A DNA stretch of 64,000 bases from Spirochaetota bacterium (GTDB lineage Bacteria > Spirochaetota > Spirochaetia > Treponematales > UBA12059): assembly GCA_022703505.1 (NCBI GenBank), contig JAKLDN010000006.1:1-64000 (forward strand), read 5' to 3'. The notes under the pieces were generated by a model, which had not been told where the DNA came from, did not search any database, and saw only the letters and a program-made list of their open reading frames with translations. The position numbers were made by a program, and so were the translations under genes. This document shows positions 1 to 64,000 of this stretch, in pieces. How positions within the stretch are numbered: the stretch's first letter is position 1; every line of letters begins with the position of its first letter.

Positions 1-680
1 CGGTGGTGGCCAGCGAGGTGCGCAAGCTGGCGGAGCGGAGCCAGAAGGCCTCGGGGGAGATCGGGGACCTGTCCCGGCACACCGTGGGCACCGCGACCAA
101 GGCGGGCGAGATCATCCAGGCCATCGTACCTGACATCCGGAAGACCAGCGACCTTGTGCAGGAGATCGCCAGCGCCTCGGCGGAGCAGAACTCGGGGGTG
201 GACCAGATCGCCAAGGCCATGACCCAGCTGGACACGGTGATCCAGCAGAACGCCAGCGCCAGCGAGGAGATGGCCAGCATGGCCGAGGAGCTTTCGAGCC
301 AAGCGGAGCAGCTGGCCCAGACCATCAGCTTCTTCAAGGTGGAGGGCGCCGCGCCGCGCATAGGCGCGGCGCTTGAGGCCGGCTTGCGCCGGCCTCAAGG
401 CGACGAAGCCCGACGGGCTTCGTCGAGGTCGACGGAGCGCAGCCCGGCAAGTATAGGAAAAACCTCGGCCAAGCCCGTGAAGGCTCTCCCCGCCGCGGGA
501 TCCGGACTATCCCCGAAGCCCGCCGCGGCGCCTCGTGAGACGGGTCGCGGCCCGTCTCACGGCAACGAAGCCCGCGGGGCTTCGTCGAGTTCTCCGGGCC
601 GGTCGGACGCCACGGGCATCACCGTCAAGGATGATCCCGACGCCACCTCCCTGGGCGACGATGACTTCGAGGAGTTCTGA
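1..680 (+). CDS. Methyl-accepting chemotaxis protein, C-terminal fragment (cut by left edge)
   Basis: The frame is open from the left edge (first whole codon at 3), so the sensory and membrane parts are missing. What remains begins inside the conserved signalling hairpin tip (VVASEVRKLAERS) that contacts CheA and CheW, followed by the descending coiled coil to about residue 115 (SAEQNSGVDQIAKAM; ASEEMASMAEELSSQAEQL). After that comes an unusual tail of about 110 residues rich in Ala, Pro, Ser and Arg, ending in an acidic EF. The tail coding DNA contains two copies of a palindromic repeat that also occurs between genes elsewhere in the window; they are read as similar peptides (GDEARRASSRS and GNEARGASSSS). 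cheW follows after 1 nt, so the two are probably co-transcribed. Family assignment is firm; the ligand cannot be inferred. Confidence 0.95.
   Translation, partial: VVASEVRKLAERSQKASGEIGDLSRHTVGTATKAGEIIQAIVPDIRKTSDLVQEIASASAEQNSGVDQIAKAMTQLDTVIQQNASASEEMASMAEELSSQAEQLAQTISFFKVEGAAPRIGAALEAGLRRPQGDEARRASSRSTERSPASIGKTSAKPVKALPAAGSGLSPKPAAAPRETGRGPSHGNEARGASSSSPGRSDATGITVKDDPDATSLGDDDFEEF
346..425 (+). repeat. Two-hairpin repeat copy 1 (inside mcp) plus an extra hairpin
   Basis: Hairpin at 346-355/363-372 (GCGCCGCGCC and its complement), then stem A 372-383/388-399 (CTTGAGGCCGGC, 12 bp perfect) and stem B 401-411/415-425 (CGACGAAGCCC, 11 bp perfect). The A-then-B order matches the other copies read in their own direction. 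This copy is in frame in the chemoreceptor gene with no stop. Confidence 0.9.
534..587 (+). repeat. Two-hairpin repeat copy 2 (inside mcp)
   Basis: Stem A 534-544/551-561 (CGTGAGACGGG, 11 bp) and stem B 565-573/577-585 (ACGAAGCCC, 9 bp), followed by the TCGAGTT end seen in other copies. Stem A differs in sequence from copy 1 but stays fully paired. It is translated as RETGRGPSHGNEARGASSSS. Confidence 0.9.
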
Positions 681-681
681 G

Positions 682-1164
682 ATGGCCGAGCAGACGGACA
701 AGCAGTACCTTTCGTTCGGAATCGACGGGGAGACCTACGCGGTCCCCGTCGGGAAGGTCCGGGAGGTCCTGGAGTACGTGAAGCCCACCAAACTGCCCAA
801 AACCGCGGAGTACCTGAAGGGCATCATCAACGTCCGGGGCTCGGGGATACCCGTGGTGGACCTGAGGACCCGCTTCGGACTGCCGGAGATCCCGGTGACC
901 AAGGACACCGCGATCATCGTGATGGAGATCGCGGACGGCGAGGGACGGTCCCTGGTGATCGGGGCCCTGACGGACGCGGTCCACGAGGTGGTGGACATCG
1001 ACGACGAGCACATGGAGCCGGCTCCCCGCTTCGGTACCCGGATCGATTCGGGCTTCATCCGGGCCATCGGCAAGCGGGGGGACGCCTTCGTCATCATCCT
1101 GGACATCGACAAGGCCTTCCGGGGGGACGAGACCGAGGAGCTCGCCCGGGCCGCCGCCTCCTGA
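682..1164 (+). CDS. cheW: Chemotaxis coupling protein CheW
   Basis: 160 aa, the usual length for CheW, the adaptor that joins chemoreceptors to the CheA kinase in the polar array. The CheW fold is visible throughout: an N-terminal strand YLSFGIDGETYAVPVGKVREVL, the conserved LPKTAEYLKGIINVRGSGIPVVDLR segment, and a C-terminal half with GALTDAVHEVVDID and GDAFVIILDIDKAF. The start at 682 is one base after the chemoreceptor stop and has GGAG 7 nt upstream, so it is probably translationally coupled. The stop codon TGA lies in CCTGAGGCCGGCGCAG, which is identical to an arm of the hairpin repeat 50 bp downstream. Spirochaetes often have several CheW paralogues; which one this is cannot be told. 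Confidence 0.97.
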   Translation: MAEQTDKQYLSFGIDGETYAVPVGKVREVLEYVKPTKLPKTAEYLKGIINVRGSGIPVVDLRTRFGLPEIPVTKDTAIIVMEIADGEGRSLVIGALTDAVHEVVDIDDEHMEPAPRFGTRIDSGFIRAIGKRGDAFVIILDIDKAFRGDETEELARAAAS

Positions 1165-1191
1165 GGCCGGCGCAGACCATTGGAGGAAACT

Positions 1192-1240
1192 CGCCGAAGC
1201 ACAGCTTCGGCGCCCTGAGGCCGGCGCAGCCGGCCTCAGG
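1192..1240 (-). repeat. Two-hairpin repeat copy 3 between convergent genes
   Basis: Stem B 1192-1200/1204-1212 (CGCCGAAGC) and stem A 1214-1225/1229-1240 (CCTGAGGCCGGC). The minus-strand order is A then B, following the glycosyltransferase gene, whose TGA stop (1236-1238) is inside stem A. A 16-nt copy of the same arm lies at 1160-1175 over the cheW stop. It could serve as a bidirectional terminator, though there is no clear U-tract. Confidence 0.85.
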
Positions 1241-2372
1241 CTCCGGCCTCCTTCAACAGGTAGTCAGCCACCTCGTCCGTGCCGGGTTCCACGGAGAGAT
1301 TCTCCAAATTACTCCTGTATTTGGCCAGGACATCCGTATCGACGATCTTGCGAACGACCTGAGAAAAGGCGAAGACCGTGGGGCAGTACCATCCGACATG
1401 GTAGTTCAGGGCGAAATTGATGATGAACCGGTCGTTGTAGGTGGCCCATTCGGTGAAGATGAAGGGCTTGCTCATGAAAGCCGCCTCCATGGCCGTGGAC
1501 GCCCCGGCCTTGCCCACCACCACGTCCGAGGCCGCCATCAGCTCGTTCATGTTGGAGACATAGCCCAGGGGAGCCAGCCGGGTCCGGGACAGGACCTTGG
1601 CCTTCATGCTTTCCAGCCGACGCAGGGTCGCCTTGTTCCGGCCGGTCACCACGATCAGGTTAACCGGGGCCTGGAAGAGGTAGAGGGCCTGGGCGTAGGC
1701 GAAGACCTTCCCGATCCCCTGCCCTCCCGCGGTCACCAGGAGCGTCGGCCACTCGGGGTTCAGGTCCAGGTCCCGCAGGATCTCCGGAGGCGGGGTACGG
1801 ATCTCGAAGAACTTCTTGTTGATCGGGAAGCCCATCTTCCGGATGATGTCCGGCCGGACTCCGTGCCGGAGGAGCCGGTCCCTGGAATAGTCCGAAGCCA
1901 CCAGGAGGGCGTCCGCCCCCTCGTTGGCCCACCATGCGTACCCGTCGAAGGGGTCCACCACGTAGGCGATCACCTTGAAGGGCCGCCTCAGGGTCTCCTT
2001 GGCCTTGACCGCCACGTAGAGGGCCAGGGGGTGGGTTGCGAAGACCAGGTCCGGCCGGTAGCGGTCGATATATTCGATCCCCTTGTGTACGAAGTCCTTG
2101 AACAGCAGGTCGATGTACTCCGCCCCCTTGCCGTAGAGTTCCACAAGGAGGTAGCCGATCCGGGCGGAGAGGGGGAAGGCCAGGCCCAGGTCCCAGGAGT
2201 CCTTGAGGGCCCGGTCGTCCTTGAGGGCCCCGCACTCCCGGGCGAAGTCCACCACATCCACCTGGACCGCGTCGCCCACCCTCTCCACGATGGCGTCCCG
2301 GACCGCCAGGGCCGGGGCCTTGTGGCCGAACCCGACCTCGATCATCGTCATGAGGATCTTCTTCCTATCCAT
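1236..2372 (-). CDS. GT-B glycosyltransferase, MGDG synthase/MurG-like (GT28 type)
   Basis: 378 aa. The N-terminus (MTMIEVGFGHKAPALAVRDAI) carries the Gly-His motif of the monogalactosyldiacylglycerol-synthase N-domain. The C-terminal half has the nucleotide-sugar fold: VTAGGQGIGK, VVTGRNKATLRRL, then GYVSNMNELMAASDVVVGKAGASTAMEAA, as in MurG and bacterial diacylglycerol glucosyltransferases. It likely transfers a sugar from UDP-sugar to a membrane lipid on the inner face of the membrane; the exact acceptor is not deducible. The start at 2372 has GGAGGT 9 nt upstream. The open frame extends further upstream, but that part reads as shadow of the next gene. It lies 107 nt downstream of a second GT-B-like gene on the same strand, so the pair may form one glycolipid operon. 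Confidence 0.85.
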   Translation of the reverse strand: MDRKKILMTMIEVGFGHKAPALAVRDAIVERVGDAVQVDVVDFARECGALKDDRALKDSWDLGLAFPLSARIGYLLVELYGKGAEYIDLLFKDFVHKGIEYIDRYRPDLVFATHPLALYVAVKAKETLRRPFKVIAYVVDPFDGYAWWANEGADALLVASDYSRDRLLRHGVRPDIIRKMGFPINKKFFEIRTPPPEILRDLDLNPEWPTLLVTAGGQGIGKVFAYAQALYLFQAPVNLIVVTGRNKATLRRLESMKAKVLSRTRLAPLGYVSNMNELMAASDVVVGKAGASTAMEAAFMSKPFIFTEWATYNDRFIINFALNYHVGWYCPTVFAFSQVVRKIVDTDVLAKYRSNLENLSVEPGTDEVADYLLKEAGA

Positions 2373-2479
2373 GGGTTCGGGACCTCCGGGGAGCGCACGG
2401 AATGACTGCGGGGACTCGATCAGAATATACCCATAGGCATGGTGCGCCGGCCACTGGACGCCGTCATCCCCCGCCCGGA

Positions 2480-3826
2480 TCAGCGCCTCAAGGGATTCGA
2501 CTCCCTCTCCATGGTCCCGGTTGCCAAAAGCTCCCGGATCTTGTAGGTCCCGTACTTGCGGGCCTTTAAAAACCCGCTCCAGGCCGCCTCCGCAAAGCGC
2601 CCTTGCTCCAACAGCTCCCGGATCCACTCCAGGGCGTAGCGGGGATCCGACTGGTGCAGGGTGGCCTGGATCTCCCGGAGCCAGCGGAGGTTGAAGTCCT
2701 CCTGGCTCCCTATGGTCGGGGCCGCGATCAGGGGTATCCCCAGGCCCACGTAGAAGGAGAGCTCCGAGGGCTTGGTCCACAGGACGTCCGTGTCGTGCAG
2801 GCAGGATTCGAAGGCCTCGAAGTACTCCGAGTCCGTGCGGCCCGAGACCACCCGGACTCCCGGATGATCCGGGAGGATCCGCCGGACCGCCTCCTCGAAG
2901 TATTCCCGCACCTCCGAGCGCACCCCGCAGACCAGGTTCATCGCGAACTCGCCGGTCCGGATGGCGGGAGCCAGGCTCTCCAGGGCCGCCGTCCCGATCT
3001 CCTTCTGGGCCCCCGCGCCCCCCACCGCGAAGGTGATCGTGACCGGGCCCGGGTCCCTTCCTTCCAGGAAGTTCTCGGGACCCAGGAAGTGTTCCACGTT
3101 CCGGCCGTGCAGGGGACGGAACCGGTCCTCCGGGTCCAGGCGGCGCAGACGGCGGCCCAGGTCCCGGCGCAGGACGGAGAGACTCTCGTCCCCCAGGAGG
3201 CTCAGGGGAAGGGGAAAGCCCGTCATCCAGATCCGCTCGTCGGGCACCCCGTACTGCCGGAGCCGCCGCATGGCGGACCCGCAGGGCACCAGGTACTCGA
3301 TCCGGGAATCCCGGGGACGGGAGGGCACCCAGACCCGGTTGATGTCCGCGTCGCAGATGATGCAGTAGATCCGGCCCCAGCCCGCCCGGTCCGCGGCCAC
3401 CGCGGGGTGGTAGAAGGAGGTGACCAGGGGCAGAGGCTTCTCCTTGATCTTGGCCAGGAGGGTCCGGCACAGCCCCTTCTCCAGCATCCGGTCCACGAAG
3501 CGGGTCTGGATGGTCGGTACCGACAAGTCGACCCGGGGGTAGGGAGGTCGTATCCGCTGGAAATAGTCCAGGATCCCGAAGAGGGCCGGGCCGATCAGGG
3601 GGATGCCCCGGGCCCGGGAAAGTTTTTCGTAGATCGAAAGGAGGCGCTCCCAGAGCTTCAGCTCCTCCGGGTCCGCGAAGCCCGGGTCGTTGACGATGAG
3701 GATCCCGCCCTCCGCCAGGTCGGAAAGGGGCCGCACCGCCCGCTTGTGCCCCAGCCCCATGTTCGCCGCCGCCACCCAGGCCCGGGGCTCAGCCCCCGCC
3801 CGGGCGTTCACGCGCTTAGCCGCCAT
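2480..3826 (-). CDS. GT-B-like glycosyltransferase-related protein
   Basis: 448 aa, no signal peptide. It resembles its downstream neighbour in having an N-terminal nucleotide-sugar-fold start with a Gly-His motif (AAANMGLGHKRAVRPL), and late motifs suited to a GT-B C-domain (TITFAVGGAGAQKEIG, then DTDVLWTKPSELSFYVGLGIPLIAAPTIGSQEDFN, which takes the place of the usual MurG-type GGxGT segment). Central segments such as YCIICDADINRVWVPSRPRDS look like a donor-binding domain. I infer a cytoplasmic or peripheral-membrane glycosyltransferase working with the 1236-2372 enzyme. Exact family unknown; it may be spirochaete-restricted. The start at 3826 has GGAGGT close upstream. Confidence 0.65.
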   Translation of the reverse strand: MAAKRVNARAGAEPRAWVAAANMGLGHKRAVRPLSDLAEGGILIVNDPGFADPEELKLWERLLSIYEKLSRARGIPLIGPALFGILDYFQRIRPPYPRVDLSVPTIQTRFVDRMLEKGLCRTLLAKIKEKPLPLVTSFYHPAVAADRAGWGRIYCIICDADINRVWVPSRPRDSRIEYLVPCGSAMRRLRQYGVPDERIWMTGFPLPLSLLGDESLSVLRRDLGRRLRRLDPEDRFRPLHGRNVEHFLGPENFLEGRDPGPVTITFAVGGAGAQKEIGTAALESLAPAIRTGEFAMNLVCGVRSEVREYFEEAVRRILPDHPGVRVVSGRTDSEYFEAFESCLHDTDVLWTKPSELSFYVGLGIPLIAAPTIGSQEDFNLRWLREIQATLHQSDPRYALEWIRELLEQGRFAEAAWSGFLKARKYGTYKIRELLATGTMERESNPLRR

Positions 3827-3880
3827 GTCGACCTCCCGTGACGGGATGAATTTTATGCGGGCGGCGTCGGGAAGTCAAAG

Positions 3881-4027
3881 GTGGTGAATAGGTGAATCGT
3901 GAATAGGTGAATAGGAGGGGTGCCGGGTATTCCGGTGAAGGCAGTTCGCGGATTATCGAAATCCGAGGCGCGGCTCCATTCACCCATTCACCCATTCACC
4001 CATTCACCCATTCACCCATTCACTCTA
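3881..4027. repeat. Inverted clusters of an 8-bp tandem repeat
   Basis: The left cluster (3881-3922) repeats GTGAATAG-like octamers. The right cluster (3976-4024) has about six head-to-tail copies of ATTCACCC, the near-complement. The two clusters can pair into a long imperfect hairpin about 50 nt in the loop, ending just before the AAA+ ATPase start at 4039. The region 3827-4038 contains no other recognised feature. Confidence 0.8.
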
Positions 4028-4038
4028 TACTTCCCCTC

Positions 4039-5790
4039 ATGAAAGACCAGCTCATCGTCAAGAACCTGCCCTTCATCAAGATCCTCCCGGCCTGGGCGCA
4101 GGAGCTGTCCTACAAGTACCTGTCCAAGACCGCGAACCTCTACATCCTCCACGGGAACATCCGGGACTTCCTGCCCCACAAGATGAACGAGGGGGAGTTC
4201 ATCTTCGTGAAGATCCAGGACTATGTGTCCGAGGTCCTCTTCGGGAACCGGGACGTCATCGCCTTCTGGGACCGGTCCAGCGGGGTCACCTTCTGCACCC
4301 CCGAGATGATGAAGGCCTACCTGGAGGCCCACGTCGAGCGGAACCCCGACGTGGACAAGGACGACCTCGTCTCTCCAGATCCCCTCCTGGCCTTCAAGTA
4401 CCTGGAGGAGTACTTCCTTCTCAACATCCCCAAAAAGAAGCGGATCGTCCTGATCGCGGACTACGCGGAGACCTTCCTGCCCGCCAGCGACGTGTCCCGC
4501 CTGTCCGACGAGGACCGGTACTGCTTCGTCACCCTGAACCGCTGGTCCCACGACCCCGTGTTCACCAAGGGGGACGTGTCGGTGATCCTCCTGACCGAGA
4601 ACCTCACGGACATCAATCCCCGGATCGTCTCCTCCCCCACCACCGTCAAGGTCCAGATCCCCATACCCGACGAGTCCGTGCGGATCAGCTTCCTGGAGTT
4701 CCTGGAGCGCCGGAAGACCCTCCTCCTGGACAAGGGCCTGGGGCCCCGGGAGGTGGGGACCATCACCTCGGGCCTCAATCTCATGAACCTGAACCGACTG
4801 GCCGCGGAGTCCTACCAGGAGGACCTCCCCATCTCCATGGACTACCTCAAGCAGAAGAAGAAGGAGATCATCGAGAACGAGGCCTCGGGCCTCCTGGAAT
4901 TCCTGGAGACCGAGCACGACCTGTCCTACGTCTCCGGCCACGACTTCGTGAAGCGACGCTTCAAGAGCGCCGCCCGGGCACTCAAGCAGGGGAGGCTGGA
5001 CGTCCTGCCCATGGGCTACCTCATCTCCGGGCCCGTGGGCACGGGCAAGAGCTTCCTGGTCACCGCCTTCGCCGGGGAGATCGGGATCCCCATGGTCAAG
5101 TTCAAGAACTTCCGGTCCAAGTGGCAGGGGGTTACAGAGTCCAACCTGGAGAAGGTCCTGAACATACTCAAGGCCATGGCCCCCGTGGCGGTGATGATCG
5201 ACGAGGCCGACGCCTTTTTGGGGGACCGCAACCAGGAGGGCGACTCGGGCACCTCCAACCGCATCTTCGCCCAGATCGCCTCGTTCATGGGCAACACCGA
5301 GTACCGGGGCCGGATCATCTGGTTCCTGATCACCTGCCGGCCGGACCTCCTGCCCATCGACCTCAAGCGCCAGGGCCGGGCGGAGGAGCACCTGGCCCTC
5401 TTCTACCCCGACACGGACGCGGAGAAGGAGGCCCTCTTCGACACCCTGGTGCGCAAGCTCGACCTGTCCATCCGGAAGTTCCCCGTGGGGGACCTCCTCA
5501 GGCGCTTCAAGTACGAGTTCTCCGGGGCGGACCTGGAGGCCGTCCTGATCCGGGCCAAGTTCCGGGCCGCCATGGACGGCCGATCCTTCGTGACCCGGGA
5601 GGACATGGACGAGATCCTGGCCGACTTCGTGCCCCCCGCCTACCCCCACGAGATCGAGCTCCAGAACCTGGTGGCGGTCCTGGAATGCACCAGCAAGGAG
5701 ATGGTCCCCAAGCGCTTCCAGAACCTGGACCGGACCAAGCTGGTGCGGGACATCCGGGAGATCAAGGAACTCCTGGGAGAGCGAGAGTAG
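4039..5790 (+). CDS. AAA+ ATPase with a degenerate N-terminal ATPase-like domain
   Basis: 583 aa. A C-terminal classic AAA+ module has Walker A GPVGTGKS at 331-338, Walker B VMIDEAD near 385-391, a sensor-like ITCRPDLLP and arginine-finger region KRQGRAEEH, then a four-helix lid with FSGADLEAVLIRAK. The N-terminal half (LYILHGNIRDFLPH at 34-47, IVLIADYAETFLP, VILLTENLTDINP) looks like a second AAA fold that has lost its P-loop. Such enzymes remodel proteins, but the substrate is unknown. The frame runs upstream to 3907 through the tandem ATTCACCC repeat, which would encode a nonsense leader (THSPIHPF), so ATG 4039 is chosen although no Shine-Dalgarno is visible. It stands alone between the repeat and a hairpin-rich gap. 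Confidence 0.85.
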   Translation: MKDQLIVKNLPFIKILPAWAQELSYKYLSKTANLYILHGNIRDFLPHKMNEGEFIFVKIQDYVSEVLFGNRDVIAFWDRSSGVTFCTPEMMKAYLEAHVERNPDVDKDDLVSPDPLLAFKYLEEYFLLNIPKKKRIVLIADYAETFLPASDVSRLSDEDRYCFVTLNRWSHDPVFTKGDVSVILLTENLTDINPRIVSSPTTVKVQIPIPDESVRISFLEFLERRKTLLLDKGLGPREVGTITSGLNLMNLNRLAAESYQEDLPISMDYLKQKKKEIIENEASGLLEFLETEHDLSYVSGHDFVKRRFKSAARALKQGRLDVLPMGYLISGPVGTGKSFLVTAFAGEIGIPMVKFKNFRSKWQGVTESNLEKVLNILKAMAPVAVMIDEADAFLGDRNQEGDSGTSNRIFAQIASFMGNTEYRGRIIWFLITCRPDLLPIDLKRQGRAEEHLALFYPDTDAEKEALFDTLVRKLDLSIRKFPVGDLLRRFKYEFSGADLEAVLIRAKFRAAMDGRSFVTREDMDEILADFVPPAYPHEIELQNLVAVLECTSKEMVPKRFQNLDRTKLVRDIREIKELLGERE

Positions 5791-6367
5791 GGGGAGCGCG
5801 TTCGGGAAAACTCCACAGGAAGCGCCGAACGTGGTATCCCAATGGGGCACTGCGGAATCCCGGGGTTTCGCTACGTCCTACGACGCTTCGCGTCGTTTGT
5901 CGAGCGGAAGTGATTATCGTGTGCGCCATCGCGCACCACGACATCGCCTTATCGCCCAAGGATGGGCGCTTGCCCATGAATCCAGAATCGCTTTGCGATT
6001 CTGAATCGTCAGGGACGACGCGCCCCCTTCGGGTTTAGTCTGGTTCGGCGCTTCCTGGGCGGTCCCGCGGGTGCGCCGCCTATTCCCGGTCTGTTTGACC
6101 GGGGGAGAAAGGGGCAGCGGTCGATTCCGTCGCGAGGCCGCGGCGGCGTTCTTTAACGCGGCTCCCCCTCGCTACGAAGGCCGCGCGTACCGCGCGGCGC
6201 TTCTCCGCTACCCCTTCGTAGGTTTATTCCCAGAAACTCGACGAAGCCGCCAGGCTTCGTCGCCGTGAGGCCGGCACCCAGGATGGGTGCCGAATTGCCG
6301 GCCAGAATTGCACAGGCAATTCTGGATCATCACGGATGATGCGGCCTCACGCGCACCCTCGCACTTG
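5791..6367. other. Gene-free, hairpin-dense region
   Basis: No credible gene in 577 bp. A 14-bp perfect inverted repeat (5817-5830 AGGAAGCGCCGAAC with 6043-6056) closes a 240-nt block holding short perfect hairpins: 5881-5895 (CGACGC/GCGTCG), 5921-5936 (GTGCGC/GCGCAC), about 5954-5969 (CGCCC/GGGCG) and 5983-6003 (CAGAATCGC/GCGATTCTG). A second group follows: 6085-6103 (CCCGGTC/GACCGGG) and 6172-6180/6213-6221 (CTACGAAGG) enclosing CCGCGCG/CGCGCGG. Copy 4 of the two-hairpin repeat ends the region. It could be an array of small mobile palindromes or a structured RNA; no promoter is obvious. Confidence 0.75.
6239..6350 (-). repeat. Two-hairpin repeat copy 4 with three nested hairpins
   Basis: Stem B 6239-6248/6253-6262 (CGACGAAGCC). 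Stem A 6265-6273/6342-6350 (GTGAGGCCG) has its loop expanded to about 68 nt holding three further perfect hairpins: 6273-6279/6285-6291 (GGCACCC), 6302-6311/6316-6325 (CCAGAATTGC) and 6326-6331/6335-6340 (ATCATC). The result is a cloverleaf-like fold. It follows the DUF4386 gene in its sense direction. Confidence 0.85.
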
Positions 6368-7048
6368 TTAACGGACGGCGGGCCGGACGTCCTCATCGAA
6401 TCCCCGGAACGCAAGGCGGGCTGCAAGGGTCAGTTCGAACAGCGCCGTGGGCACATTCAGGGCGAAGTAGATCGGTGTGGCCATTTTGATGAATTCGAGC
6501 ATCAGCATCACGGTCGCGAGTATCGTCAGCGCAGCACCGGTGAATCCCCAAACCGACAGCCATCTCGGCACGAGCCTGTCCTTGAAAAGTCCGTAGCAGA
6601 GGATCAACCCGCCGGTCATCCACGGTAAAACCATTCCTATGTGATTCATGTGGTCCCTACCCTGCCTTAGCAGCTCTCCCAAGGTCCTGTAGTATGACGG
6701 GTCGGAAGGTGCCTCGGCCGCGAAACGCCGGCTAAGCATTAAAAGCAGCAGAAGGGATCCTATCCCGACATAGAGAAACGCGGCTCCGACGATCCTGAAC
6801 ACGAGATACACGGTCGCCAAGACGTCGCGTCGCTTTCGGAGTACCTGATTAAACAATACCGCGATGTACACGTATATCGTAGCCATAACGGCCTGGAAAA
6901 ATACCGCCGTGAGAACCCACGTTCGGATCGACGGCAGTTTCTCCAGGTAATCCGGATATTCCAACGCCGGCACCGTGTTCAATATCCCGCATGCGATCGC
7001 GGAAACGAGCAATATCCCCAGATATCGCGCCGTCCTCTTGTCATCCAT
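6368..7048 (-). CDS. DUF4386-family membrane protein
   Basis: 226 aa integral membrane protein with about six hydrophobic segments (LGILLVSAIACGILNTVPAL; WVLTAVFFQAVMATIYVYIAVLFNQVL; VFRIVGAAFLYVGIGSLLLLLML; GMVLPWMTGGLILCYGLF; LTILATVMLMLEF). The start MDDKRTARYLGILL and the internal HMNHIGMVLP segment match the DUF4386 family, whose function is unknown. ATG 7048 has AAGGAG 7 nt upstream and is preferred over ATG 7090, which overlaps the previous stop but has a weak ribosome site. It is last in a three-gene operon with an XRE regulator and another small membrane protein. Confidence 0.85.
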   Translation of the reverse strand: MDDKRTARYLGILLVSAIACGILNTVPALEYPDYLEKLPSIRTWVLTAVFFQAVMATIYVYIAVLFNQVLRKRRDVLATVYLVFRIVGAAFLYVGIGSLLLLLMLSRRFAAEAPSDPSYYRTLGELLRQGRDHMNHIGMVLPWMTGGLILCYGLFKDRLVPRWLSVWGFTGAALTILATVMLMLEFIKMATPIYFALNVPTALFELTLAARLAFRGFDEDVRPAVR

Positions 7049-7086
7049 CACGATACTCCTTGGGTCGAATTCGATTCCACCGGCTT

Positions 7087-7317
7087 TCATGAGTCCGCCC
7101 GCTCGTCCGGATACTGGAAGACCTCTTCAAGGGGAACGCCGAAAACCCGGGCAATCTGGAACGCCGTCTCGAGAGTCGGGGAATACCGCCCTTGTTCGAT
7201 CGCGATGATCGTCTGGCGGGTCAGGCTCACGCGATCCGCCAGTTCGGCCTGCGTCATCTCGCCGGCGGCGAACCTCAGCGACCGGATGTTGTTCGTAACC
7301 AGGGTGCGCGCGGCCAC
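7087..7317 (-). CDS. Small XRE/Cro-type transcriptional regulator
   Basis: 76 aa, essentially one helix-turn-helix domain: NNIRSLRFAAGEMTQAELADRVSLTRQTIIAIEQGRYSPTLETA. This is the compact Cro/CI-like regulator found beside small membrane proteins in many bacteria. It begins with GTG at 7317, two bases after the preceding gene's stop, and ends overlapping a possible ATG of the DUF4386 gene. It probably regulates its own operon; a palindrome at the upstream promoter (7899-7917) is a plausible operator. The inducing signal is unknown. Confidence 0.9.
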   Translation of the reverse strand: MAARTLVTNNIRSLRFAAGEMTQAELADRVSLTRQTIIAIEQGRYSPTLETAFQIARVFGVPLEEVFQYPDERADS

Positions 7318-7319
7318 GG

Positions 7320-7772
7320 CTAGAACCCCCGGCGATAGGCGATCAGCTTGGACGCCGACGAAACGAGAGCCCCCGCGACGAACGAGAGGTACAGGGCGTT
7401 GGCGATCCAGAACGGATCATATCGGAGCATAGCCAGGGCCAGGGCCCCGAGCGCACCCCCGGACGAGACGTAGTACCCGACGAGCTCGCCCCGCCTGTTG
7501 ATTTCGGTGTCCCTCTGGTCGCTCCTGTTGACCTCGGCTTCGGATCCGTCTCCCTTGATCCGCGCGGAGACGGAGCCCGCCACCGCCACCAGAATCGCTC
7601 CAAGGATCGACATCACGATCACCGAGCCGATCGCGATGAGCAACGGCCCTTGGTACGAGACCTGGTCCACCGGCACGGACTCCATCCGCTTGAGCACGAG
7701 CGCTACGTAGACAGCCGCCACCGCCGCCGAAACGACCGCGTTAACCCAGGTGATCTTCTCCTCGAACGGCAT
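7320..7772 (-). CDS. Small membrane protein of XRE operon
   Basis: 150 aa with four predicted membrane segments (VNAVVSAAVAAVYVALVL; LLIAIGSVIVMSILGAILVAVAG; SSGGALGALALAMLRY; ANALYLSFVAGALVSSAS) and a charged cytoplasmic loop containing NRSDQRDTEINRRGELVGYYV. This topology is common next to YozG-like XRE regulators. No enzymatic motif is seen. ATG 7772 has AAGGAGG 5 nt upstream; the in-frame GTG at 7775 would sit too close to the ribosome site. First gene of the operon. Confidence 0.8.
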   Translation of the reverse strand: MPFEEKITWVNAVVSAAVAAVYVALVLKRMESVPVDQVSYQGPLLIAIGSVIVMSILGAILVAVAGSVSARIKGDGSEAEVNRSDQRDTEINRRGELVGYYVSSGGALGALALAMLRYDPFWIANALYLSFVAGALVSSASKLIAYRRGF

Positions 7773-7895
7773 CACAGCCTCCTTGTTTTGGTTCCTATCG
7801 ACCTATGAACACCAACCCGACATCGCGAGGCGCCGCAGGACGCCTCGGCCTGCCCTTTTACGCAGATGATTCGCCCCTTGTGCCGAAATCGGCCA

Positions 7896-7948
7896 TGTCA
7901 AGTTTTCTTTACTTGATGTAATGTAAATCATAACATTCTTTATGTCAA
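7896..7948 (-). promoter_or_regulatory. Sigma-70-type promoter and palindromic operator of the XRE operon
   Basis: In an unusually AT-rich patch, the minus strand has -35 TTGACA (7943-7948), 17 bp, then -10 TACATT (7920-7925). Just downstream, covering the expected start, lies TCAAGT-7 nt-ACTTGA (7899-7917), an inverted repeat suited to dimeric XRE binding. A second TTGACA lies at 7896-7901. The rest of 7773-8063 shows nothing else recognisable. Confidence 0.7.
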
Positions 7949-8063
7949 GTATATTTTACACATATCAAGATCAACAATTCAATCTATCGGGAGTGCGCGG
8001 CGGAACCTGGCAGCCCAAACGGCCGGCGTTGACTCCGGGGGACGGACGGCCTAGAGTAGCGCC

Positions 8064-9440
8064 ATGGATTCTATCGTAGTCGGACTGAAGTCCGCCCTCG
8101 CCGCCTTCTTCGGCTTCAAGGCCTACGTCATCCTTCCGGCATTCATGCTGGTCCTGGCCCTGGCGGCCCGGATGAGGCCGAAGGAGGCGCTCTTCGCCTC
8201 GATCAAGATCGGCGCGGGCTTTTCCGGCGTCTTCATCGTCTTCAGCTTCTTCGTGACCCAGATACGACCGGCGATCGAGGCCGTCATCGCCCTGCGCGGC
8301 CTCAATTACCCGGTGGCGGACGTGGGCTGGCCGCCCCTGGCGGCCATCACTTGGTCCTCCCCCCTCACCCCCCTGCTCATCCCCCTGGTCCTCGTCCTGA
8401 ACCTGGTCATGATCGCGGCGCGGAGCACCAAGACCCTCTACATCGACCTGTGGAACTACTGGCATTTCGCCCTGATCGGGGTGCTGGTTCGGAACGCGAC
8501 GGGCAGCCTGGTCCTGGGCCTGGCCGCGGGCCTCCTCCTGGCGCTCTACACCATCAAGACCGCCGAATGGTCCGCTCCGTACGTGCGGCGGGAGACGGGA
8601 CTGGAGGGACTGGCCGTCAGCCCCGTGTCGGTCGCGGGGCTGCTTCCCTACGCGGTGGCGCTGAACCGGGCCTTCGACGCGATCCCGGGCCTGCGCCGGC
8701 TTTCCTGGGATCCCTCCCGGACAGGGGCCGAGGGCTCGGGGCCGCGCCTCCTGCAGGAACCCATGGTCATAGGGATCCTGGTCGGGACGGGCCTTTCCCT
8801 GCTGGCCGGGTACGACCTCAAGGGCGTCCTGGAGACCTCCGTAAACATCGCGGCCGTCATGTTCCTCCTGCCCAAGTGCGGAGCCCTCATCGGGGAAGGC
8901 ATGGGGGCCGTATCCCTGGCTTTCAAGCTCCTCGTGGAGAGGCGCTTCCGGTCCCTGCGCGGACTTTCCATCGCCGTGGACACCGGAATCCTCATGACCA
9001 ACCCCTCCGTCATGGCGACGGGGCTCATCCTGATACCGGTGTCCCTGCTGGTCGCCTTCCTCCTGCCCGGCAACCGGGTCCTGCCCCTGGGGGACCTGCC
9101 CAACCTCATCTCGATCATGTCCCTGTGCACCCTGGTCATGGGAGGCAACGTCCTGCGATCCGTGCTGGCGGGCGTACCCGTCATCGCCAGCTTCCTGCTC
9201 ATAGCCTCCGACATGGCCCCCCTGTACACCGAGCAGGCCGCGGCTGCGGGGATGAACCTGGACCTCGGGGGCCGCGAACTCACGGCCTTCACGGACGGGG
9301 GCAACCAGCTCCGCTACTGGCTCTATGGGCTGTTCCAGGGAAGGGCCGCGGCCTGGGCGGCGGTCCCCCTCGTGCTGGGCCTGCTGTGGCTGGCAGGGCG
9401 GGAACACAAGAAGATGGCCGACCTCGAACCGCCGAGGTGA
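8064..9440 (+). CDS. PTS galactitol-type permease subunit IIC
   Basis: 458 aa polytopic protein of the EIIC-GatC family, which moves a sugar or sugar alcohol across the inner membrane during phosphotransfer. Visible family features include the N-terminal KSALAAFFGFKAYVILPAFMLVLAL, the TWSSPLTPLLIPLVLVLNLVMIAARSTKTLYIDLWNYWHFAL segment, and LPKCGALIGEGMGAVS. The ~12 hydrophobic segments and length match the family. No IIA or IIB gene is adjacent, so it must use partners encoded elsewhere or have another role. ATG 8064 lacks a clear Shine-Dalgarno. A SUMF1-type protein gene follows on the same strand after 103 nt. The substrate is uncertain. Confidence 0.88.
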   Translation: MDSIVVGLKSALAAFFGFKAYVILPAFMLVLALAARMRPKEALFASIKIGAGFSGVFIVFSFFVTQIRPAIEAVIALRGLNYPVADVGWPPLAAITWSSPLTPLLIPLVLVLNLVMIAARSTKTLYIDLWNYWHFALIGVLVRNATGSLVLGLAAGLLLALYTIKTAEWSAPYVRRETGLEGLAVSPVSVAGLLPYAVALNRAFDAIPGLRRLSWDPSRTGAEGSGPRLLQEPMVIGILVGTGLSLLAGYDLKGVLETSVNIAAVMFLLPKCGALIGEGMGAVSLAFKLLVERRFRSLRGLSIAVDTGILMTNPSVMATGLILIPVSLLVAFLLPGNRVLPLGDLPNLISIMSLCTLVMGGNVLRSVLAGVPVIASFLLIASDMAPLYTEQAAAAGMNLDLGGRELTAFTDGGNQLRYWLYGLFQGRAAAWAAVPLVLGLLWLAGREHKKMADLEPPR

Positions 9441-9543
9441 ACGCCCCGGCCCGAAAATCGGGCCGGTACCGGGCTTCCGCGGTTTTCTCGGCGATCATCC
9501 GGCATTTCTCGGCGTTGACCGTCGAACGCCGATGGAGGCGACC

Positions 9544-10425
9544 ATGCGTCATTCCTCGTTCCCCCGTTCTCTGGCCTGCATTCTCGCCCTGACCCTCGGC
9601 CTGTCCGGGAACCTGGCCGCGCAGGAGGAGTTCATCCGCCTGCCGGGAGGCGGCTTCCTGATGGGCTCCCCCGTCACGGAGAAGCAGCGGAATCCGGACG
9701 AGGGACCTCAACATCCGGTCAAGGTCGCGCCCTTCACGATGGGCCGGTACGAGGTGACCCAGGCCGAGTGGACGGCGCTGATGGAAAACAATCCGAGCCG
9801 GTTCCGGGGCGACCGGCTGCCCGTCGAGGGGGTGAGCTGGTACGAGGCCCTGGTGTACTGCAACAAGCGCAGCATCGCGGAAGGTCTGGATCCTTGCTAT
9901 ACCATACAGGGAAGCGCGGATCCGGCGGACTGGGGGAGCGTGCCGACGAGTTCGAACGGCGCCTGGAATGCCGTCGTCTGCGATTTTTCCGCAGACGGCT
10001 ACCGTCTGCCCACCGAGGCTGAATGGGAGTACGCGTGCCGGGCGAGGACGGAATCGGCCACGGCCTTCGGAGACTCCCTGGGTCCGGACCGGGCGAACTT
10101 CGACGGGAGCCGGCCGTACAATTCTGAGATCCTCGCGGAACCCCTGCGCCGCACGACGCCCGTGGGGAGCTACCCGGCGAACCCCTGGGGTTTCCACGAC
10201 ATGCACGGCAACGTCTGGGAATGGTGCTGGGATCACTACGCCGACAAATACTACGCCCGATCCCCGGATACGGATCCCCGGGGGGCGGAGGGCGGGCGGT
10301 ACCGGGTCCTGCGCGGCGGCGCCTGGGGCAATTTCGGCTACCGGCTGCGGTCCGCCGCCCGGCGCGACGAGGACCCCTTCTACCGGGACGCCGACAACGG
10401 ATTCCGGCTCGTACGGGGGAGATAG
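9544..10425 (+). CDS. Exported formylglycine-generating-enzyme (SUMF1)-like protein
   Basis: 293 aa with a signal peptide (RSLACILALTLGLSGNLAAQ) followed by one FGE-sulfatase domain: PGGGFLMGSP, PFTMGRYEVTQAEWTALMENNPSRF, PVEGVSWYEALVYCN, YRLPTEAEWEYACRA, NPWGFHDMHGNVWEWCWD and YRVLRGGAWGNFGYRLRSAARRD, all family signatures. True sulfatase activation needs a copper-binding Cys pair near the C-terminus; I do not see it, so this is more likely a non-catalytic or differently acting member in the periplasm. ATG 9544 has GGAGG 5 nt upstream; the in-frame ATG 9532 overlaps that site. Confidence 0.88.
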   Translation: MRHSSFPRSLACILALTLGLSGNLAAQEEFIRLPGGGFLMGSPVTEKQRNPDEGPQHPVKVAPFTMGRYEVTQAEWTALMENNPSRFRGDRLPVEGVSWYEALVYCNKRSIAEGLDPCYTIQGSADPADWGSVPTSSNGAWNAVVCDFSADGYRLPTEAEWEYACRARTESATAFGDSLGPDRANFDGSRPYNSEILAEPLRRTTPVGSYPANPWGFHDMHGNVWEWCWDHYADKYYARSPDTDPRGAEGGRYRVLRGGAWGNFGYRLRSAARRDEDPFYRDADNGFRLVRGR

Positions 10426-10436
10426 CCGGGCCGGCC

Positions 10437-10575
10437 CTAGCAGGCTGTTGACAAAGGCGATGGCGCCTTTGTCAACAGCTTCCTCAATACCGCAATTGCG
10501 CAGAAAAGCGAGAGCTTTTCGAGCAATTGCATAGCAGGGTGCTGACAAGCTTCGAGTTTGTCAGCACCCTGCTAG
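10437..10575. repeat. Three-hairpin palindromic element
   Basis: Outer arms CTAGCAGG (10437-10444) and CCTGCTAG (10568-10575) enclose three hairpins: 10444-10479 (15-bp perfect stem GCTGTTGACAAAGGC), 10492-10530 (GCAATTGC arms with inner GAAAAGC/GCTTTTC) and 10535-10571 (14-bp stem CAGGGTGCTGACAA). It lies between convergent genes; the TAG stop of the VOC gene (10572-10574) is inside the right arm. It looks like a miniature palindromic mobile element that may act as a two-way terminator. Confidence 0.85.
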
Positions 10576-10943
10576 ACGAACTGGTCGAAGAGGACAGGGT
10601 TCCCGTCGGGATCCTCCACCGTGAAGCTGGCGGGTCCCGAGGTCGACTCGTCGGCCTCGGTGACGAGCCGGACACCCTTCCGCTTGAGCTCCTTCTGGAT
10701 CTCCCGGATGTCCGTGAAGGAGGGCAGCGCCTGGGCGTCCTGGTCCCAGCCGGGATTGAAGGTCAGGGTGTTCCTGGGGATCATGCCCTGGAAGAGGCCC
10801 AGGATGCAGACCCCGTTCTTGAGGATCAGCCAGCCCTGGGCCGCGTCCCCGCCGAAGGCGGAGAATCCCAGCTTCTCGTAGAAGGCCCTCGAGGCCTCCA
10901 CATTCTTCACGGCAAGGCTGACGGAAAAGGCTCCGAGGTCCAT
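10572..10943 (-). CDS. VOC-superfamily (glyoxalase/bleomycin-resistance-like) protein
   Basis: 123 aa. It has the paired beta-alpha-beta-beta-beta halves of vicinal-oxygen-chelate proteins: AFSVSLAVKNVEASRAFYEKLGFSAF at the N-terminus and GPASFTVEDPDGNPVLFDQ at the C-terminus. His/Glu metal ligands typical of glyoxalase I are not all evident, so the reaction cannot be assigned. ATG 10943 has AAAGGAG 5 nt upstream. The TAG stop is supplied by the three-hairpin element downstream. Monocistronic by position. Confidence 0.85.
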   Translation of the reverse strand: MDLGAFSVSLAVKNVEASRAFYEKLGFSAFGGDAAQGWLILKNGVCILGLFQGMIPRNTLTFNPGWDQDAQALPSFTDIREIQKELKRKGVRLVTEADESTSGPASFTVEDPDGNPVLFDQFV

Positions 10944-11130
10944 GGCGGCTCCTTTCGCACCGGGGAGGTGCTGGAGGAGAAGATACTGAAAACGGGAGGC
11001 GGAAGAGTCAAAAAGGAAACCCAAGGACGTTCCTCGAAGGCTGCACATGCGAAGGATAATCCCTCGCAGTAGTCCGAATCCAATCGCCCCTCCCCTTGCC
11101 CTCCTCCCCTCCCCGCCCCATACTTTCCCC

Positions 11131-11694
11131 ATGGAACGCACCAGCCTCACGCATCCCCTGATTGTCGACTCCGTGGAGACACCCGGGGGTGGGCGGATCG
11201 GCCTGACCTTCTGCCCGGGGAAAAAGCAGGCCCGGGCCGCCTCGGGATCCTGGAACCGGGACCTGGACGCGGACCTGGACGCGATCCGGGCCTGGGGAGC
11301 GGAGGTCCTGGTCAGCCTCATCGAGCCCGCGGAGTACCAACGGCTCGGGGTGGAGGACCTGCCGGAGAAGGCCCGGGCCCGGATGGCCCACCTGGCCCTG
11401 CCCGTCCCGGACTACGGGCTTCCGGGCCCGGAGTGGGAGGCGGCCTGGGAGGCCGCGGGTCCCGGGCTCCGATCGATTCTCCTGCGGGGAGGGAGGATCT
11501 GTCTTCACTGCATGGGGGGCCTGGGAAGGTCCGGGACGATCGCCGCCCGACTCCTGGTCGAACTGGGCGTCCCGCCGGAGGACGCGATCCGCTCGGTCCG
11601 GGCCGCCCGGCCCGGGGCCGTCGAGACCCGGGAGCAGGAGGAGTACGTGCAGACCGTCCGGCCGCTTGAGGGATCTATCGCTTCCGAGGATTGA
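11131..11694 (+). CDS. Protein tyrosine/dual-specificity phosphatase-like protein
   Basis: 187 aa. The Cys-based phosphatase signature HCMGGLGRSG is at 126-135 (nucleophile C127, with the P-loop arginine R133), and a candidate general acid D94 sits in PVPDYGLPGP. Overall arrangement (AWGAEVLVSLIEPAEYQRL, then RILLRGGRICLHCMGG) resembles the CDKN3-like branch of bacterial phosphatases. It probably dephosphorylates Tyr/Ser/Thr or a small phosphorylated molecule in the cytoplasm. ATG 11131 is chosen because upstream sequence is Pro-rich and poorly coding. The last 20 nt overlap tail to tail with the ankyrin gene. Confidence 0.85.
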   Translation: MERTSLTHPLIVDSVETPGGGRIGLTFCPGKKQARAASGSWNRDLDADLDAIRAWGAEVLVSLIEPAEYQRLGVEDLPEKARARMAHLALPVPDYGLPGPEWEAAWEAAGPGLRSILLRGGRICLHCMGGLGRSGTIAARLLVELGVPPEDAIRSVRAARPGAVETREQEEYVQTVRPLEGSIASED

Positions 11695-12148
11695 GGCGAT
11701 CCAGGATCGCCGAACTCGTCAGCTTGGGATTCGCCCGGGCGATGTCGTAGATCGCCCACATGAGGGGGATCCAGCCCAGGGCGTCGAAGTCCCGTACCAT
11801 GGCTCCCGCTTCTGCCATCGCGGCCGCGACCTCCGCATCCTCCGCCTTTGCCGCGGCCAGCATGAGGGGAGTCGCCCCGTGCACCTTGTCGCGGGCGTCC
11901 ACGTCCGCCCCCGCTGCGGCTAGGATTCGGACCACCTCTACGTCGTCCCCGTCCCGGGCCACGGCCATGAGGGCGGTCATCCCGCCGGCGTTCCTTTCGT
12001 TGACGTCGGCTCCGGACTCAAGGATCTTCCGGATGTCGTCCAGGGAACCCCGGCGGACGGCCTCCACGAGAGGATCGATCTGGGCTGTGGCGGATGCCGC
12101 GGACAGCAGGATCAGGATGCACGAACAACACAGCTTTCGAAAGCGCAT
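11675..12148 (-). CDS. Exported ankyrin-repeat protein
   Basis: 157 aa. Signal peptide (CCSCILILLSAASATAQ) followed by three to four ankyrin repeats: DPLVEAVRRGSLDDIRKILESGADVN, then GMTALMAVARDGDDVEVVRILAAAGADVD, then GATPLMLAAAKAEDAEVAAAMAEAGA, then GWIPLMWAIYD. Such periplasmic ankyrin proteins mediate protein contacts. ATG 12148 has GGAGGTG 7-8 nt upstream. No partner is identifiable. It may be co-transcribed with the membrane protein gene upstream (12218-12886, 69 nt away). Confidence 0.88.
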   Translation of the reverse strand: MRFRKLCCSCILILLSAASATAQIDPLVEAVRRGSLDDIRKILESGADVNERNAGGMTALMAVARDGDDVEVVRILAAAGADVDARDKVHGATPLMLAAAKAEDAEVAAAMAEAGAMVRDFDALGWIPLMWAIYDIARANPKLTSSAILDRLNPRKR

Positions 12149-12217
12149 CCTGGCACACCTCCGAAAACCTTAGGCTTCTTGGCCGCCCGCGCCCGAGGAA
12201 CGGCTGGGGAGGCCCCG

Positions 12218-12886
12218 CTATTCGATCCGGCGTATCCTCGGAGAGCCGGGGCCGAACGCGATAACCAGTCCTCCGATGAATAGCGCATGGCTCGAAGCCC
12301 AGACGATGGAGGCCGCGCCGAACTCGTCCTCGACGAACCATTCCCGAACGGCGAGACTCACGGCGCCCCACCAGACCATGCCCCCGGCCAGGGACAGAGT
12401 CAGGCCGAGAACGTTCGCACCCTCCCGGCCCGGACGGATCTCCCAAGTCTGGGTCCGGTCCCCGGGTTCCCTCGTGTCCACCTGGATGGTTCGGACTTCG
12501 TTCCCGGGCAGAACCAGCTGGAACGTGTATGCCCCGGGGGTAAGATCCAAGGCGACCGGGGAGTCCCCCAGGTAGCGGTACAGGTCCAGGGCGCGAAGGG
12601 TCCGGTTCCCTCCTTCCGCCCGGAATATATAGTCGGGCTCGGAATACCCGGGCACCGCTTCGGGTATCGCGATCGTTCGGTCGAGGAGATAGACGGGGAC
12701 GGGGATGGGCGATTCGAACCGGATGCCGGACAGTCCGGTCACCTGGGCTCCCCCGGGGTCCGCGAACGCCAGGAGGACCAGCGCGAGCAGGACCCCCCGC
12801 GGCAGACTCCGGGACGCCGATGCCGGGAGCCGCGGATTCCGGACCGGACCGGATCCGCGGACGCTCTCGCGTACGCGCTCCACCAT
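12218..12886 (-). CDS. Uncharacterised exported membrane protein
   Basis: 222 aa, not recognised. There is a hydrophobic signal or anchor near 32-48 (VLLALVLLAFADPGGAQ), then a beta-rich region with SPVALDLTPGAYTFQLVLPGNEVRTIQVDTR that resembles a PEGA/carbohydrate-binding-like beta sandwich. Two C-terminal membrane helices follow (GLTLSLAGGMVWWGAVSLAV; VWASSHALFIGGLVIAFGPG). It probably sits in the inner membrane with a periplasmic domain. The region 12887-13078 upstream shows no gene. Confidence 0.6.
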   Translation of the reverse strand: MVERVRESVRGSGPVRNPRLPASASRSLPRGVLLALVLLAFADPGGAQVTGLSGIRFESPIPVPVYLLDRTIAIPEAVPGYSEPDYIFRAEGGNRTLRALDLYRYLGDSPVALDLTPGAYTFQLVLPGNEVRTIQVDTREPGDRTQTWEIRPGREGANVLGLTLSLAGGMVWWGAVSLAVREWFVEDEFGAASIVWASSHALFIGGLVIAFGPGSPRIRRIE

Positions 12887-13078
12887 GGTTTTTCCTTCGG
12901 GCGGCCGCGAAGCATGGCGCTCCTCGGCCGCCCATCGGAAGAAATTCTAAGCCCGGTACGGGCTCAGCGCAATGCCCCGACGCCCGGCGGGCGGCACGGG
13001 TTATGCATGCGCTCCCGCCCCGACAGGCCGCGGAAACCCGTATGCGTGCTTGATTCTATGAGGACATGCATCCCCTCC

Positions 13079-14776
13079 CTAGAACCCCCGGTCGTCCACG
13101 GCGTCCATCCAGGTCCGGGCCGGGGCCAGGATCCCGGCGATGGAGCCCTCCGCGAAGGGATTCCGCAGGCTCGCGACCCCGAGGAGATCCAGGAAGGGCC
13201 GGCTACCCGCGGCGTCGCAGAGGGCCAGGTACCGGCGCCAGGCCCCGGGGCGGTCCGACCGGGACAGGGCCCAGAACTCGTAGGCGCAGACCTGGGCCAG
13301 GGTGTAGTCGATGTAGTAGAAGGGGTCCTGGAAGATGTGGCCCTGGCGGAACCAGTAGCCCCCGGCCTCCAGGAATCCGTCGCCCTCGTAGTCCCGCCAC
13401 GGAAGGTAGACTCTCTCCATCCTCCGCCAGGCGGCCCGGCGCTCGGCGGGGGCCGCCCCGGGATGCTCGTAGACCCAGTGCTGGAACTCGTCCACGAGGA
13501 CTCCGTAGGGCAGGAAGAGGATCCCCGCGGTCAGGTGCCGGAAAAGGTACTTGTCCGCGTCCGCGCCGAAGAATCCCTCCATCCAGGGCCAGGCCAGGAA
13601 CTCCATGGACATGGAGTGGATCTCGCAGGCCTCCAGGGTGGGCCAGTGGTACTCCGGGAACGCGAAGCGCCCGCCCCGGGAGACCTGGAAGGCGTGGCCG
13701 ACCTCGTGGGTCAGGGTGTCGATGTCGTCGGAGGTCCCGTTGTTGTTGGCGAAGACGAAGGGGACGCCCTCGGCGGGGAGATACGAGCAATAGCCTCCCA
13801 GGGCCTTGCCCTTCCGGGTCTCCAGGTCGAAAAGCTCCCGCTCCCGCATCATCCGGAAGAAGGACCCCGTCTCGGCGGACATCTCGTCGTACATCTTCCC
13901 CGCGGCTTCCAGGAGGACCGGGGTGCCCCCGACCGGCCTGGGATTGCCCGTGGGGAACTCGAAGGCCTCGTCCCGGTAGGCCAGGACCGGAAGTCCCAGG
14001 CGTCGGGCCTGCCGCTCCCGGAGGGAGGCGGCCAGGGGCACCACGGTCCGGAGCACCTGGGACCGGTAGGAGGCCACCTCGGCGGGGCCGTAGTCCGTCC
14101 GGCCCAGGCGGGCGTAGGCCAGGGGGACGAAGTTCGGGAAGCCCAGCTCGAGCGCGATGCGGTGACGGACCGCCACGAGTTCGGCGTAGATCCGGTCGAA
14201 CTCGTCACCATGGTCCCGGTAGAACCCGGAGACCGCGGACACGGCCCGGCCTCGGGTCTCCCGGTCCGGGGATTCCATGTAGGGTCCGAGCTCGGCCAGA
14301 TTGAGGACCCGTCCGTCGAAGGGTATGGAAGCGGAGGCCTTGAGCTTGTCGTACTCGCTGGACAGGCGGTTCTCCGCCGCCAGGAGCTCCTCGATCCCCG
14401 GCTTGAAGGCAGCGAGCCTGCACTCCGCCATCCGGAAGATGTGGGGGCCCCAGACCGCCTCCAGCTCTTTTCGGAACGGCGAGGAGACCAGGGCCGCGTA
14501 GAGCTCGTGCTCCAGGGCGTCGATCCGGGGAGACGCCCCGTCCCAGAAATCGTTCTCCGCCTCGTAGAAAGGATCCGTCGTGTCGCAGGTGTGCCGGATC
14601 TCGGCCAGGTCCTTCACGGTGGAGATCCGGTCCCGGAGGGCGGACAGGCGGTCCATGGCCTCCCGGGCGGCTTCGGCGCTCCGGGCCCCGGAAAAGTCCG
14701 CGAGCAGGGAGCGGAAGGCCGCGGACTCGGCCTCGATGTCGGGCCGTGCGTAGGGGATGTCCTTGAATTTCTTCAT
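13079..14776 (-). CDS. M3-family oligoendopeptidase (PepF-like)
   Basis: 565 aa, the length of compact M3 zinc oligopeptidases. The zinc site is HEVGH at 357-361, with the third ligand probably the Glu in ACEIHSMSMEFL near 380-390. The substrate-side motif QDPFYYIDYTLAQVCAYEFW close to the C-terminus is also family-typical. No signal peptide, so it trims short peptides in the cytoplasm. ATG 14776 has GAAGGAGG 5-7 nt upstream; the longer open frame lacks support. It lies 93 nt after the GH42 gene on the same strand and may be the last gene of the carbohydrate operon, though a role in sugar use is not apparent. Confidence 0.92.
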   Translation of the reverse strand: MKKFKDIPYARPDIEAESAAFRSLLADFSGARSAEAAREAMDRLSALRDRISTVKDLAEIRHTCDTTDPFYEAENDFWDGASPRIDALEHELYAALVSSPFRKELEAVWGPHIFRMAECRLAAFKPGIEELLAAENRLSSEYDKLKASASIPFDGRVLNLAELGPYMESPDRETRGRAVSAVSGFYRDHGDEFDRIYAELVAVRHRIALELGFPNFVPLAYARLGRTDYGPAEVASYRSQVLRTVVPLAASLRERQARRLGLPVLAYRDEAFEFPTGNPRPVGGTPVLLEAAGKMYDEMSAETGSFFRMMRERELFDLETRKGKALGGYCSYLPAEGVPFVFANNNGTSDDIDTLTHEVGHAFQVSRGGRFAFPEYHWPTLEACEIHSMSMEFLAWPWMEGFFGADADKYLFRHLTAGILFLPYGVLVDEFQHWVYEHPGAAPAERRAAWRRMERVYLPWRDYEGDGFLEAGGYWFRQGHIFQDPFYYIDYTLAQVCAYEFWALSRSDRPGAWRRYLALCDAAGSRPFLDLLGVASLRNPFAEGSIAGILAPARTWMDAVDDRGF

Positions 14777-14869
14777 CGGGGGCCTCCTTCGGGTCGAGGC
14801 CGACAGTGTAGCGCGGCCGGAACGGCCGGGCAAGCGCGGGCGGCCTTCGCCGTGAGCCCGCTATGTACG

Positions 14870-17065
14870 CTAGGTCCGCCCGGCCTTCCGGAAATACCGC
14901 ACGGTCCCGGACCCTCCCGGGACGGTCAGGGACGCGGAGGCCTCCCGGACGAGGGCGGAGTCGAAGTCCAGTTCGATCCGGGCGGGGCCCTCCCGGTGGT
15001 TCACCGCCACCAGGACCCAGTCCTCCGGGGTTTCCAGGAGGCGGACGACCGCGCTCGGGACGAAGGCGGCCGGCGCGGCCGGTGCGCCCGGCGCGGCCGC
15101 CGGAGCCGACGAGGCGCTGACGGCCGCCGCACGCGTCGCAGCCGAAGACGGCGCCGCCGCGGCGCCCTCGGCCCGTTCCGGCTCCTCCCCGGGGAGGACG
15201 GCCAGGCGGCGGAGCTGGGGATACCCGGCGGGATCGAGGAAGCCCGCCAGGAAGTTCCGCGTCCCCGGGTCCCCCCGGAGGTGGAAAGCCAGGGCCGCGA
15301 AGGTCGCTACATAGACGGCCCGGCCGGCCCCCAGGGCCCGGCCGGTCGCGGCGGGACGCCCGTCCGGGAAGCGGGCAAGGACTTCGGTCCCCGGCCCGGG
15401 TTCCACGACGCGACGGTATTGCGCGCCTCCGAAGGAGAAGCCGTCCCCGAGAGCCTCGGTGAAGCCCCAATCGGGCAGGGCCTCGAGCTCGACGTGCCGC
15501 ACCCCGAAGAGGTCGGCCAGGGCCCGGCTGTCCGGGTCCAATGCCCCGCCTGAGTCGTACATCCCCGTGGCGGCCTCTCCGACCAAAAGCCCGCCGGCCT
15601 CGGCGAAGGCCCGGAGGGCGGCCCGCTCCCGGTCGTCCAGGCAGAGGGCCATGGGGACGAAGAGGGTCCGGACCCCCTCGACGCCCAGGCTTTCCAGGTA
15701 GTCCTCGTGGACGAAGCGGACGGGGATCCCCGCCTCGTAGGCGGCCCGGTAGATCCCGGCCACGCTCCCGGCGTAGAGGTCCTCCCGGCGCTCGGCGCAG
15801 AAGGAGAGAACCTGGCTTTTCCGGGACAGGTAGATCGCGTTGACCGGGAGGACCCGGGTCGCCGCGTCCAGGCGGGGATCCGAGAGCTCCCGGGCGCAGG
15901 CCCCCGCCTCCCGGGACCGCTCGGTGTTCCCCCCGTCGTACGCGGTGAGTCCGAAGCCCGGGGATTCCAGGCCCGCGGGCTCCGGGGCGTACTGCCAGTA
16001 GAGGACGCCCTTCCCGCCCGCGGCGGCGGTGTTGTAGTTCCAGATCCGCACGTCCCGGGCCGTCGGAACCTCGCCCCCCAGGAAGCCGGCCTTCCCTCCC
16101 CCGCCCTGGAGCTCGACCTGGTAATACCGTTTGCCCCGGGCGGCCTCGGCCACGACCTCGTTGTGGGCCAGGTGGGTGAAGGGATGGTTTTTGCCCTGGA
16201 GCCACTTGGGAAAGCTCGAGAGGCCGAAGACGTCCACCTCCCGGGCCAGGGAGAACTCGTCCCCCAGTTCGTTGGCCAGACCCCCGGCCAGCTTGTTGCC
16301 CAGGACCGCGCTGTAGGCCACATGGGTCTGGATCGCCGTGCCCGGGGCGCCCCGCCGGGCCGCCTCCGTCCGGATCCGCAGGTGCCGGGCCAGGTTTTCG
16401 ATCCAGAAGAGCCGCCAGTCCAGCATGTCCGCCCAGGTTCCGAAGCGCGGGGGCGGCTCGACCTCGGACCAGTCCGAGAGGCGGCGGAACCAGGCGGCGT
16501 TCAGGGACCCTAGGTCGCCGTACTTGTCCTTGAGCCAGCGGCGGAAGGCGGCCCGGGAGTGCTCGCAGTAGCACAACAGCTCCCCCCGGTAGTCGAACAT
16601 GGGCTCCAGGTGGGGCTCGTTCCACACGTCCAGGGCGACGACGGAACGGGCCGTTCGGTACCGGGCGGCCACGGCTTCGATGAAGCGGGCCGTGAGGTCC
16701 GCGGCCGCCGGCTTGTCCATGCAGAGCCCGGGCCAGCCCGCGGAGGGGAGGTTCGGCGGCCCGCCGAAGGGGATGACCTCACCCCGGCCGGTACGGTACA
16801 GGGCGTCCTCGTTGCCCGGCAGGACCCAGGGGGGCGAGCCCTCGGGGATCGTGTTGATCACAACCGCCAGGCCCCGGCGCTCCGCGAGCCCGCAGAGTTC
16901 GTCCAGGTCCGAGAAATCGAAGCGGCCCCGGACCGGCTCGATCCAGTTCCACACGGCCCAGAGCTTGACGGTGTTGAAGCCCAGGTCCGCCATGTTCGCC
17001 AGGTCCCGGTCCCAGCATTCCCGGCCCGGGAACGGAGGCCTGTAGTACTGCGCGCCGAAAATCAT
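14870..17065 (-). CDS. GH42-family beta-galactosidase-like glycoside hydrolase
   Basis: 731 aa without signal peptide. The (beta/alpha)8 domain starts at GAQYYRPPFPGRECWDRDLANMADLGFNTVKLWAVWNWIEP; acid/base E150 lies in DVWNEP and the likely nucleophile E318 in QVELQGG. A class-I-glutamine-amidotransferase-like trimerisation domain follows (AGIPVRFVHEDYLESL...TLFVPMALCLDD), then a C-terminal beta domain. An Ala-rich low-complexity insert of about 40 residues (around 615-655) splits the C-terminal part. It hydrolyses an imported oligosaccharide, probably beta-galactoside-like, after uptake by the ABC system just upstream. The gene follows the permease by 27 nt. Confidence 0.9.
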   Translation of the reverse strand: MIFGAQYYRPPFPGRECWDRDLANMADLGFNTVKLWAVWNWIEPVRGRFDFSDLDELCGLAERRGLAVVINTIPEGSPPWVLPGNEDALYRTGRGEVIPFGGPPNLPSAGWPGLCMDKPAAADLTARFIEAVAARYRTARSVVALDVWNEPHLEPMFDYRGELLCYCEHSRAAFRRWLKDKYGDLGSLNAAWFRRLSDWSEVEPPPRFGTWADMLDWRLFWIENLARHLRIRTEAARRGAPGTAIQTHVAYSAVLGNKLAGGLANELGDEFSLAREVDVFGLSSFPKWLQGKNHPFTHLAHNEVVAEAARGKRYYQVELQGGGGKAGFLGGEVPTARDVRIWNYNTAAAGGKGVLYWQYAPEPAGLESPGFGLTAYDGGNTERSREAGACARELSDPRLDAATRVLPVNAIYLSRKSQVLSFCAERREDLYAGSVAGIYRAAYEAGIPVRFVHEDYLESLGVEGVRTLFVPMALCLDDRERAALRAFAEAGGLLVGEAATGMYDSGGALDPDSRALADLFGVRHVELEALPDWGFTEALGDGFSFGGAQYRRVVEPGPGTEVLARFPDGRPAATGRALGAGRAVYVATFAALAFHLRGDPGTRNFLAGFLDPAGYPQLRRLAVLPGEEPERAEGAAAAPSSAATRAAAVSASSAPAAAPGAPAAPAAFVPSAVVRLLETPEDWVLVAVNHREGPARIELDFDSALVREASASLTVPGGSGTVRYFRKAGRT

Positions 17066-17092
17066 GGATGTCTCCCAAACCCGCAGGGCGGA

Positions 17093-17941
17093 TCAGCCCT
17101 TGACGGCCCCGGCGGTCATTCCGGTGACCAGGTATTTCTGCATCAGGAAGCCGACCACGATGATGGGGGCGATGCTGATGGTGGCGGCGGCGGAGCACTT
17201 GCCCCAGTCCACCGAGATGGCCCCCACGTAGCGGGCGATCCCGACGGTCAGGGGATAGGTGTCCAGGTTGGTCAGCTGGAGCGAGAACAGAAGCTCGTTC
17301 CAGGAGAACTGCATGATCAGGATCACCGCGGATGCGATCGCCGGGGTGAGCATGGGGAAGATGATGCGGGAGAAGGCCTTCATCCGGGAACAGCCCTCCA
17401 CGGTGGCGGAATCCAGGATCTCCCCGGGGATGTCCCGCACGAAGGAGGCCATGATCCAGGTGACGAAGGGCAGGCCCATGGCGGAGTGTGCCAGGATGGG
17501 GCCCAGGTAGGTCCCTGTCAGGCGCAGACGGTTCATCAGGATGAACATGGGCAGGAGCACCGTGATCGCGGGCACGAGCTTCCCGATCAGAAGGAGGTTG
17601 GAAAGCCGCTCCCCGAGCCTCGACTTGAAGAGCTTGAGCCCGTAGGCAGCAAGGGTGCCCAGGGCTATGGTCGTGACGGTCACGGACACGGATATGACGA
17701 TGGAGTTGACGAAGTACCGCAGGAAGTCGTCCAGCTCGAAGAGGCGCTGGAAGTGGGTGAAGATGGGCTTGAAGATCAGGTCCGGAGGCATCTTCTTTAT
17801 GTCCAGGGTCCGCCGGAAGGCGTTGGACACGATGATGTAGACCGGCGCCGCGGTCCAGAGCCCGAAGACCAGGAGGAAGAAGGCCTTGGCCAGGCGGGGC
17901 GGCCACTTGCTCGGGGCAATCATGCGGGTATTCCGTGTCAT
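17093..17941 (-). CDS. Carbohydrate ABC transporter permease (MalG type)
   Basis: 282 aa with six membrane helices, from FFLLVFGLWTAAPVYIIVSNAF to IAPIIVVGFLMQKYLVTGM. The EAA loop that docks the ATPase is visible as EILDSATVEGCSRMKAFSRIIFPMLTPAI. It forms the inner-membrane channel with the partner permease. ATG 17941 overlaps the partner's TGA (ATGA), so the two are translationally coupled. No ATP-binding subunit is encoded in the cluster. Confidence 0.93.
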   Translation of the reverse strand: MTRNTRMIAPSKWPPRLAKAFFLLVFGLWTAAPVYIIVSNAFRRTLDIKKMPPDLIFKPIFTHFQRLFELDDFLRYFVNSIVISVSVTVTTIALGTLAAYGLKLFKSRLGERLSNLLLIGKLVPAITVLLPMFILMNRLRLTGTYLGPILAHSAMGLPFVTWIMASFVRDIPGEILDSATVEGCSRMKAFSRIIFPMLTPAIASAVILIMQFSWNELLFSLQLTNLDTYPLTVGIARYVGAISVDWGKCSAAATISIAPIIVVGFLMQKYLVTGMTAGAVKG

Positions 17942-18846
17942 CAGCTCCCCCTCCGCTTCCGGTTCTGCAGGATGAAGGGGATCCCGAAGATCCCGAAGGT
18001 GGCGATCATGGCGACCATGGAGACCGCGATCCCGTAGCTTAGGTCCCCGTTCTCGAAGCCCTGGGTGTAGGCGTAGATGCTCAGGGAGACCGTCGAGTTG
18101 TTCGGGCCTCCCCCGGTCAGGGCGAAGATGATGTCGAAGACCTTGATGGTATCCACCCCGCTGATCAACAGGATCACCAGGTATACGTCCCGCAGGAGGG
18201 GCACCGTGATCCGGAAGAAGATGGACAGCGCCCCCGCCCCGTCCACCCGTGCGGCCTCGTAGAGCTCCGTCGGAATGGATACCAGGCCCGCGGTCAGGAC
18301 GATGATCAGGAAGGGTACCACCTGCCACCAGTGGGCGATGATCGTGGACAGCAGGGCCGTGGAGGCGCTGGTCACCCCCGGGAAGAACTCGAAGGGGATG
18401 CCGACCCGGTCCATCATCCAGTACAGGATGCCCTGGGGATCGTAGATGTAGCGCCAGATGAGGCCCACCACAATCGGCGACACCAGGAGGGGCACCGTCA
18501 CGATCGGGCGGACGAAGCGGGCCAGGCGGCGGGAGAGGGAATGGATCAGGACAGCCGCCAGGGTCCCGATCGTGAAGTCCCCGGCGATCGCCCCGGCGGA
18601 GAACATCAGGGTGTTCAACAAAGCCTTCAGGGCCGTCCCGTCCCGGAAGAACCGGAGGTAGTGCTTGAGGCCCACGAAGGCGGTCCGGGGGTCGAAGGAC
18701 CCGAAGGAGAAGTCAAAGAAACTGAGGAAGGCGCCGAACGCCAGGGGTACGACCATCACGCCCAGGACCAGGCTCACGGCGGGCGCCATGAGCAGGGTGG
18801 GCAAAAGGTCGCCTTTCTCGAGGGACAGGGCGCGGGGCTTCCGCAT
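17941..18846 (-). CDS. Carbohydrate ABC transporter permease (MalF type)
   Basis: 301 aa, six membrane helices starting with LLPTLLMAPAVSLVLGVMVVPLAFGAFLSFFDF. The EAA loop is ELYEAARVDGAGALSIFFRITVPLLRDV. It pairs with the downstream permease. ATG 18846 has GGAGGA close upstream. Two strong hairpins separate it from the binding-protein gene, a usual way to keep permease expression below that of the binding protein. Confidence 0.93.
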   Translation of the reverse strand: MRKPRALSLEKGDLLPTLLMAPAVSLVLGVMVVPLAFGAFLSFFDFSFGSFDPRTAFVGLKHYLRFFRDGTALKALLNTLMFSAGAIAGDFTIGTLAAVLIHSLSRRLARFVRPIVTVPLLVSPIVVGLIWRYIYDPQGILYWMMDRVGIPFEFFPGVTSASTALLSTIIAHWWQVVPFLIIVLTAGLVSIPTELYEAARVDGAGALSIFFRITVPLLRDVYLVILLISGVDTIKVFDIIFALTGGGPNNSTVSLSIYAYTQGFENGDLSYGIAVSMVAMIATFGIFGIPFILQNRKRRGS

Positions 18847-18878
18847 GCTTCCTCCGTGGTCCGGTTCGAGATCACGGC

Positions 18879-18950
18879 CGCACCCGGAGCTCCGGGTGCG
18901 CGGCCGCGTCAAGAAAGTCGCCGTCCGGCCCGAGAACGGACCGGACGGCG
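18879..18950 (-). promoter_or_regulatory. Two intercistronic stem-loops between binding protein and permease genes
   Basis: Hairpin 1 is CGCCGTCCGG (18920-18929) with CCGGACGGCG (18941-18950), directly after the binding-protein stop. On the minus strand it is followed by a short U-poor tail, so it is at best a leaky terminator. Hairpin 2 is a 22-bp perfect palindrome at 18879-18900 centred on GAGCTC, inside an outer CGGCCG pair. Together they could attenuate read-through or protect the upstream mRNA. Confidence 0.7.
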
Positions 18951-18955
18951 CAGGG

Positions 18956-20197
18956 TCACTTGCTGAAGTCCGTGGCGGCCAGGTCGGCCTGGATCTTCTT
19001 GAGCACGTCCTCGGGCTTCGCGTCCGTGGTCGCGATCTCCGAGAGACCCACGATCAGGGCGTTCTTGAGGGTCTGGAAGTTCTTGAGGGCGGGGTCCATC
19101 TTCCCGTTCGCCAGTTCCTTCATGACCACCGAGAGGTAGGGCATGGCCTTCTGCACCTCGGGATCCTCGGACAGGGAGGTGATGGCACTGATCTGCTTGT
19201 TCGCCAGGGTCTGCTTCTTCTCGATCGCGGGGCTGGTCATCCAGGAGATGAACTTGAAGGAGGCGTCCACGTCGTTGGTGTTCTTGGCGATGGCCCAGAC
19301 CCAGTAGGCGTTGTTGGCCGCGGTGTCCCCGGTCTTCCCGTTCAGGGTCGCGTACTTGACGGTGTCGACGATGAGGGACTTCTCGGGATCGTGGTTCTGG
19401 TTGGCCAGTCCGCTCATGATGATGCCGATGGGCGCCGTCTTCGTGCGCACCGCCTCGGCGGTCTCGTCGTGGTGCCACGCGGTGGCGCCGCGGACGGAAT
19501 ACCGGGCCAGCTGGTCATAGATGGTCGCCGCGTAGACGGAAGGCTCGCTCAGGAGGTCGAGCTTGCCCTTCTTGTCGAAGTAGAATCCGCCGGACGAGAA
19601 GAGGAGCTGGGAATAGAGGGTGGCCGCCGCGCCGCCCTGCTTGGCGGGGATGGCGATGCCGGAACCCTTGGTCTCCTTGAAGTACTTGGCCACGGCCACC
19701 AGGTCGTCGGCGGTGCGGGGCACCTTGAGCTTGGCCGCGTCGAAGGCCGCGGAATCGTAGGCCAGGATCAGGCACTGGGCGAAGGTCGGGAGACCGTAGG
19801 TCTTGCCGTCGATGACCGCGCCCTGCATCATCCCCTTGGCGTAGATCTTGGTGTCGACCTTGTACTTCTTCAAAAGGTCGTCGATGGGAAGAAGGTAGCC
19901 CGCGTCCACGTACTCCTTCATCCACTGGATGTTCACCCAGACCACGTCGTAGTTCCCGGTCCCCTTGGCGGCCTGGAAGGACGTCATCTGCTTCTGCTTG
20001 AGGCTGCCGTAGTCGATGTCGTCGATGCGCACGGCGGCGTCGGGGAACTCCTTCACCATCTGCTTCTGGAAGTCCGCGTGGGGTCCTGCCCAGCGAGAGA
20101 CCAGAAGGTTCACCTTCTTGTCCTGGGCCGCCGCCGCCGGGGCGAACAGCAAGGCCAGGGCAACCAAAGCCAGGATCGCAATCCCCATTCTCTTCAT
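18956..20197 (-). CDS. Sugar ABC transporter substrate-binding protein
   Basis: 413 aa, family 1 (MalE-like) extracellular solute-binding protein. Signal peptide MGIAILALVALALLFAPAAAAQ; no lipobox Cys at the cleavage point, so it is probably periplasmic and soluble rather than a lipoprotein. Typical motifs: VNLLVSRWAGPHADFQKQMVKEF, DVVWVNIQWMKEYVDAGYLLPID and SLIVDTVKYATLNGKTGDTAANNAYWVWAIAKNTNDVDASFKFISWMTS. The ligand is unknown; the adjacent GH42 enzyme suggests an oligosaccharide. ATG 20197 follows an AAGGGGG ribosome site. Confidence 0.93.
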   Translation of the reverse strand: MKRMGIAILALVALALLFAPAAAAQDKKVNLLVSRWAGPHADFQKQMVKEFPDAAVRIDDIDYGSLKQKQMTSFQAAKGTGNYDVVWVNIQWMKEYVDAGYLLPIDDLLKKYKVDTKIYAKGMMQGAVIDGKTYGLPTFAQCLILAYDSAAFDAAKLKVPRTADDLVAVAKYFKETKGSGIAIPAKQGGAAATLYSQLLFSSGGFYFDKKGKLDLLSEPSVYAATIYDQLARYSVRGATAWHHDETAEAVRTKTAPIGIIMSGLANQNHDPEKSLIVDTVKYATLNGKTGDTAANNAYWVWAIAKNTNDVDASFKFISWMTSPAIEKKQTLANKQISAITSLSEDPEVQKAMPYLSVVMKELANGKMDPALKNFQTLKNALIVGLSEIATTDAKPEDVLKKIQADLAATDFSK

Positions 20198-20246
20198 TTC
20201 CGTACCCCCTTATATCCTATCCGCCGCAGCGGAAGAATGCACGATT

Positions 20247-21182
20247 TCACAGGAAAACCTTCCGGGCCCCGAAGGACTCCAGGGACTTGAGCCAGGCCGT
20301 CCCCTGCTCCGGCGAGGCCGAGGGCAGCCGGAGCGTGCGGCCTTCCAACCCGAATCGGGCCTCCTTGCCGGCTCCCAGGGAGTGGTACGGCAGGATCTGG
20401 GCCCCCACGAGCCCGGGCAGTTCGTCCAGCAGGGTCGCGACCGCGCGCAGGTGCTCCTCCTGGTCGTTGATCCCCGGCACCAGGGGCAGGCGCAAGAGAA
20501 CCCGTGCCCCGGACCGGCAGAGGAGGCGGAGGTTCTCCAGGATCCGCTCGCCGCCCTCTCCGCAGAGGGCGCGATGCCGTTCCGCCCCCGTGGCCTTGTA
20601 GTCGAAGAGGAAGAGGTCCACCATCGGCGCGATCCTCCGGAAGTCCTCGGCCGGTGCCTGTCCGGAGGTCTCCAGGCAGACATGTAGGCTTCCCTTCCGC
20701 CTCAGGAACTCGAGGAGGAAATCTACGGCGACCATGGGCTCGCCTCCCGAGAAGGTCACGCCCCCGCCCTCCCCGATCCTGAAGTACGGAAGGTCCGGCC
20801 TCAACGCGTCGTAGAGCTCCGGCACGGTATACTCCCGGCCGCATAGGGACAGGGCGTCGTGTGGGCAGGCTTCCACGCACTTCCCGCAGGCGTCGCACGT
20901 GCTCCAATCGATCCGGTGACGCAAGCCGGAGTCCGCGGATCCCTCCAGGGTATGGGCCCCGGTCGGGCAAACCCGGACGCATTCCCCGCAGAGACGGCAC
21001 AGGGATTCCGTGTAGGCCAGCCGGGGCTCCCGCTCCCAGGATTCCGGGTTGTGGCACCAGGCGCAGCGCAGGGGACAGCCCTTCAGGAACACCGTCGTCC
21101 GGATGCCCGGCCCGTCGTTCAGGGAAAGGCGCTGGATGTCGTAGACGACGGCGGTCGGACCGTCAGTAGGTGACGCGGTCAT
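20247..21182 (-). CDS. Glycyl-radical-enzyme activating enzyme (radical SAM)
   Basis: 311 aa. The radical SAM cluster Cys are C36, C40 and C43 in GCPLRCAWC, preceded by the activase hallmark NDGPGIRTTVFLKGC. Two inserted 4Fe-4S motifs are present: CRLCGECVRVCP (62-72) and CDACGKCVEACP (96-106), as in activases of dehydratase-type glycyl-radical enzymes rather than the short PFL activase. SAM-binding GGVTFSGGEPM follows. It abstracts the alpha-hydrogen of the target Gly (G731) in the neighbouring enzyme. Its start overlaps that gene by 20 nt, with GGAG just upstream. Assignment is firm. Confidence 0.95.
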   Translation of the reverse strand: MTASPTDGPTAVVYDIQRLSLNDGPGIRTTVFLKGCPLRCAWCHNPESWEREPRLAYTESLCRLCGECVRVCPTGAHTLEGSADSGLRHRIDWSTCDACGKCVEACPHDALSLCGREYTVPELYDALRPDLPYFRIGEGGGVTFSGGEPMVAVDFLLEFLRRKGSLHVCLETSGQAPAEDFRRIAPMVDLFLFDYKATGAERHRALCGEGGERILENLRLLCRSGARVLLRLPLVPGINDQEEHLRAVATLLDELPGLVGAQILPYHSLGAGKEARFGLEGRTLRLPSASPEQGTAWLKSLESFGARKVFL

Positions 21183-23424
21183 AGATCTCCTGCTGCACGT
21201 CCTTCTTGAGGTCCACGAAACGGGCGGAGAAACCCCCGACCCGCACGATCAGGTCCCGGTATTCCTCGGGCCGTTCCATGGCCTTCCTCAAATCGTCCTT
21301 GCCGACCACGGTGATCATCGCGTGGGCCGCGCCCCGGTCGAAGTAGGCGCGCACCAGACCGTGCATCTTGTCCCGGGACGCGGTGAAAAGCTCCCGGGTA
21401 AAGCGGATGTTGGATACCATGCCCGCGTGGTTGTCGTGACGGGGCTTCAGGATGGAGTTGAGCATGGCGGTGACCCCGTTCCGGTCCGTGCCGGGGGCCG
21501 GGTTGTTGGCGTTGGCCATGGGCATACCCGCCTTCCTTCCGTCGGGAGTCGCCCCGACCCAGCGACCCAGGGTGGTGTTCTGGGCGTTGTTGATGGTGAC
21601 CGCCAGGTAGCTGTCCAGGCCGACCTTCGGGGCCTGCTCCCGGATCCTGTCCGACAGGTAGTCGTGGAGGTCCACGAAGATGGAATCCACGTAGTCGTCG
21701 TCGTTGCCGTACTTCGGCGCGTCCCGGAGGAGCTTCATCTCCGCCTCGCGGCCCACGAAGTTCCGGTCCATCGCCTCCACCAGGCGCTCCGCGGAGATCT
21801 TCTTCTCCTCGAAGACCAGGCGCTTGATGGCCGCCAGGGAATTGGCGGCGTTGACGTTGCCGTAGAGCTCCAGGGTTCCCCCCAGGTAGGCGCAGCCCCC
21901 GTTGAAGACCGCCTTGCCCCGCTCCAGGCACCCGTCGTACAGCAGGGTGACCATCATGAAGGGGTGCATCCGGCCGGTGATCTCGTACTCGTACTTCTCG
22001 AACACCGCCTGGGCCTCGATGTAATAGTCCAGTTGACGTTTGTAGTTCGCGAGGAACTCCTCGTAGGTCGCGCAGGCGGCCAGGGGCTTGGTCGCGGGCC
22101 CCCGGCGGCTGCCGGTCATGGGCTCGTAACCGCCCCGGACGGTCAGCTCCAGGATCTTGAGGACGTTCATGGACCCGCTGGGGGTCCCGAAGCTGTAATG
22201 GTCGAACTCGATCTCCCCGCAGCCCAGGGGCATGTAGGTTTCCGCCCGGGCCCGGTCCACTCCGAAGGCCTTCATGACCCCGGGCACCAGGATGTCGTCG
22301 TTGTAGAGGAGCGGATAGGTTCGGCCCTCCTCGATGCAACGCATCGAGGCTTCCCAGACCGGCTTGGGGGTGTCCTTGTTGAAGCGCAGGGTGAACTGGG
22401 GCAAGACCTCCTTCACCCGCCGGCAGGCCTCGACGGCCACCAGGCAGAACCGGTCCGCGTTTCCGGGGTTGCGCCGGCCGTAGCCGCCCACGATCACCCG
22501 TCCGTCGGTCTCGCAGTCCAGGTGGTCGATAAGGCGGTAGAGGCTCGACACTAGGTCCACGGCCTCTTCCTCGGTGATGACCCCGGATTCCAGGTCCCGG
22601 ACGAAGAAATCCCCGGCGTACTCGTCCAGGCGGCCGAACTCGATGAGGGGGGCCATGATCCCGTAGATCCAGGCCAGCTGGAGGGCCTCCCGCAGGGACG
22701 CGGGCGGGGCGGTTTGAATGCTCTTCAAGGCGGCGGACATGAGGCCCAGCTCGGCCTTTCGCTTCCCGTCCCCCGCCTTCGCCGCGAGGTCGAGGGCCTG
22801 CGCCTGGTAGAAGGCGCAGACCTCCCCGACCAGGTCCAGGACGTCCGCCATGGCCGCGAAAAGCTCCACGTCCCCGCCGCCCGCCTCGGCCCGGGCCTTA
22901 TACTCCTGGACCTCCTTGCGGAGCCCCGGGAGCCCGACGCGGACGAGCTTGTCGAAATCCACGTAGGCCCCGGCCATCCGCAGGATCGGCGAGGCGGGCA
23001 GGGGCAGGTGCCGCCACTGGTCGCTCCCCAGGGCTTCCCGGATGGACTCGGGCATCTCCCGCAATACGACGGCGTTGGTCGTGCGGCCCTTCCAGAAGGT
23101 CAAAAGGTCGTGCAGGTCCTCCCGGTAGCGGGCGTCACCGGCCTTGAACTCCAGCTCCGCGACCAGCTTCTCCTCGTTGGCGTAGAAACCGAAGCCCCCG
23201 GTCTGGTGCTGGATCCCCAAGCCCACCACCCCCATCTGGATCCTCCCGGCCAGGAGGTCCTCGTCCTGGATCGGGTGGAGGATGGCCGGGAACTGGGCCC
23301 GCAGGCAGGCTGCCTCGATGGCCGCGGGATGGGTATACCGGTCGATCGCGTCCCGATAGGCCTTGGTGAAGGCTATCTCGAACCGCAGGTCCTTCCGCGG
23401 ACTCTTGACCTTGAAGTTGTTCAT
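21163..23424 (-). CDS. Glycyl-radical enzyme of unassigned substrate
   Basis: 753 aa. The C-terminal glycyl-radical loop is RVGGFSARF (R728 to F736, radical at G731). The active-site Cys is C402 in MPLGCGEIEFDHY, with E404 as the usual catalytic acid or base partner. Because there is a single Cys and not the Cys-Cys pair of pyruvate formate-lyase, it belongs to the dehydratase/lyase group, yet GCGE and RVGGFS differ from the common GCVE and RVAGYS. The reaction is unknown; sitting upstream of a sugar ABC transporter and GH42 enzyme suggests a sugar-derived substrate. It is first in the operon, divergent from the AraC regulator. Oxygen-sensitive in its active form. Confidence 0.92.
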   Translation of the reverse strand: MNNFKVKSPRKDLRFEIAFTKAYRDAIDRYTHPAAIEAACLRAQFPAILHPIQDEDLLAGRIQMGVVGLGIQHQTGGFGFYANEEKLVAELEFKAGDARYREDLHDLLTFWKGRTTNAVVLREMPESIREALGSDQWRHLPLPASPILRMAGAYVDFDKLVRVGLPGLRKEVQEYKARAEAGGGDVELFAAMADVLDLVGEVCAFYQAQALDLAAKAGDGKRKAELGLMSAALKSIQTAPPASLREALQLAWIYGIMAPLIEFGRLDEYAGDFFVRDLESGVITEEEAVDLVSSLYRLIDHLDCETDGRVIVGGYGRRNPGNADRFCLVAVEACRRVKEVLPQFTLRFNKDTPKPVWEASMRCIEEGRTYPLLYNDDILVPGVMKAFGVDRARAETYMPLGCGEIEFDHYSFGTPSGSMNVLKILELTVRGGYEPMTGSRRGPATKPLAACATYEEFLANYKRQLDYYIEAQAVFEKYEYEITGRMHPFMMVTLLYDGCLERGKAVFNGGCAYLGGTLELYGNVNAANSLAAIKRLVFEEKKISAERLVEAMDRNFVGREAEMKLLRDAPKYGNDDDYVDSIFVDLHDYLSDRIREQAPKVGLDSYLAVTINNAQNTTLGRWVGATPDGRKAGMPMANANNPAPGTDRNGVTAMLNSILKPRHDNHAGMVSNIRFTRELFTASRDKMHGLVRAYFDRGAAHAMITVVGKDDLRKAMERPEEYRDLIVRVGGFSARFVDLKKDVQQEIYDRVTY

Positions 23425-23430
23425 GCCGCA

Positions 23431-23450
23431 TTTTCCGGCCGAAACCGGAA
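23431..23450 (-). promoter_or_regulatory. Inverted repeat upstream of the glycyl-radical operon
   Basis: TTTCCGG-6 nt-CCGGAAA lies between the divergent glycyl-radical enzyme and AraC genes, within 10-30 nt of the enzyme start. It could be an operator or a 5' UTR hairpin; the AraC protein next door is the natural candidate regulator. Confidence 0.45.
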
Positions 23451-23461
23451 ACGGTCTTGTC

Positions 23462-23490
23462 TTGAGTTGACCGGATTATTGTCCTATAAT
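23462..23490 (+). promoter_or_regulatory. Promoter of the AraC-type regulator (likely leaderless mRNA)
   Basis: -35 TTGAGT (23462-23467), 17 bp, -10 TATAAT (23485-23490, exact consensus). Transcription would start about 7 nt further on, that is at the GTG start codon (23497), leaving no room for a Shine-Dalgarno. Confidence 0.75.
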
Positions 23491-23496
23491 GATCTC

Positions 23497-24399
23497 GTGA
23501 AACTGAGACTGAGCCGCTTCACCGGGGATCCCTCCCACGAATACGCCAGCCTGATCGGGGAACGGAGACAGCTCCGCATCCGGCACTGCCACGACTACTT
23601 CGAGCTGTTCCTGGTGAACCGCGGCACCGCCCACCACCTGGTGAACGGATCGGTCCAGCGCCTCAAGCCCGGATCCATCGCCTTCATCCGGCCCGACGAC
23701 TCCCATTCCTACGACGAGATGTCCGGGGATTTCGAGATCATCAACGTCCTGATCCCCTGCGAGACCGTGCAGGCCCTCTTCGACTACCTGGGAGAGGGCT
23801 TCGATCCCGGCCGGCTCCTGTCCTGTCCCTTGCCCCCCCTGGCCCAGGTCGCCCAGCGGGAACACGAGGCGATCGTCCAGGAACTGGAACAGCTGATCCT
23901 CTCCCGGAAGATCCGCAGGACCAGCTCGGACTCCCTGTTCCGCATCACCCTCCTGCACATCATCGTATCCTGCTTCCCGATTCTCCCGGACAAGAGGAAG
24001 TCCGAGACCCCGGTGTGGCTCCGGTGGCTCGTCCTGGAGATGATGAAGAAGGAGAACTTCACCGAGGGCCTCCCGGCCATGAAGCGCCTAGCGGGCAAGA
24101 GCGAGGAGCACATATCCCGAAGCTGCCGGAAGCACCTGCGCAAGTCGCCGACGGAGCTGATCAACGACTTCCGGCTGGAGCACGCTGCCCGGGCGATCGC
24201 CTCCACGAACGAGAAGATCGTGGACATCTCCTCGGACGTCGGATTCGAGAGCCTCAGCCATTTCTACCACCTGTTCAAGAAAGCCTACGGGGTCTCCCCC
24301 CTGGGATTCCGCAGGGCCGCCAAGGAAAAACCGGAAGAGGAGCTCCTCTTCGGGGCCCTCCCCCTGGAGACCAGCATCCCCAAGGGCCAGGCGCTGTAA
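23497..24399 (+). CDS. AraC-family transcriptional regulator
   Basis: 300 aa. N-terminal cupin-like sensing domain (HCHDYFELFLVNRGTAHHLVNGSVQRLKPGSIAFIRPDDSHSY, near 27-70), then a C-terminal double helix-turn-helix (RLAGKSEEHISRSCRKHL; KIVDISSDVGFESLSHFYHLFKKAYGVSPLGFRR). Divergently placed 72 nt from the glycyl-radical enzyme, it most likely controls that operon in response to a sugar or metabolite. Start GTG 23497 is chosen because the consensus promoter ends 6 nt before it; the open frame continues upstream only as antisense to the enzyme gene. No Shine-Dalgarno is present. Confidence 0.9.
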   Translation: MKLRLSRFTGDPSHEYASLIGERRQLRIRHCHDYFELFLVNRGTAHHLVNGSVQRLKPGSIAFIRPDDSHSYDEMSGDFEIINVLIPCETVQALFDYLGEGFDPGRLLSCPLPPLAQVAQREHEAIVQELEQLILSRKIRRTSSDSLFRITLLHIIVSCFPILPDKRKSETPVWLRWLVLEMMKKENFTEGLPAMKRLAGKSEEHISRSCRKHLRKSPTELINDFRLEHAARAIASTNEKIVDISSDVGFESLSHFYHLFKKAYGVSPLGFRRAAKEKPEEELLFGALPLETSIPKGQAL

Positions 24400-24433
24400 G
24401 CCCGACACGCCGCAACACAGGACGTTTTCCGGA

Positions 24434-24650
24434 ATCAACCACGGAGGACACGGAGGTCACTGAGAGATAAAGGATCGGAAAGATCAGACAGGATGAACAA
24501 GATGGAAGAAGGATGGACAAGATAAGAATTTTGGATATCTAACTCTCGATTCAATCCTGTTGATCCGTCCCTCATCCTGTCCATCCTGTCGGACTCCTTC
24601 CGGTCTTGGATGTTCTCTGTGATCTCCGTGATCTCCGTGGTGAGTCCTGC
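24434..24650. repeat. Composite inverted repeat between convergent genes
   Basis: The left arm (about 24434-24530) carries ACCACGGAGGACACGGAGG then ACAGGATGAACAAGATGG-like units. The right arm (about 24551-24650) is the imperfect reverse complement (CATCCTGTCCATCCTGTC, then GTGATCTCCGTGATCTCCG). The arms can fold into a hairpin of nearly 100 bp. Single arms of the same type occur at 49582-49615 and 62365-62400. No gene lies in 24400-24667. Confidence 0.75.
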
Positions 24651-24667
24651 CAGGTTATCCTGAAGAA

Positions 24668-25099
24668 CTACGGGTTGAAGCGTTCCTTCGGCCATTTGAG
24701 AGCGACGAGGAAGATGCCCGCGGTCAGGGCCAACTCCAGAATCCCGAACAGATAGTAGTAGACCCAGGCTTCGCCCAGCAGGTTTCCGATATTCACCAGT
24801 AAATAGAGGGGCGCCAGGAGCAGGTTCAGGATCCGCCCCGCCCGGGCCGGCAGGAGGACCGAGGCCGGGGCCGCCAGGATGGGCAGGATCATGAGGAGGG
24901 AGGCGAGGGCCAGGGAGGTCTGGCTCACATCGAAGGGGCCCATCTTCCCGGCCCGCATCTCCTCCAAGATCCCGGGCCTGAACAGGGAATAAATGTCGCA
25001 ATAGATGTACAGACCCAGCAGGGCTGTCCACGCCAGGGCCAAGACCACCTTCGGGTCCGCCTTCACGTCGAGGAATCGTGCGTCGGTCGTTGCGTTCAT
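24668..25099 (-). CDS. DUF6326-like small membrane protein
   Basis: 143 aa, four membrane helices (VVLALAWTALLGLYIYCDIYSLF; SLALASLLMILPILAAPASVLL; ILNLLLAPLYLLVNIGNLLGEAWVYYYLF; LELALTAGIFLVALKW). The YCDIYSLFRPG motif after helix 1 fits DUF6326 proteins, of unknown function. ATG 25099 has AAAGGAG 8 nt upstream. It follows the Crp/Fnr-type gene by about 115 nt on the same strand, a pairing that suggests regulation by it. Confidence 0.75.
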   Translation of the reverse strand: MNATTDARFLDVKADPKVVLALAWTALLGLYIYCDIYSLFRPGILEEMRAGKMGPFDVSQTSLALASLLMILPILAAPASVLLPARAGRILNLLLAPLYLLVNIGNLLGEAWVYYYLFGILELALTAGIFLVALKWPKERFNP

Positions 25100-25213
25100 T
25101 CCGGATTCTCCTTTATCCGTCGATCTCCCGGAACCTCCGCGGCGACACGGCCGGGCGGGTTCCGGATGGGGCAAAAAGTATCCGGATATGAGGGGAAAGG
25201 GAATTGATCCGGG

Positions 25214-25816
25214 TTAAGATCGATCGGAACTGCCGCCCGGCCGACGGGGCCGGGCAAGGCGGCGGCGGATACGGCTCAGGGACTCAGGCCGGATGCCCAG
25301 GTACTCGGCGATCCGGTACTGGGGGATCCGCCGGAGCAGGTCCGGACGGCGTGCGGCCAGGTCCCGGTACCGTTCCTCGGGGGTGCTCGTCCGGTATCGG
25401 GCCAGGTTCTCCTGGAGCTTGGCCGCCATGATCTCCGACATGGCCAGGCAGACGGCCTTGAGCTCCGGGTACCGGGCCAGCATCTCCCGCTCCCGGTCCG
25501 GGTCGCTCGCCACCGCGACGGTATCCTCCAGGCACTCCAGGTAGTGGCCCGCCGGCTCCTCCCGTCCGTACCCCAGGGGCAGGACCGCGTCCTCCTCCAC
25601 GAAGAAGTCCACGGTCCGCTCCTCCGCGTCCTTGACGATGTAGCTCCGCACGCAGCCTTTCAGGATGAAGTAGGCCTCCCGGGCGCGGTCCTCCGGCCTC
25701 AGGAGCACGGAGCCCTTCGGGAAGGTCCGCACGAAGTCGTTCTCCCGGAAAATACGCTCCAGGTCGCCGGACACGGGGATGTACCGGGACAGGAACGCCA
25801 CCAATTCGCCGCTCAC
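25214..25816 (-). CDS. Crp/Fnr-type transcriptional regulator
   Basis: 200 aa. N-terminal cyclic-nucleotide-binding beta-roll (FPKGSVLLRPEDRAREAYFILKGCVRSYIV; FFVEEDAVLPLGYG), long helix, then a short C-terminal helix-turn-helix (RIPQYRIAEYLGIRPESLSRIRRRLAR). The effector pocket lacks the Arg-Ser pair of Crp, so cAMP binding is doubtful; it resembles the Crp-like regulators found beside small transporters or membrane proteins. The start is GTG 25816. It sits 9 nt downstream of the four-gene radical-SAM cluster and may be co-transcribed with it. Confidence 0.85.
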   Translation of the reverse strand: MSGELVAFLSRYIPVSGDLERIFRENDFVRTFPKGSVLLRPEDRAREAYFILKGCVRSYIVKDAEERTVDFFVEEDAVLPLGYGREEPAGHYLECLEDTVAVASDPDREREMLARYPELKAVCLAMSEIMAAKLQENLARYRTSTPEERYRDLAARRPDLLRRIPQYRIAEYLGIRPESLSRIRRRLARPRRPGGSSDRS

Positions 25817-25825
25817 TTCACCATC

Positions 25826-26725
25826 CTACCCCCGCGCAAGGGCGGAGGCCGCCAGCCGGAAGAGCTTCCGGCACTGGTCCGGCTTGGTATGGTAGCCCCC
25901 GCCCCCGGTGGATTGGCGGATCACCACGGTCCCGTACTCGTCGTCCCCTCCCCGCTCCACCTCGTAGCCCCGGGCGGAAAATCCCCGGAGCGCCTCGTAG
26001 GCGGGTCCCTTCCGTCCCCGGGTCAGGACCACGGCGTACATGTAGGGTACCGGTCCGTTGGCGCCGTTGTTGATGGCGGTCTGGAACTGGACGCCCACCA
26101 GGTCCCCGATCTTCTTTTTCGGTTCCAGCAGGAAGCGCAGGTCCTCGGGCACGTCCCGGCCTTCCTCGTCCTCGTCGAAGCGGATGTAGGGGGTCAGGAC
26201 CCAGCCCTCGGGCAGGGGTTCGGAGCGGATGGCCTCGAAGCCCAGGAGCTTCTGGGCGATGAGGCCCGGGGTGAAGACCTTTACCTTTCCAAAGAAGAGG
26301 GCCGGGAAGAGGAACAGAAGGGCGTCCAGGGCCACGAGGCCGGCTCCCCCGGAGATCCCGAAGGAGACGGGCACCGAGATCATGAGCAGGACTCCCGCCA
26401 GTATGCGGAGGGCGGACCGGCCCCCGGAAGCCCGGCGGAGCTTGCCGGCCCGGGAGAAGGCGTCCAGGATGCGGTCCACTTCCGCGGCGGTAACGGGCTT
26501 CCATTTCTCCAGGCCCTGGTCCTTGGGCTTGTTCGTCACCCTGCGGAGTCCCAGGGGGATCCAGCCCGCCAGTATCACCAGGGTACCCGGCAGGACGCCC
26601 ACGCCCACCTGGAGGGCCGCCCCCAGGGCGAAGAGGGCCCCGGTCAGGATGAGTCGGGCCGCCGGGCCCATCCGGAAGAACCGGAATCCCGCGGTCACGG
26701 TCGGCTTAAGGGACAGGTCGCTCAT
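25826..26725 (-). CDS. Uncharacterised membrane protein of the radical-SAM cluster
   Basis: 299 aa, not recognised. Four membrane helices in two pairs (LILTGALFALGAALQVGVGVLPGTLVILAGWIPLGL near 26-60; ILAGVLLMISVPVSFGISGGAGLVALDALLFLFPALFF near 105-145), with a soluble C-terminal domain of about 145 residues (GWVLTPYIRFDEDEEGRDVPEDLRF, then GVQFQTAINNGANGPVPYMYAVVL). It overlaps the radical-SAM gene by 20 nt (ATG 26725 with GGAGGA upstream), so expression is coupled. It could be a transporter, assembly factor or partner for the modified protein; nothing decides between these. Confidence 0.75.
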   Translation of the reverse strand: MSDLSLKPTVTAGFRFFRMGPAARLILTGALFALGAALQVGVGVLPGTLVILAGWIPLGLRRVTNKPKDQGLEKWKPVTAAEVDRILDAFSRAGKLRRASGGRSALRILAGVLLMISVPVSFGISGGAGLVALDALLFLFPALFFGKVKVFTPGLIAQKLLGFEAIRSEPLPEGWVLTPYIRFDEDEEGRDVPEDLRFLLEPKKKIGDLVGVQFQTAINNGANGPVPYMYAVVLTRGRKGPAYEALRGFSARGYEVERGGDDEYGTVVIRQSTGGGGYHTKPDQCRKLFRLAASALARG

Positions 26726-28148
26726 CGGTTCCTCCTCGGGCCGGTTCCCCGGTCGCTTCCGGCCCTGCGGACGAGGCCGGGCGGGCATGGCGGGCGCGGA
26801 AGGCCGGGCCCGCCTCCTCGATCTCCCCGTACCCCGCGTAGGACCAATACAGGGGGCAGGCCGCCTGGCAGGCCGCGAAGGCCGGGCAGGTCCGGCACTC
26901 CGCGGGGGCATACTCCTTGTTCTTGAGGGCCGCCGCGCGATCCCCGAACCAGACTTTTTCAAACCCATCCGACAGGAGGTTCCCCACCCCCTCGTCCCAG
27001 GACGAGCAGGGCAGGACGTCCCCCCGGGGATTCACGGAAAGAAGGCCGTCGCAGGCGGCACAGTTCTTGTTCCCCAGCCCTCGGGCCAGGGGGTTGTAGA
27101 GGCACATCGGCGTCGGGGAGTACCAGAGGAACTCCACCCCCGCCTCCAAGGCCCGCTTCCGGACCCGGTCCACCACGGGGCCTATCTCCCGGTAGGGCAC
27201 GAACAGAGCGTCCGCCTCGGGACTGCGGGCGGTGGGGATGAAGAGGTTGAGGGACATCCGTCGCAGCCCCAGGGACTTGGCCAGGGCGGGCATCCCCTCC
27301 AGGGCGTCCAGGTTGGTCCGGACCGCGGTGGTATTGGTCTGCACCGAGATCCCCGCCTCCATCAGGGCGCGGATACCCGCCACGCTCCGCTCCCAGGCCC
27401 CGGCGGCCCCGCACAGGTCGTCGTGGAGCTCCTCCTCCGGGGCTTCCAGGCTCACTTGGGCCGTCCGGAGCCCCGCCCGGAAGAGGTCCCGGGCGAGGGA
27501 CGGGGTCGCGAGGGTCCCGTTGGTCACCAGGTTGGTCCTGAGTTCGATCCGGACCGCGTATCGGACCAGCCGGGGCAGGTCCTCCCGCAGGAGGGGCTCC
27601 CCGCCCGTAAAGGAGAAGAAGGGGACCTTGGCCTCCTCCTTGAAGATCCGGAGGATCTTCTCCAGGTCCCGGGCCGGAAGGTCCTCGATCTCGGAGCGGC
27701 CGGACGCGGGCTCCTCGGCGCCCGCGGTCCCGGGGCGGCGACAGCCCGTTCCCGCGGAACATCCGGCGTAGCAGAAGCGGCAGCGGTTGTTGCAGCGGTA
27801 CGTGACCGCCAGCTCCGCCAGAACCGGCAGGCGGGTGAAGGAAAAGTCGTAGGCCACCCGGTCCGCGTCGGGCCGGCGCCCCGAGAGGGCCGCTTCCAGG
27901 GAGCGGAAGAAGGAGTCCGTCTCCCGGGCCCGCCCGGCGTTCAGGCCCGGGAAGTCGTCCAGGCGGCCCCCGGCCTCCAGGAAGAGGACCAGGGCCTTGG
28001 CCGTGGAATTGAGCTTGTAGACCCGGTTGGGGGGCAGGATGAGGACGTCGTCCTCCGGGCGCAAGAGGAGGCGGGACCGGACCTTCCGCCAGAAGGGGGC
28101 GATCCACCCCAGCTTCACGAGGCCTGCGGCAGCTCCTTCGGAACGCAT
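26706..28148 (-). CDS. Radical SAM/SPASM peptide-modifying enzyme with PqqD-like N-terminus
   Basis: 480 aa. Residues about 25-70 (LLLRPEDDVLILPPNRVYKLNSTAKALVLFLEAGG) resemble the PqqD/RRE fold that holds leader peptides. The radical SAM core has C119, C123 and C126 in YRCNNRCRFC, then FFSFTGGEPLLREDL. The C-terminal SPASM region supplies auxiliary-cluster Cys: NCAACDGLLSVNPRGDVLPC...CRTCPAFAACQAACP. This RRE-rSAM-SPASM layout is that of enzymes which crosslink or otherwise modify ribosomal peptides. The start overlaps the stop of the Cys-repeat protein (TGATG), strongly suggesting that protein is the substrate. The bond formed is unknown. Confidence 0.88.
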   Translation of the reverse strand: MRSEGAAAGLVKLGWIAPFWRKVRSRLLLRPEDDVLILPPNRVYKLNSTAKALVLFLEAGGRLDDFPGLNAGRARETDSFFRSLEAALSGRRPDADRVAYDFSFTRLPVLAELAVTYRCNNRCRFCYAGCSAGTGCRRPGTAGAEEPASGRSEIEDLPARDLEKILRIFKEEAKVPFFSFTGGEPLLREDLPRLVRYAVRIELRTNLVTNGTLATPSLARDLFRAGLRTAQVSLEAPEEELHDDLCGAAGAWERSVAGIRALMEAGISVQTNTTAVRTNLDALEGMPALAKSLGLRRMSLNLFIPTARSPEADALFVPYREIGPVVDRVRKRALEAGVEFLWYSPTPMCLYNPLARGLGNKNCAACDGLLSVNPRGDVLPCSSWDEGVGNLLSDGFEKVWFGDRAAALKNKEYAPAECRTCPAFAACQAACPLYWSYAGYGEIEEAGPAFRARHARPASSAGPEATGEPARGGTDERPVP

Positions 28149-29809
28149 CAGTGGCCGCCCCCGGACACGCAGGCGGAGTGGCAGGCCGAGTGGCACGCGG
28201 AATGGCAGGCGCTGTGGCAGGCCGAGTGGCAGGCGTCGTGGCAGGCGTTGTGGCAGGCCGAGTGGCAGGCGGACACGGTGCCCACGTCGGGCGGGGAGAA
28301 GCAGCCGGAGAAACAGGAGGCACTCCGCATGAAGTCCGCGTACCCCGTGCCCAGATCGGAGGGAAGGCGCACGGACTCGTAATAGGCGGGGCGGGAATGG
28401 ACCATCCAGTACCCGTGCCAGTAGGGGTCATACCGCCGGCCCGCCGCGGAGGTCCCGCCCGCCTCGACCCCGGACTCCTCCCGGCCGGCCCGGGCCAGGC
28501 GCTCCCGGTAGAAGGCCCGGGTGGCCTCCAGGTCGCAGTCCCAGATCTTCTCCTGGAGGCGCTTGATGGCCTCCTCGAAGAAGTCCGCCATGAGGCCCGA
28601 CAGGACCTTGCCCTCCGGGTCGAAGGCGGCCAGGAAGAGCTCCTCGTACTCGCTCTCGGCCTTGCGGGCCGAGAGGATGCGGATCCGCAGGGGGTCGGGG
28701 TCCAGGATCTCGACGATGCCCTGGGCCTTGAGTCCCTCCAGCATGATGGAGGCCACGCTGGCCAGGGGGAGCTCCAGGAGGAGAGCGGCCTCCACGGGGT
28801 GGAGGTCCTCGGCCACCTTGCCGGGGACCTGGTAGGAGCCTTCCTGGAGGCGGGGCGGGGTCCAGGCGTCCCCGGCCCAGGCTATGCCCTCCAGCACCGC
28901 GGCGGCCCGCCGGTAGGCCGATAGGCGCCGGGCGTACAGGACCAGGGCCAGGGCCGCGAGCCCGGCAAAGACCGGCGCCGCGACCCAGGGCCGGGTGCCC
29001 CAGTACTCCCGGGGTCCGACCCATACGTAGGGCTCGTAGGCTTCCTCGTACCCGTCCCCGCTGGCCGACGCGGCCCCGGCTTCGGGAAGGTCCATGCTAA
29101 GGTAGTCCGCGGGAAGGTAGAGGACCAGTTCCTGGGTTCCCCGGATCGGGACCCCCTCCTGGTAGAAGAGGAAGGTCAGGTAATGCCGGCCGTCGTCCCC
29201 GGGGGAACCGTAGTAGTCGATGCGGTTTTCCCGGTTGACGAACTCCTCCGTCCGCAGGGGGATGGCCCGCTTCTCCTCGTCCGTGAGGGTCGGTCCGGAT
29301 ACGGCCACGGGAAGGACGATCCGCACGGTCCGGGAATCCAGCATCTGGTCCCACTCCACGGGGGCCCAGGTGATGCGGACCAGGTCCCCGAGTTCGGGGC
29401 TCGTGGTCCTGCCGACCAGATCCGCGGCCGCGAAGTCCCCTCCGTAGGTCAGGTTCCAGAAGGAGGTCCCCCCCGTCCGGCGGCCACCCGCGAGCAGTAC
29501 GTCGTAGCGTCCGCTTCCCAGATTCTTGATGTCCAGGCCGACCCGGGAACCTCCGGGTAGGTCCGCCCAGCAGCGCTGGGAATCCCAGACGGGGGCGAAG
29601 GACTCGCCCTGGAAATAGAAGCCTCCCAGGGTCCCGGAGCTCACCACCCATTCCAGGCGGTAGAAGACCGTCCCCTTCCCGTCCGGCCGGAGGCTCACGG
29701 TGACGTCCACGGTGGCTACCCGGGATTCCAGGGCGGCCGCCGAGACGGCGGCGAGCAAAAGTACGCAAAGCGCCGCGGCGCGGTGGGGCCGCCGAAGGGT
29801 ATTCGTCAT
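28148..29809 (-). CDS. Membrane protein with C-terminal ACHS-repeat (nine-Cys) tail; putative radical-SAM substrate
   Basis: 553 aa. Signal peptide (AAALCVLLLAAVSAAALES, 11-29), a beta-rich extracytoplasmic domain to about 265 that recalls DUF2207-type proteins, one membrane helix (VAAPVFAGLAALALVLYA, 276-293), then a cytoplasmic domain with a winged-helix-like stretch (HPVEAALLLELPLASVASIMLEGL). The tail from 514 is nine tetrads: eight ACH[S/N/D] and one ACVS, giving Cys at 515, 519, 523 and on to 547, then GGGH. Two more Cys (499, 503) precede it. With the N-terminus outside, the tail would lie in the cytoplasm, reachable by the overlapping radical-SAM enzyme. ATG 29809 overlaps the previous gene's stop. 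Confidence 0.85.
   Translation of the reverse strand: MTNTLRRPHRAAALCVLLLAAVSAAALESRVATVDVTVSLRPDGKGTVFYRLEWVVSSGTLGGFYFQGESFAPVWDSQRCWADLPGGSRVGLDIKNLGSGRYDVLLAGGRRTGGTSFWNLTYGGDFAAADLVGRTTSPELGDLVRITWAPVEWDQMLDSRTVRIVLPVAVSGPTLTDEEKRAIPLRTEEFVNRENRIDYYGSPGDDGRHYLTFLFYQEGVPIRGTQELVLYLPADYLSMDLPEAGAASASGDGYEEAYEPYVWVGPREYWGTRPWVAAPVFAGLAALALVLYARRLSAYRRAAAVLEGIAWAGDAWTPPRLQEGSYQVPGKVAEDLHPVEAALLLELPLASVASIMLEGLKAQGIVEILDPDPLRIRILSARKAESEYEELFLAAFDPEGKVLSGLMADFFEEAIKRLQEKIWDCDLEATRAFYRERLARAGREESGVEAGGTSAAGRRYDPYWHGYWMVHSRPAYYESVRLPSDLGTGYADFMRSASCFSGCFSPPDVGTVSACHSACHNACHDACHSACHSACHSACHSACHSACVSGGGH
28151..28270 (-). repeat. 12-bp tandem repeat encoding the ACHS tail
   Basis: Nine units of about 12 bp (plus-strand core GTGGCAGGC) encode Ala-Cys-His-Ser/Asn/Asp. 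The units vary at synonymous and third positions, so the protein repeat, not only the DNA, appears maintained. Confidence 0.85.
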
Positions 29810-30429
29810 CGGAGTTCCTCCCGTATGGCCAGGGTGTCGCTCCCCCCGAGGCCGCCGTCCACGGACAGGCGGCGTTCCCGGACGTAGGCGATCCGTTCCT
29901 TCAGGAAGGCCAGGGTCCGGGCCTTGGCCTCCGGGAAGGGATCCGCATCCGGCAGGTCGAAGCGGCGCTCCACGGCGGTGCCGTCCAGTTCCCGGAGGTA
30001 GGCGGTGAGGGCCGCCAGGACGTCCCGGGCCGCGTCGTCCGCCTGGGGGTCCCGGGTGCCCTCCCGTCGGCAGGCGTCCAGGTACTCGCCGAAGGCCAGG
30101 GCGAAGGCCGCGGAGGCCGAGGCGACCTCGGCGTCCCGGATGCGCAGCGCGGCGATCCGGTCCCGGTCCTTCGCGGCGGCCGCGATCCCCGCCGCCAGGG
30201 AGGCGTCCAGGTCCCGGTCCCGTTCGCGGGCCGCGGCACGGCCCCCCGCCCCGGAGGCGAAGGCCGCGGCGGAAGCGGCCAGGAAGGCCCCCGCCCCGAT
30301 GCCGACCGCGGCGGGCACGGCGACGCCGGCCAGTCCCATCCCGACGCCCGCCGCCGCGGAGAGGACAAAGGCGCCCATTCCCAGGGGGGATCGTGCATAC
30401 CATCGGAGGAAATCCCGGGTACTCGTCAT
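29806..30429 (-). CDS. Uncharacterised membrane protein upstream of the Cys-repeat protein
   Basis: 207 aa, not recognised. An N-terminal pair of Gly/Ala-rich hydrophobic helices (MGAFVLSAAAGVGMGLAGVAVPAAVGIGAGAFLAAS) is followed by a charged helical domain with heptad-like spacing (RERDRDLDASLAAGIAAAAKDRDRIAALRIRDAEV; AEAKARTLAFLKERIAYVRERRL-type). The layout recalls two-helix plus coiled-coil membrane proteins. It ends overlapping the start of the Cys-repeat gene by 4 nt, so it belongs to the same cluster. ATG 30429 has no clear ribosome site. Confidence 0.7.
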   Translation of the reverse strand: MTSTRDFLRWYARSPLGMGAFVLSAAAGVGMGLAGVAVPAAVGIGAGAFLAASAAAFASGAGGRAAARERDRDLDASLAAGIAAAAKDRDRIAALRIRDAEVASASAAFALAFGEYLDACRREGTRDPQADDAARDVLAALTAYLRELDGTAVERRFDLPDADPFPEAKARTLAFLKERIAYVRERRLSVDGGLGGSDTLAIREELR

Positions 30430-30509
30430 GGCTAGGAGCGTACTACGGTGCGCCGGGTCTGGCAAGCTCGGCGGGGAAATCGGATCATCCGGACTCAGGC
30501 GCGGCGGCC

Positions 30510-31970
30510 TCAGTTGAGGACCGTGATCTCCACCCGCCGGTTCCGGGCGCGGTTCGCCTCCGTGTCGTTCGGCGCGATCGGACGCTCCGCCCCGAAGCCC
30601 CGGAAGAGGAACCGGGAGGCCGGGATGCCCCGGGCGACGAGCTCGTCCACAACCCGTTTGGCCCGGCGGATCGACAGGTCCTTCTGGCCCGCGGGATTGC
30701 CCACGTCCGCGGTGTGGCCGGTCACCAGAAGGGTGCGTTCCCCGGGCACGGACTTCAGGGCCGCGGCGATCCCGTCCAGGCGGCCCTTCTCCTCGGGCAG
30801 GAGGACGTCCTGGTCCGGGACGAAACGGAGCCCGAAGGCCACCAGGGTCGGCCCCTCGGGCCGGTCCTCCAGGGCGATCCCGGATCCTGGGTCCAGGGAG
30901 GAGGACCCCGTCGAGAGCGGACCCTCGGTGCCGGCGCCCATAAGACCGGAGCCGGGAGGGGCCGAAGCGCCAGGCGGGGATCCGGCCGGCATACCCGCCG
31001 TGCCCGGGGCCGGAGAGACGATCGGGGCGGCCGACGGGCTCGAAGATCCGGCACCCGGGCCGGGGACCGCGGGTTTCGGAGGCGGCGCCGACGAGGAGGA
31101 CGGGCCGGGCACGGCGGCCGCCCCCGGAGCTTCCTCGGCCAAAGCCGCTCGCAGGGCTCCCGACGCGGGGTCCGCGGTCCTCGGGATGGCGGCGTCGAAG
31201 AAGGTCAGGGTGAAGCCCCGGTGCCGGAGGGAGGGCCCCGAGGCGAACCGGAAGGTCTCGTCCAGGCGGTCCCGGATGAGCACGGGGCGGCCCGTGTCCG
31301 AGCGCACCAGGATATCCGCCTCGTGGGTCCCCTGGGCCTCCACGAGGGACGGGTCCCCCTTGGGATCCTGGCCCGCCCGGTACCGGACCGCGAACTTGGC
31401 GAAGATGCGCCGTACCGGGATGCCCTTGTAGGTCTCCTCCCCCCGGTACTCGTACTCCGCCAGGATCCGGGTGCGCGTGGGCACGCCGGAGTTCCGGGGA
31501 TCCACGACCCGGACCCCCTCCGCGGTCCAGCGGTCCCCGGGGGAGACGGGACCGGGCGGGAAGGCGGGGAAGCCCCGGAGTCCGGGAAACCCGTTGTCCA
31601 CGGTCATGCGTAGGGACCCGTCCGTCCCCATGCGGAAGGCCGCGGGGACCTGGTCGTCCACCCGTCGGGCCGCGGCGCTCAGGTCCCGTAGGGTCTCCTC
31701 GAAGACCAGGAAGTCCCCCTTCCAGAGGGCGTCCGGGGAGGGGCTCTCGGGCTCCAGACGACCCCGGACCTCCCGGTAGACGTGCCCTAGGTAGCGGCCG
31801 TCCTCGTAGCGGGACCAGTCGGACTTCTCGGTGACCACGTAGGAATCGGTCCCGGCGTAGGCCAGGAGGACGGGCTGGGCGAGACTCGGGGCCGCCGCCG
31901 CGCAGGCGAGGGCGGCCAGTACGGCCCGGACCCTCCCGGGGCGCGCGCCGGGGCCGCCCGGGGTCCTCAC
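30510..31970 (-). CDS. Exported OmpA-domain protein
   Basis: 486 aa. Signal sequence (AVLAALACAAAAPSLAQ), a ~250-residue N-terminal domain of unknown type (VLLAYAGTDSYVVTEKSDWSRYEDGRYLGHVYR), a long Pro/Ser/Ala-rich linker (about 280-355), and a C-terminal OmpA/MotB peptidoglycan-binding domain: TGHTADVGNPAGQKDLSIRRAKRVVDELVARGIPASRFLFRGFGAERPI, ending NRARNRRVEI. It probably tethers the outer membrane or a periplasmic complex to the cell wall. GTG 31970 overlaps the pgeF stop (GTGA), so it is coupled to it. Confidence 0.88.
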   Translation of the reverse strand: MRTPGGPGARPGRVRAVLAALACAAAAPSLAQPVLLAYAGTDSYVVTEKSDWSRYEDGRYLGHVYREVRGRLEPESPSPDALWKGDFLVFEETLRDLSAAARRVDDQVPAAFRMGTDGSLRMTVDNGFPGLRGFPAFPPGPVSPGDRWTAEGVRVVDPRNSGVPTRTRILAEYEYRGEETYKGIPVRRIFAKFAVRYRAGQDPKGDPSLVEAQGTHEADILVRSDTGRPVLIRDRLDETFRFASGPSLRHRGFTLTFFDAAIPRTADPASGALRAALAEEAPGAAAVPGPSSSSAPPPKPAVPGPGAGSSSPSAAPIVSPAPGTAGMPAGSPPGASAPPGSGLMGAGTEGPLSTGSSSLDPGSGIALEDRPEGPTLVAFGLRFVPDQDVLLPEEKGRLDGIAAALKSVPGERTLLVTGHTADVGNPAGQKDLSIRRAKRVVDELVARGIPASRFLFRGFGAERPIAPNDTEANRARNRRVEITVLN

Positions 31971-32728
31971 GCGGCGTCCCGGCCCGGGAGGCCGCAGACG
32001 GCGGCGGCCACCATGCGGGTGAAGAGCTCCGGCCCCTCCCGCCGGAAGGAGCCGAGGTCACCGTCGCAGGATGTGCAGCCGGAGATGCGGGTCACGGACC
32101 GGAGGCCCAAGGACCGTGCGATACCGAGGTTGGCGGCCCCCAGGTCCAGTCTCCAGGCTCCGTCCTCGAGCCTCGCGGCCTCGGGACCGAATTCGGCCCG
32201 GAAGCCCCGGGCTCGGTCCTCGGGGACCCGGTAACAGCAGGGGCCGATGGCGGGCCCCAGGAAGGCGTCGATCTCGGAGGGGCGGGCTCCGAAGCGTTCC
32301 TCGAGTCCCCGGACCGCGGCGGCGAGGATGCCGGTGCCCTGCCAGCCCGAGTGGAGGATCCCGTAGGCCCCGCTGGGAGCGTGGCGGATCCAGATGGGCA
32401 TGCAGTCCGCCACGGTCACCGTGGGGACCCAGGGTCCGGGCTCCACGATGAGGCCGTCCGCCCGGATTCCCCGGAGCTCCGCGGGGCCCTTGGGGAAGAG
32501 GACCGTCCGGGAATGGACCAGCTCCACCGCCAGGACCCGGCCGGGATCGATTCCCCGGTCCCGGAAGAAGTCCTCCCGCAGGGGGTTCGGCCGGTCGTGG
32601 AGGAAGCGCATGGATCCCAGGGGTCTCAGGGACAAGAGGGCCCAGGGGGCTCCGGGATCCGCGCCCAGGGGAAAGCGGGCGAAGCCGCCGGACCGGACCG
32701 AGTCGAGGGACAGTTCCGTGCAGGTCAC
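31967..32728 (-). CDS. pgeF: Peptidoglycan editing factor PgeF (YfiH/LACC1 family)
   Basis: 253 aa, family length. All signatures are present: TVTVADCMPIWI, GILHSGWQGTGILAAAVRGL, GPAIGPCCYRV and SGCTSCDGDLGSFRREGPE, with the His/Cys/His zinc triad of the family. Members have purine-nucleoside phosphorylase/adenosine deaminase-type activity in vitro and prevent faulty muropeptide incorporation in E. coli. GTG 32728 overlaps the upstream stop (GTGA). It lies in a three-gene coupled run with the OmpA-like and DUF5312-like genes, which suits an envelope role. Confidence 0.93.
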   Translation of the reverse strand: MTCTELSLDSVRSGGFARFPLGADPGAPWALLSLRPLGSMRFLHDRPNPLREDFFRDRGIDPGRVLAVELVHSRTVLFPKGPAELRGIRADGLIVEPGPWVPTVTVADCMPIWIRHAPSGAYGILHSGWQGTGILAAAVRGLEERFGARPSEIDAFLGPAIGPCCYRVPEDRARGFRAEFGPEAARLEDGAWRLDLGAANLGIARSLGLRSVTRISGCTSCDGDLGSFRREGPELFTRMVAAAVCGLPGRDAA

Positions 32729-34440
32729 GCCGGCTCCCGGGTCATACCCAGCTTCTCGAGCTCATCCAGGAAGTGGACCGTCCGCTCCAGGCGGTTCTTG
32801 ATGGAATCCAGGTTCCGCAGGAATTCCTTGTTGCCCTTGCCCTCGATGTAGGAAAGGTTGGACAGGGAATCGTAGCGTCCCCCGGCCTCCCCCTTGAGAA
32901 GGCCCTTCAGGATGGCCTGCATCCGCTTCATCGCCTCCCGGCTGCGGCTGAGCAAGGCTTCCGCCTCCCCGTTCGCGGCCTGGAGGGCCGCCTGGACCTT
33001 CCGGCGCTTGAGGGGCAGGGATACCAGCTCCTCCTTGGCCTGGACCCAGGCCGAACCGAGGTCCCCGCCGGGGCCGAGCCGGGCGTCCAGTCCGGACAGG
33101 GCCTCCGGGATCTGTAGGAGCTCGTTATACGCGTCCGTGTACTCCACGCGGTTGTCCTTCTTGTAGAACTCCCCCTCGATCAGGAGGATCTTGAGGGTCC
33201 GGTTCATCTCGGGCACGAAGAGCCGCTCGTAGAAGGCCGAGAGGAAGCCCAAAGCTTTTTCCAGCCGCACCGGGGGGCTGCCTTCCCTGCCCTCCTCGTT
33301 GATGTACTCGAACCGGACCGGCTCCGATGATCCCAGGAAGCCCGCTATGTCGGACTGGAGGTCCTGCATCCTCCGGGCCGTCCCGTAGAGGGACAGCTGT
33401 TTCTCGATCCTCTCCTTCCAGAATCCCTTGTAGATGGCGAACCAGTCCTCCCCGCCCGCGAGTTCCCGGGGCCGGTAGTTGGGGTCCTCCATCACCACCC
33501 GCAGGATCTCGTGGAGGGGAACCCGGGCGTTGAAGGACCGGATCCGGGCCAGGGCCTCCTCCACCCGGGCCAGTTGGGTCTTCAAGGCCGTCTCGGCGTC
33601 GAAATCGGGGTTCTCCATCTCCTCCCGCATCTGGAAGACCAGGAGGGATTCCATGAGCTTCAGGGAGGGCGGGGAGGCCATGGAGTAGAGGATGTCCGCG
33701 AGCTCGGACATGAGGTCCCGGGCGGTGACGAAGGGGCTTTCCGGGGCGGCCCCGCCCGCCCCCTCGAAGCAGGAGAACAGGCGGTCGTACAGGAATCCCG
33801 CCACCCGCTTCAGGAAGGCGAGGCTCCGGACGTCGGCGTACATCCTCCGGCGGCTCTCCTCGGGCATCGAGGAAAGGATGCCGTCGAAGGCGGTCCAGAC
33901 GGCCGTCCGCACTTCGGGCTCCCCCGCCAGGGAATTGGTTTGGGCAAAAAGGAAGGGATCCGTCTCGGAAAGGAGCCTTTGGTGCTGTTCCTCCAGTTCC
34001 AGGGAGGCCAGGAAGGCATAGAAAGCTCCCCGGTCCTTTTCGACCGACCTGTCCAGGAGGTCGTAGATGTACCGCGCCCCGTCCCGGAGGTCCCGGAGCT
34101 CCGCGAGCATGCGGTTCAGGAAGACCCGGCGGGAATAGGACACCAGCCCCGGGCTCCCCAGCTCGATCCGGCGCGCCAAGTGCCTGAGCAGGAGTTCCTT
34201 GACCAGTTCGTCCCGGGGCTTCCCCGAGAACAGCCTCCGGACCAGGATGACCAGCCGTGCCAGGGGACCGAGCTCCCGGTACTGGGCGGAATAGTCGACC
34301 GGGGGTTCCCGCACGGTCTCCGGCCGGAACATCGGTTCGTCGGACACCTCGGCGGTCCCCCGGATCCGGGTGAGGAGGTCCCGCCGTTCTTCCCGGGAAA
34401 GGCCCCGAACCAGGCTGTCGAAGGTCGAGGGTTCGCTCAT
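32725..34440 (-). CDS. DUF5312-like spirochaete protein
   Basis: 571 aa, soluble and mostly helical, without recognised catalytic motif. The opening MSEPSTFDSLVRGLSREERRDLLTRI, the central VILVRRLFSGKPRDELVKELLLRHLARRIE and the C-terminal SNLSYIEGKGNKEFLRNLDSIKNRLERTVHFLDEL resemble a long family kept in spirochaetes (DUF5312, from memory). The function is unknown. It is first in the operon with pgeF and the OmpA-like gene; ATG 34440 has GGGG-type pairing only. Confidence 0.75.
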   Translation of the reverse strand: MSEPSTFDSLVRGLSREERRDLLTRIRGTAEVSDEPMFRPETVREPPVDYSAQYRELGPLARLVILVRRLFSGKPRDELVKELLLRHLARRIELGSPGLVSYSRRVFLNRMLAELRDLRDGARYIYDLLDRSVEKDRGAFYAFLASLELEEQHQRLLSETDPFLFAQTNSLAGEPEVRTAVWTAFDGILSSMPEESRRRMYADVRSLAFLKRVAGFLYDRLFSCFEGAGGAAPESPFVTARDLMSELADILYSMASPPSLKLMESLLVFQMREEMENPDFDAETALKTQLARVEEALARIRSFNARVPLHEILRVVMEDPNYRPRELAGGEDWFAIYKGFWKERIEKQLSLYGTARRMQDLQSDIAGFLGSSEPVRFEYINEEGREGSPPVRLEKALGFLSAFYERLFVPEMNRTLKILLIEGEFYKKDNRVEYTDAYNELLQIPEALSGLDARLGPGGDLGSAWVQAKEELVSLPLKRRKVQAALQAANGEAEALLSRSREAMKRMQAILKGLLKGEAGGRYDSLSNLSYIEGKGNKEFLRNLDSIKNRLERTVHFLDELEKLGMTREPA

Positions 34441-34507
34441 ACTACCCCTATCCTAATCCATGCCCCGGCCGGGCGCAATCCGGCGAGTTGTCCAATACGT
34501 AACCGGC

Positions 34508-35392
34508 TTATTGGACACCCCGGTCCTCCACCCGGATCCGCTCGCCCGTGCCCGGACGGGGAAAGTCCAGGGCCGCCGCGTGCAGGGCCAGCCGCTCCCC
34601 TTCCCCGCCCCCGTACAGGCCGTCCCCCTCCAGGGGCAGGCCGATCCAGGCCAGATGGGCGCGGACCTGGTGCCGGAATCCCCGGGTCAGGGAGACCCGT
34701 ACCTCCAGGACGGATCCCGTCCTGCCGGTTTCGAGGATGTCGGTTCGGTACGTCTCGAGGCCCCAGTCCCCCCGGGACCGGCCGAGGTCCGCGTCCGCGG
34801 CGGCGCAGGCGACCCGGGCGGCTCCGGGTCCGAAGGGGCGGAACCGGCTTTCCACGAAGACCGGACGCCCGGACTCCAGGGCGCCGGCAAGGATGCCCCG
34901 AAGGCCCTCCGCGGCACCCGGGGCGCAATCGGTCCCCCCGAGCGCCCCGGGCGGGGTTCCCCGGTCAAGCCAGGCGGCCCAGGCCTCCGGATCCACCCCC
35001 CCCGGCGCGGTCCGAACGGGCCGTGAACCCGGGAGCCCCGACCGGGAAGGGCGGGCCCGGAGGATGTAGTCCTTGCGGAAGAGCCCCGAGGCGGCCGCGG
35101 CGGACAGGGCCCGGAAGGACTCCTCGGTTCGGGCGAACAGGACGAGCCCCGAGGTCTCCCGGTCCAATCGGTGTAAAAGTCCCCCCTCTCCGCGGTCCCG
35201 GCCCCGGATCCCCCGGATCTCCGGGTACCGCTCGAAGACCCAGGAAGCCAGGTCGGGAGAGGACGGGTCGGGATCTCCGGCGGGGGCGGGGGCCGTGTGC
35301 ATCCCCGCGGGCTTGGAGACCGCCAGGAAGTCCGGATCCGCCCGGACGACCCGGGGATCCCCGCCCCGGGTCGGAAAGTCGAAGGAGCTCAT
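34508..35392 (-). CDS. RluA-family pseudouridine synthase-like protein
   Basis: 294 aa. The catalytic motif LLHRLDRETSGLVLFART is present (Asp in HRLD), with VSKPAGMHT before it and GFRHQVRAHLAWIGLPLEGDGLYGG near the C-terminus, both RluA/RsuA signatures. The middle (about 110-190) is diverged and Gly-rich compared with RluA. It isomerises uridine in rRNA or tRNA; the site is unknown. No S4 domain. ATG 35392 has GGAGGA 9 nt upstream; the frame continues further but without coding character. Confidence 0.88.
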   Translation of the reverse strand: MSSFDFPTRGGDPRVVRADPDFLAVSKPAGMHTAPAPAGDPDPSSPDLASWVFERYPEIRGIRGRDRGEGGLLHRLDRETSGLVLFARTEESFRALSAAAASGLFRKDYILRARPSRSGLPGSRPVRTAPGGVDPEAWAAWLDRGTPPGALGGTDCAPGAAEGLRGILAGALESGRPVFVESRFRPFGPGAARVACAAADADLGRSRGDWGLETYRTDILETGRTGSVLEVRVSLTRGFRHQVRAHLAWIGLPLEGDGLYGGGEGERLALHAAALDFPRPGTGERIRVEDRGVQ

Positions 35393-35495
35393 GCCCGAAT
35401 ATCCTCCCGTCCCGGGGAAGCCGTCAATCCCGCCGCGCGGGGAGGTCAATACGGGACCGATATCAGCCGATAGGATAAGGAGGAAACCATCCAGG

Positions 35496-36743
35496 ATGCC
35501 GACACGCACACGAACCGATTCCCGGAGGCCCCGCGCCCGGCACGGGACCGACCCCGAGGGCAGGACTCTCCTCTCGGGCCTTTCGGACCGGTGGTCCAGC
35601 CTGAAGAACGACGCCGCCCGGGCCAACCTCCCGCGGCTGCTCGTGTTTTTCCTGTCCGCCGTCGTGACGGGAGCCGTCCTGGTGCACCTGGCGGAGTCGG
35701 GCTGGGAGGACGGGATGTTCGCCCGGCTCTTCGACGGGATCTGGTGGTCCGTGGTCACCATCGCGTCGGTCGGCTACGGGGACAAGTATCCCCGGACGGA
35801 CGTCGGGAGGTCCTTCGCGATCCTCCTCATCCTGTCCGGAGTGGTCCTGACGTCCCTGATCTCCGGGACGATCGCCTCAATCTTCGTGGAGCGCAGGATA
35901 CGGGAGGGTAAAGGTTTGCGGGACGTAAAGCTGAAGCGCCATATCCTGGTCTGCGGGTGGAATGCCAAGGCCCGGAACGTCCTGGAGGGCATCTCGGGAT
36001 CCGAGGAGGCCGCTCGCACCCCCGTCGTCCTGGTCTGCCAGATGGAGAGCGACCTCTTCGACGATTTGAAGACCCAGTTCCCCGGACTGGACCTCCGGTT
36101 CGTCCGGGGGGACCACACCCAGGAAACCGTGCTCCGAAGGGCCTCTGCGGGGACCGCCCGGGCTTGCATCCTCCTGCCCGACGAGTCCGGGGCCGGCGGG
36201 ACGGCCAACGCGGACGAGCGGACGATCATGGCCTGCCTGGCGGTCAAGGCCCTGAATCCCGAGATCCACGCCAGCGCGGAAATCCTGAAGACCGAGAGCG
36301 AGCAGCACCTGGTCCGGGCCCAGGCGGACGACGTCATCGTGAACGGCGAGTTCGCGGGCCGTCTCCTATCCGCCGCCGGCTTCGAGCCGGGACTTCCGGG
36401 CGCGGCCCGCAGGCTCTTCTCCGGCGAATCCCGGCTGCGCCAGTCCCCCATCCCCCCGGCCCTGGTGGGCAGGACCTTCCGGGAGGCCTCGGGCTGGTAC
36501 CTGTCCGAGAAATCCGCGGTCCTGGTGGGAGTCCTGTCCAAGGGAAAGGGCATGGCCCTGGAGGACCTCCTGTCCGACGACTCCAGCGCGATCGACGCCT
36601 TCATCAAGCGGAAGTTCCAGGAGGCCGAGATGGACCTGTCCCGGGAGGCCGGGTCCGGGAACGAGATCCGGCTGGCCCCCGGGCCGGACTACGTCATCCG
36701 GGACACCGACTGGGCCTTCACGGTGGGATCGGGGGCCCGATGA
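35496..36743 (+). CDS. Potassium channel with RCK/TrkA-N domain
   Basis: 415 aa. Two membrane helices (LLVFFLSAVVTGAVLVHLAE and SFAILLILSGVVLTSLISGTIASIF) flank a pore loop with the K+ filter SVGYGD at 91-96. A cytoplasmic Rossmann-like RCK domain follows (HILVCGWNAKARNVLEGI...RFVRGDHTQETVLRRAS) and a C-terminal extension. This is the MthK/Kch architecture; gating is by ligand at RCK. ATG 35496 follows AAGGAGG by 11 nt. The next gene, a cNMP-binding protein, overlaps its stop by 4 nt, so the pair may form one regulated unit. Confidence 0.92.
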   Translation: MPTRTRTDSRRPRARHGTDPEGRTLLSGLSDRWSSLKNDAARANLPRLLVFFLSAVVTGAVLVHLAESGWEDGMFARLFDGIWWSVVTIASVGYGDKYPRTDVGRSFAILLILSGVVLTSLISGTIASIFVERRIREGKGLRDVKLKRHILVCGWNAKARNVLEGISGSEEAARTPVVLVCQMESDLFDDLKTQFPGLDLRFVRGDHTQETVLRRASAGTARACILLPDESGAGGTANADERTIMACLAVKALNPEIHASAEILKTESEQHLVRAQADDVIVNGEFAGRLLSAAGFEPGLPGAARRLFSGESRLRQSPIPPALVGRTFREASGWYLSEKSAVLVGVLSKGKGMALEDLLSDDSSAIDAFIKRKFQEAEMDLSREAGSGNEIRLAPGPDYVIRDTDWAFTVGSGAR

Positions 36744-37258
36744 TGAGGAAGGCGGCCAAGAACGCGGCGGCCCTGGGGAAGGTCGGGATCCTGCAGGACC
36801 TGTCCGAGGAACAGCTCGGAAGGATCCTGGAGATCGCGGAGCCCCTGGAGGTCAAGGCCGGCACCGTCATCATGCGGGAGGACGAGCCGGGGGACGAGGT
36901 GTTCCTCTTCATGGAGGGGCGGGTGGACGTCAGCAAGAACCTGACCCTGAAGATAGGCCGGACGGGATTCGGCCGGGCGGAGAAGTCCATGACCAAGCTG
37001 AACGCCGGCCAGGCCTCGGTCTTCGGGGAGATGGCCCTCTTCGGGACCGAACCCCGGAGCGCCACGGTCACCGCGGCTTCGGACTGTCTGCTCTACCGGA
37101 TCCGCCGGGAGGACTTCGCCGCCCTCTGCGACGCGGATCCCGACCTCGGACTGAAGGTCGTTCGCCGGATCGCCGCCGTCCTGGGCGCGCGCCTGCGGAA
37201 GGGCAACGAGGACGTCCTCAAGCTCTCCACGGCCCTGTCCATCGCCCTTTCGAAGTGA
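36740..37258 (+). CDS. Stand-alone cyclic-nucleotide-binding domain protein
   Basis: 172 aa with one cNMP-binding beta-roll: LEVKAGTVIMREDEPGDEVFLFMEGRVDVSK, then GQASVFGEMALFGTEPRSATVTAASDCLLYRI. The phosphate-binding cassette FGEMALFGTEPRSATV keeps the Gly-Glu and Arg-Ser/Ala positions, so nucleotide binding is likely. No DNA-binding or output domain. ATG 36740 overlaps the channel stop (ATGA); a second ATG follows at 36743. Probably a regulatory partner of the channel, inferred from coupling. Confidence 0.88.
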   Translation: MMRKAAKNAAALGKVGILQDLSEEQLGRILEIAEPLEVKAGTVIMREDEPGDEVFLFMEGRVDVSKNLTLKIGRTGFGRAEKSMTKLNAGQASVFGEMALFGTEPRSATVTAASDCLLYRIRREDFAALCDADPDLGLKVVRRIAAVLGARLRKGNEDVLKLSTALSIALSK

Positions 37259-37268
37259 GGTGCCCGGT

Positions 37269-37889
37269 ATGAATGCTGCCTTGAGAACACAACCCCGTCC
37301 CGCCCCGGCGGCCCGCATCCGGACGATCCTGGCCTTCGCCCTGGCGGCGGCCCTTCCGGTCATCGGCCAGCCGACCCCCTCCGCCCCGGGGCCCGCGCCA
37401 GCATCCCCGGCGTCCGCCCCTTCCTCGGGCCTGCCCCGGGGTTTCCGGGGGGTCGAGCTCGGCATGTCCCTTTCGGAGGTGGAAACCGTCCTCAAGGCGG
37501 ACGAACTCTTCCTGTACCGGGGCGGACCGGATGTCACCCTCCTGCCACGGCCGGACGAGAAGCTCCTGGAGGTCCAGGGACTCTCCTACGTGAAGCGGGC
37601 CTTCTTCCAGTTCCACGAGGACAAGCTCTTCTCCGCGATCTACGTGCTGAACCCGGAAAGGGTGGACCACTATTCGGTATTTACCCGGCTCTCCGACCGG
37701 TACGGAAAGCCGGGATCCCTCTCGCCCCGGGAGAGCGTCTGGTCCGACGGTAGCGTCCGCCTGTCCCTGGAGCGCCCCCTGACGGTGAAGTACCTCGACC
37801 TCGGGACGCTCGAGAAGTTCATGCAGGGCGGCCAGGCCCGGCAGTCCTGGGAGGACCTGTCCCGGCAGGATTTCCTGGAAAGTTTCTAG
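37269..37889 (+). CDS. Uncharacterised exported protein
   Basis: 206 aa, not recognised. Signal sequence (IRTILAFALAAALPVIGQ), a Pro/Ala/Ser linker, then a compact domain starting GFRGVELGMSLSEVETVLKADELFLYRGGPDVTLL and continuing FFQFHEDKLFSAIYVLNPERVDHYSVFTRLSDRYGKP. The GMSLSEVxxVL...RYGKP arrangement is typical of small periplasmic domains of unknown role. ATG 37269 has GAGGTG 7 nt upstream and lies 10 nt after the cNMP-domain gene, so it belongs to that operon. Confidence 0.75.
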   Translation: MNAALRTQPRPAPAARIRTILAFALAAALPVIGQPTPSAPGPAPASPASAPSSGLPRGFRGVELGMSLSEVETVLKADELFLYRGGPDVTLLPRPDEKLLEVQGLSYVKRAFFQFHEDKLFSAIYVLNPERVDHYSVFTRLSDRYGKPGSLSPRESVWSDGSVRLSLERPLTVKYLDLGTLEKFMQGGQARQSWEDLSRQDFLESF

Positions 37890-37907
37890 GGACCGTCGGT
37901 TCGGGGC

Positions 37908-38708
37908 TCAGACGTCCGCCGTCCCCTCGAACACGATCCGGGCCTTCCCGGCCAGCTCCACCATTTCTCCGTCTATCCTCATCCGGATCGTCCCGGGCCT
38001 CTGGGAAGCCTGGCGTCCTGTAAGGACGGTCCGGCCCAGACGGTCGCGCCAGTACCCCGCCAGTACGGTGTGCACCGAGCCGGTGACGGGATCCTCGTCC
38101 ACCCCCGCCCAGGGGTTGAAGTACCGGGTCTCGAAGTCGAAGGCCGCGGAGGGCCTGGTCACGGCCACACCGCGCTCCCAGACTCCAAGGCGGGTCCGCA
38201 TCCGGCGGAAGTCGGGCCGGAGGTCGGCCAGGTCGAAGTCCGCCCGGGCTGCCAGGATCACCTTCCCGGTCCCGCGCCCGCGCACGCAGTCCTCCGCCCG
38301 GTCCAAGCCCAGGAGGCCGAGCCACTCGGGGTCCGGTTCGATGCGCTCGTACCCGTCCAGGGGAAAGGTCAACCCGATGAAGCCGTCCTCCGCCCTGCGT
38401 GCCGAGATCGCCCCGCCCGCGTGGGAGAACTCGATACCGGTCCGGTCTCGCTCTCGGCCAAAGATCACCCAGGCCGCGGCCAGGGTCGCGTGGCCGCAGA
38501 GGGGCATCTCCTGGAGGGGAGAGAACCATCGGATGCCGTAGTCCCGGCCCCGGGGAGTGAGGAAGGCCGTCTCGGACTTGCCCAGGTCCGCGGCCAGGTC
38601 CCGCATCGTCCGTTCCGGAAGGGCCTCCTCCGAGAACACGACCCCCGCGGGGTTCCCGCAGGCCAGGTCCTCGGCGAAGGCGTTCACGATGAAAGCTGAC
38701 AGACGCAT
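37908..38708 (-). CDS. PhzF-family isomerase/epimerase-like protein
   Basis: 266 aa. The PhzF signatures are clear: AFAEDLACGNPAGVV near the N-terminus, SETAFLTPRGRDYGIRWFSPLQEMPLCGHATLAAAWVI (with the catalytic Glu in SETAF) and FNPWAGVDEDPVTGSVHTVLAGYW. PhzF itself isomerises a phenazine precursor, but most members have unknown small-molecule substrates. ATG 38708 has GGGAG upstream. It is 81 nt downstream of the flavoprotein gene, separated by two hairpins. Confidence 0.92.
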   Translation of the reverse strand: MRLSAFIVNAFAEDLACGNPAGVVFSEEALPERTMRDLAADLGKSETAFLTPRGRDYGIRWFSPLQEMPLCGHATLAAAWVIFGRERDRTGIEFSHAGGAISARRAEDGFIGLTFPLDGYERIEPDPEWLGLLGLDRAEDCVRGRGTGKVILAARADFDLADLRPDFRRMRTRLGVWERGVAVTRPSAAFDFETRYFNPWAGVDEDPVTGSVHTVLAGYWRDRLGRTVLTGRQASQRPGTIRMRIDGEMVELAGKARIVFEGTADV

Positions 38709-38730
38709 GGCGAATCTCCCATCCGCTCCC

Positions 38731-38792
38731 GGCGGTTACGCGCCGCACGGATGCGGCGCCACGGTCAATCGCCGAACGAAGTTCGGCGGTTA
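38731..38792 (-). repeat. Two hairpins flanked by an 8-bp direct repeat
   Basis: GGCGGTTA occurs at 38731-38738 and 38785-38792, enclosing hairpins GCGCCGCA/TGCGGCGC and CGCCGAAC/GTTCGGCG. The right copy contains the TAA stop of the flavoprotein gene. The layout looks like a small insertion with target duplication, possibly doubling as terminator. Confidence 0.6.
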
Positions 38793-40400
38793 CAGGATGT
38801 AACGGACGCGGGTAGCAACGGCTTCGGCCGCCCGCACCCCGTCCACGGCCGCCGAGAGGATCCCTCCCGCGTAGCCCGCCCCCTCCCCGCAGGGGAAGAG
38901 GCCGGCGATCCCGCTCTCCAGGGTCTCGTTCCGCAGGACCCGGACCGGGGAGGAGGTGCGGGTCTCCACCCCCGAGAGGACCGCGTCGGGCCGGTCGAAG
39001 CCCCGGATGCGGCGGCCGAAGGTTCCCAGGGCCTCCCGGATCCCGTCCCGAACAAAACCCGGAAGGCAGGCGGACAGGTCGGCGGGCCGGTACCGGCCCC
39101 GGATGCAGGGCTCCACGGTCCCGAGCCGGGACGACGGACGGCCCTCCACGAAGTCCCCCAGGGTCTGGACCGGCAGGGCGTAGTCCCCGCCACCCGCCCG
39201 GAAGGCGGCGGCTTCCCAGGCCCGTTGAAAATCGACTCCCGCCCGGGGGCCGGATCCCCCGAAGTCCCCGGGTCGCACCGCCACGACCAGGGCGCTGTTG
39301 GCGTTCCGGGCATCCCGGGCAAAGTCGCTCATCCCGTTGCAGACCACCCCCCCGGCCTCGGAGGCGGCGTTGACCACCCAGCCCCCGGGGCACATGCAGA
39401 AGGAGTAGACTCCCCGGCCGTCCCGGGCCTGGTGGGTGAGCTTGTAGTCCGCCCGGGGCAGGGCGGGATGCTTCCAGGAGGGGCCGAACTGGGCGCGCTG
39501 GATGTCCTCCTGGGGATGCTCGATCCTAAGTCCCATCGCGAAGGGCTTGGGCTCCAGGACCGCCCCCACCCGCTCGAGTTCCTCGAAGACGTCCCGGGCG
39601 CTGTGGCCCACCGCCAGGACCACCCGGTCCGCCTCGATCCGCTCGGAGCCGTTCACCGTGACCGAACGGATCCGGCCGTCCCGGACCTCCAGAGAACTAA
39701 CCCGGGCCCCGAAACGGACTTCGCCGTCCAGCCGCTCGATCTTGGCCCGAAGGTTCCGGACCACCGTCACGAGGAAATCGGTTCCGATGTGGGGCTTGGC
39801 CAGCCAGGCGATCTCCGGGGGGGCCCCGGACTCCACGAACTCCTCCAGGACCTTCCGCATGGCCGCGGGGCGGTCGTGGACCCCGGTGTTGAGCTTTCCG
39901 TCCGAGAAGGTCCCCGCTCCTCCCTCCCCGAACTGCATGTTGCATTCGGGGTCCAGGTTCCCGGTCTCCCAGAAACGTCGGACCGACTCGGCCCGCGCCC
40001 GGACATCCCCGCCCCGCTCCAGGAGGAGGGGCCGGAACCCGTTCTCCGCCAGGAGGAGGGCGCAGAAAAGCCCCGCGGGTCCGGCCCCGACCACCACGGG
40101 CCGGGGACGGCCCTCCTCCCGGGAGGGCTCCGCGGGGGCGGAAAAGCGATAGGGCTCCTCCGGGGGCGCCGGCATCCAGCCCCGGCCGGAGGACTCCCGA
40201 AGGGCTTTGCGGAGGCTCACCGTCACTCCGTAGACGGTCCGGATGTCCCCCTTGTCCCGGGCGTCGAAGGACTTCCGGTCCAGGCGGAAGGACTCGAGAT
40301 TCTCCGGGGAGGTTCGGAGCAGGGCCAGGATCCGGCGCTCGATCTCCGGCCCGCCGTGGTCCAGGGGGAGCTTGAGTTCGGGGATTCGGTAGCGCGGCAC
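38790..40400 (-). CDS. NAD(P)/FAD-dependent oxidoreductase, large YtfP/HI0933-like type
   Basis: 536 aa. After an N-terminal cap (MPRYRIPELKLPLDHGGPEIERRIL) comes the FAD Rossmann motif RPVVVGAGPAGLFCALLLAENG, then MQFGEGGAGTFSDGKLNTG, VVLAVGHSARDVFEELERVG, and the C-terminal GLFPCGEGAGYAGGILSAAVDGVRAAEAV. This matches the large uncharacterised FAD-dependent dehydrogenase family found widely in bacteria. The substrate is unknown. GTG 40400 lies 5 nt from the upstream lipoprotein gene's stop. Confidence 0.9.
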   Translation of the reverse strand: MPRYRIPELKLPLDHGGPEIERRILALLRTSPENLESFRLDRKSFDARDKGDIRTVYGVTVSLRKALRESSGRGWMPAPPEEPYRFSAPAEPSREEGRPRPVVVGAGPAGLFCALLLAENGFRPLLLERGGDVRARAESVRRFWETGNLDPECNMQFGEGGAGTFSDGKLNTGVHDRPAAMRKVLEEFVESGAPPEIAWLAKPHIGTDFLVTVVRNLRAKIERLDGEVRFGARVSSLEVRDGRIRSVTVNGSERIEADRVVLAVGHSARDVFEELERVGAVLEPKPFAMGLRIEHPQEDIQRAQFGPSWKHPALPRADYKLTHQARDGRGVYSFCMCPGGWVVNAASEAGGVVCNGMSDFARDARNANSALVVAVRPGDFGGSGPRAGVDFQRAWEAAAFRAGGGDYALPVQTLGDFVEGRPSSRLGTVEPCIRGRYRPADLSACLPGFVRDGIREALGTFGRRIRGFDRPDAVLSGVETRTSSPVRVLRNETLESGIAGLFPCGEGAGYAGGILSAAVDGVRAAEAVATRVRYIL

Positions 40401-40405
40401 GGGTC

Positions 40406-41320
40406 TCAGGGCCTCGTCGGGAGGGTCCGCTCCACCTGGACCGCCCCGGACCGGTCGAAGTCCATCCGGAACTCCGGGAGGAAGGGAAGGGGTGCGGTCA
40501 CCCTAGCCTGTCCTTCCAGACGGAACCGGACCACCTGCAGCTTGGCCACCAGGTCGAAGAGGTCCCGGCCGGTCTCGGTGAAGTTGAGGAGGATGGGAAG
40601 CCGGACCTCCGCGCTTCCCCGGGCCGGGACGGAGGCGGGCCGGTCCACCTTTCCGGAGGCCCACTTGCGGCCCTCCCCGTGGAAGCGGTAGGAGGCGGCG
40701 GAGAACTCCACCGGGAAGGGATTGGGATTCTCCACGTCCAGGACAAGTTCCAGCAGGACGTTCACGAGCTCGTGCCGCACCAGGACGATGGACCGTATCG
40801 TGAGCAGGGGCTCCCGGACCCGGGGGACGGTCCCCTCCGTCCGGGCGGATCCGACTTCCCCGGGGATCCCGTCGGGTCCGGGGGCGGAAAGGACGGCCGC
40901 GATCCGCCAGGGCACCTCGTCCGGCCCCGACGCCGGGAGGGATCTCAGGTCCGCGGTCCCCTCGAAGCTCCAGACCCGCTCCTCCCCGGGGCCCAGGGAA
41001 AAAGGCCCGACCGGGCCGGGGCTCCCGGCCCCCCCCGCACCGGAGGCCTCCGAAAGCCCCGCGGGTATGCCCCCCGCCTCCAGTCGGCAGTCCAGGGACA
41101 GGCCCGGGAGGGCCCGGGGGCCGGGATTGGAGGTGCGTACCTCGAACAGGAAGCGGACCCGGGACGGATCCAGGGCCTCGGTCCGCACCGGCCCGATCCG
41201 GACCTCCCCCCGGGGCGCGGGCTCCGGGGGGAGGTTGGCGCAGGACGTCAGGATCCCGGCGGCCAGGAACGCTCCGGCCAGGACGAAGGCCGCGGACAGG
41301 ACGGGGCTGCGGCGATCCAT
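40406..41320 (-). CDS. LEA14/WHy-like lipoprotein
   Basis: 304 aa. Lipobox LTSC at the end of a hydrophobic leader (FVLAGAFLAAGILTSC). The C-terminal half (LVLDVENPNPFPVEFSAASYRF...PASVPARGSAEVRLPILLNF) carries the VxNPNPxPV signature of LEA14/WHy beta-sandwich domains; the N-terminal half (RVRFLFEVRTSNPGPRALPGLSL) looks like a second diverged copy. Membrane-anchored in the periplasm; role unknown. The start follows the ABC exporter gene's stop within 2 nt. Confidence 0.8.
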   Translation of the reverse strand: MDRRSPVLSAAFVLAGAFLAAGILTSCANLPPEPAPRGEVRIGPVRTEALDPSRVRFLFEVRTSNPGPRALPGLSLDCRLEAGGIPAGLSEASGAGGAGSPGPVGPFSLGPGEERVWSFEGTADLRSLPASGPDEVPWRIAAVLSAPGPDGIPGEVGSARTEGTVPRVREPLLTIRSIVLVRHELVNVLLELVLDVENPNPFPVEFSAASYRFHGEGRKWASGKVDRPASVPARGSAEVRLPILLNFTETGRDLFDLVAKLQVVRFRLEGQARVTAPLPFLPEFRMDFDRSGAVQVERTLPTRP

Positions 41321-41321
41321 C

Positions 41322-43424
41322 CTAGGCTTCCAGCTTCTCGTACTGGAGCCGGTAGAGGTTGGCGTACACCCCTCCCCGGGCCATGAGGGCCTCGTGGTTC
41401 CCCTCCTCCACGAGCCGGCCGGCCGCAAGGACCAGGATCCGGTGGGCATGGCGTATGGTGGAAAGCCTGTGGGCGATGACCACGCTCGTCCGGCCCTTGA
41501 GGAGCTCCGTGAGGCCCTTCTGCACGAGCTTCTCGGTCTCGGTGTCCACGGAACTGGTGGCCTCGTCCAGGATCACGATGGCCGGGTCGTGGGCCACCAC
41601 CCGGGCGAAGGAGAGGAGCTGTCGCTGGCCGGTGGAGATGTTCGCCGCACCCTCGGAGAGGTCCGCTCCGTACCCGCCCGGGAGGCGGGACACGAAGCCG
41701 TGGGCGTGGACTACCTTGGCGGCCTTCTCAACCTCTTCATCCCCGATGGGGCTTCCCAGCCGGATGTTCTCCGCCACGGTGCCGGAGAAGAGGAAGACGT
41801 CCTGGGGCACCGGCTGGACGGTCCCGCGGAGCTCCGGCAGGGGGATGTCCCGGATGGGCGTCCCGTCCACCAGGATCCGGCCCTTCTGGACGTCCCACAT
41901 CCGGGCCAGGAGGTTGGCGATGGTCGTCTTGCCGGCTCCCGTGTACCCGACGATGGCCACCATCTCCCCGGGCTCCACGGCGAAGGAAAGGTCCTTGAGC
42001 ACCCATTCCTCGTTCTTGTAGGCGAACCAGACCCGGTCGAACTCGATGCGCCCCCGGACGGGCTTGGGGAGGGAGACGGTGCCGGAGTCCTCGATGGGCT
42101 CCCGGGCGTCCAGGAGCTTGAAGACCCTCTCCCCCCCGGCCATGGCGCTCTGGAGGATGGTGTACTTCTCCGAGATGTCCTGGACGGGGTTGTAGAACAT
42201 CCGCACCAGGTTGATGAAGGCGATGAGGGTCCCCAGGGAGACCGCCCCCGCGGCGTGGAGGCCCGCGCCGTACCACAGGAGCACGGCCAGGGAACAGGAG
42301 GCCAGGAACTCCACCACCGGGCGGAAGGTGGCGAAAACGTACATTTCCCCCAGGTTCGCCTTCAGGAGCTCGTCGTCGTACCGGGCGAACTCCCGGGCGC
42401 TCCGGAGGCGGCCCGCGAAAAGCTTGACCACCGAGACTCCGGAGAGGTGCTCGGAGAGGAAGGAGTTGACCTTGGACAGCCATTGGCGCTGGCGGCGGAA
42501 GGCGTCCCGGGCCTTGATGCGGGAAATCGTGGAGGCCGCCAGGACCGGAGGCAGGGTGGCCAGGACCACGAAGCCCAGACGGGGACTCAGGATCACCAGG
42601 GCGGCCAGGACCCCGACCATGAGGCTGGCGTCCTTAGCGAAGGAGATCACCACGCTGGTGAAGAACTCGTTGATGGTCTCCACGTCCCCGGTCATCCGGG
42701 TCACCAAGCGCCCCACGGGGTGCCGGGAGAGGAAGGCCAGGGACTGCCCCGTGGTGTGCCGGTAGAGCTCCATCCGGAGGTCCTTCATGACGTTCTGGCC
42801 GATCCGTGCGGAGGCCCAGATCTGGGCGTAGGTCGTCACCAGGACGAGGATCAGGATGAGGAGGAAGGCGGCCAGGTAGACGGCTACGGACCTCCCGTCC
42901 CGGGCCCTAAGGACCCGGACGTCCCCGGGAGCCAGGGCCCGGAGGGATTCCATCCGCACCGCAGCCCAGGGGCCGTCCCGTTCGGCGGCTGGTCCCAGGA
43001 CGGCCAGGACCCGGTCCGTCTCGGCGTCCCCGGCCTCGAGGCGCGCCAGGTATCGGGGTTCCCGATCCAGGAACCCCCGGACGGTCAGGGCTTCCCGTTG
43101 GGCGGCGGAGAGCCGGGAGACCCGGTCCGCCTTGACCCAGACCCGGCCCAGGGCCTCGGGCTCCCTTCCGGAAAGCCCCAGGTGGGCCGCCTCGGGCCGG
43201 CCCCGGATATCCGTCCCGAGCCCGTACCAGGAAGGAAGGAGGGCGTCGTCCACGGTCCGCTGGATCAGGACCGGCAGGGCCAGCTCCCCCGCGGTGGCCA
43301 GGAAGAGGGCGGCGACCGCATAGACCGCGAGGCGGCGGTAGGGCTTCACGTAGCCCAGGATGCGCCGCATGATCCGGGGGTCGTATTCCTTGGTGATCAC
43401 GTCGGAGTCGAAGAAATCAGCCAT
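41322..43424 (-). CDS. ABC exporter half-transporter with large extracytoplasmic insert
   Basis: 700 aa, longer than the usual 580-600. Six-helix exporter domain plus ATPase. Between helix 1 (AVYAVAALFLATAGELALPVLI) and helix 2 (VAVYLAAFLLILILVLVTTYA) lies an insert of about 115 residues (65-180), without recognised fold. The nucleotide-binding domain has VGYTGAGKTT, the signature ISTGQRQLL (not LSGGQ) and a canonical Walker B AIVILDEATSSVD. It forms a heterodimer with the partner encoded just upstream (8-nt overlap), this subunit holding the catalytic Glu. Exported substrate unknown: lipid, peptide or drug. Confidence 0.9.
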   Translation of the reverse strand: MADFFDSDVITKEYDPRIMRRILGYVKPYRRLAVYAVAALFLATAGELALPVLIQRTVDDALLPSWYGLGTDIRGRPEAAHLGLSGREPEALGRVWVKADRVSRLSAAQREALTVRGFLDREPRYLARLEAGDAETDRVLAVLGPAAERDGPWAAVRMESLRALAPGDVRVLRARDGRSVAVYLAAFLLILILVLVTTYAQIWASARIGQNVMKDLRMELYRHTTGQSLAFLSRHPVGRLVTRMTGDVETINEFFTSVVISFAKDASLMVGVLAALVILSPRLGFVVLATLPPVLAASTISRIKARDAFRRQRQWLSKVNSFLSEHLSGVSVVKLFAGRLRSAREFARYDDELLKANLGEMYVFATFRPVVEFLASCSLAVLLWYGAGLHAAGAVSLGTLIAFINLVRMFYNPVQDISEKYTILQSAMAGGERVFKLLDAREPIEDSGTVSLPKPVRGRIEFDRVWFAYKNEEWVLKDLSFAVEPGEMVAIVGYTGAGKTTIANLLARMWDVQKGRILVDGTPIRDIPLPELRGTVQPVPQDVFLFSGTVAENIRLGSPIGDEEVEKAAKVVHAHGFVSRLPGGYGADLSEGAANISTGQRQLLSFARVVAHDPAIVILDEATSSVDTETEKLVQKGLTELLKGRTSVVIAHRLSTIRHAHRILVLAAGRLVEEGNHEALMARGGVYANLYRLQYEKLEA

Positions 43425-45192
43425 GGAGAGGCCTCCCGTCGGGGTCCCGCACCAGGGCCTGGAGGCGGGCGATCTCGGAGTAGAACCCCTCCCCGGCCAG
43501 GAGCTCCTCGTGGGTGCCGAACTGGGTCAGGACTCCCCCGTCCAGGACGGCGATCCGATCCGCGTGGCGCAGGGTGGACACCCGGTTGGAGATGATCAGG
43601 TTCGTGCGCCCCGCCCTCCGGGCCAGGAGGGCTTCCAGGATCCGCTCCTCCGTCTCCGTGTCCACCGCGGACAGGGCGTCGTCGAAAACGAGGATCTCCG
43701 GGTCCGCGGCCAGGGCCCGGGCTATGGCGACCCTCTGCTTCTGGCCTCCCGAGAGGGTCAGGCCCTTCTCCCCCACGATCGTATCCCAGCCCGCGGGGAA
43801 GTCCTTCACGTCCCGGTCGATGGCGCTGATGGAGGTAACCCGGTCGAACAGTTCCGGGGACAGGTCCGGGGCGGCGAAGAGGATGTTGGCCCGGACCGTG
43901 TCGGAGAAGAGGAAGGTGTCCTGGGGAACGAATCCGAAGGTCTTCCTCAGGGTCTCCAGGTCGTAGTCCAGGACGTCCCGCCCCGCCAGGAACACGGTCC
44001 CCTCGGGGGGTTCCAGCATCCGGGGAAGGAGCTTGAGCAGGGTGCTCTTCCCGCTCCCGATGCGGCCCAGGATGCCCAGGGTCGTGCCCCCGGGAACCCG
44101 GAGGGTCAGGTTTTTCAGGGCCGGGTCCCGGGCTTCCGGGTAGGAGAAGGTCAGGGAACGGAACTCCAGGGCCGGAGTGCCGTCCGCGGGGGCGCGGCAG
44201 GACGGCACGGTCCGGATCGTGCCGGGCCGGTCCGCCGCCTCGGGCTTCTCGTCCAGGATCTCGTTCACCCGCTTGAGGGAGGTGGCTCCCCGCTGGATCA
44301 TGTTCACCGTGAACCCCGCCCCGATCATGGGCCAGATCAGCATCTCGAGGTAGGCCAGCAGGGCGGTGATGTCCCCGGGGCTCATCCGGTTCTCGATGAC
44401 CGCCCCGCCCCCCGCCCAGAGCAGGATCAGGGTCGTCAGGCCCGAGAGGAAGGCGATGAAGGGGAAGAAAAAGCCGAAGATCTTGGCCAGTCCCATGGAG
44501 GCGTCCCGGTACTCGTCGTTCCCCCGGGCGAACCGGGCCGCGAAGACCTCCTCCTTGACGAAGGATTTCACCACCCGGATTCCGGTCATGGTCTCCTGGA
44601 CCACGTCGGACAGCTTGGAGTAGAGCTCCTGGACCCGCTTGAACCGCGCCCCAACCATCTTGCCGAAGATCAGGATCAGGACCGTTATGGGAACCAGGGG
44701 AATGATGGTGTACAGGGTGATCCGGGGATTGCGGGCGGTCATGATGACCAGGATGGCGGCGGACATGAAGACCCCGTCCACGAAGGTCACCAGTCCCATG
44801 CTGGAGGCCATCCGGATGGCCTGGAGGTCGTTGGTGGACCGGGCCATGAGGTCCCCGATCTTATTCTTCTGGTAGAAGGACGAGGGCAGGACCATGAAGT
44901 GATCGAAGAGACGGTCCCGGAGCTCCACCTCGATGCGCCGCGCCGCCCCGTGCAGGAAGTACCTCCACAGGAAACGCCCCGCGGCCACCACGGCCGCCAC
45001 GCCGACGATGGCCAGGGCGAGTCGCGGGACCTCCCCCGTCCGGCCCAGGGAAAGGTCGTCCACCGCCCGGCGCACGAACTGGGGGATGGCCAGCTGGGCG
45101 GCGTCCACGGTGACCAGGAACACAAGCCCGAGCAGGTAGTTCAACCTGTACTTTTTCAGGTACGGGAGGAGGGTGCGGAATTCACGGAGCAT
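43417..45192 (-). CDS. ABC exporter half-transporter with degenerate catalytic site
   Basis: 591 aa: six membrane helices (YLLGLVFLVTVDAAQLAIPQFV onward) then the ATPase domain. Walker A is GRIGSGKST, the signature is a normal LSGGQKQRV, but Walker B reads ILVFDDALSAVD, with Asp replacing the catalytic Glu. This is the usual asymmetry of heterodimeric exporters (TM287/288, BmrCD), where one ATP site hydrolyses and the other does not. Start ATG 45192 is preferred; the open frame upstream covers antisense of tatT. Its last 8 nt overlap the partner's start. Confidence 0.9.
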   Translation of the reverse strand: MLREFRTLLPYLKKYRLNYLLGLVFLVTVDAAQLAIPQFVRRAVDDLSLGRTGEVPRLALAIVGVAAVVAAGRFLWRYFLHGAARRIEVELRDRLFDHFMVLPSSFYQKNKIGDLMARSTNDLQAIRMASSMGLVTFVDGVFMSAAILVIMTARNPRITLYTIIPLVPITVLILIFGKMVGARFKRVQELYSKLSDVVQETMTGIRVVKSFVKEEVFAARFARGNDEYRDASMGLAKIFGFFFPFIAFLSGLTTLILLWAGGGAVIENRMSPGDITALLAYLEMLIWPMIGAGFTVNMIQRGATSLKRVNEILDEKPEAADRPGTIRTVPSCRAPADGTPALEFRSLTFSYPEARDPALKNLTLRVPGGTTLGILGRIGSGKSTLLKLLPRMLEPPEGTVFLAGRDVLDYDLETLRKTFGFVPQDTFLFSDTVRANILFAAPDLSPELFDRVTSISAIDRDVKDFPAGWDTIVGEKGLTLSGGQKQRVAIARALAADPEILVFDDALSAVDTETEERILEALLARRAGRTNLIISNRVSTLRHADRIAVLDGGVLTQFGTHEELLAGEGFYSEIARLQALVRDPDGRPLHG

Positions 45193-45230
45193 GGCACAAG
45201 AGTATCGACGAGGGCAGGAAATGGCAAGCG

Positions 45231-45257
45231 TTGACAAGAAAGGCCGTTCCCTACAAT
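45231..45257 (+). promoter_or_regulatory. Promoter of the tatT operon (probably leaderless)
   Basis: -35 TTGACA (45231-45236), 15 bp, -10 TACAAT (45252-45257). The expected start of transcription (about 45264) is within 2-3 nt of ATG 45266, and no Shine-Dalgarno is present. Confidence 0.6.
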
Positions 45258-45265
45258 ATATAAAT

Positions 45266-46156
45266 ATGTCCAAAGTATCGATCCTGACGGTCGCCCTCGC
45301 GGCGGCCTTCCTCTCTTCCTGTTCGATCGCCACCCTGGGCACCCGGGCCACGGATTCCTTCCTCTCCGAGGAGGACCCCGAACTCGTGGGCCAGAGCCTG
45401 CCCCTCCTGCTCAAGGCCTCCGAGATCCTGGCGGATTCCAAACCCACGGACGTCGACCGGGCCGTCACGGCCTCCTCGCTGGCGGTGATGTACGCCATGG
45501 GCTTCGTCAGCGCCGACGCCGCGGGCATCCCCTCCGAGGAGGTGGACGCCCGGATGGAGGCCAACCTCCGGGCCAAGCGCCTCCTGCAGAGGGCCTTCCG
45601 CCGCTCCTCGGCAGCCCTGGAACAGCGCCGGAAGGGCAGCCTGGCGGCCCTGGCTTCGGGGGATACGACGCCCCTGGAAAAGCTGAAGGCCAAGGACGTG
45701 CCCCTTCTCTACTGGACCAGCGCCTCCGCCCTGGGGGCCTTCTCCCTGGATCCCTTCGATCCCTCCGCCTCCAAGCACCTGGCCGCGGCGGTGGCCCTCC
45801 TGGAGCGCGCCCTGGAGCTGGATCCGGACTGGAACTTCGGGGCCCTCCAGGAACTCGTGATCTCCCTGGCCCCCTCCCTGCCCCGGGAGCTGGGCGGCGG
45901 CGAGGAGCGGGCCGAGGCGGCCTACCGGCGCGCCCTGGAGGCTTCCGGGGGGCTCCGGGCCTCCCCTTACGTCTCCTACGCGTCCTCGGTGTGCGTCGCC
46001 CGCCAGGACTACAAGGCCTTCAAGGCGGCTTTGGAGGCCGCCCTGGCGGTGGATGTCGACGCGGATCCCTCGGGCAGGCTGGCCAACATCATCGCCCAGC
46101 GGAGCGCCAAGCGGCTCCTTGCCCAGGCGCCGGACATTTTCCTGATACTCGAATAA
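45266..46156 (+). CDS. tatT: TRAP transporter TatT-like lipoprotein
   Basis: 296 aa. Lipobox LSSC (VALAAAFLSSC) gives a lipid-anchored periplasmic protein. The helical body (VDRAVTASSLAVMYAMGFVSADAAG; LLYWTSASALGAFSLDPFDPSASKHLAAAVALLERALELDPDWNFGALQELVISLAPSLPRELGGGEERAEAAYRRAL) matches the TPR-like TatT family of Treponema, which makes a trimeric ring that binds the TRAP substrate-binding subunit. Next genes encode exactly those partners. The start at 45266 has a promoter directly before it and no ribosome site. Confidence 0.9.
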   Translation: MSKVSILTVALAAAFLSSCSIATLGTRATDSFLSEEDPELVGQSLPLLLKASEILADSKPTDVDRAVTASSLAVMYAMGFVSADAAGIPSEEVDARMEANLRAKRLLQRAFRRSSAALEQRRKGSLAALASGDTTPLEKLKAKDVPLLYWTSASALGAFSLDPFDPSASKHLAAAVALLERALELDPDWNFGALQELVISLAPSLPRELGGGEERAEAAYRRALEASGGLRASPYVSYASSVCVARQDYKAFKAALEAALAVDVDADPSGRLANIIAQRSAKRLLAQAPDIFLILE

Positions 46157-46177
46157 TCCGAACGGAGGTCCCTAACC

Positions 46178-47170
46178 GTGAACCGCAGAACCCCGATCCT
46201 GTTCCTCATGCTCGTATTGGCCGCCGCCTCCCTGTTCGGCCAGGTAAACCTGAAGCTGGGCGTAGCAGCCCCCAAGAACAGCCCCTGGGGCATGAGCCTG
46301 GACCGGCTGGCCGCGGACTGGCGGCGCATCTCCGGCGGCAAGGTGACCCTGACGGTCTACGCGGGCACCCTGGGGGACGACAACTCCATCATCCAGAAGA
46401 TGCGCTTCGGCCTGGACGCCGGGGTCTTCCCCAGCACGGGTCTGTCCCTGATCTACGAGGACATCCTGGCCCTGAGCATCCCCAGCCTGGTCCGGGATGA
46501 CGCGGAGCTCCGGGCGGTGCTCAAGGAGCTGGACGGCCCCTTCCGCGCCGAGATCGGCCGCAAGGGCTACACGATCCTGACCTACTCCTCCGCGGGCTGG
46601 GTCTGGCTCTTCTCCCGCCGGCCGGTAGCCAAGCCCTCGGACATCCAGAACCTCAAGGTCGCGGTGCCCGTGGACGACCGCAAGATGAGCCGGATGCTCC
46701 AGGCCGCCGGGGCCGTCCCGGTCCAGGTGGACATCCAGAACCTGGTGGGCCAGATCGCCACCGGGGCCGTGGACGCCCTCCTCATCTCCCCGGCCTTCGT
46801 CCAGGCCCAGTGGTCCTTCTTCAAGTCCTACCTGCCCTACGTCAGCGACATGAAGATCTCACCCTTCGTGGGGGCGGCCCTCATCAACACACGGAGCTGG
46901 GAACGGGTTCCCGCGGACCTCCGCAAGCCCCTCATGGACGCGGCGGACAAGATGGCCGGGGACCTGGCCCGGGAGGCGGACCGCCTGGACGACGTGGCCA
47001 TCAAGGCCATGACCTCCGACGGCCTATCCGTCGTACCCCTGACGGCCGCGGACCGGGCCGCCTGGTACGAGGTCTTCGTGGCCAACCGGGACCGCTTCGT
47101 CCGGGATCTCTTCTCCAAGGACGTCCTGGAGGCCATCGACCGGGTCGTGCGCTCCCGGAGCCGCCCGTGA
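46178..47170 (+). CDS. tatP: TRAP transporter substrate-binding protein (TatP/DctP-like)
   Basis: 330 aa. Signal peptide (PILFLMLVLAAASLFGQ), then the DctP fold: LGVAAPKNSPWGMSLDRLAADWRRISGGKVTLTVYAGTLGDD, KPSDIQNLKVAVPVDDRKMSRMLQAAGAVPVQV and GQIATGAVDALLISP. The usual DctP arginine that binds carboxylates (R in GLKxR) is replaced here (QNLKVAVP), so the ligand may not be a simple carboxylate; treponemal TatP binds a hydrophobic molecule. GTG 46178 has GGAGGT 7-8 nt upstream. Works with TatT and the fused permease. Confidence 0.9.
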   Translation: MNRRTPILFLMLVLAAASLFGQVNLKLGVAAPKNSPWGMSLDRLAADWRRISGGKVTLTVYAGTLGDDNSIIQKMRFGLDAGVFPSTGLSLIYEDILALSIPSLVRDDAELRAVLKELDGPFRAEIGRKGYTILTYSSAGWVWLFSRRPVAKPSDIQNLKVAVPVDDRKMSRMLQAAGAVPVQVDIQNLVGQIATGAVDALLISPAFVQAQWSFFKSYLPYVSDMKISPFVGAALINTRSWERVPADLRKPLMDAADKMAGDLAREADRLDDVAIKAMTSDGLSVVPLTAADRAAWYEVFVANRDRFVRDLFSKDVLEAIDRVVRSRSRP

Positions 47171-49125
47171 GTTCGGCCGGGGAGGTCAAACCCCAGGGCG
47201 CCGCGGAATCGACGCCCGTGGTCGCCCCGGTGTTCCGCAAGGCCGCGGGCGCCGTGGCCCTGGTCATGACCGTCGCCGCGGTGGCGGTTCCGGTCCTGGA
47301 CTTCTTCATACTCCGGATCTTCCAGTGGGGGATCCCGGGGGCCACGCCCTTTTCCATCCAGGCCGTCCTGGTCCTGGCCTTCGCGGGCGCCGTGATCACC
47401 TCCCTGGAGGGCGAACACCTGGCCCTGACCAAGACCCCCCACCACGGCATCGACACCCGGCACAGGATACAGTCCTCCGCCGTCTCCTTCCTGACCTGCG
47501 CCGTGGAGGCCGCCTTCGTCCTGGGGACCCTCTCCTTCGCCCTCCTGGGCTTCGACCCCTCCGAGCGGGCGGGCTTCGTCCCCTACTGGATCTTCGCCCT
47601 GGCCCTGCCCGCGGGTTTTTTGTCCATGCTGGTCCTGGACCTGCGCAGGGTGAAGGGATGGCCCCGGGCGGCGGCCGCGGCCGGCATCCTCGCGGGGGTC
47701 TTCCTGGCCGCCCCCAGCCTCGTGAACCTGGCCTCCCTGGCCGGAATCTTCTGGCCGGCCCTGGATTCCCTGGCCGGGGCCGCCGTAGCCTCGCTGCGGC
47801 TCCTCGGACTGCCCCTGGCCCTAGTCCTGGGAGCTTCCGCCTTTCTGGGAACCCCCCTCTTCGTGGTCCTGGCCGGGATGGCGGCGATCCTGTTCACCGC
47901 GGACGGTTCCCTCATCGAGCTCGCGGTCACGGAATCCTACGCCATGCTCCGGAGCCCCCAGATCGCCGCGGTCCCCCTGTTCACCCTGACGGGATTCCTC
48001 CTGGCGGGTACCAAGGCAGGGGAGCGCCTGGTGACCCTGTTCCGGGCCCTCTTCGGCCGGGTCCGGGGCGGGGCGGCGGTGGCGGCCGTCACGGTCTGCG
48101 CCTTCTTCTCGGTGTTCACCGGTTCCTCCGGGGTGGCCATCCTGGCCCTGGGGCCCCTCCTGGCCCGGGTCCTGGTGGACGCCGAGGGCATGGGGGACGA
48201 GACCTCCAAGGGCCTCCTGACCGCCAGCGGGGCGGTGGGCCTCCTGTTCCCGCCGAGCATGGCGGTGATCGTGTACGCGGTTACGGCCCAGTATTCCTAC
48301 GGCCCCGAGAACCCCCTGGACATCCTGGCCCTCTTCCGGTCCAGCGTGATCCCGGGCCTGCTTTTCGTGGCCGTCACGGCGGGGGCCGGGATCTACTTCG
48401 CCGCCAAGGAACGGAAGGGGGCCGCGGCCGCCGCGCCCGTACCCTCGGCGGGTACCCCGGCCGCGCCCGATATGCGGCCCTCGATCCGGAGATCCCTCTG
48501 GGCGGCCCTCCCGGAATCCTTCCTGCCCTTCGGGATCGCCCTCCTGTTCTTCTCGGGAACCGCCACCCTCATGGAGATCGGCGCCCTCTCGATCCTGTAC
48601 ACCGGTGCCTACGGCTTCCTGCGTAAGGAGTTCGACCTCCGGTCCCTGGCCGCCTCCGCAGCCAAGGCCTTCCCCGTCATCGGGGGCACCCTGATCCTCC
48701 TGGCCGCCGCACGGGCCTTCTCGTACTTCCTGGTGGACTCGGGGATCCCGGACATGGCCGCGGCCTTCGTGACCTCCCAGATCAGCTCCAAGCTCCTCTT
48801 CCTGCTCCTGCTGAACCTCCTTCTCCTTGCCGCGGGCTGCCTGATGGACGTTTTTTCCGCCATCCTGGTCCTGGCGCCCCTGGTCATCCCGGTCGGCCAG
48901 GCCTTCGGGATCCACCCCATCCACCTGGGGATCATCTTCGTGTCGAACTTGATGGTGGGCTTCATCACCCCTCCCATCGGGATGAACCTCTTCCTGGCCT
49001 CCTACGCCTTCGACCGTCCCTTGGGCAGGGTCTGGCGGGCCGTGTCCCCCTGGTTCCTGCTCCAGCTGGCGGTGGTCATCCTGATCACCTACGTCCCGGC
49101 CCTGAGCCTGGTCTTCGCGGGCTGA
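47167..49125 (+). CDS. TRAP transporter permease, fused small and large subunits
   Basis: 652 aa, joining a small DctQ-type subunit and a large DctM-type subunit. Residues to about 190 hold four helices ([47 protein letters not shown]); the rest carries the DctM pattern ([82 protein letters not shown]). It is the Na+-driven inner-membrane channel of the system. GTG 47167 overlaps the tatP stop (GTGA). Confidence 0.92.
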
Positions 49126-49129
49126 CGCC

Positions 49130-49567
49130 GTGGCGGACGTGATCGTGTACACCGACGGGGCCTGCTCCGGGAACCCCGGCCCCGGGGGCTGGGCCTGGGT
49201 GGCCCTCCAAGACGGCAGCCGCCGGGAAGGATCCGGGGGCGAGGCCGCCACCACGAACAACCGCATGGAGCTGATCGCGGTCATCGAGGCCCTGAAAGCC
49301 CTGCCCCCGGGCCGGGCCGTGGAGGTCCGGACGGACTCCCAGTACGTCAAGAACGGGATCACCGCCTGGATCCATGCCTGGAAGAAGAACGGATGGAGGA
49401 CCGCCTCGAAATCCCCCGTGAAGAACCGGGAACTCTGGGAGGACCTGGACCGCCTTTCGACCGCCTTAAAGCCCAGGTTCGTCTGGGTCGAGGGCCACGC
49501 CGGGGAGGAGTTCAACGAGCGCTGCGACGAACTGGCCCGGGGGGAGATAGCGCGGCTGCGGGGATGA
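49130..49567 (+). CDS. rnhA: Ribonuclease HI
   Basis: 145 aa. Catalytic residues D9 ([14 protein letters not shown]), E47 (NNRMELIA), D69 (RTDSQYVK) and D133 (NERCDELA), with the general base H123 ([14 protein letters not shown]), are all in place, as is the basic handle ([18 protein letters not shown]). It degrades RNA in RNA-DNA hybrids during replication and repair. GTG 49130 lies 4 nt after the TRAP permease stop, so it rides in that operon. Confidence 0.96.
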
Positions 49568-49581
49568 GAGGATAAATCCCG

Positions 49582-49615
49582 GAATCACCACGGAGGACAC
49601 GGAGAGCACGGAGAA
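49582..49615 (+). repeat. Short CACGGAG-type repeat arm
   Basis: Repeats of CACGGAG(G/A) (ACCACGGAGGACACGGAGAG), the same kind as in the arms at 24434-24650 and 62365-62400. It follows rnhA by 15 nt. Function unknown. Confidence 0.6.
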
Positions 49616-49678
49616 GAGAGAAGAAAGAAGAAAAAAATAGCAGAACCTGGCGATTCAGAACAGGATTGAACAGATTTC

Positions 49679-49716
49679 CAGGAAAGGGGACCGGTTATAC
49701 CCGACCCCCTTTCCTG
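49679..49716. terminator. Bidirectional terminator-like hairpin
   Basis: CAGGAAAGGGG (49679-49689) pairs perfectly with CCCCTTTCCTG (49706-49716) over a 16-nt loop that has an inner CGGT/ACCCG pairing. It lies between convergent rnhA and fba, next to repeat copy 5. No strong U-tract. Confidence 0.65.
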
Positions 49717-49721
49717 TACTT

Positions 49722-49774
49722 CGACGAAGCCCGGAGGGCTTCGTTGCCGCGAGACGGACTTCGCCCGTCTCGCG
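49722..49774 (-). repeat. Two-hairpin repeat copy 5, abutting the fba stop
   Basis: Stem B 49722-49732/49736-49746 (CGACGAAGCCC with GGGCTTCGTTG, one G-U closing) and stem A 49748-49757/49765-49774 (CGCGAGACGG). The fba stop TAG (49775-49777) joins directly onto stem A. Confidence 0.85.
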
Positions 49775-50773
49775 CTAAGCCTTCCCAGCGCTCCCCAGGA
49801 CGTGCTCGTTCTTGTAGGCGTAGAGCTTCTTGAGCTCGTCCCGGGCGGGACCCAGGTACTTGCGGGGGTCGAACTCGTCGGGCTTCTCCGCCAGGACCTT
49901 GCGGATTAGGGCCGTCATGGCCAGGCGTCCGTCGGAGTCGATGTTGATCTTGCACACCGCGCTCTTGGCGGCCTCCCGGAGCTGGGACTCGGGGATGCCC
50001 ACGGAGTCGGATAGTTTGCCGCCGAACTTCTCGATCATCTTCACGTAGTCCACGGGTACGCTGGAGGACCCGTGCAGGACGATGGGGAAGCCGGGGATGC
50101 GTTTCTCGATCTCCTTGAGGATGTCGAAGCGCAGGGGGGGCGGGATCAGGATGCCGTTGGCGTCCTTGGTGCACTGCTCGGGCTTGAACTTGGCCCGGCC
50201 GTGGCTGGTCCCGATGGAGATGGCCAGGGAATCCACCCCGGTCTTCTTGACGAAGTCCTCCACCTCCTCGGGCCGGGTGTAGTGGCTGTGCTCCGCGGAG
50301 ACGTCGTCCTCCACCCCCGCCAGGACCCCCAACTCGCCCTCCACGGATACGTAGTCCTTCCGGGAGTGGGCGTACTCGCAGACCTTCTTGGTCAGGGCGA
50401 CGTTCTCCTCGTAGGCCAGGTGGGAGCCGTCGATCATGACGCTGGAGAACCCGTTTTCGATGCAGTCCACGCAGAGCTCGAAGGAGTCCCCGTGGTCCAG
50501 GTGGAGGACGATGGGGACGGGATAGCCGAGCTCCTTGGCGTACTCCACGGCGCCCCGGGCCAGGTGCCGGAGCATGGTAGAGTTGGCATACTTGCGGGCT
50601 CCCGCGGAGACCTGGAGGATGACCGGGGACTTGGTCTCCACGCAGGCCTGGACGATGGCCTGGAGCTGTTCCATGTTGTTGAAGTTATAGGCGGGAAGGG
50701 CGTAGCCCCCGGACACCGCCTTCTTGAAGAGCTCCACGGTATTCACCAGGCCGAGCTCCTTGTAACTCGTCAT
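49775..50773 (-). CDS. fba: Class II fructose-1,6-bisphosphate aldolase
   Basis: 332 aa. Glycolytic/gluconeogenic cleavage of fructose-1,6-bisphosphate to triose phosphates. The catalytic and zinc residues appear in VLHLDHGDSFELCVDCI (Asp then His), VEGELGVLAGVEDDV (Glu) and ISIGTSHGRAKF (His), with the phosphate loop PIVLHGSSSVPVDYV (third zinc His). The TSYKELGLVNT start is typical of the longer class II subtype. ATG 50773 has AAGGAG 7 nt upstream. The stop is provided at the edge of repeat copy 5. Confidence 0.96.
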   Translation of the reverse strand: MTSYKELGLVNTVELFKKAVSGGYALPAYNFNNMEQLQAIVQACVETKSPVILQVSAGARKYANSTMLRHLARGAVEYAKELGYPVPIVLHLDHGDSFELCVDCIENGFSSVMIDGSHLAYEENVALTKKVCEYAHSRKDYVSVEGELGVLAGVEDDVSAEHSHYTRPEEVEDFVKKTGVDSLAISIGTSHGRAKFKPEQCTKDANGILIPPPLRFDILKEIEKRIPGFPIVLHGSSSVPVDYVKMIEKFGGKLSDSVGIPESQLREAAKSAVCKINIDSDGRLAMTALIRKVLAEKPDEFDPRKYLGPARDELKKLYAYKNEHVLGSAGKA

Positions 50774-50916
50774 CGTTCGCTCCTTGTGATAGGGGGATAG
50801 GTGCCCGGACAGTCTAGGAAGAGGCCCTCGGGACGTCAAGCCCCGGGTCCCGCGGCCCCGGGCCGTACGGATTGTCCGGGTTGTCCGGGCGCCGGGTACG
50901 GTGTAGGATGCGGAGC

Positions 50917-51813
50917 ATGGACGGAAACCGAGGCCCCCGGTCGGTTCGATGCCGCATCTCCCTCCTTCTCGCCTTGTCGGGCCTCCTGGCCTCCTGTTCC
51001 CGTCCCGTAGGACTGGTCCTGATCGATCCCGCCCTGCCGGTCCTGGACCCCGAGGGGGCGAAGGCCTTCTCGTCCTTCCGCGTCCCCGGCACGCGGAGGG
51101 CGGTCCGGGACTACCCTGTTTCGGAATCCGCCGCCTTCTTCGGGGGGCTCTCGGCTCCGCCCCCGTCCTTCGTCCTCCTCACGCCCCTGTTGGCCCCTGA
51201 GTACCCGGCGGTCCGGGACGCCTTTCCGGAGGCCGTGATCCTGGGAACCGGCATCCCCGCGGGAGAACGCTCCCTTTCCGCCTCCTGGGACCCCGTCCCC
51301 GCGGCCCGGGAGGCGGGAGTCCGGGCGGCCGCCTTCCTGCGGAACCGGGGGGAGGGGCTTTCCGAGCCCCCGGAGGCCGTGATCCTGGTATCCGGCGCCG
51401 CCGGTGGCGGTACCGGGAGCGGGATGGCGGCGGAAGCCTTCCGGGAAGGGCTTCTGTCCGCGCGGCCGGATACCCCCCTGCGGATCCTGGAGCTTCCCGG
51501 CCAGGCCGGGGAGGCGGACGTCCTGATCCGGGGCCTGGGGGGCCCGGGGGCCAAGGCGGCCTTCCTGGATCCCGGGACCGGGGGATTCCGGGCCGCCCGG
51601 CTCCTTGCGGAATCCACCCCCGAAGGCGTCCGGGGACCCCGGTTCACGGTTTTCCGGTCGGCCCTCCCCCCCCCGCCGGGGACGCCGGCGGACCTCCTGC
51701 TCCTCCGGGAAACCCGGGACCTTTTGCGGGCTTTCCGCGCGGCCCTGAAGGAGGGCCGGACCGGCGCGATCGACGTCCCGGAAGCCCTCCGGATCCCCGA
51801 TCGGGTGCCCTGA
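50917..51813 (+). CDS. Putative lipoprotein with periplasmic-binding-like fold
   Basis: About 298 aa (or 301 from ATG 50908). Lipobox LASC follows the hydrophobic leader SLLLALSGLLASC. The body alternates strand and helix (PSFVLLTPLLAPEYPAVRDAFPEAVILGTGI; AVILVSGAAGGGTGSGMAAEAFREGLL; AFLDPGTGGFRAARLLAE) in a way that suggests a type I periplasmic-binding-protein fold. Ligand and role are unknown; no transporter genes are adjacent. The weak AGGA ribosome site favours 50917. Confidence 0.65.
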   Translation: MDGNRGPRSVRCRISLLLALSGLLASCSRPVGLVLIDPALPVLDPEGAKAFSSFRVPGTRRAVRDYPVSESAAFFGGLSAPPPSFVLLTPLLAPEYPAVRDAFPEAVILGTGIPAGERSLSASWDPVPAAREAGVRAAAFLRNRGEGLSEPPEAVILVSGAAGGGTGSGMAAEAFREGLLSARPDTPLRILELPGQAGEADVLIRGLGGPGAKAAFLDPGTGGFRAARLLAESTPEGVRGPRFTVFRSALPPPPGTPADLLLLRETRDLLRAFRAALKEGRTGAIDVPEALRIPDRVP

Positions 51814-51841
51814 AAAGGCGTTTCGCTTTTTTTCAATTTGT

Positions 51842-51870
51842 TTGACAAAGGAATGGCCGATATCTATAAT
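51842..51870 (+). promoter_or_regulatory. Perfect-consensus sigma-70 promoter upstream of flaA
   Basis: -35 TTGACA (51842-51847), 17 bp, -10 TATAAT (51865-51870); both hexamers and the spacer equal the consensus. Start of transcription expected near 51877, giving a leader of about 42 nt before flaA. Confidence 0.85.
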
Positions 51871-51918
51871 TCGTACAACCGCAGGTATTTCACTCATGGG
51901 GCAAAAGGAGCCATTCGA

Positions 51919-52701
51919 ATGAAACGACGAGTCTCCCGATCGATATGCCTTGCGATCCTACTGGTGAGCCTCCTGTCCGCAGGGGGCGTCTTCGCCCAGG
52001 AAAAGCCCGTCAACCTGGAGTCCAAGGTCATCGACAGCTTCGACGACCCGGAAGGCAATCCCTGGTTCGTCATGGGCAGCAAGTTCTCCACCGCGGAGTT
52101 CCCCAAGGTAGCCTCCGTCAACTCCTGGCCCATCTCCATCTACGGCTACAACCCCGCGGACAAGGACAAGCTCAAGACCCTGGGCGTGGCCATGCTCTTC
52201 GACCGGAAGGAGTACAACTGGGTGGACGTGGTCCCCGGCAAGAAGACCGGTTCCGGAGACAGCGTGAAGTACGAACCCCAGGAACGCAACCTCCCCGGAC
52301 GGGTGGCCATGCTGGACATGTGGATCTGGTCCGGCAACTTCAACTACTACATCGAGGCCTTCATCCGGGACTACAAGGGCATCGTCCACACCATCTACAT
52401 GGGGGACCTCAACCACGTGGGCTGGAAGAACTTCCGGATTAACATCCCCTCGAACATCCCCCAGTCCAAGAAGTACCTTCCCAAGCTTGAGGGACTCAAG
52501 CTTGTGAAGTTCCGGATCTGGACCCGGCCCACCGAGGTGGTGGCGATCCCCGCGGGGGCCGAGGAGCCGGCCCACAAGAAGGCCATCTACTTCTACTTCG
52601 ACCAGCTCAAGGTCCTCACGGACACCTACGAGGACATGTATGACGGCGACGCGCTCACCTCGCCCGAACTCATCGAGCAGACCTGGAGCTCGGGGAAATA
52701 A
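51919..52701 (+). CDS. flaA: Flagellar filament outer-layer (sheath) protein FlaA
   Basis: 260 aa. Signal peptide (ICLAILLVSLLSAGGVFAQ), then the FlaA family body: VIDSFDDPEGNPWFVMGSKFSTAEFPKVA, RVAMLDMWIWSGNFNYYIEAFIRDYKGIVHTIYMGDLNHVGWKNFRINIPSNIP and LVKFRIWTRPTEV. FlaA coats the periplasmic flagellar filaments of spirochaetes and is secreted by the Sec pathway. ATG 51919 has AAAGGAG 8 nt upstream. A perfect promoter precedes it, matching its known abundance. A second flaA-like gene follows after 12 nt. Confidence 0.95.
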   Translation: MKRRVSRSICLAILLVSLLSAGGVFAQEKPVNLESKVIDSFDDPEGNPWFVMGSKFSTAEFPKVASVNSWPISIYGYNPADKDKLKTLGVAMLFDRKEYNWVDVVPGKKTGSGDSVKYEPQERNLPGRVAMLDMWIWSGNFNYYIEAFIRDYKGIVHTIYMGDLNHVGWKNFRINIPSNIPQSKKYLPKLEGLKLVKFRIWTRPTEVVAIPAGAEEPAHKKAIYFYFDQLKVLTDTYEDMYDGDALTSPELIEQTWSSGK

Positions 52702-52713
52702 GGGAGAACAGCC

Positions 52714-53451
52714 ATGAAGAAGATCATCCTAATCGCCCTTGCCCTGTGCCTCGCGGCCTTCGCCTCCGCCCAGACCGCGGTCGGGGACCCGAACCCCAAC
52801 GACATCGGAGTGGACACCGCACAGCAGAAACTAAAGGAAGTCTCGGTGGACAAGTTCGAGGCAGCCGGGTTCTGGAAAGCCTTCATTTCCCCGGACGAGG
52901 GAGCCATCCAGTACCGCCTCTTCGAAGGAAGCCCCGCCGGCAAGGCCAACGAGCCCATCGCGGACGAACGCTACGTCGGGATCGATCCCAAGGTGGCGGA
53001 CAAGTTCGTCCTGGGCGTCCGCACGGACTTCTTCCGCCGCGGATACAACGAGATCCGGATCCTGGCGGACAAGCCCATCCCGATCGAGGGGATCAGCAAG
53101 ACCGTATCCGTCTGGGTGGCCGGCCGCAACCTTAACCACGTCCTCAAGATCATGATCCTGGACGCTTTCAACACCCCCTTCGAGCTCACCGTGGGCAAGC
53201 TGAACTTCCAGGGTTGGAAGAAGCTGACCGTGGCGATCCCGCCCCAGAACATGGACGGCAAGACCGGGATCATCCAGCGGAACTTCCACTTCATCTCCCG
53301 GATGGGGATCAAGATCGTGGGATTCAAGATCGAGTGCGATCCCATGGAGGCCTTCGGAACCTATTACTTCTACATGGACGATCTCCGGGCGGTGACGGAC
53401 CTCTTCGCCGAGGATTACCGGGATCCGGACGACATGAAGGATACCTGGTGA
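52714..53451 (+). CDS. Second FlaA-type flagellar sheath protein
   Basis: 245 aa. Signal peptide (IILIALALCLAAFASAQ). It shares the core pattern with its neighbour (KTVSVWVAGRNLNHVLKIMILDAFNTPFELTVGKLNFQGWKKLTVAIPPQNM; GIKIVGFKIECDPMEAFGTYYFYMDDLRAVTDLF), so it is a FlaA paralogue. Pairs of flaA genes are common in treponemes and allow mixed sheaths. ATG 52714 has GGGAG upstream; the gene lies 12 nt after flaA and ends 21 nt before a strong terminator, closing a two-gene operon. Confidence 0.92.
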   Translation: MKKIILIALALCLAAFASAQTAVGDPNPNDIGVDTAQQKLKEVSVDKFEAAGFWKAFISPDEGAIQYRLFEGSPAGKANEPIADERYVGIDPKVADKFVLGVRTDFFRRGYNEIRILADKPIPIEGISKTVSVWVAGRNLNHVLKIMILDAFNTPFELTVGKLNFQGWKKLTVAIPPQNMDGKTGIIQRNFHFISRMGIKIVGFKIECDPMEAFGTYYFYMDDLRAVTDLFAEDYRDPDDMKDTW

Positions 53452-53472
53452 TCGCGGGATTCTGATCATCCG

Positions 53473-53501
53473 AGCCCTCCTTTCCGGGAGGGCTTTTTTT
53501 T
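53473..53501 (+). terminator. Rho-independent terminator of the flaA operon
   Basis: Stem AGCCCTCC (53473-53480) with GGAGGGCT (53487-53494), 6-nt loop, then eight T. Textbook intrinsic terminator. Confidence 0.95.
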
Positions 53502-53510
53502 GGAACCGGT

Positions 53511-54689
53511 ATGAACGACTACTACGAGTTTCTCCGCAGGATCTTCTTCTTCAAGGACCTCTCGGACCAGGAGATACTCCTGGTAGCCAACGCCTGCCAC
53601 GAGGAGCGCCACACCTCGGGGGACATCCTGTTCCTGGAGGGCAGCGCCGCGGACCGCTGCTACATCGTCCTGGAGGGCCGGGTGGAGGTCTGGAAGGACT
53701 ACAACGAGGCAAAACCCAGTCTTTTGGGAGTGCACGGGCCGGGACACTTCTTCGGGGAGCTGGCCCTGCTGGACGAACTTCCCCGCTCGGCCACCGTGGT
53801 GGCCCGGGAAAACGCCCGGGTCCTCTTCCTGTACCGGGAAGACTTCCGGAACCTGATCCGCGACCACTCCTCCATCGCCCTGTCCGTCATGGTCTCCATC
53901 TCCTTCATGCTGCGCTCCTCCAACGAGGTCTTCCTGGAGGACCTCAAGAAGCGGAACACCGAGCTTGAGTCCGCGTACCGGGAACTGGAGGAGGTTCACG
54001 CGGACCGCCTGCGGAACGAGCGCCTCTCGACCCTGGGCAAATTCTCCTCCATGATCCTCCACGACATCCGGAACCCCCTGTCCATGTTGAAGGGACTCCT
54101 CCAGCTCATGATCCTGAACCTCCACGAGCCGGAGAAGCTGGAAGGCCACGTCCGGAACGCCCTGGCCGAGACGGCCCGCCTGGAAAACCTGGCCTCGGAG
54201 TTCCTGGACTATTCCCGGGGGGAGATCCGCCTGAACCTCGGGGTGACAACCGCCGCCTGGCTGTTCAAGCGGGTGGAGGAATCCGTCCGGGAACGGTTCC
54301 GGACCTCGGGGCTGTCGGTGGTGACGGACTGCCGCCTGGAGGACGCCCTGCTCCTGGACGGGGAACGGATCCTGCGGGCCCTGCTGAACGTGGCGGACAA
54401 CGCCCGGAAGGCCATGTCCCCGGGCGGGGTCCTGACCCTGCGGGCCTATCCCCAGCAGGATGCCAACGTCTTCGTCCTGGAGGATACCGGAGAGGGCATG
54501 AGCCCGGAGGTCCTGGCCCACATCTTCGAGCCCTTCTACTCCTCCAGCAAGGCCGGGGGCACGGGCCTGGGCATGTTGATCGTCAAGAACGTGGTGGAAG
54601 CCCACGGGGGCACCGTGGAGGTGGAATCGGAGCCGGGAAAGGGCACCCGGGTCCGGCTCTCGATCCCGAAACGATTGTCCGGCTACTGA
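53511..54689 (+). CDS. Sensor histidine kinase with N-terminal cNMP-binding domain
   Basis: 392 aa, soluble. A cNMP-binding beta-roll occupies about 1-130 (HTSGDILFLEGSAADRCYIVLEGRVEVW; GHFFGELALLDELPRSATV), a coiled linker follows (KKRNTELESAYRELEEVHADRLRNE), then the kinase core: H184 in SSMILHDIRNPLSML, N-box NVADNARKAMS, G1 LEDTGEGMSPEV and G2 GGTGLGMLIVKNVVEAHGG. It likely couples a cyclic nucleotide to phosphotransfer in the cytoplasm; no response regulator is adjacent. Its stop overlaps the tatD end tail to tail by 7 nt. Confidence 0.92.
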   Translation: MNDYYEFLRRIFFFKDLSDQEILLVANACHEERHTSGDILFLEGSAADRCYIVLEGRVEVWKDYNEAKPSLLGVHGPGHFFGELALLDELPRSATVVARENARVLFLYREDFRNLIRDHSSIALSVMVSISFMLRSSNEVFLEDLKKRNTELESAYRELEEVHADRLRNERLSTLGKFSSMILHDIRNPLSMLKGLLQLMILNLHEPEKLEGHVRNALAETARLENLASEFLDYSRGEIRLNLGVTTAAWLFKRVEESVRERFRTSGLSVVTDCRLEDALLLDGERILRALLNVADNARKAMSPGGVLTLRAYPQQDANVFVLEDTGEGMSPEVLAHIFEPFYSSSKAGGTGLGMLIVKNVVEAHGGTVEVESEPGKGTRVRLSIPKRLSGY

Positions 54690-55513
54690 GGCCCGAAGAA
54701 AATCCTGACCGTGTTCTCCGTGACCGCCCGCGCCAGGTCCCCCGCGTCCTCGCCCCGGAGCTCCGCGGCGAAGGCGTAGGTGTGCCCGACCAGCAGGGGC
54801 GTGCAGGGCTTTCCCCGTTCCGGGACCGGGGCCATGTAGGGGGAATCGGTCTCCAGGAGCAGCCGGTCCCGGGGCACCAGGGCGCAGGCCTCCCGCAGGT
54901 TCCGGGCGGCGGGATAGGTCAGGTTCCCCGCGAAGGAGACGAAGCACCCCAGGTCCAGGTAGTCCCGGGCCGCGGCCGCGTCGTAGCCGAAGCAGTGGAT
55001 CACCACGGGGATGCCGGGCCGCGCGGAACGGAGGGTCTCGACGGTGTCCCCGTGGGCGTCCCGGGAATGTACGATCAGGGGCTTGCCCAGGCGCCGGGCC
55101 AGGTCGATCTGGGCCTCGAAGAGTAGGCGCTGCGCCTCCCGGCTGCCGTGCATCCAGTGGTAATCCAGGCCCCCCTCCCCGATCGCGGCGCAGTCCGGGG
55201 AGGAGGCGGCCGCCTCCAGGGCCGCGATGTGAGGTTCCGGCAGCCGGAGGGCCTCCGGCCCGGGCCAGATCCCCGCGGAGAAACGGAGCCAGGGGCGGCG
55301 GCCCAGGGCGCGGACCCGCTCCGGAAGGTCGTCCGCCCGGGTGCCGGGATCCACGACCCGGGGGGCCCGGCCCGGAACCCCGGCCGCGGCCTCCCACGCG
55401 GCGTCGTAGGCCGCCAGGACACCCTCCAGGGCGGCCCGGCCCGCCCGGGCCGGGATCATGGAGAGGTGGGCGTGGGAGTCGGTGCACGGTCCTCCGGGAG
55501 CCGCCGCGGTCAC
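54683..55513 (-). CDS. TatD-family metal-dependent hydrolase
   Basis: 276 aa. The TIM-barrel metal residues are visible: TDSHAHLS at the N-terminus, [56 protein letters not shown] and the terminal [14 protein letters not shown]. Members are 3'-5' DNases/RNases or D-aminoacyl-tRNA-related hydrolases; the specific substrate is unknown. GTG 55513 overlaps the clpB stop (GTGA), so it is coupled to clpB. Confidence 0.92.
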
Positions 55514-58089
55514 GAGGCCGTCCCGAAAGCCAGCTTGCCGCCGGAGAGGGCCACCTTCACGCGGCTCCCTTCCCGGATCTTCCCGGCCAGGACGTCCCGG
55601 GCCAGGGGATTTTGGAGCTCGTTCTGCACCGCCCGCTTGAGGGGGCGCGCCCCGAACAGGGGATCGTAGCCCGCCTCGGCGAGCCAGGCCTTGGCCTCGG
55701 GGCTCACCTCCAGGGCGATCTTCCGGGATTCCAGCCGCTTGGCCAGGAGGGCGATCTGCAGGTCCACGATGCCCAGGATCTCCGCCTTCCCGAGGCGCTC
55801 GAACAGGACGGTCTCGTCGATCCGGTTCAGGAACTCGGGCTTGAAGCTGACCCGGAGGAGCTGGTCGATGGCGGGCTTGACCGCCTTCATGGACTCGGCG
55901 GCCAGGATGAGGTCGCTGCCCAGGTTGCTGGTCAGGATGACGATGGCGTTCTTGAAGTCCACCACCCTCCCCTGCCCGTCCGTGAGGCGGCCGTCGTCCA
56001 GGAGCTGTAAAAGGACGTTGAAGACGTCGGGGTGGGCCTTCTCGATCTCGTCGAAGAGGACGACGCTGTAGGGTCGGCGGCGGACCGCCTCGGTCAGCTG
56101 GCCGCCCTCGTCGTAGCCCACGTAGCCCGGGGGCGCTCCGATCAGGCGGCTCACGGAGTGCTTTTCCCCGTACTCGCTCATGTCGATCCGGGTCAGGGAC
56201 TTCTCGTCGTTGAAGAGGAACTCCGCCAGGGTCTTGGCCAGCTCGGTCTTGCCGACCCCCGTGGGGCCTATGAAGAGGAAACTTCCGAGGGGGCGGTTCG
56301 GGTCCGAGAGGCCCGCCCGGTTCCGGCGGATGGCGTCCGCCACGGCCTTGATCGCCGCCTGCTGGCCCAGGACCCTCCGGCCCAGGACCTTCTCCAGCTC
56401 CAGGTACTTCTGGGCCTCCCCGGAGAGCATCTTGGACACGGGGATGCCGGTCCAGGTGGAAACCACCCGGGCGATGTCCTCCTCAGAGACCTCCTCCCGG
56501 AGGAGGCGGGTCCCGTCGTCCTGCTTGCCGATCTCCGCGCTCACCTCGGCCAGGCGTTTCTCGGCTTCCAGGAGCCTGCCGTACTTGATCTCCGCGGCCT
56601 TGGCCAGGTTGCCGTCCCGCTCGTAGCGCTGTTCCTCGATCTTGAGCCGCTCCAGGCTCTCCTTGAGCTTCCGAATCTCCTCGATCTTGCCCTTCTCCGA
56701 GGTCCACCGGAGCTTCATGGAATCCCTGCGGCCCCGGACCTCCGCCAGCTCCTTCTCCAGCTTGGCCAGCCGCTCCTTGGAGCCCGGATCCGTCTCCTTG
56801 GTAAGGGCCTGTTTCTCGATCGTGAGCTGGAGGATGCGGCGCTCCGCCTGGTCCAGTTCCGTGGGCTGGCTCTCGATCTCCATCTTGATGCGGCTGGCCG
56901 CCTCGTCCACCAGGTCGATGGCCTTGTCCGGCAGGAAGCGGCTGGTGATGTAACGGTCCGAGAGGGTGGCCGCGGCGATCAGGGCCTCGTCCCGGATCCG
57001 GACGCCGTGGTGGACCTCGTAGCGCTCCGCGAGGCCCCGGAGGATCGCTATGGTGTCCTCCACGGAGGGCTCCCCGCAGAACACGGGCTGGAAGCGGCGC
57101 TCCAGGGCGGCGTCCTTCTCGATGTGCTTGCGGTATTCGTCCAGGGTCGTGGCACCGACGGCCTTGAGCTCCCCCCGGGCCAGGGCGGGCTTGAGGAGAT
57201 TGGAGGCGTCCATGGCCCCCTCCGCGGCACCCGCCCCCACCAGGGTATGGAGCTCGTCGATGAAGAGGACGATCTTCCCGTCGGACTTCTGGATCTCCTC
57301 GATCACGGCCTTCAGGCGCTCCTCGAATTCCCCCCGGAACTTGGATCCCGCGACCAGGGCCCCCAGGTCCAGGGCCAGGAGCTTCTTGTTCCGCAGGCTG
57401 TCCGGCACGTCCCCGGCCACGATGCGCCGGGCCAGGCCCTCCACGATGGCGGTCTTGCCGACCCCGGGCTCCCCGATCAGGACGGGGTTGTTTTTGGTGC
57501 GCCGGGACAGGACCTGCATGACCCGGCGGATCTCCTCGTCCCGGCCGATCACGGGGTCCAGCTTCTCCGCCCGGGCCAGGGCGGTCAGGTCCCGGCAGTA
57601 GCGCTCCAGGACCTGGTACTTGGCCTCCGCCTCCGGATCCGCGGCCCGCCGGGTGCCGCGCACGGCCTTGAGGGCCTCCAGGACCGCGGTTTTCACGATC
57701 CCCCGGTCCCGGAGGAGGCTTCCCACGGGTCCCTCGTCGCCGATCAGGGCCAGGAGGAGGTGCTCCGTGGCCACGTAGTCGTCCTTCAGGGCCTTGGCCT
57801 CCCCCTCGGCCTTGGCGAAAACCTTGGAAGCGGCCGGGGAGAGGTAGACCTGGGCGGCCTCCCCGAACACCTTGGGTTTCTTCGCGATCAAGGAGCGAGA
57901 GGCCTCCAGGAGGCCCGGCACGTCGACTTCCAGGCGTCCCAGGAGGGGGGAGACCACGCCGTCCTCCTGCTCCAGGAGGGCCGCCAGGAGGTGGTCGGTG
58001 TCTATCTGACCGTGGTCATTCTGCCGTGCCAGGGTCGTGGCGGCCTGCAGGACTTCCTGCGTCTTGGTTGTGTAGCGATCGTAGTCCAT
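55510..58089 (-). CDS. clpB: Protein disaggregase ClpB
   Basis: 859 aa, full ClpB length. N-domain ([33 protein letters not shown]), AAA-1 ([35 protein letters not shown]), the middle coiled-coil propeller (about 410-525), and AAA-2 ([33 protein letters not shown]). With DnaK it dissolves protein aggregates in an ATP-dependent, hexameric way. ATG 58089 has GGAGGT rather far upstream. A repeat copy lies upstream, between it and the DUF3783 gene. Confidence 0.97.
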
Positions 58090-58130
58090 GAGATGGAATA
58101 TACCTCCGCCGAAGGAGGAGCGGGAAGGGC

Positions 58131-58178
58131 GCGAACCGCGACGCGGTTCGCGGCGACGAAGCCTAGGAGGCTTTGTCG
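58131..58178 (+). repeat. Two-hairpin repeat copy 6 between divergent genes
   Basis: Stem A GCGAACCGC (58131-58139) with GCGGTTCGC (58143-58151), and stem B CGACGAAGCC (58154-58163) with GGCTTTGTCG (58169-58178). Stem A is quite different from other copies but fully paired. It is the only copy not at or in a gene 3' end. Confidence 0.85.
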
Positions 58179-58218
58179 AGTTTATGGCACGATAGCACGT
58201 TTTACGTTAGGATGGGGC

Positions 58219-58422
58219 ATGGAACAACGCGTGATTTTGTTGCACGGCTTCGAGGGCGAGTCCCTGATCGCCGCGGTGAGGGCCATCAAGGCCGTCCTGC
58301 CCGATCCCGCGGGAATCGCCTTCGCGTCGACGACCCCGGTCAACGTGGACTGGAAGGTGGGGGACCTGATCGAGCACGTGGCCGAGGAGCACGAGGCCTT
58401 CCGGCAGAGCCGGACCTCCTAA
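58219..58422 (+). CDS. Small DUF3783-like protein
   Basis: 67 aa. The start EQRVILLHGFEGESLIAAVRAIKAVLPDPAGIAFASTTPVNVDWKVGDLIEHVAEEHEAF matches the compact DUF3783 domain (ILLHGF motif), common in firmicutes and spirochaetes, of unknown role. ATG 58219 follows AGGATGGGG. Single gene; argR is convergent, 53 nt beyond its end. Confidence 0.75.
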   Translation: MEQRVILLHGFEGESLIAAVRAIKAVLPDPAGIAFASTTPVNVDWKVGDLIEHVAEEHEAFRQSRTS

Positions 58423-58475
58423 GGACGGGGCGGCCCGGATCGGGCCCGGTGCGCCGGCGATCGGAGCCGGGCGGT

Positions 58476-58961
58476 TCACTCGGCCCGGAGGCTCGGGACC
58501 TTGCGATGGAGCTCTTCCACGAACTGCTCCCCCGTGTAGCCCTGCCGAAGGGCGATGAACACGGCGTTGTCCTGGCCCGCCAGGGTGCCCAGGGAACACT
58601 CGAAGCCCAGGCTGTCCAGGGCCAGGGCCACGGTGGCCGAATGGCCGGAGAAGGTATGGACCACGACCAGGCTGGAATTCCAGTCCGCGGAGACGTAGCC
58701 CCGCTGGAGGTCCTGGATGAAACTGGCGTCGGTCTCCCTCCGTTCCTCGTCGGAGGGGACGGAGTAGTAGTATCCGGATTCTCCCGCGGAGATCTTCCCC
58801 ACCTTCAGGGCCTTCAGGTCCCGGGAAAGGGTGGCCTGGGTGAGGATGAATCCCTCGGCTTCCAGGAATTTGAGAAGGCTTTCCTGAGATTCGATCCGAT
58901 GCGCCCGGATCAGCCGCAATATCGCCTTGAGACGTTCCGATCGTTCCTTGGAGTCTTTCAC
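58476..58961 (-). CDS. argR: Arginine repressor ArgR
   Basis: 161 aa from GTG 58961, which has GAGGT 7 nt upstream; an alternative ATG at 58997 adds 12 residues (MIRKQQQTEVGI) but lacks a ribosome site. N-terminal winged helix (ERLKAILRLIRAHRIESQESLLKFLEAEGFILTQATLSRDLKALKVGK) and C-terminal oligomerisation/arginine-binding domain (SSLVVVHTFSGHSATVALALDSLGFECSLGTLAGQDNAVFIALRQG, with the GTLAGQDN arginine-binding motif). It represses arginine-related genes when arginine is abundant. No arg genes are adjacent. Divergent from fapA. Confidence 0.93.
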   Translation of the reverse strand: MKDSKERSERLKAILRLIRAHRIESQESLLKFLEAEGFILTQATLSRDLKALKVGKISAGESGYYYSVPSDEERRETDASFIQDLQRGYVSADWNSSLVVVHTFSGHSATVALALDSLGFECSLGTLAGQDNAVFIALRQGYTGEQFVEELHRKVPSLRAE

Positions 58962-59111
58962 GATCCCGACCTCGGTTTGTTGCTGTTTTCGTATCATGCC
59001 ACGGGTACGAGGTTCTTGCAAGCTCGATGACGGACACCATCGACCTAGGACGGATTTGTTGGTGATTTCCGGGTGGTATGCCGATACAATAATGGGGGGG
59101 CATATATCAGG

Positions 59112-60530
59112 ATGGAATCCAAGAGCCCAGAGAAGAAAGCCGCCAAACCCCGGGAGATGAAACTCTCCTTCAGTCCCGGAGGGCGCAAGAACGACGGATT
59201 CGTGGAGATCTCCGTGCCCGAGGACGCCATGGAGGTCCAGGCTTCCTTCCACCCCGCCGTCGGAGGCGGCGCCCCCCTCTCCCAGGAGTACGTCCGGGAA
59301 CTCCTTTCCCGGGCGGGGGTGACGGAGGGGATCCTGGAGGACGTCATCGGGGACTCGGTCCTGTCCTGCAACCTGGACCAGCATCCCCTGCGGGAGGTCG
59401 TGATCGCCCGGGGCGTTCCCGCGGAGGAGGAGATCCCGGGGCACCTCAAGCTCCTGAAGCGGTTCGAGGAGACGCCCCTGGATGCGGCCGTACCCGACGG
59501 GTCCCTGGACTGGAAGGACCTGTCCCCCGTCATCGTGGTCACCCGGGGCGAGAGGATCGCGGACAAGATATCGGCCCGCGCGGGCACCCCCGGAAAGACC
59601 GTCCGCGGCGAGGCGATCCCCGCGAAAAAGAGGTCCGTGACCCAGTATCTCCCGGGCCGGAACGTGCGCATGGACGGCGAGGCCCTGGTGGCCGACGTGG
59701 ACGGCCGATTCTCCCTCTCGGGCAACCGGATCGACGTGGAGGAAGTCCTGGTGGCCAAGGGCGGAGTGGGCTACCACACGGGCCACATCGTCTTCCCCGG
59801 GGACGTCACCATCGAGGGGCCCGTCCGGGACGGATTCAAGGTCCACTCCGGGGGCTCCATCCTGGCCAAGGACACGATGGACGTCTTCGACGTGAACGCC
59901 AAGAAGGACATCACCTGCGCCGGCGGTCTCATCGGGCACCAGAAGGGTTTCCTGAAGGCGGGCGGCGTGCTCCGGGCCAAGTTCGCCCAGAACTGCCGCG
60001 TAGCCGTGCGGGGGGACGTCTTCATTCCCGGCTCCCTGGTCTCCTGCCGCCTTTTCACCCTGGGCATGCTGGAGATGGGGGACAAGGGCAGGATCCTGGC
60101 GGGGGAGACCTTCGCGGTCCACGGGGTGCGCTGCGGATGGATCGGCTCGGACACCGGACAGACCACGTACGTGCACGTCGGCATCGATTTCACGGTCCAG
60201 CAGAGGCTGGACCTTGCCAACGAGCGGTTACGCTTGATCCAGATGAAGAGGGACAAGCTCGAAGAGCTGGGCAAAACCCGGCCCAGCGCCAAGCTGGAGG
60301 CCCTCAAGCAGGAGCTGGACAAGGCGGCCTCGGAGCTCTCCGCATTGATCTCCGACCTCCTGCCCAAGCTGGACGCGGACGAGCGCGCCTTCGTGGAGAT
60401 CCGCGGCGGGGCGTTCCCGGGAGCGGTGATCGAGATCTGCCGGGTCCGGTTCCAGATCCAGGAGGAGATCAAGAAGACGGTCTTCCGGCTGGACAAGGCC
60501 TCGGGGCGGATCATCCAGGACCATACCTGA
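59112..60530 (+). CDS. fapA: Flagellar assembly protein A-like (DUF342, FapA)
   Basis: 472 aa. A DUF342 N-terminal region (AVGGGAPLSQEYVRELLSRAGVTEGILEDV; IARGVPAEEE) leads to the characteristic right-handed beta-helix with repeated Gly/Val steps (ILAKDTMDVFDVNAKKDITCAGGLIGHQKGFLKAGGVLRAKFAQNCRVAVRGDVFIP), then a coiled coil (LDLANERLRLIQMKRDKLEEL, about 372-430) and a basic C-terminus. In other bacteria FapA influences flagellar number and placement at the pole. ATG 59112 is chosen for the family start, although a ribosome site is weak; TACAAT at 59085-59090 may be its -10. Confidence 0.9.
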   Translation: MESKSPEKKAAKPREMKLSFSPGGRKNDGFVEISVPEDAMEVQASFHPAVGGGAPLSQEYVRELLSRAGVTEGILEDVIGDSVLSCNLDQHPLREVVIARGVPAEEEIPGHLKLLKRFEETPLDAAVPDGSLDWKDLSPVIVVTRGERIADKISARAGTPGKTVRGEAIPAKKRSVTQYLPGRNVRMDGEALVADVDGRFSLSGNRIDVEEVLVAKGGVGYHTGHIVFPGDVTIEGPVRDGFKVHSGGSILAKDTMDVFDVNAKKDITCAGGLIGHQKGFLKAGGVLRAKFAQNCRVAVRGDVFIPGSLVSCRLFTLGMLEMGDKGRILAGETFAVHGVRCGWIGSDTGQTTYVHVGIDFTVQQRLDLANERLRLIQMKRDKLEELGKTRPSAKLEALKQELDKAASELSALISDLLPKLDADERAFVEIRGGAFPGAVIEICRVRFQIQEEIKKTVFRLDKASGRIIQDHT

Positions 60531-60535
60531 ATCGC

Positions 60536-60559
60536 GGGGCCGGCAGGATGCCCGGCCCC
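60536..60559 (+). terminator. Hairpin after fapA
   Basis: GGGGCCGG (60536-60543) with CCGGCCCC (60552-60559) over an 8-nt loop, followed by TTGTT. A plausible, weak intrinsic terminator 6 nt after the fapA stop. Confidence 0.65.
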
Positions 60560-60618
60560 TTGTTCGACGAACGTCCCGCCGCCTCCCGTATTGCCGCGAT
60601 CTCGAGCTTTCGGTACTC

Positions 60619-61695
60619 TTGGACATCTTGTTCACCGACCATGACTGGATGACCCAGCTGGGCTCCTCCGTCCGGGACGCGGGGGGTCTGGCCCTCCGCG
60701 TTTCCTTGGATCCGGAAACGATCACCGCCATCGACTGTCTCTCGGAAGGCGGCGGCCTCCCCCTCCGCGTAACCCCCTACTGGCTTTCCCTGGCGGGCCC
60801 AGGACCGGACGACCCCATCCTGGCCCAGTGCCTGCCCTCGCCCCGGGAATCGGAACCCGATCCCGATGCCGTCCCGGATCCCCTGGGGGAGTCCCTGCAC
60901 CGCGCCTCGCCCTCCCTGGTCCGGCAGTACCGATCCCGGGCCCTGCTGCGTGCGTCCGGGGAGTGCGCGGTCCACTGCCGCCACTGCTTCCGCAGGAACC
61001 TCCTGCCCTCGGAACGTGGCTACATCTCCCCGGAGGACCAGGCCGCGGCCGCCGCCTGGCTGGCCGGGCACCCCGAGATCCGGGAGATCCTGGTCTCCGG
61101 GGGGGATCCTCTGGTCGCCTCGGACGCCCGGATCGAAGGCCTTTTATCCGCCCTGCGCGCCGCCCGGCCGGAGGCGGTCCTTCGGATCTGCACGCGTTGT
61201 CCTTCCACACTCCCCATGCGATTCACCCCCGCCCTGACCGCCCTTCTGCGTTCTTTCCGGCCCCTGCGCGTGGTCACCCACTTTAACCACCCCCGGGAGC
61301 TTTCCCCCCAGGCGGACGAAGCCCTGGAGCTCCTGATCGACGCGGGCATCCCCGTCTCGGTGCAGACGGTCCTCCTCGCCGGGATCAACGACGACCCGGA
61401 GGTCCTGGAAACCCTCTTTGCGGGGCTGGCTCGGAGGGGGGCCCAGCCCTACTACCTCTTCCAGGCGGATCTCGCTCCCGGCACGGCCCACCTCCGTTGT
61501 CCCCTCTCCCGGGGGCTCGACATCTACGCGGAGCTCCGGCGACGGCTTTCGGGGCTGGAGCTTCCCCGGTATGCCGTGGACGCACCCGGGGGCGGCGGCA
61601 AGGTCTACCTGCCCGAGGGAATCATCGGCCGGGAGGGAGACCGGTACATCCTGGAGACGCCTTTCGGCGGCCGCGCCGCCTATCCCGCGGATTGA
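60619..61695 (+). CDS. KamA/EpmB-type radical SAM aminomutase-like protein
   Basis: 358 aa. Radical SAM Cys C116, C120 and C123 in ECAVHCRHCFRRN, then ILVSGGDPLVASDARIEGLL (SAM/PLP-handling region) and FLAGLARRGAQPYYLFQADLAPGTAHLR-type C-terminus, as in EpmB, which converts lysine to beta-lysine for elongation factor P. The N-terminal DWMTQLGSSVRDAG aligns with the EpmB start DWLTQL, supporting the TTG start at 60619 over ATG 60649. The PLP lysine is probable in the GGGGKVYLPEG segment. EF-P and EpmA genes are not in the window, so the substrate is an inference. Confidence 0.85.
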   Translation: MDILFTDHDWMTQLGSSVRDAGGLALRVSLDPETITAIDCLSEGGGLPLRVTPYWLSLAGPGPDDPILAQCLPSPRESEPDPDAVPDPLGESLHRASPSLVRQYRSRALLRASGECAVHCRHCFRRNLLPSERGYISPEDQAAAAAWLAGHPEIREILVSGGDPLVASDARIEGLLSALRAARPEAVLRICTRCPSTLPMRFTPALTALLRSFRPLRVVTHFNHPRELSPQADEALELLIDAGIPVSVQTVLLAGINDDPEVLETLFAGLARRGAQPYYLFQADLAPGTAHLRCPLSRGLDIYAELRRRLSGLELPRYAVDAPGGGGKVYLPEGIIGREGDRYILETPFGGRAAYPAD

Positions 61696-61751
61696 AACCG
61701 GCCGCCGCCCCGGACCGCGGACGCGAGGGATCCCGGCTCGATGTCCGGGCG

Positions 61752-61779
61752 TTGCTTTCCCCCGGGGGATGGCTAGAAT
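61752..61779 (+). promoter_or_regulatory. Possible promoter of the lipoprotein gene at 61817
   Basis: -35 TTGCTT (61752-61757), 16 bp, -10 TAGAAT (61774-61779), upstream of a gene with a good GGAGG ribosome site. Moderate match. Confidence 0.45.
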
Positions 61780-61816
61780 GAAGGCTTGCGGATGTTCCTG
61801 TAGGGAGGAGCACGTG

Positions 61817-62347
61817 ATGAAACCCGTTCCGGCCGCCGTCGCGGCCGTCCTGGTCCTGGCCCTGATGTCCGCCTGCGTCCACCCCGGGACCAAGGCCCCT
61901 CCCTCCGGGGATCCCGTTTCGGGACAGCGGAATCCACCGCCCGCCGCCCCCGCAAAGCCGGAAAGCCCCTTGTCGGCCCTGCCTCCGGAAACCCGGGTGT
62001 TCCTTGTCGAACTCCGGGACCGTGTCCGGCGCGGGGACTGGGCCTGGGCCGCGGACCGGGCGGACCCGTCCTTCCTGCGGGCCATGGAAGGCCGGGGCAG
62101 GGATCCCTACTTCTACACCTACCTCTTCGCCGCAGGCTCCCTGGCGGGGGACGCACCGGAGTACGCCCGCTTCGAACTGCTTCCCGTCTCCCGGGTCCGG
62201 GACATGGCCTGGGAAGAGGCTCGGATCGAGGGACCCGCGGCGGTGGTCCGGGGCCGGTTCATCCTGTCGACGGGAGCACTCGTGCCCTTCGCCTTGCGGG
62301 TGCTCTGGCGTCTGGACCCGCCCCGCATCCTGGGCGTGCAACCGTGA
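61817..62347 (+). CDS. Putative lipoprotein
   Basis: 176 aa. Lipobox MSAC after VAAVLVLALMSAC; then a Pro-rich linker and a globular domain (FLVELRDRVRRGDWAWAADRADPSFLRAMEGRGRDPYFYTYLFAAGSLAGDAPEYARFELLPVSRVRDM...RGRFILSTGALVPFALRVLWRLDPPRILGV). It resembles small periplasmic domains seen as sequence-only families; function unknown. ATG 61817 has AGGGAGGAG upstream. Confidence 0.75.
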   Translation: MKPVPAAVAAVLVLALMSACVHPGTKAPPSGDPVSGQRNPPPAAPAKPESPLSALPPETRVFLVELRDRVRRGDWAWAADRADPSFLRAMEGRGRDPYFYTYLFAAGSLAGDAPEYARFELLPVSRVRDMAWEEARIEGPAAVVRGRFILSTGALVPFALRVLWRLDPPRILGVQP

Positions 62348-62364
62348 AAGCGACTACTTAAACA

Positions 62365-62400
62365 AACCAACCACAGAGGCACAGAGGCACTGAGAAAAGA
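62365..62400. repeat. CACAGAGG-type repeat arm
   Basis: ACCACAGAGGCACAGAGG followed by CACTGAG, related to arms at 24434-24650 and 49582-49615. The remaining gene-free DNA of 62348-62470 is repeat copy 7. Confidence 0.6.
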
Positions 62401-62415
62401 GAAGTGCGGATGACT

Positions 62416-62470
62416 CGACGAAGCCCGCAGGGCTTCATTGCCGCGAGGCGGGCCTTAGGCCCGCCTCGCG
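62416..62470 (-). repeat. Two-hairpin repeat copy 7, abutting the guaA stop
   Basis: Stem B CGACGAAGCCC (62416-62426) with GGGCTTC at 62430-62436 (distal pairs lost), and stem A CGCGAGGCGGGCC (62442-62454) with GGCCCGCCTCGCG (62458-62470), 13 bp perfect. guaA's TAG stop (62471-62473) follows directly. Confidence 0.85.
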
Positions 62471-64000
62471 CTACTCCCATTCTATCGTGGCCGGGGGCTT
62501 GGAGGAGACGTCGTAGGTGACACGGCCGATCTGGGGCACCCGGTTCGTGATCAGGCTGGAGATCTCCAGGAGGTCCTTCATGGGGAAGGGATACACGTCC
62601 GCGGTCATGCCGTCCGAAGAGACGATGGCCCGCAGAGCCAGGACCCAGCCGTAGCGGCGGACGTCCCCGGCAACGCCCACGGAGCGGACGGGCAGCAGGA
62701 CCGCGAAGGCCTGCCAGATCTCGTCGTACAGTCCCCGGCGTTTCAGTTCGGAGACGTAGATGTCATCGGCTTCCCGCAGGACGTCGCACTTCTCCTTCGT
62801 CACCTCCCCCAGGACACGGACGCCCAGGCCGGGGCCCGGGAAGGGATGCCGGCCCACGACCTCCTCCGGGACACCCAGCAGGCGGCCCAGGGCGCGGACC
62901 TCGTCCTTGTAGAGCCTGTCCAAAGGTTCGATCACCTTTCCCGCCTGACGCTTTTTCTCCACCAGGGGGGAGCGTACGTTGTGGTGGCTCTTGATGACGT
63001 GGGCCTTCTTGCCCACCCCCTTGCCGGACTCGATGAGGTCCGTGTACAGGGTTCCCTGGACCAGGAAGGCCTCGGGGATGCCCAGGCGCGCGACCTCCCG
63101 CTCCTGGACGGTGATGAACATGTCCCCGATCCGCTTGCGCTTCTCCTCGGGCTCGTCGATTCCCGACAGGACGGTGAGGAAGTCCCCTTCCGCGTCGATC
63201 CTGTGGACATGGGTCGCCCCGAGGCTCCGGAGAGTCCGCATGACCTGTTCGCTCTCTCCCTTTCGCATGAGCCCCGTGTCGATGTACATGAGATGGACCC
63301 GTCCCGGGTCGAGGGACTTGAGCACCAGGGCCGCTGCGACCGTGGAATCCACGCCGCCGGAGATGAGGAGCAGTACATCCCCGGAGCCCACGGCGTCCCG
63401 TATCCGCCCGCCCGCCTCCTCCACGTAACGCTCCATGCTCCATTCCCGGGCGGCTCCGCAGATCCCGGCGGCGAAATTGCCGAGGATCTCGAGGCCGTGC
63501 TCACAGTGGGTGACCTCGGGATGGAACTGCACGCCCCAGAGGGGCCGGGACTCGTGGGCCAGGAGGGCCGGAATGCCCGTCTCCGAGCGGGCCAGGACCC
63601 GGAAACCCGGGGCCGGGATCTCCACGGAGTCGCCGTGGCTCATCCAGGACAGGAAGCTCCGGGGAAGCCCCCGGGTCAGGGCGTTGTCCTCCTCGACCCG
63701 GACCGCCTGGCGGCCGTACTCCCGGTCCGGCAGGGTCCGCACGGAGCCGCCGAAGTCCGCGGTCATCCGCTGGATGCCGTAGCAGACTCCCAGGACGGGA
63801 AGGCCGGACTCGTACACGACCAGATCCGGGGCCGGGGCGCCCGGCTCGTACACGCTCCAGGGGGATCCGGAAAGGATGATTCCCTTCACGCCCTCCAGGT
63901 CCGGTGCGCCGATCCTAGCGTCCCCGGGAAGGATGGAAGCGTAGATCCCGATCTCCCGGATCCGTCGGGCGATCAACTGGGTGTACTGGCTCCCGTAGTC
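62471..64000 (-). CDS. guaA: GMP synthase (glutamine-hydrolysing), N-terminus cut by right edge
   Basis: At least 510 codons; the frame is open to the window edge, beginning in DYGSQYTQLIARRIRE, so only a few N-terminal residues are missing. Class I glutaminase: catalytic Cys in LGVCYGIQRM and His/Glu in WGVQFHPEVTHCEHG. ATP pyrophosphatase: LLLISGGVDSTVAAAL P-loop; C-terminal dimer domain: HPFPGPGLGVRVLGEVT and terminal VTYDVSSKPPATIEWE. It converts XMP to GMP in purine synthesis. Its stop codon is fused to repeat copy 7. Confidence 0.97.
   Translation of the reverse strand, partial: DYGSQYTQLIARRIREIGIYASILPGDARIGAPDLEGVKGIILSGSPWSVYEPGAPAPDLVVYESGLPVLGVCYGIQRMTADFGGSVRTLPDREYGRQAVRVEEDNALTRGLPRSFLSWMSHGDSVEIPAPGFRVLARSETGIPALLAHESRPLWGVQFHPEVTHCEHGLEILGNFAAGICGAAREWSMERYVEEAGGRIRDAVGSGDVLLLISGGVDSTVAAALVLKSLDPGRVHLMYIDTGLMRKGESEQVMRTLRSLGATHVHRIDAEGDFLTVLSGIDEPEEKRKRIGDMFITVQEREVARLGIPEAFLVQGTLYTDLIESGKGVGKKAHVIKSHHNVRSPLVEKKRQAGKVIEPLDRLYKDEVRALGRLLGVPEEVVGRHPFPGPGLGVRVLGEVTKEKCDVLREADDIYVSELKRRGLYDEIWQAFAVLLPVRSVGVAGDVRRYGWVLALRAIVSSDGMTADVYPFPMKDLLEISSLITNRVPQIGRVTYDVSSKPPATIEWE

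Follow-up and report, generated by a model that had tools for sequence, protein, structure and literature searches.

A predicted radical SAM modification system paired with cysteine-repeat tails of DUF2207-like membrane proteins in bacteria and Asgard archaea

The locus, the tail protein and the enzyme

The window, a 64,000-nucleotide stretch from a 3.66 Mb Spirochaetota assembly, carries an operon-like run of four overlapping genes on the minus strand (P0004, P0001, P0002 and P0003, 30429-25826) with the following features:

29806..30429, minus strand: P0004, two-helix membrane protein whose membership in the system is uncertain
28148..29809, minus strand: P0001, tail-bearing divergent DUF2207-like membrane protein, 553 aa
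29729..29809, minus strand: P0001 N-terminal signal-peptide-like helix, residues 1-27 (hydrophobic window 9-34, helix 7-23)
29102..29728, minus strand: P0001 exoplasmic beta-sandwich, residues 28-236, Ost1/ribophorin-I-like fold (VIA-align to 8agb_E)
28910..28993, minus strand: P0001 single transmembrane helix, residues about 273-300; basic residues after the helix mark the cytoplasmic side
28460..28822, minus strand: P0001 cytoplasmic helical or winged-helix-like domain, residues about 330-450 (AlphaFold2, mostly pLDDT above 90)
28301..28342, minus strand: P0001 pre-tail motif YxxFMRSxxCFxGC, residues 490-503, conserved in homologues
28151..28270, minus strand: P0001 Cys tail, residues 514-553, (ACHx)8-ACVS-GGGH
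26706..28148, minus strand: P0002, RRE-radical SAM-SPASM enzyme, 480 aa
27885..28106, minus strand: P0002 PqqD-like RRE domain, residues about 15-88 (model superposition on SkfB, 25-433, and SuiB, 17-447)
27771..27794, minus strand: P0002 radical SAM motif CxxxCxxC (C119, C123, C126), invariant in 52 homologues
26856..27104, minus strand: P0002 SPASM region, C349, C363, C381 and CX2CX5CX3C at 418-431
25826..26725, minus strand: P0003, membrane protein with several spans, the third partner in single-array loci

Since neighbouring genes overlap, the four look like one operon: P0004 and P0001 share ATGA, the stop of P0001 and the start of P0002 share TGATG, which bears out an earlier note on this DNA in placing the P0001 stop over the start of a radical SAM/SPASM gene, and P0003 begins within the 3' end of the P0002 gene. 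Upstream (30510-34440 of the window) lie OmpA-like, PgeF-like and DUF5312 genes, an order shared by roughly half of the spirochaete loci that were compared.

The P0001 coordinates, its length and its tail of eight ACHx units, ACVS and GGGH were all found as the earlier note had given them, the units reading ACHS-ACHN-ACHD-(ACHS)5-ACVS-GGGH. The cytoplasmic location claimed for the tail likewise fits the predicted topology of a signal peptide and one membrane helix followed by basic residues. In the AlphaFold2 model (mean pLDDT 82) the tail portion is of low confidence, and its comparison with solved structures gave no match; the beta-sandwich superimposes on 8agb_E over 180 residues (Z 16.3, rmsd 2.6). 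P0001 itself matches nothing in Pfam or NCBIfam, including PF09972 (DUF2207) and PF20990 (DUF2207_C), which are matched by 10 (best 1.5e-4) and 2 (1.8e-5) of its 46 relatives, respectively, and its own genome holds no PF09972 match. The body of P0001 appears to be divergent DUF2207-like, with an Ost1-like exoplasmic domain, one membrane helix, a cytoplasmic domain and the tail. Ahead of the tail, Y490, F493, S496, C499, G502 and C503 are near-invariant among 35 bacterial homologues, and the motif YxxFMRSxxCFxGC that they form is a candidate recognition sequence for the enzyme. P0001 has its last basic tryptic site at R495, with neither Lys nor Arg beyond it.

A radical SAM core is present in P0002 (PF04055, 94 bits), as is a SPASM region (PF13186, 33.1 bits) with an exact CX2CX5CX3C, and the radical SAM and SPASM cysteines are present as the earlier note had claimed. 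Its PqqD-like N-terminus, at first a guess from sequence, is backed by the AlphaFold2 model (pLDDT 88), in which residues 28-88 fold into three strands accompanied by helices and which superimposes, N-terminal domain included, on SkfB (Z 26.7, 339 residues, rmsd 3.8) and SuiB (Z 26.6, 383 residues, rmsd 4.0), both RRE-bearing peptide maturases and the best structural matches of P0002. No NCBIfam model (June 2026) comes near its cut-off for P0002. The highest-scoring models include those of heme-pathway enzymes (NirJ2, AhbD), an identity that was rejected, as these scores reach about a quarter of the cut-offs and the enzymes have different partners.

Conservation of the tail and its co-occurrence with the enzyme

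The tail is under purifying selection. Across the 35 bacterial homologues, a tail position shows its commonest residue in 94% of sequences on average, whereas the averages for the cytoplasmic domain and the beta-sandwich are 61% and 58%, respectively, and pN/pS in the tail is 0.14 among 28 spirochaete sequences (pS 0.67, near saturation), 0.11 among 13 Thorarchaeia sequences and 0.16 among 8 Myxococcota sequences. Invariant serines of the tail are encoded by TCN in some cases and by AGY in others, two codon sets that no single synonymous step connects, and array length is nearly constant inside each group, unlike that of a slipping DNA repeat. Conservation, fixed array length and codon divergence rule out a chance repeat or a recent DNA expansion, because dozens of species keep the tail despite saturating synonymous change. 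The genome search argues likewise: of 393 Spirochaetota genomes, 21 contain a DNA pattern for CHxACHxACHxAC and none contains its reversed control. A few pattern matches were discarded as low-complexity chance without tail proteins, one at L130 (G008 C42) and others in G851, G870 and G877, the last three of which the enzyme search left out.

With P0002 as query (E 1e-40), the enzyme was found in 21/21 tail-bearing Spirochaetota genomes and in 0/372 without the tail, counts whose Fisher values are not to be taken literally since the genomes are not independent; the pair occurs in 17 of 168 Spirochaetota genera. Seven genomes of the phylum Myxococcota also carry it. Among 227 Asgard genomes, 32 have an ACHS tail and 29 of these a close enzyme. 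Tails commonly lacking a radical SAM neighbour, which the earlier note had named as the outcome that would speak against its proposal, were looked for, and these counts show the opposite pattern. Two of the three Asgard genomes without a detected close enzyme (G603, G640) have the tail gene close to the end of a contig, beyond which the enzyme gene may lie; the third (G633) is a true exception. The tail protein of G633 (L216) has a polytopic membrane domain in place of the usual N-terminal part, and one Ser is changed to Ala. Conversely, G626 has an enzyme beside an integrase-like gene and no detected tail.

Where contigs are intact, tail and enzyme genes almost always lie side by side. Their order in Myxococcota and in Thorarchaeia-type Asgard genomes differs from that in spirochaetes; in Thorarchaeia, tail and enzyme are transcribed divergently from either side of a conserved 138-aa gene (L163:5296-5712, of no known family). 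Because of this divergent orientation the pair is not merely inherited gene order. Variants include a single enzyme gene flanked by two tail proteins (L035) and, in G414, an additional tail gene whose contig has no enzyme (L162).

The earlier note had also pointed to two flanking membrane proteins. Both are kept in 15/15 spirochaete loci and neither matches Pfam or NCBIfam. P0003 stands as a component, being related to the gene that follows the enzyme in Myxococcota (hhalign E 1.9e-14); P0004 is conserved in spirochaetes only, and its membership is uncertain. Loci of a second, block type, in the f39 spirochaete family and in Thorarchaeia, have a two-helix zinc-ribbon protein (E 7.8e-10) instead of P0003, and no relation was found between P0003 and this Thorarchaeia partner. 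Thorarchaeia loci encode a membrane zinc-ribbon/HTH protein (L163:1803-2591) with a relative in f39 spirochaetes, and a D-serine dehydratase/alanine racemase-fold gene (L163:2602-3783) adjoins the enzyme in 5/8 of them.

About 45 other Asgard genomes encode enzymes 31-37% identical to that of Thorarchaeia, several of which directly follow a membrane protein of similar anatomy ending in CACACACACAGGGR or CACACAGCACACAGGGR. This CACA tail, CACACACAGGG[R/W], occurs in 39 Asgard genomes, 38 of them with a matching enzyme; in some, the tail gene lies on a different contig from the enzyme and is still present. CACA tails lack His and have Cys every 2 residues, as against every 4 in ACHS tails, and Ala-Cys is the constant element of both; their enzymes belong to the same family. 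In 13/13 CACA loci a class I methyltransferase gene adjoins the enzyme. Loci L197-L203 and L206-L208 illustrate the type, with a DUF2207-like protein bearing a CACACACAGGGR tail, the radical SAM enzyme and the methyltransferase. In one genome (G506) the tail is a hybrid, with ACHS units first and CACACACAGGGW after them, and may be intermediate between the two types; in full it reads CHSACHDACHSACHSACVSCACACACAGGGW, and the protein bearing it (L155/L168) has an internal zinc ribbon.

A tree of 52 enzymes, built with tail data left out, separates a single-array ACHS group, a block ACHS group uniting f39 and Thorarchaeia (a weakly supported union, 82/72) and the CACA group. Tail class changes 4 times on this tree, close to the minimum of 3 and far from the 21 of shuffles.

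What the enzyme may do to the tail

Because the enzyme is almost always found with a tail protein, the tail is very probably its target. From this genetic evidence we infer, with a probability of roughly 0.8, that P0001-type tails are substrates of P0002-type enzymes, as the earlier note had suggested and as the co-occurrence in Spirochaetota and Asgard genomes supports. The RRE of P0002 would dock on the cytoplasmic end of P0001, possibly at FMRSxxCFxGC, and the enzyme would then modify successive Ala-Cys units of the repeat, with P0003 as a putative membrane accessory. No peptidase or exporter gene adjoins. The modified tail would remain part of the membrane protein and may form a rigid, metal-binding or redox-active cytoplasmic element, a role that is a guess.

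Thioether cross-linking is the commonest Cys chemistry of such radical SAM/SPASM enzymes. The modification would most probably consist of oxidative thioether cross-links from Cys to a neighbouring residue, each with a loss of 2 Da, a chemistry to which we give about even odds. One bond geometry common to both tail types is not obvious, because of the different Cys spacing, and the tail has no Asp or Glu acceptor placed as in PapB substrates. A different change to the tail, such as epimerisation, a Cys-His bond, C-C cyclisation or cysteine desulfuration, is a serious if less favoured possibility: relatives of P0002 span C-S, C-C and epimerase chemistry, and the fourth AuxII Cys is replaced by Glu in 38/40 ACHS-group enzymes (at +11 after C431 in 33/35 outside f39, at +12 in 5/5 f39 enzymes), recalling the Asp of PqqE, a C-C bond former with a 3Cys-Asp cluster (PMC8326336). 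By analogy, this Glu may be a cluster ligand; CACA-group enzymes mostly have Cys there. Against a non-thioether change stands the dominance of Cys in the array, where it is, apart from Ala, the only residue in every ACHS and CACA unit.

Two further alternatives would take the tail out of its role as a permanently modified element, and we regard each as unlikely. The tail could be an unmodified metal- or cluster-binding Cys-His array, with the enzyme modifying something else in the same pathway. Cys-His dyads at four-residue steps are plausible metal ligands and G633 retains its tail with no detectable enzyme, but His-free CACA tails share the enzyme family and the near-strict co-occurrence, the peptide-binding RRE fold and a tail class that tracks the enzyme tree point to a peptide substrate, and the neighbourhoods of the enzyme contain no further small Cys-rich protein that is conserved. 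Equally improbable is a classical RiPP, in which the modified tail would be cut from the protein to give a free small molecule or peptide. The enzyme family of SkfB and SuiB makes such peptides, and the DUF2207-like body could serve as a large leader; however, no peptidase or exporter was recognised among the conserved genes of the Spirochaetota, Myxococcota, f39, Thorarchaeia or CACA loci, and the tail ends a large membrane protein whose domains are conserved too. Finally, the chance placing of a Cys-repeat protein beside an unrelated enzyme, for which inherited gene order within spirochaetes could speak and nothing more, is refuted by the co-occurrence data, the pair being found in three phyla and two domains, with changed gene order and also in trans.

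Returning to the tail as substrate, we tentatively propose, with slightly less than even confidence, a new and ancient class of radical SAM modification in bacteria and Asgard archaea, in which a receptor-like membrane protein would carry a permanent, enzyme-built Cys tail as a cytoplasmic metal, redox or scaffold element and not as a secreted peptide; the tails would come in at least two chemistries (ACHS and CACA), each having diverged in step with its enzymes. Radical SAM peptide maturases are known chiefly from small peptides that are exported or form cofactors. The target predicted here is a fixed membrane-protein tail whose sequence is almost identical in spirochaetes, myxobacteria and Asgard archaea. 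Co-expressing the repeat with its paired enzyme would be a direct test of the chemistry, and the contrast between ACHS and CACA tails offers a natural experiment for enzyme specificity. Furthermore, the pair gives a first handle on the possible role of one branch of the large, unexplained DUF2207-like group.

Comparison with known systems

The kinds of component are already known, and their combination is not described in NCBIfam (June 2026), where no model claims the enzyme or the tail protein, or in the literature found; searches of the open-licence PMC literature for DUF2207 with radical SAM and for Asgard radical SAM RiPPs returned no paper. The earlier note's remark that it recognised no described system of this make-up thus holds for the databases and literature searched. 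SkfB, SuiB and PqqE with PqqD have the same RRE-radical SAM-SPASM/twitch order, CxxxCxxC and CX2CX5CX3C as P0002, but these use a short leader-core peptide instead of the predicted fixed cytoplasmic tail of a 500-residue membrane protein, and they lack the Glu that ACHS-group enzymes have for the fourth AuxII Cys.

The ACGX system (TIGR04340) likewise combines a SPASM enzyme with an Ala-Cys repeat target; however, P0002 scores 55.9 bits, far under the 400-bit cut-off, and the repeat here, ACHx or CACA, comes fused to a membrane protein. The ranthipeptide freyrasin and its enzyme PapB resemble the P0002 system in having repeated Cys motifs with three-residue spacing and one SPASM enzyme, yet PapB targets CX3D/E (PMC9413430), whereas the P0001 tail is CX3C with D at one or two positions at most. 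The PapB model gives 86 bits for the Thorarchaeia enzyme against a 340-bit cut-off and is not among the 25 NCBIfam families listed for P0002.

As for the membrane protein, DUF2207 proteins have their N-part outside and their C-part inside with a Gly/Ser stretch (PMC10457818), similar to P0001 with its large outside N-domain, membrane helix and cytoplasmic C-part with a low-complexity tail, although this tail is usually Gly/Ser in DUF2207 and Cys in P0001. The nearest published idea that we found concerns TIGR04222 membrane proteins, whose disordered Cys-rich C-termini have been proposed as substrates of an MNIO metalloenzyme encoded by the adjacent gene (PMC12452194). The TIGR04222 profile has no match in P0001 and matches 2 of its 46 relatives at E 0.003, and no MNIO enzyme was noticed among the conserved neighbour genes of our loci. 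The idea and the anatomy are the same as for P0001 and P0002, but the TIGR04222 tails are predicted to be periplasmic and their enzyme is an MNIO, whereas the P0001 tail is predicted to be cytoplasmic and its presumed partner is a radical SAM enzyme.
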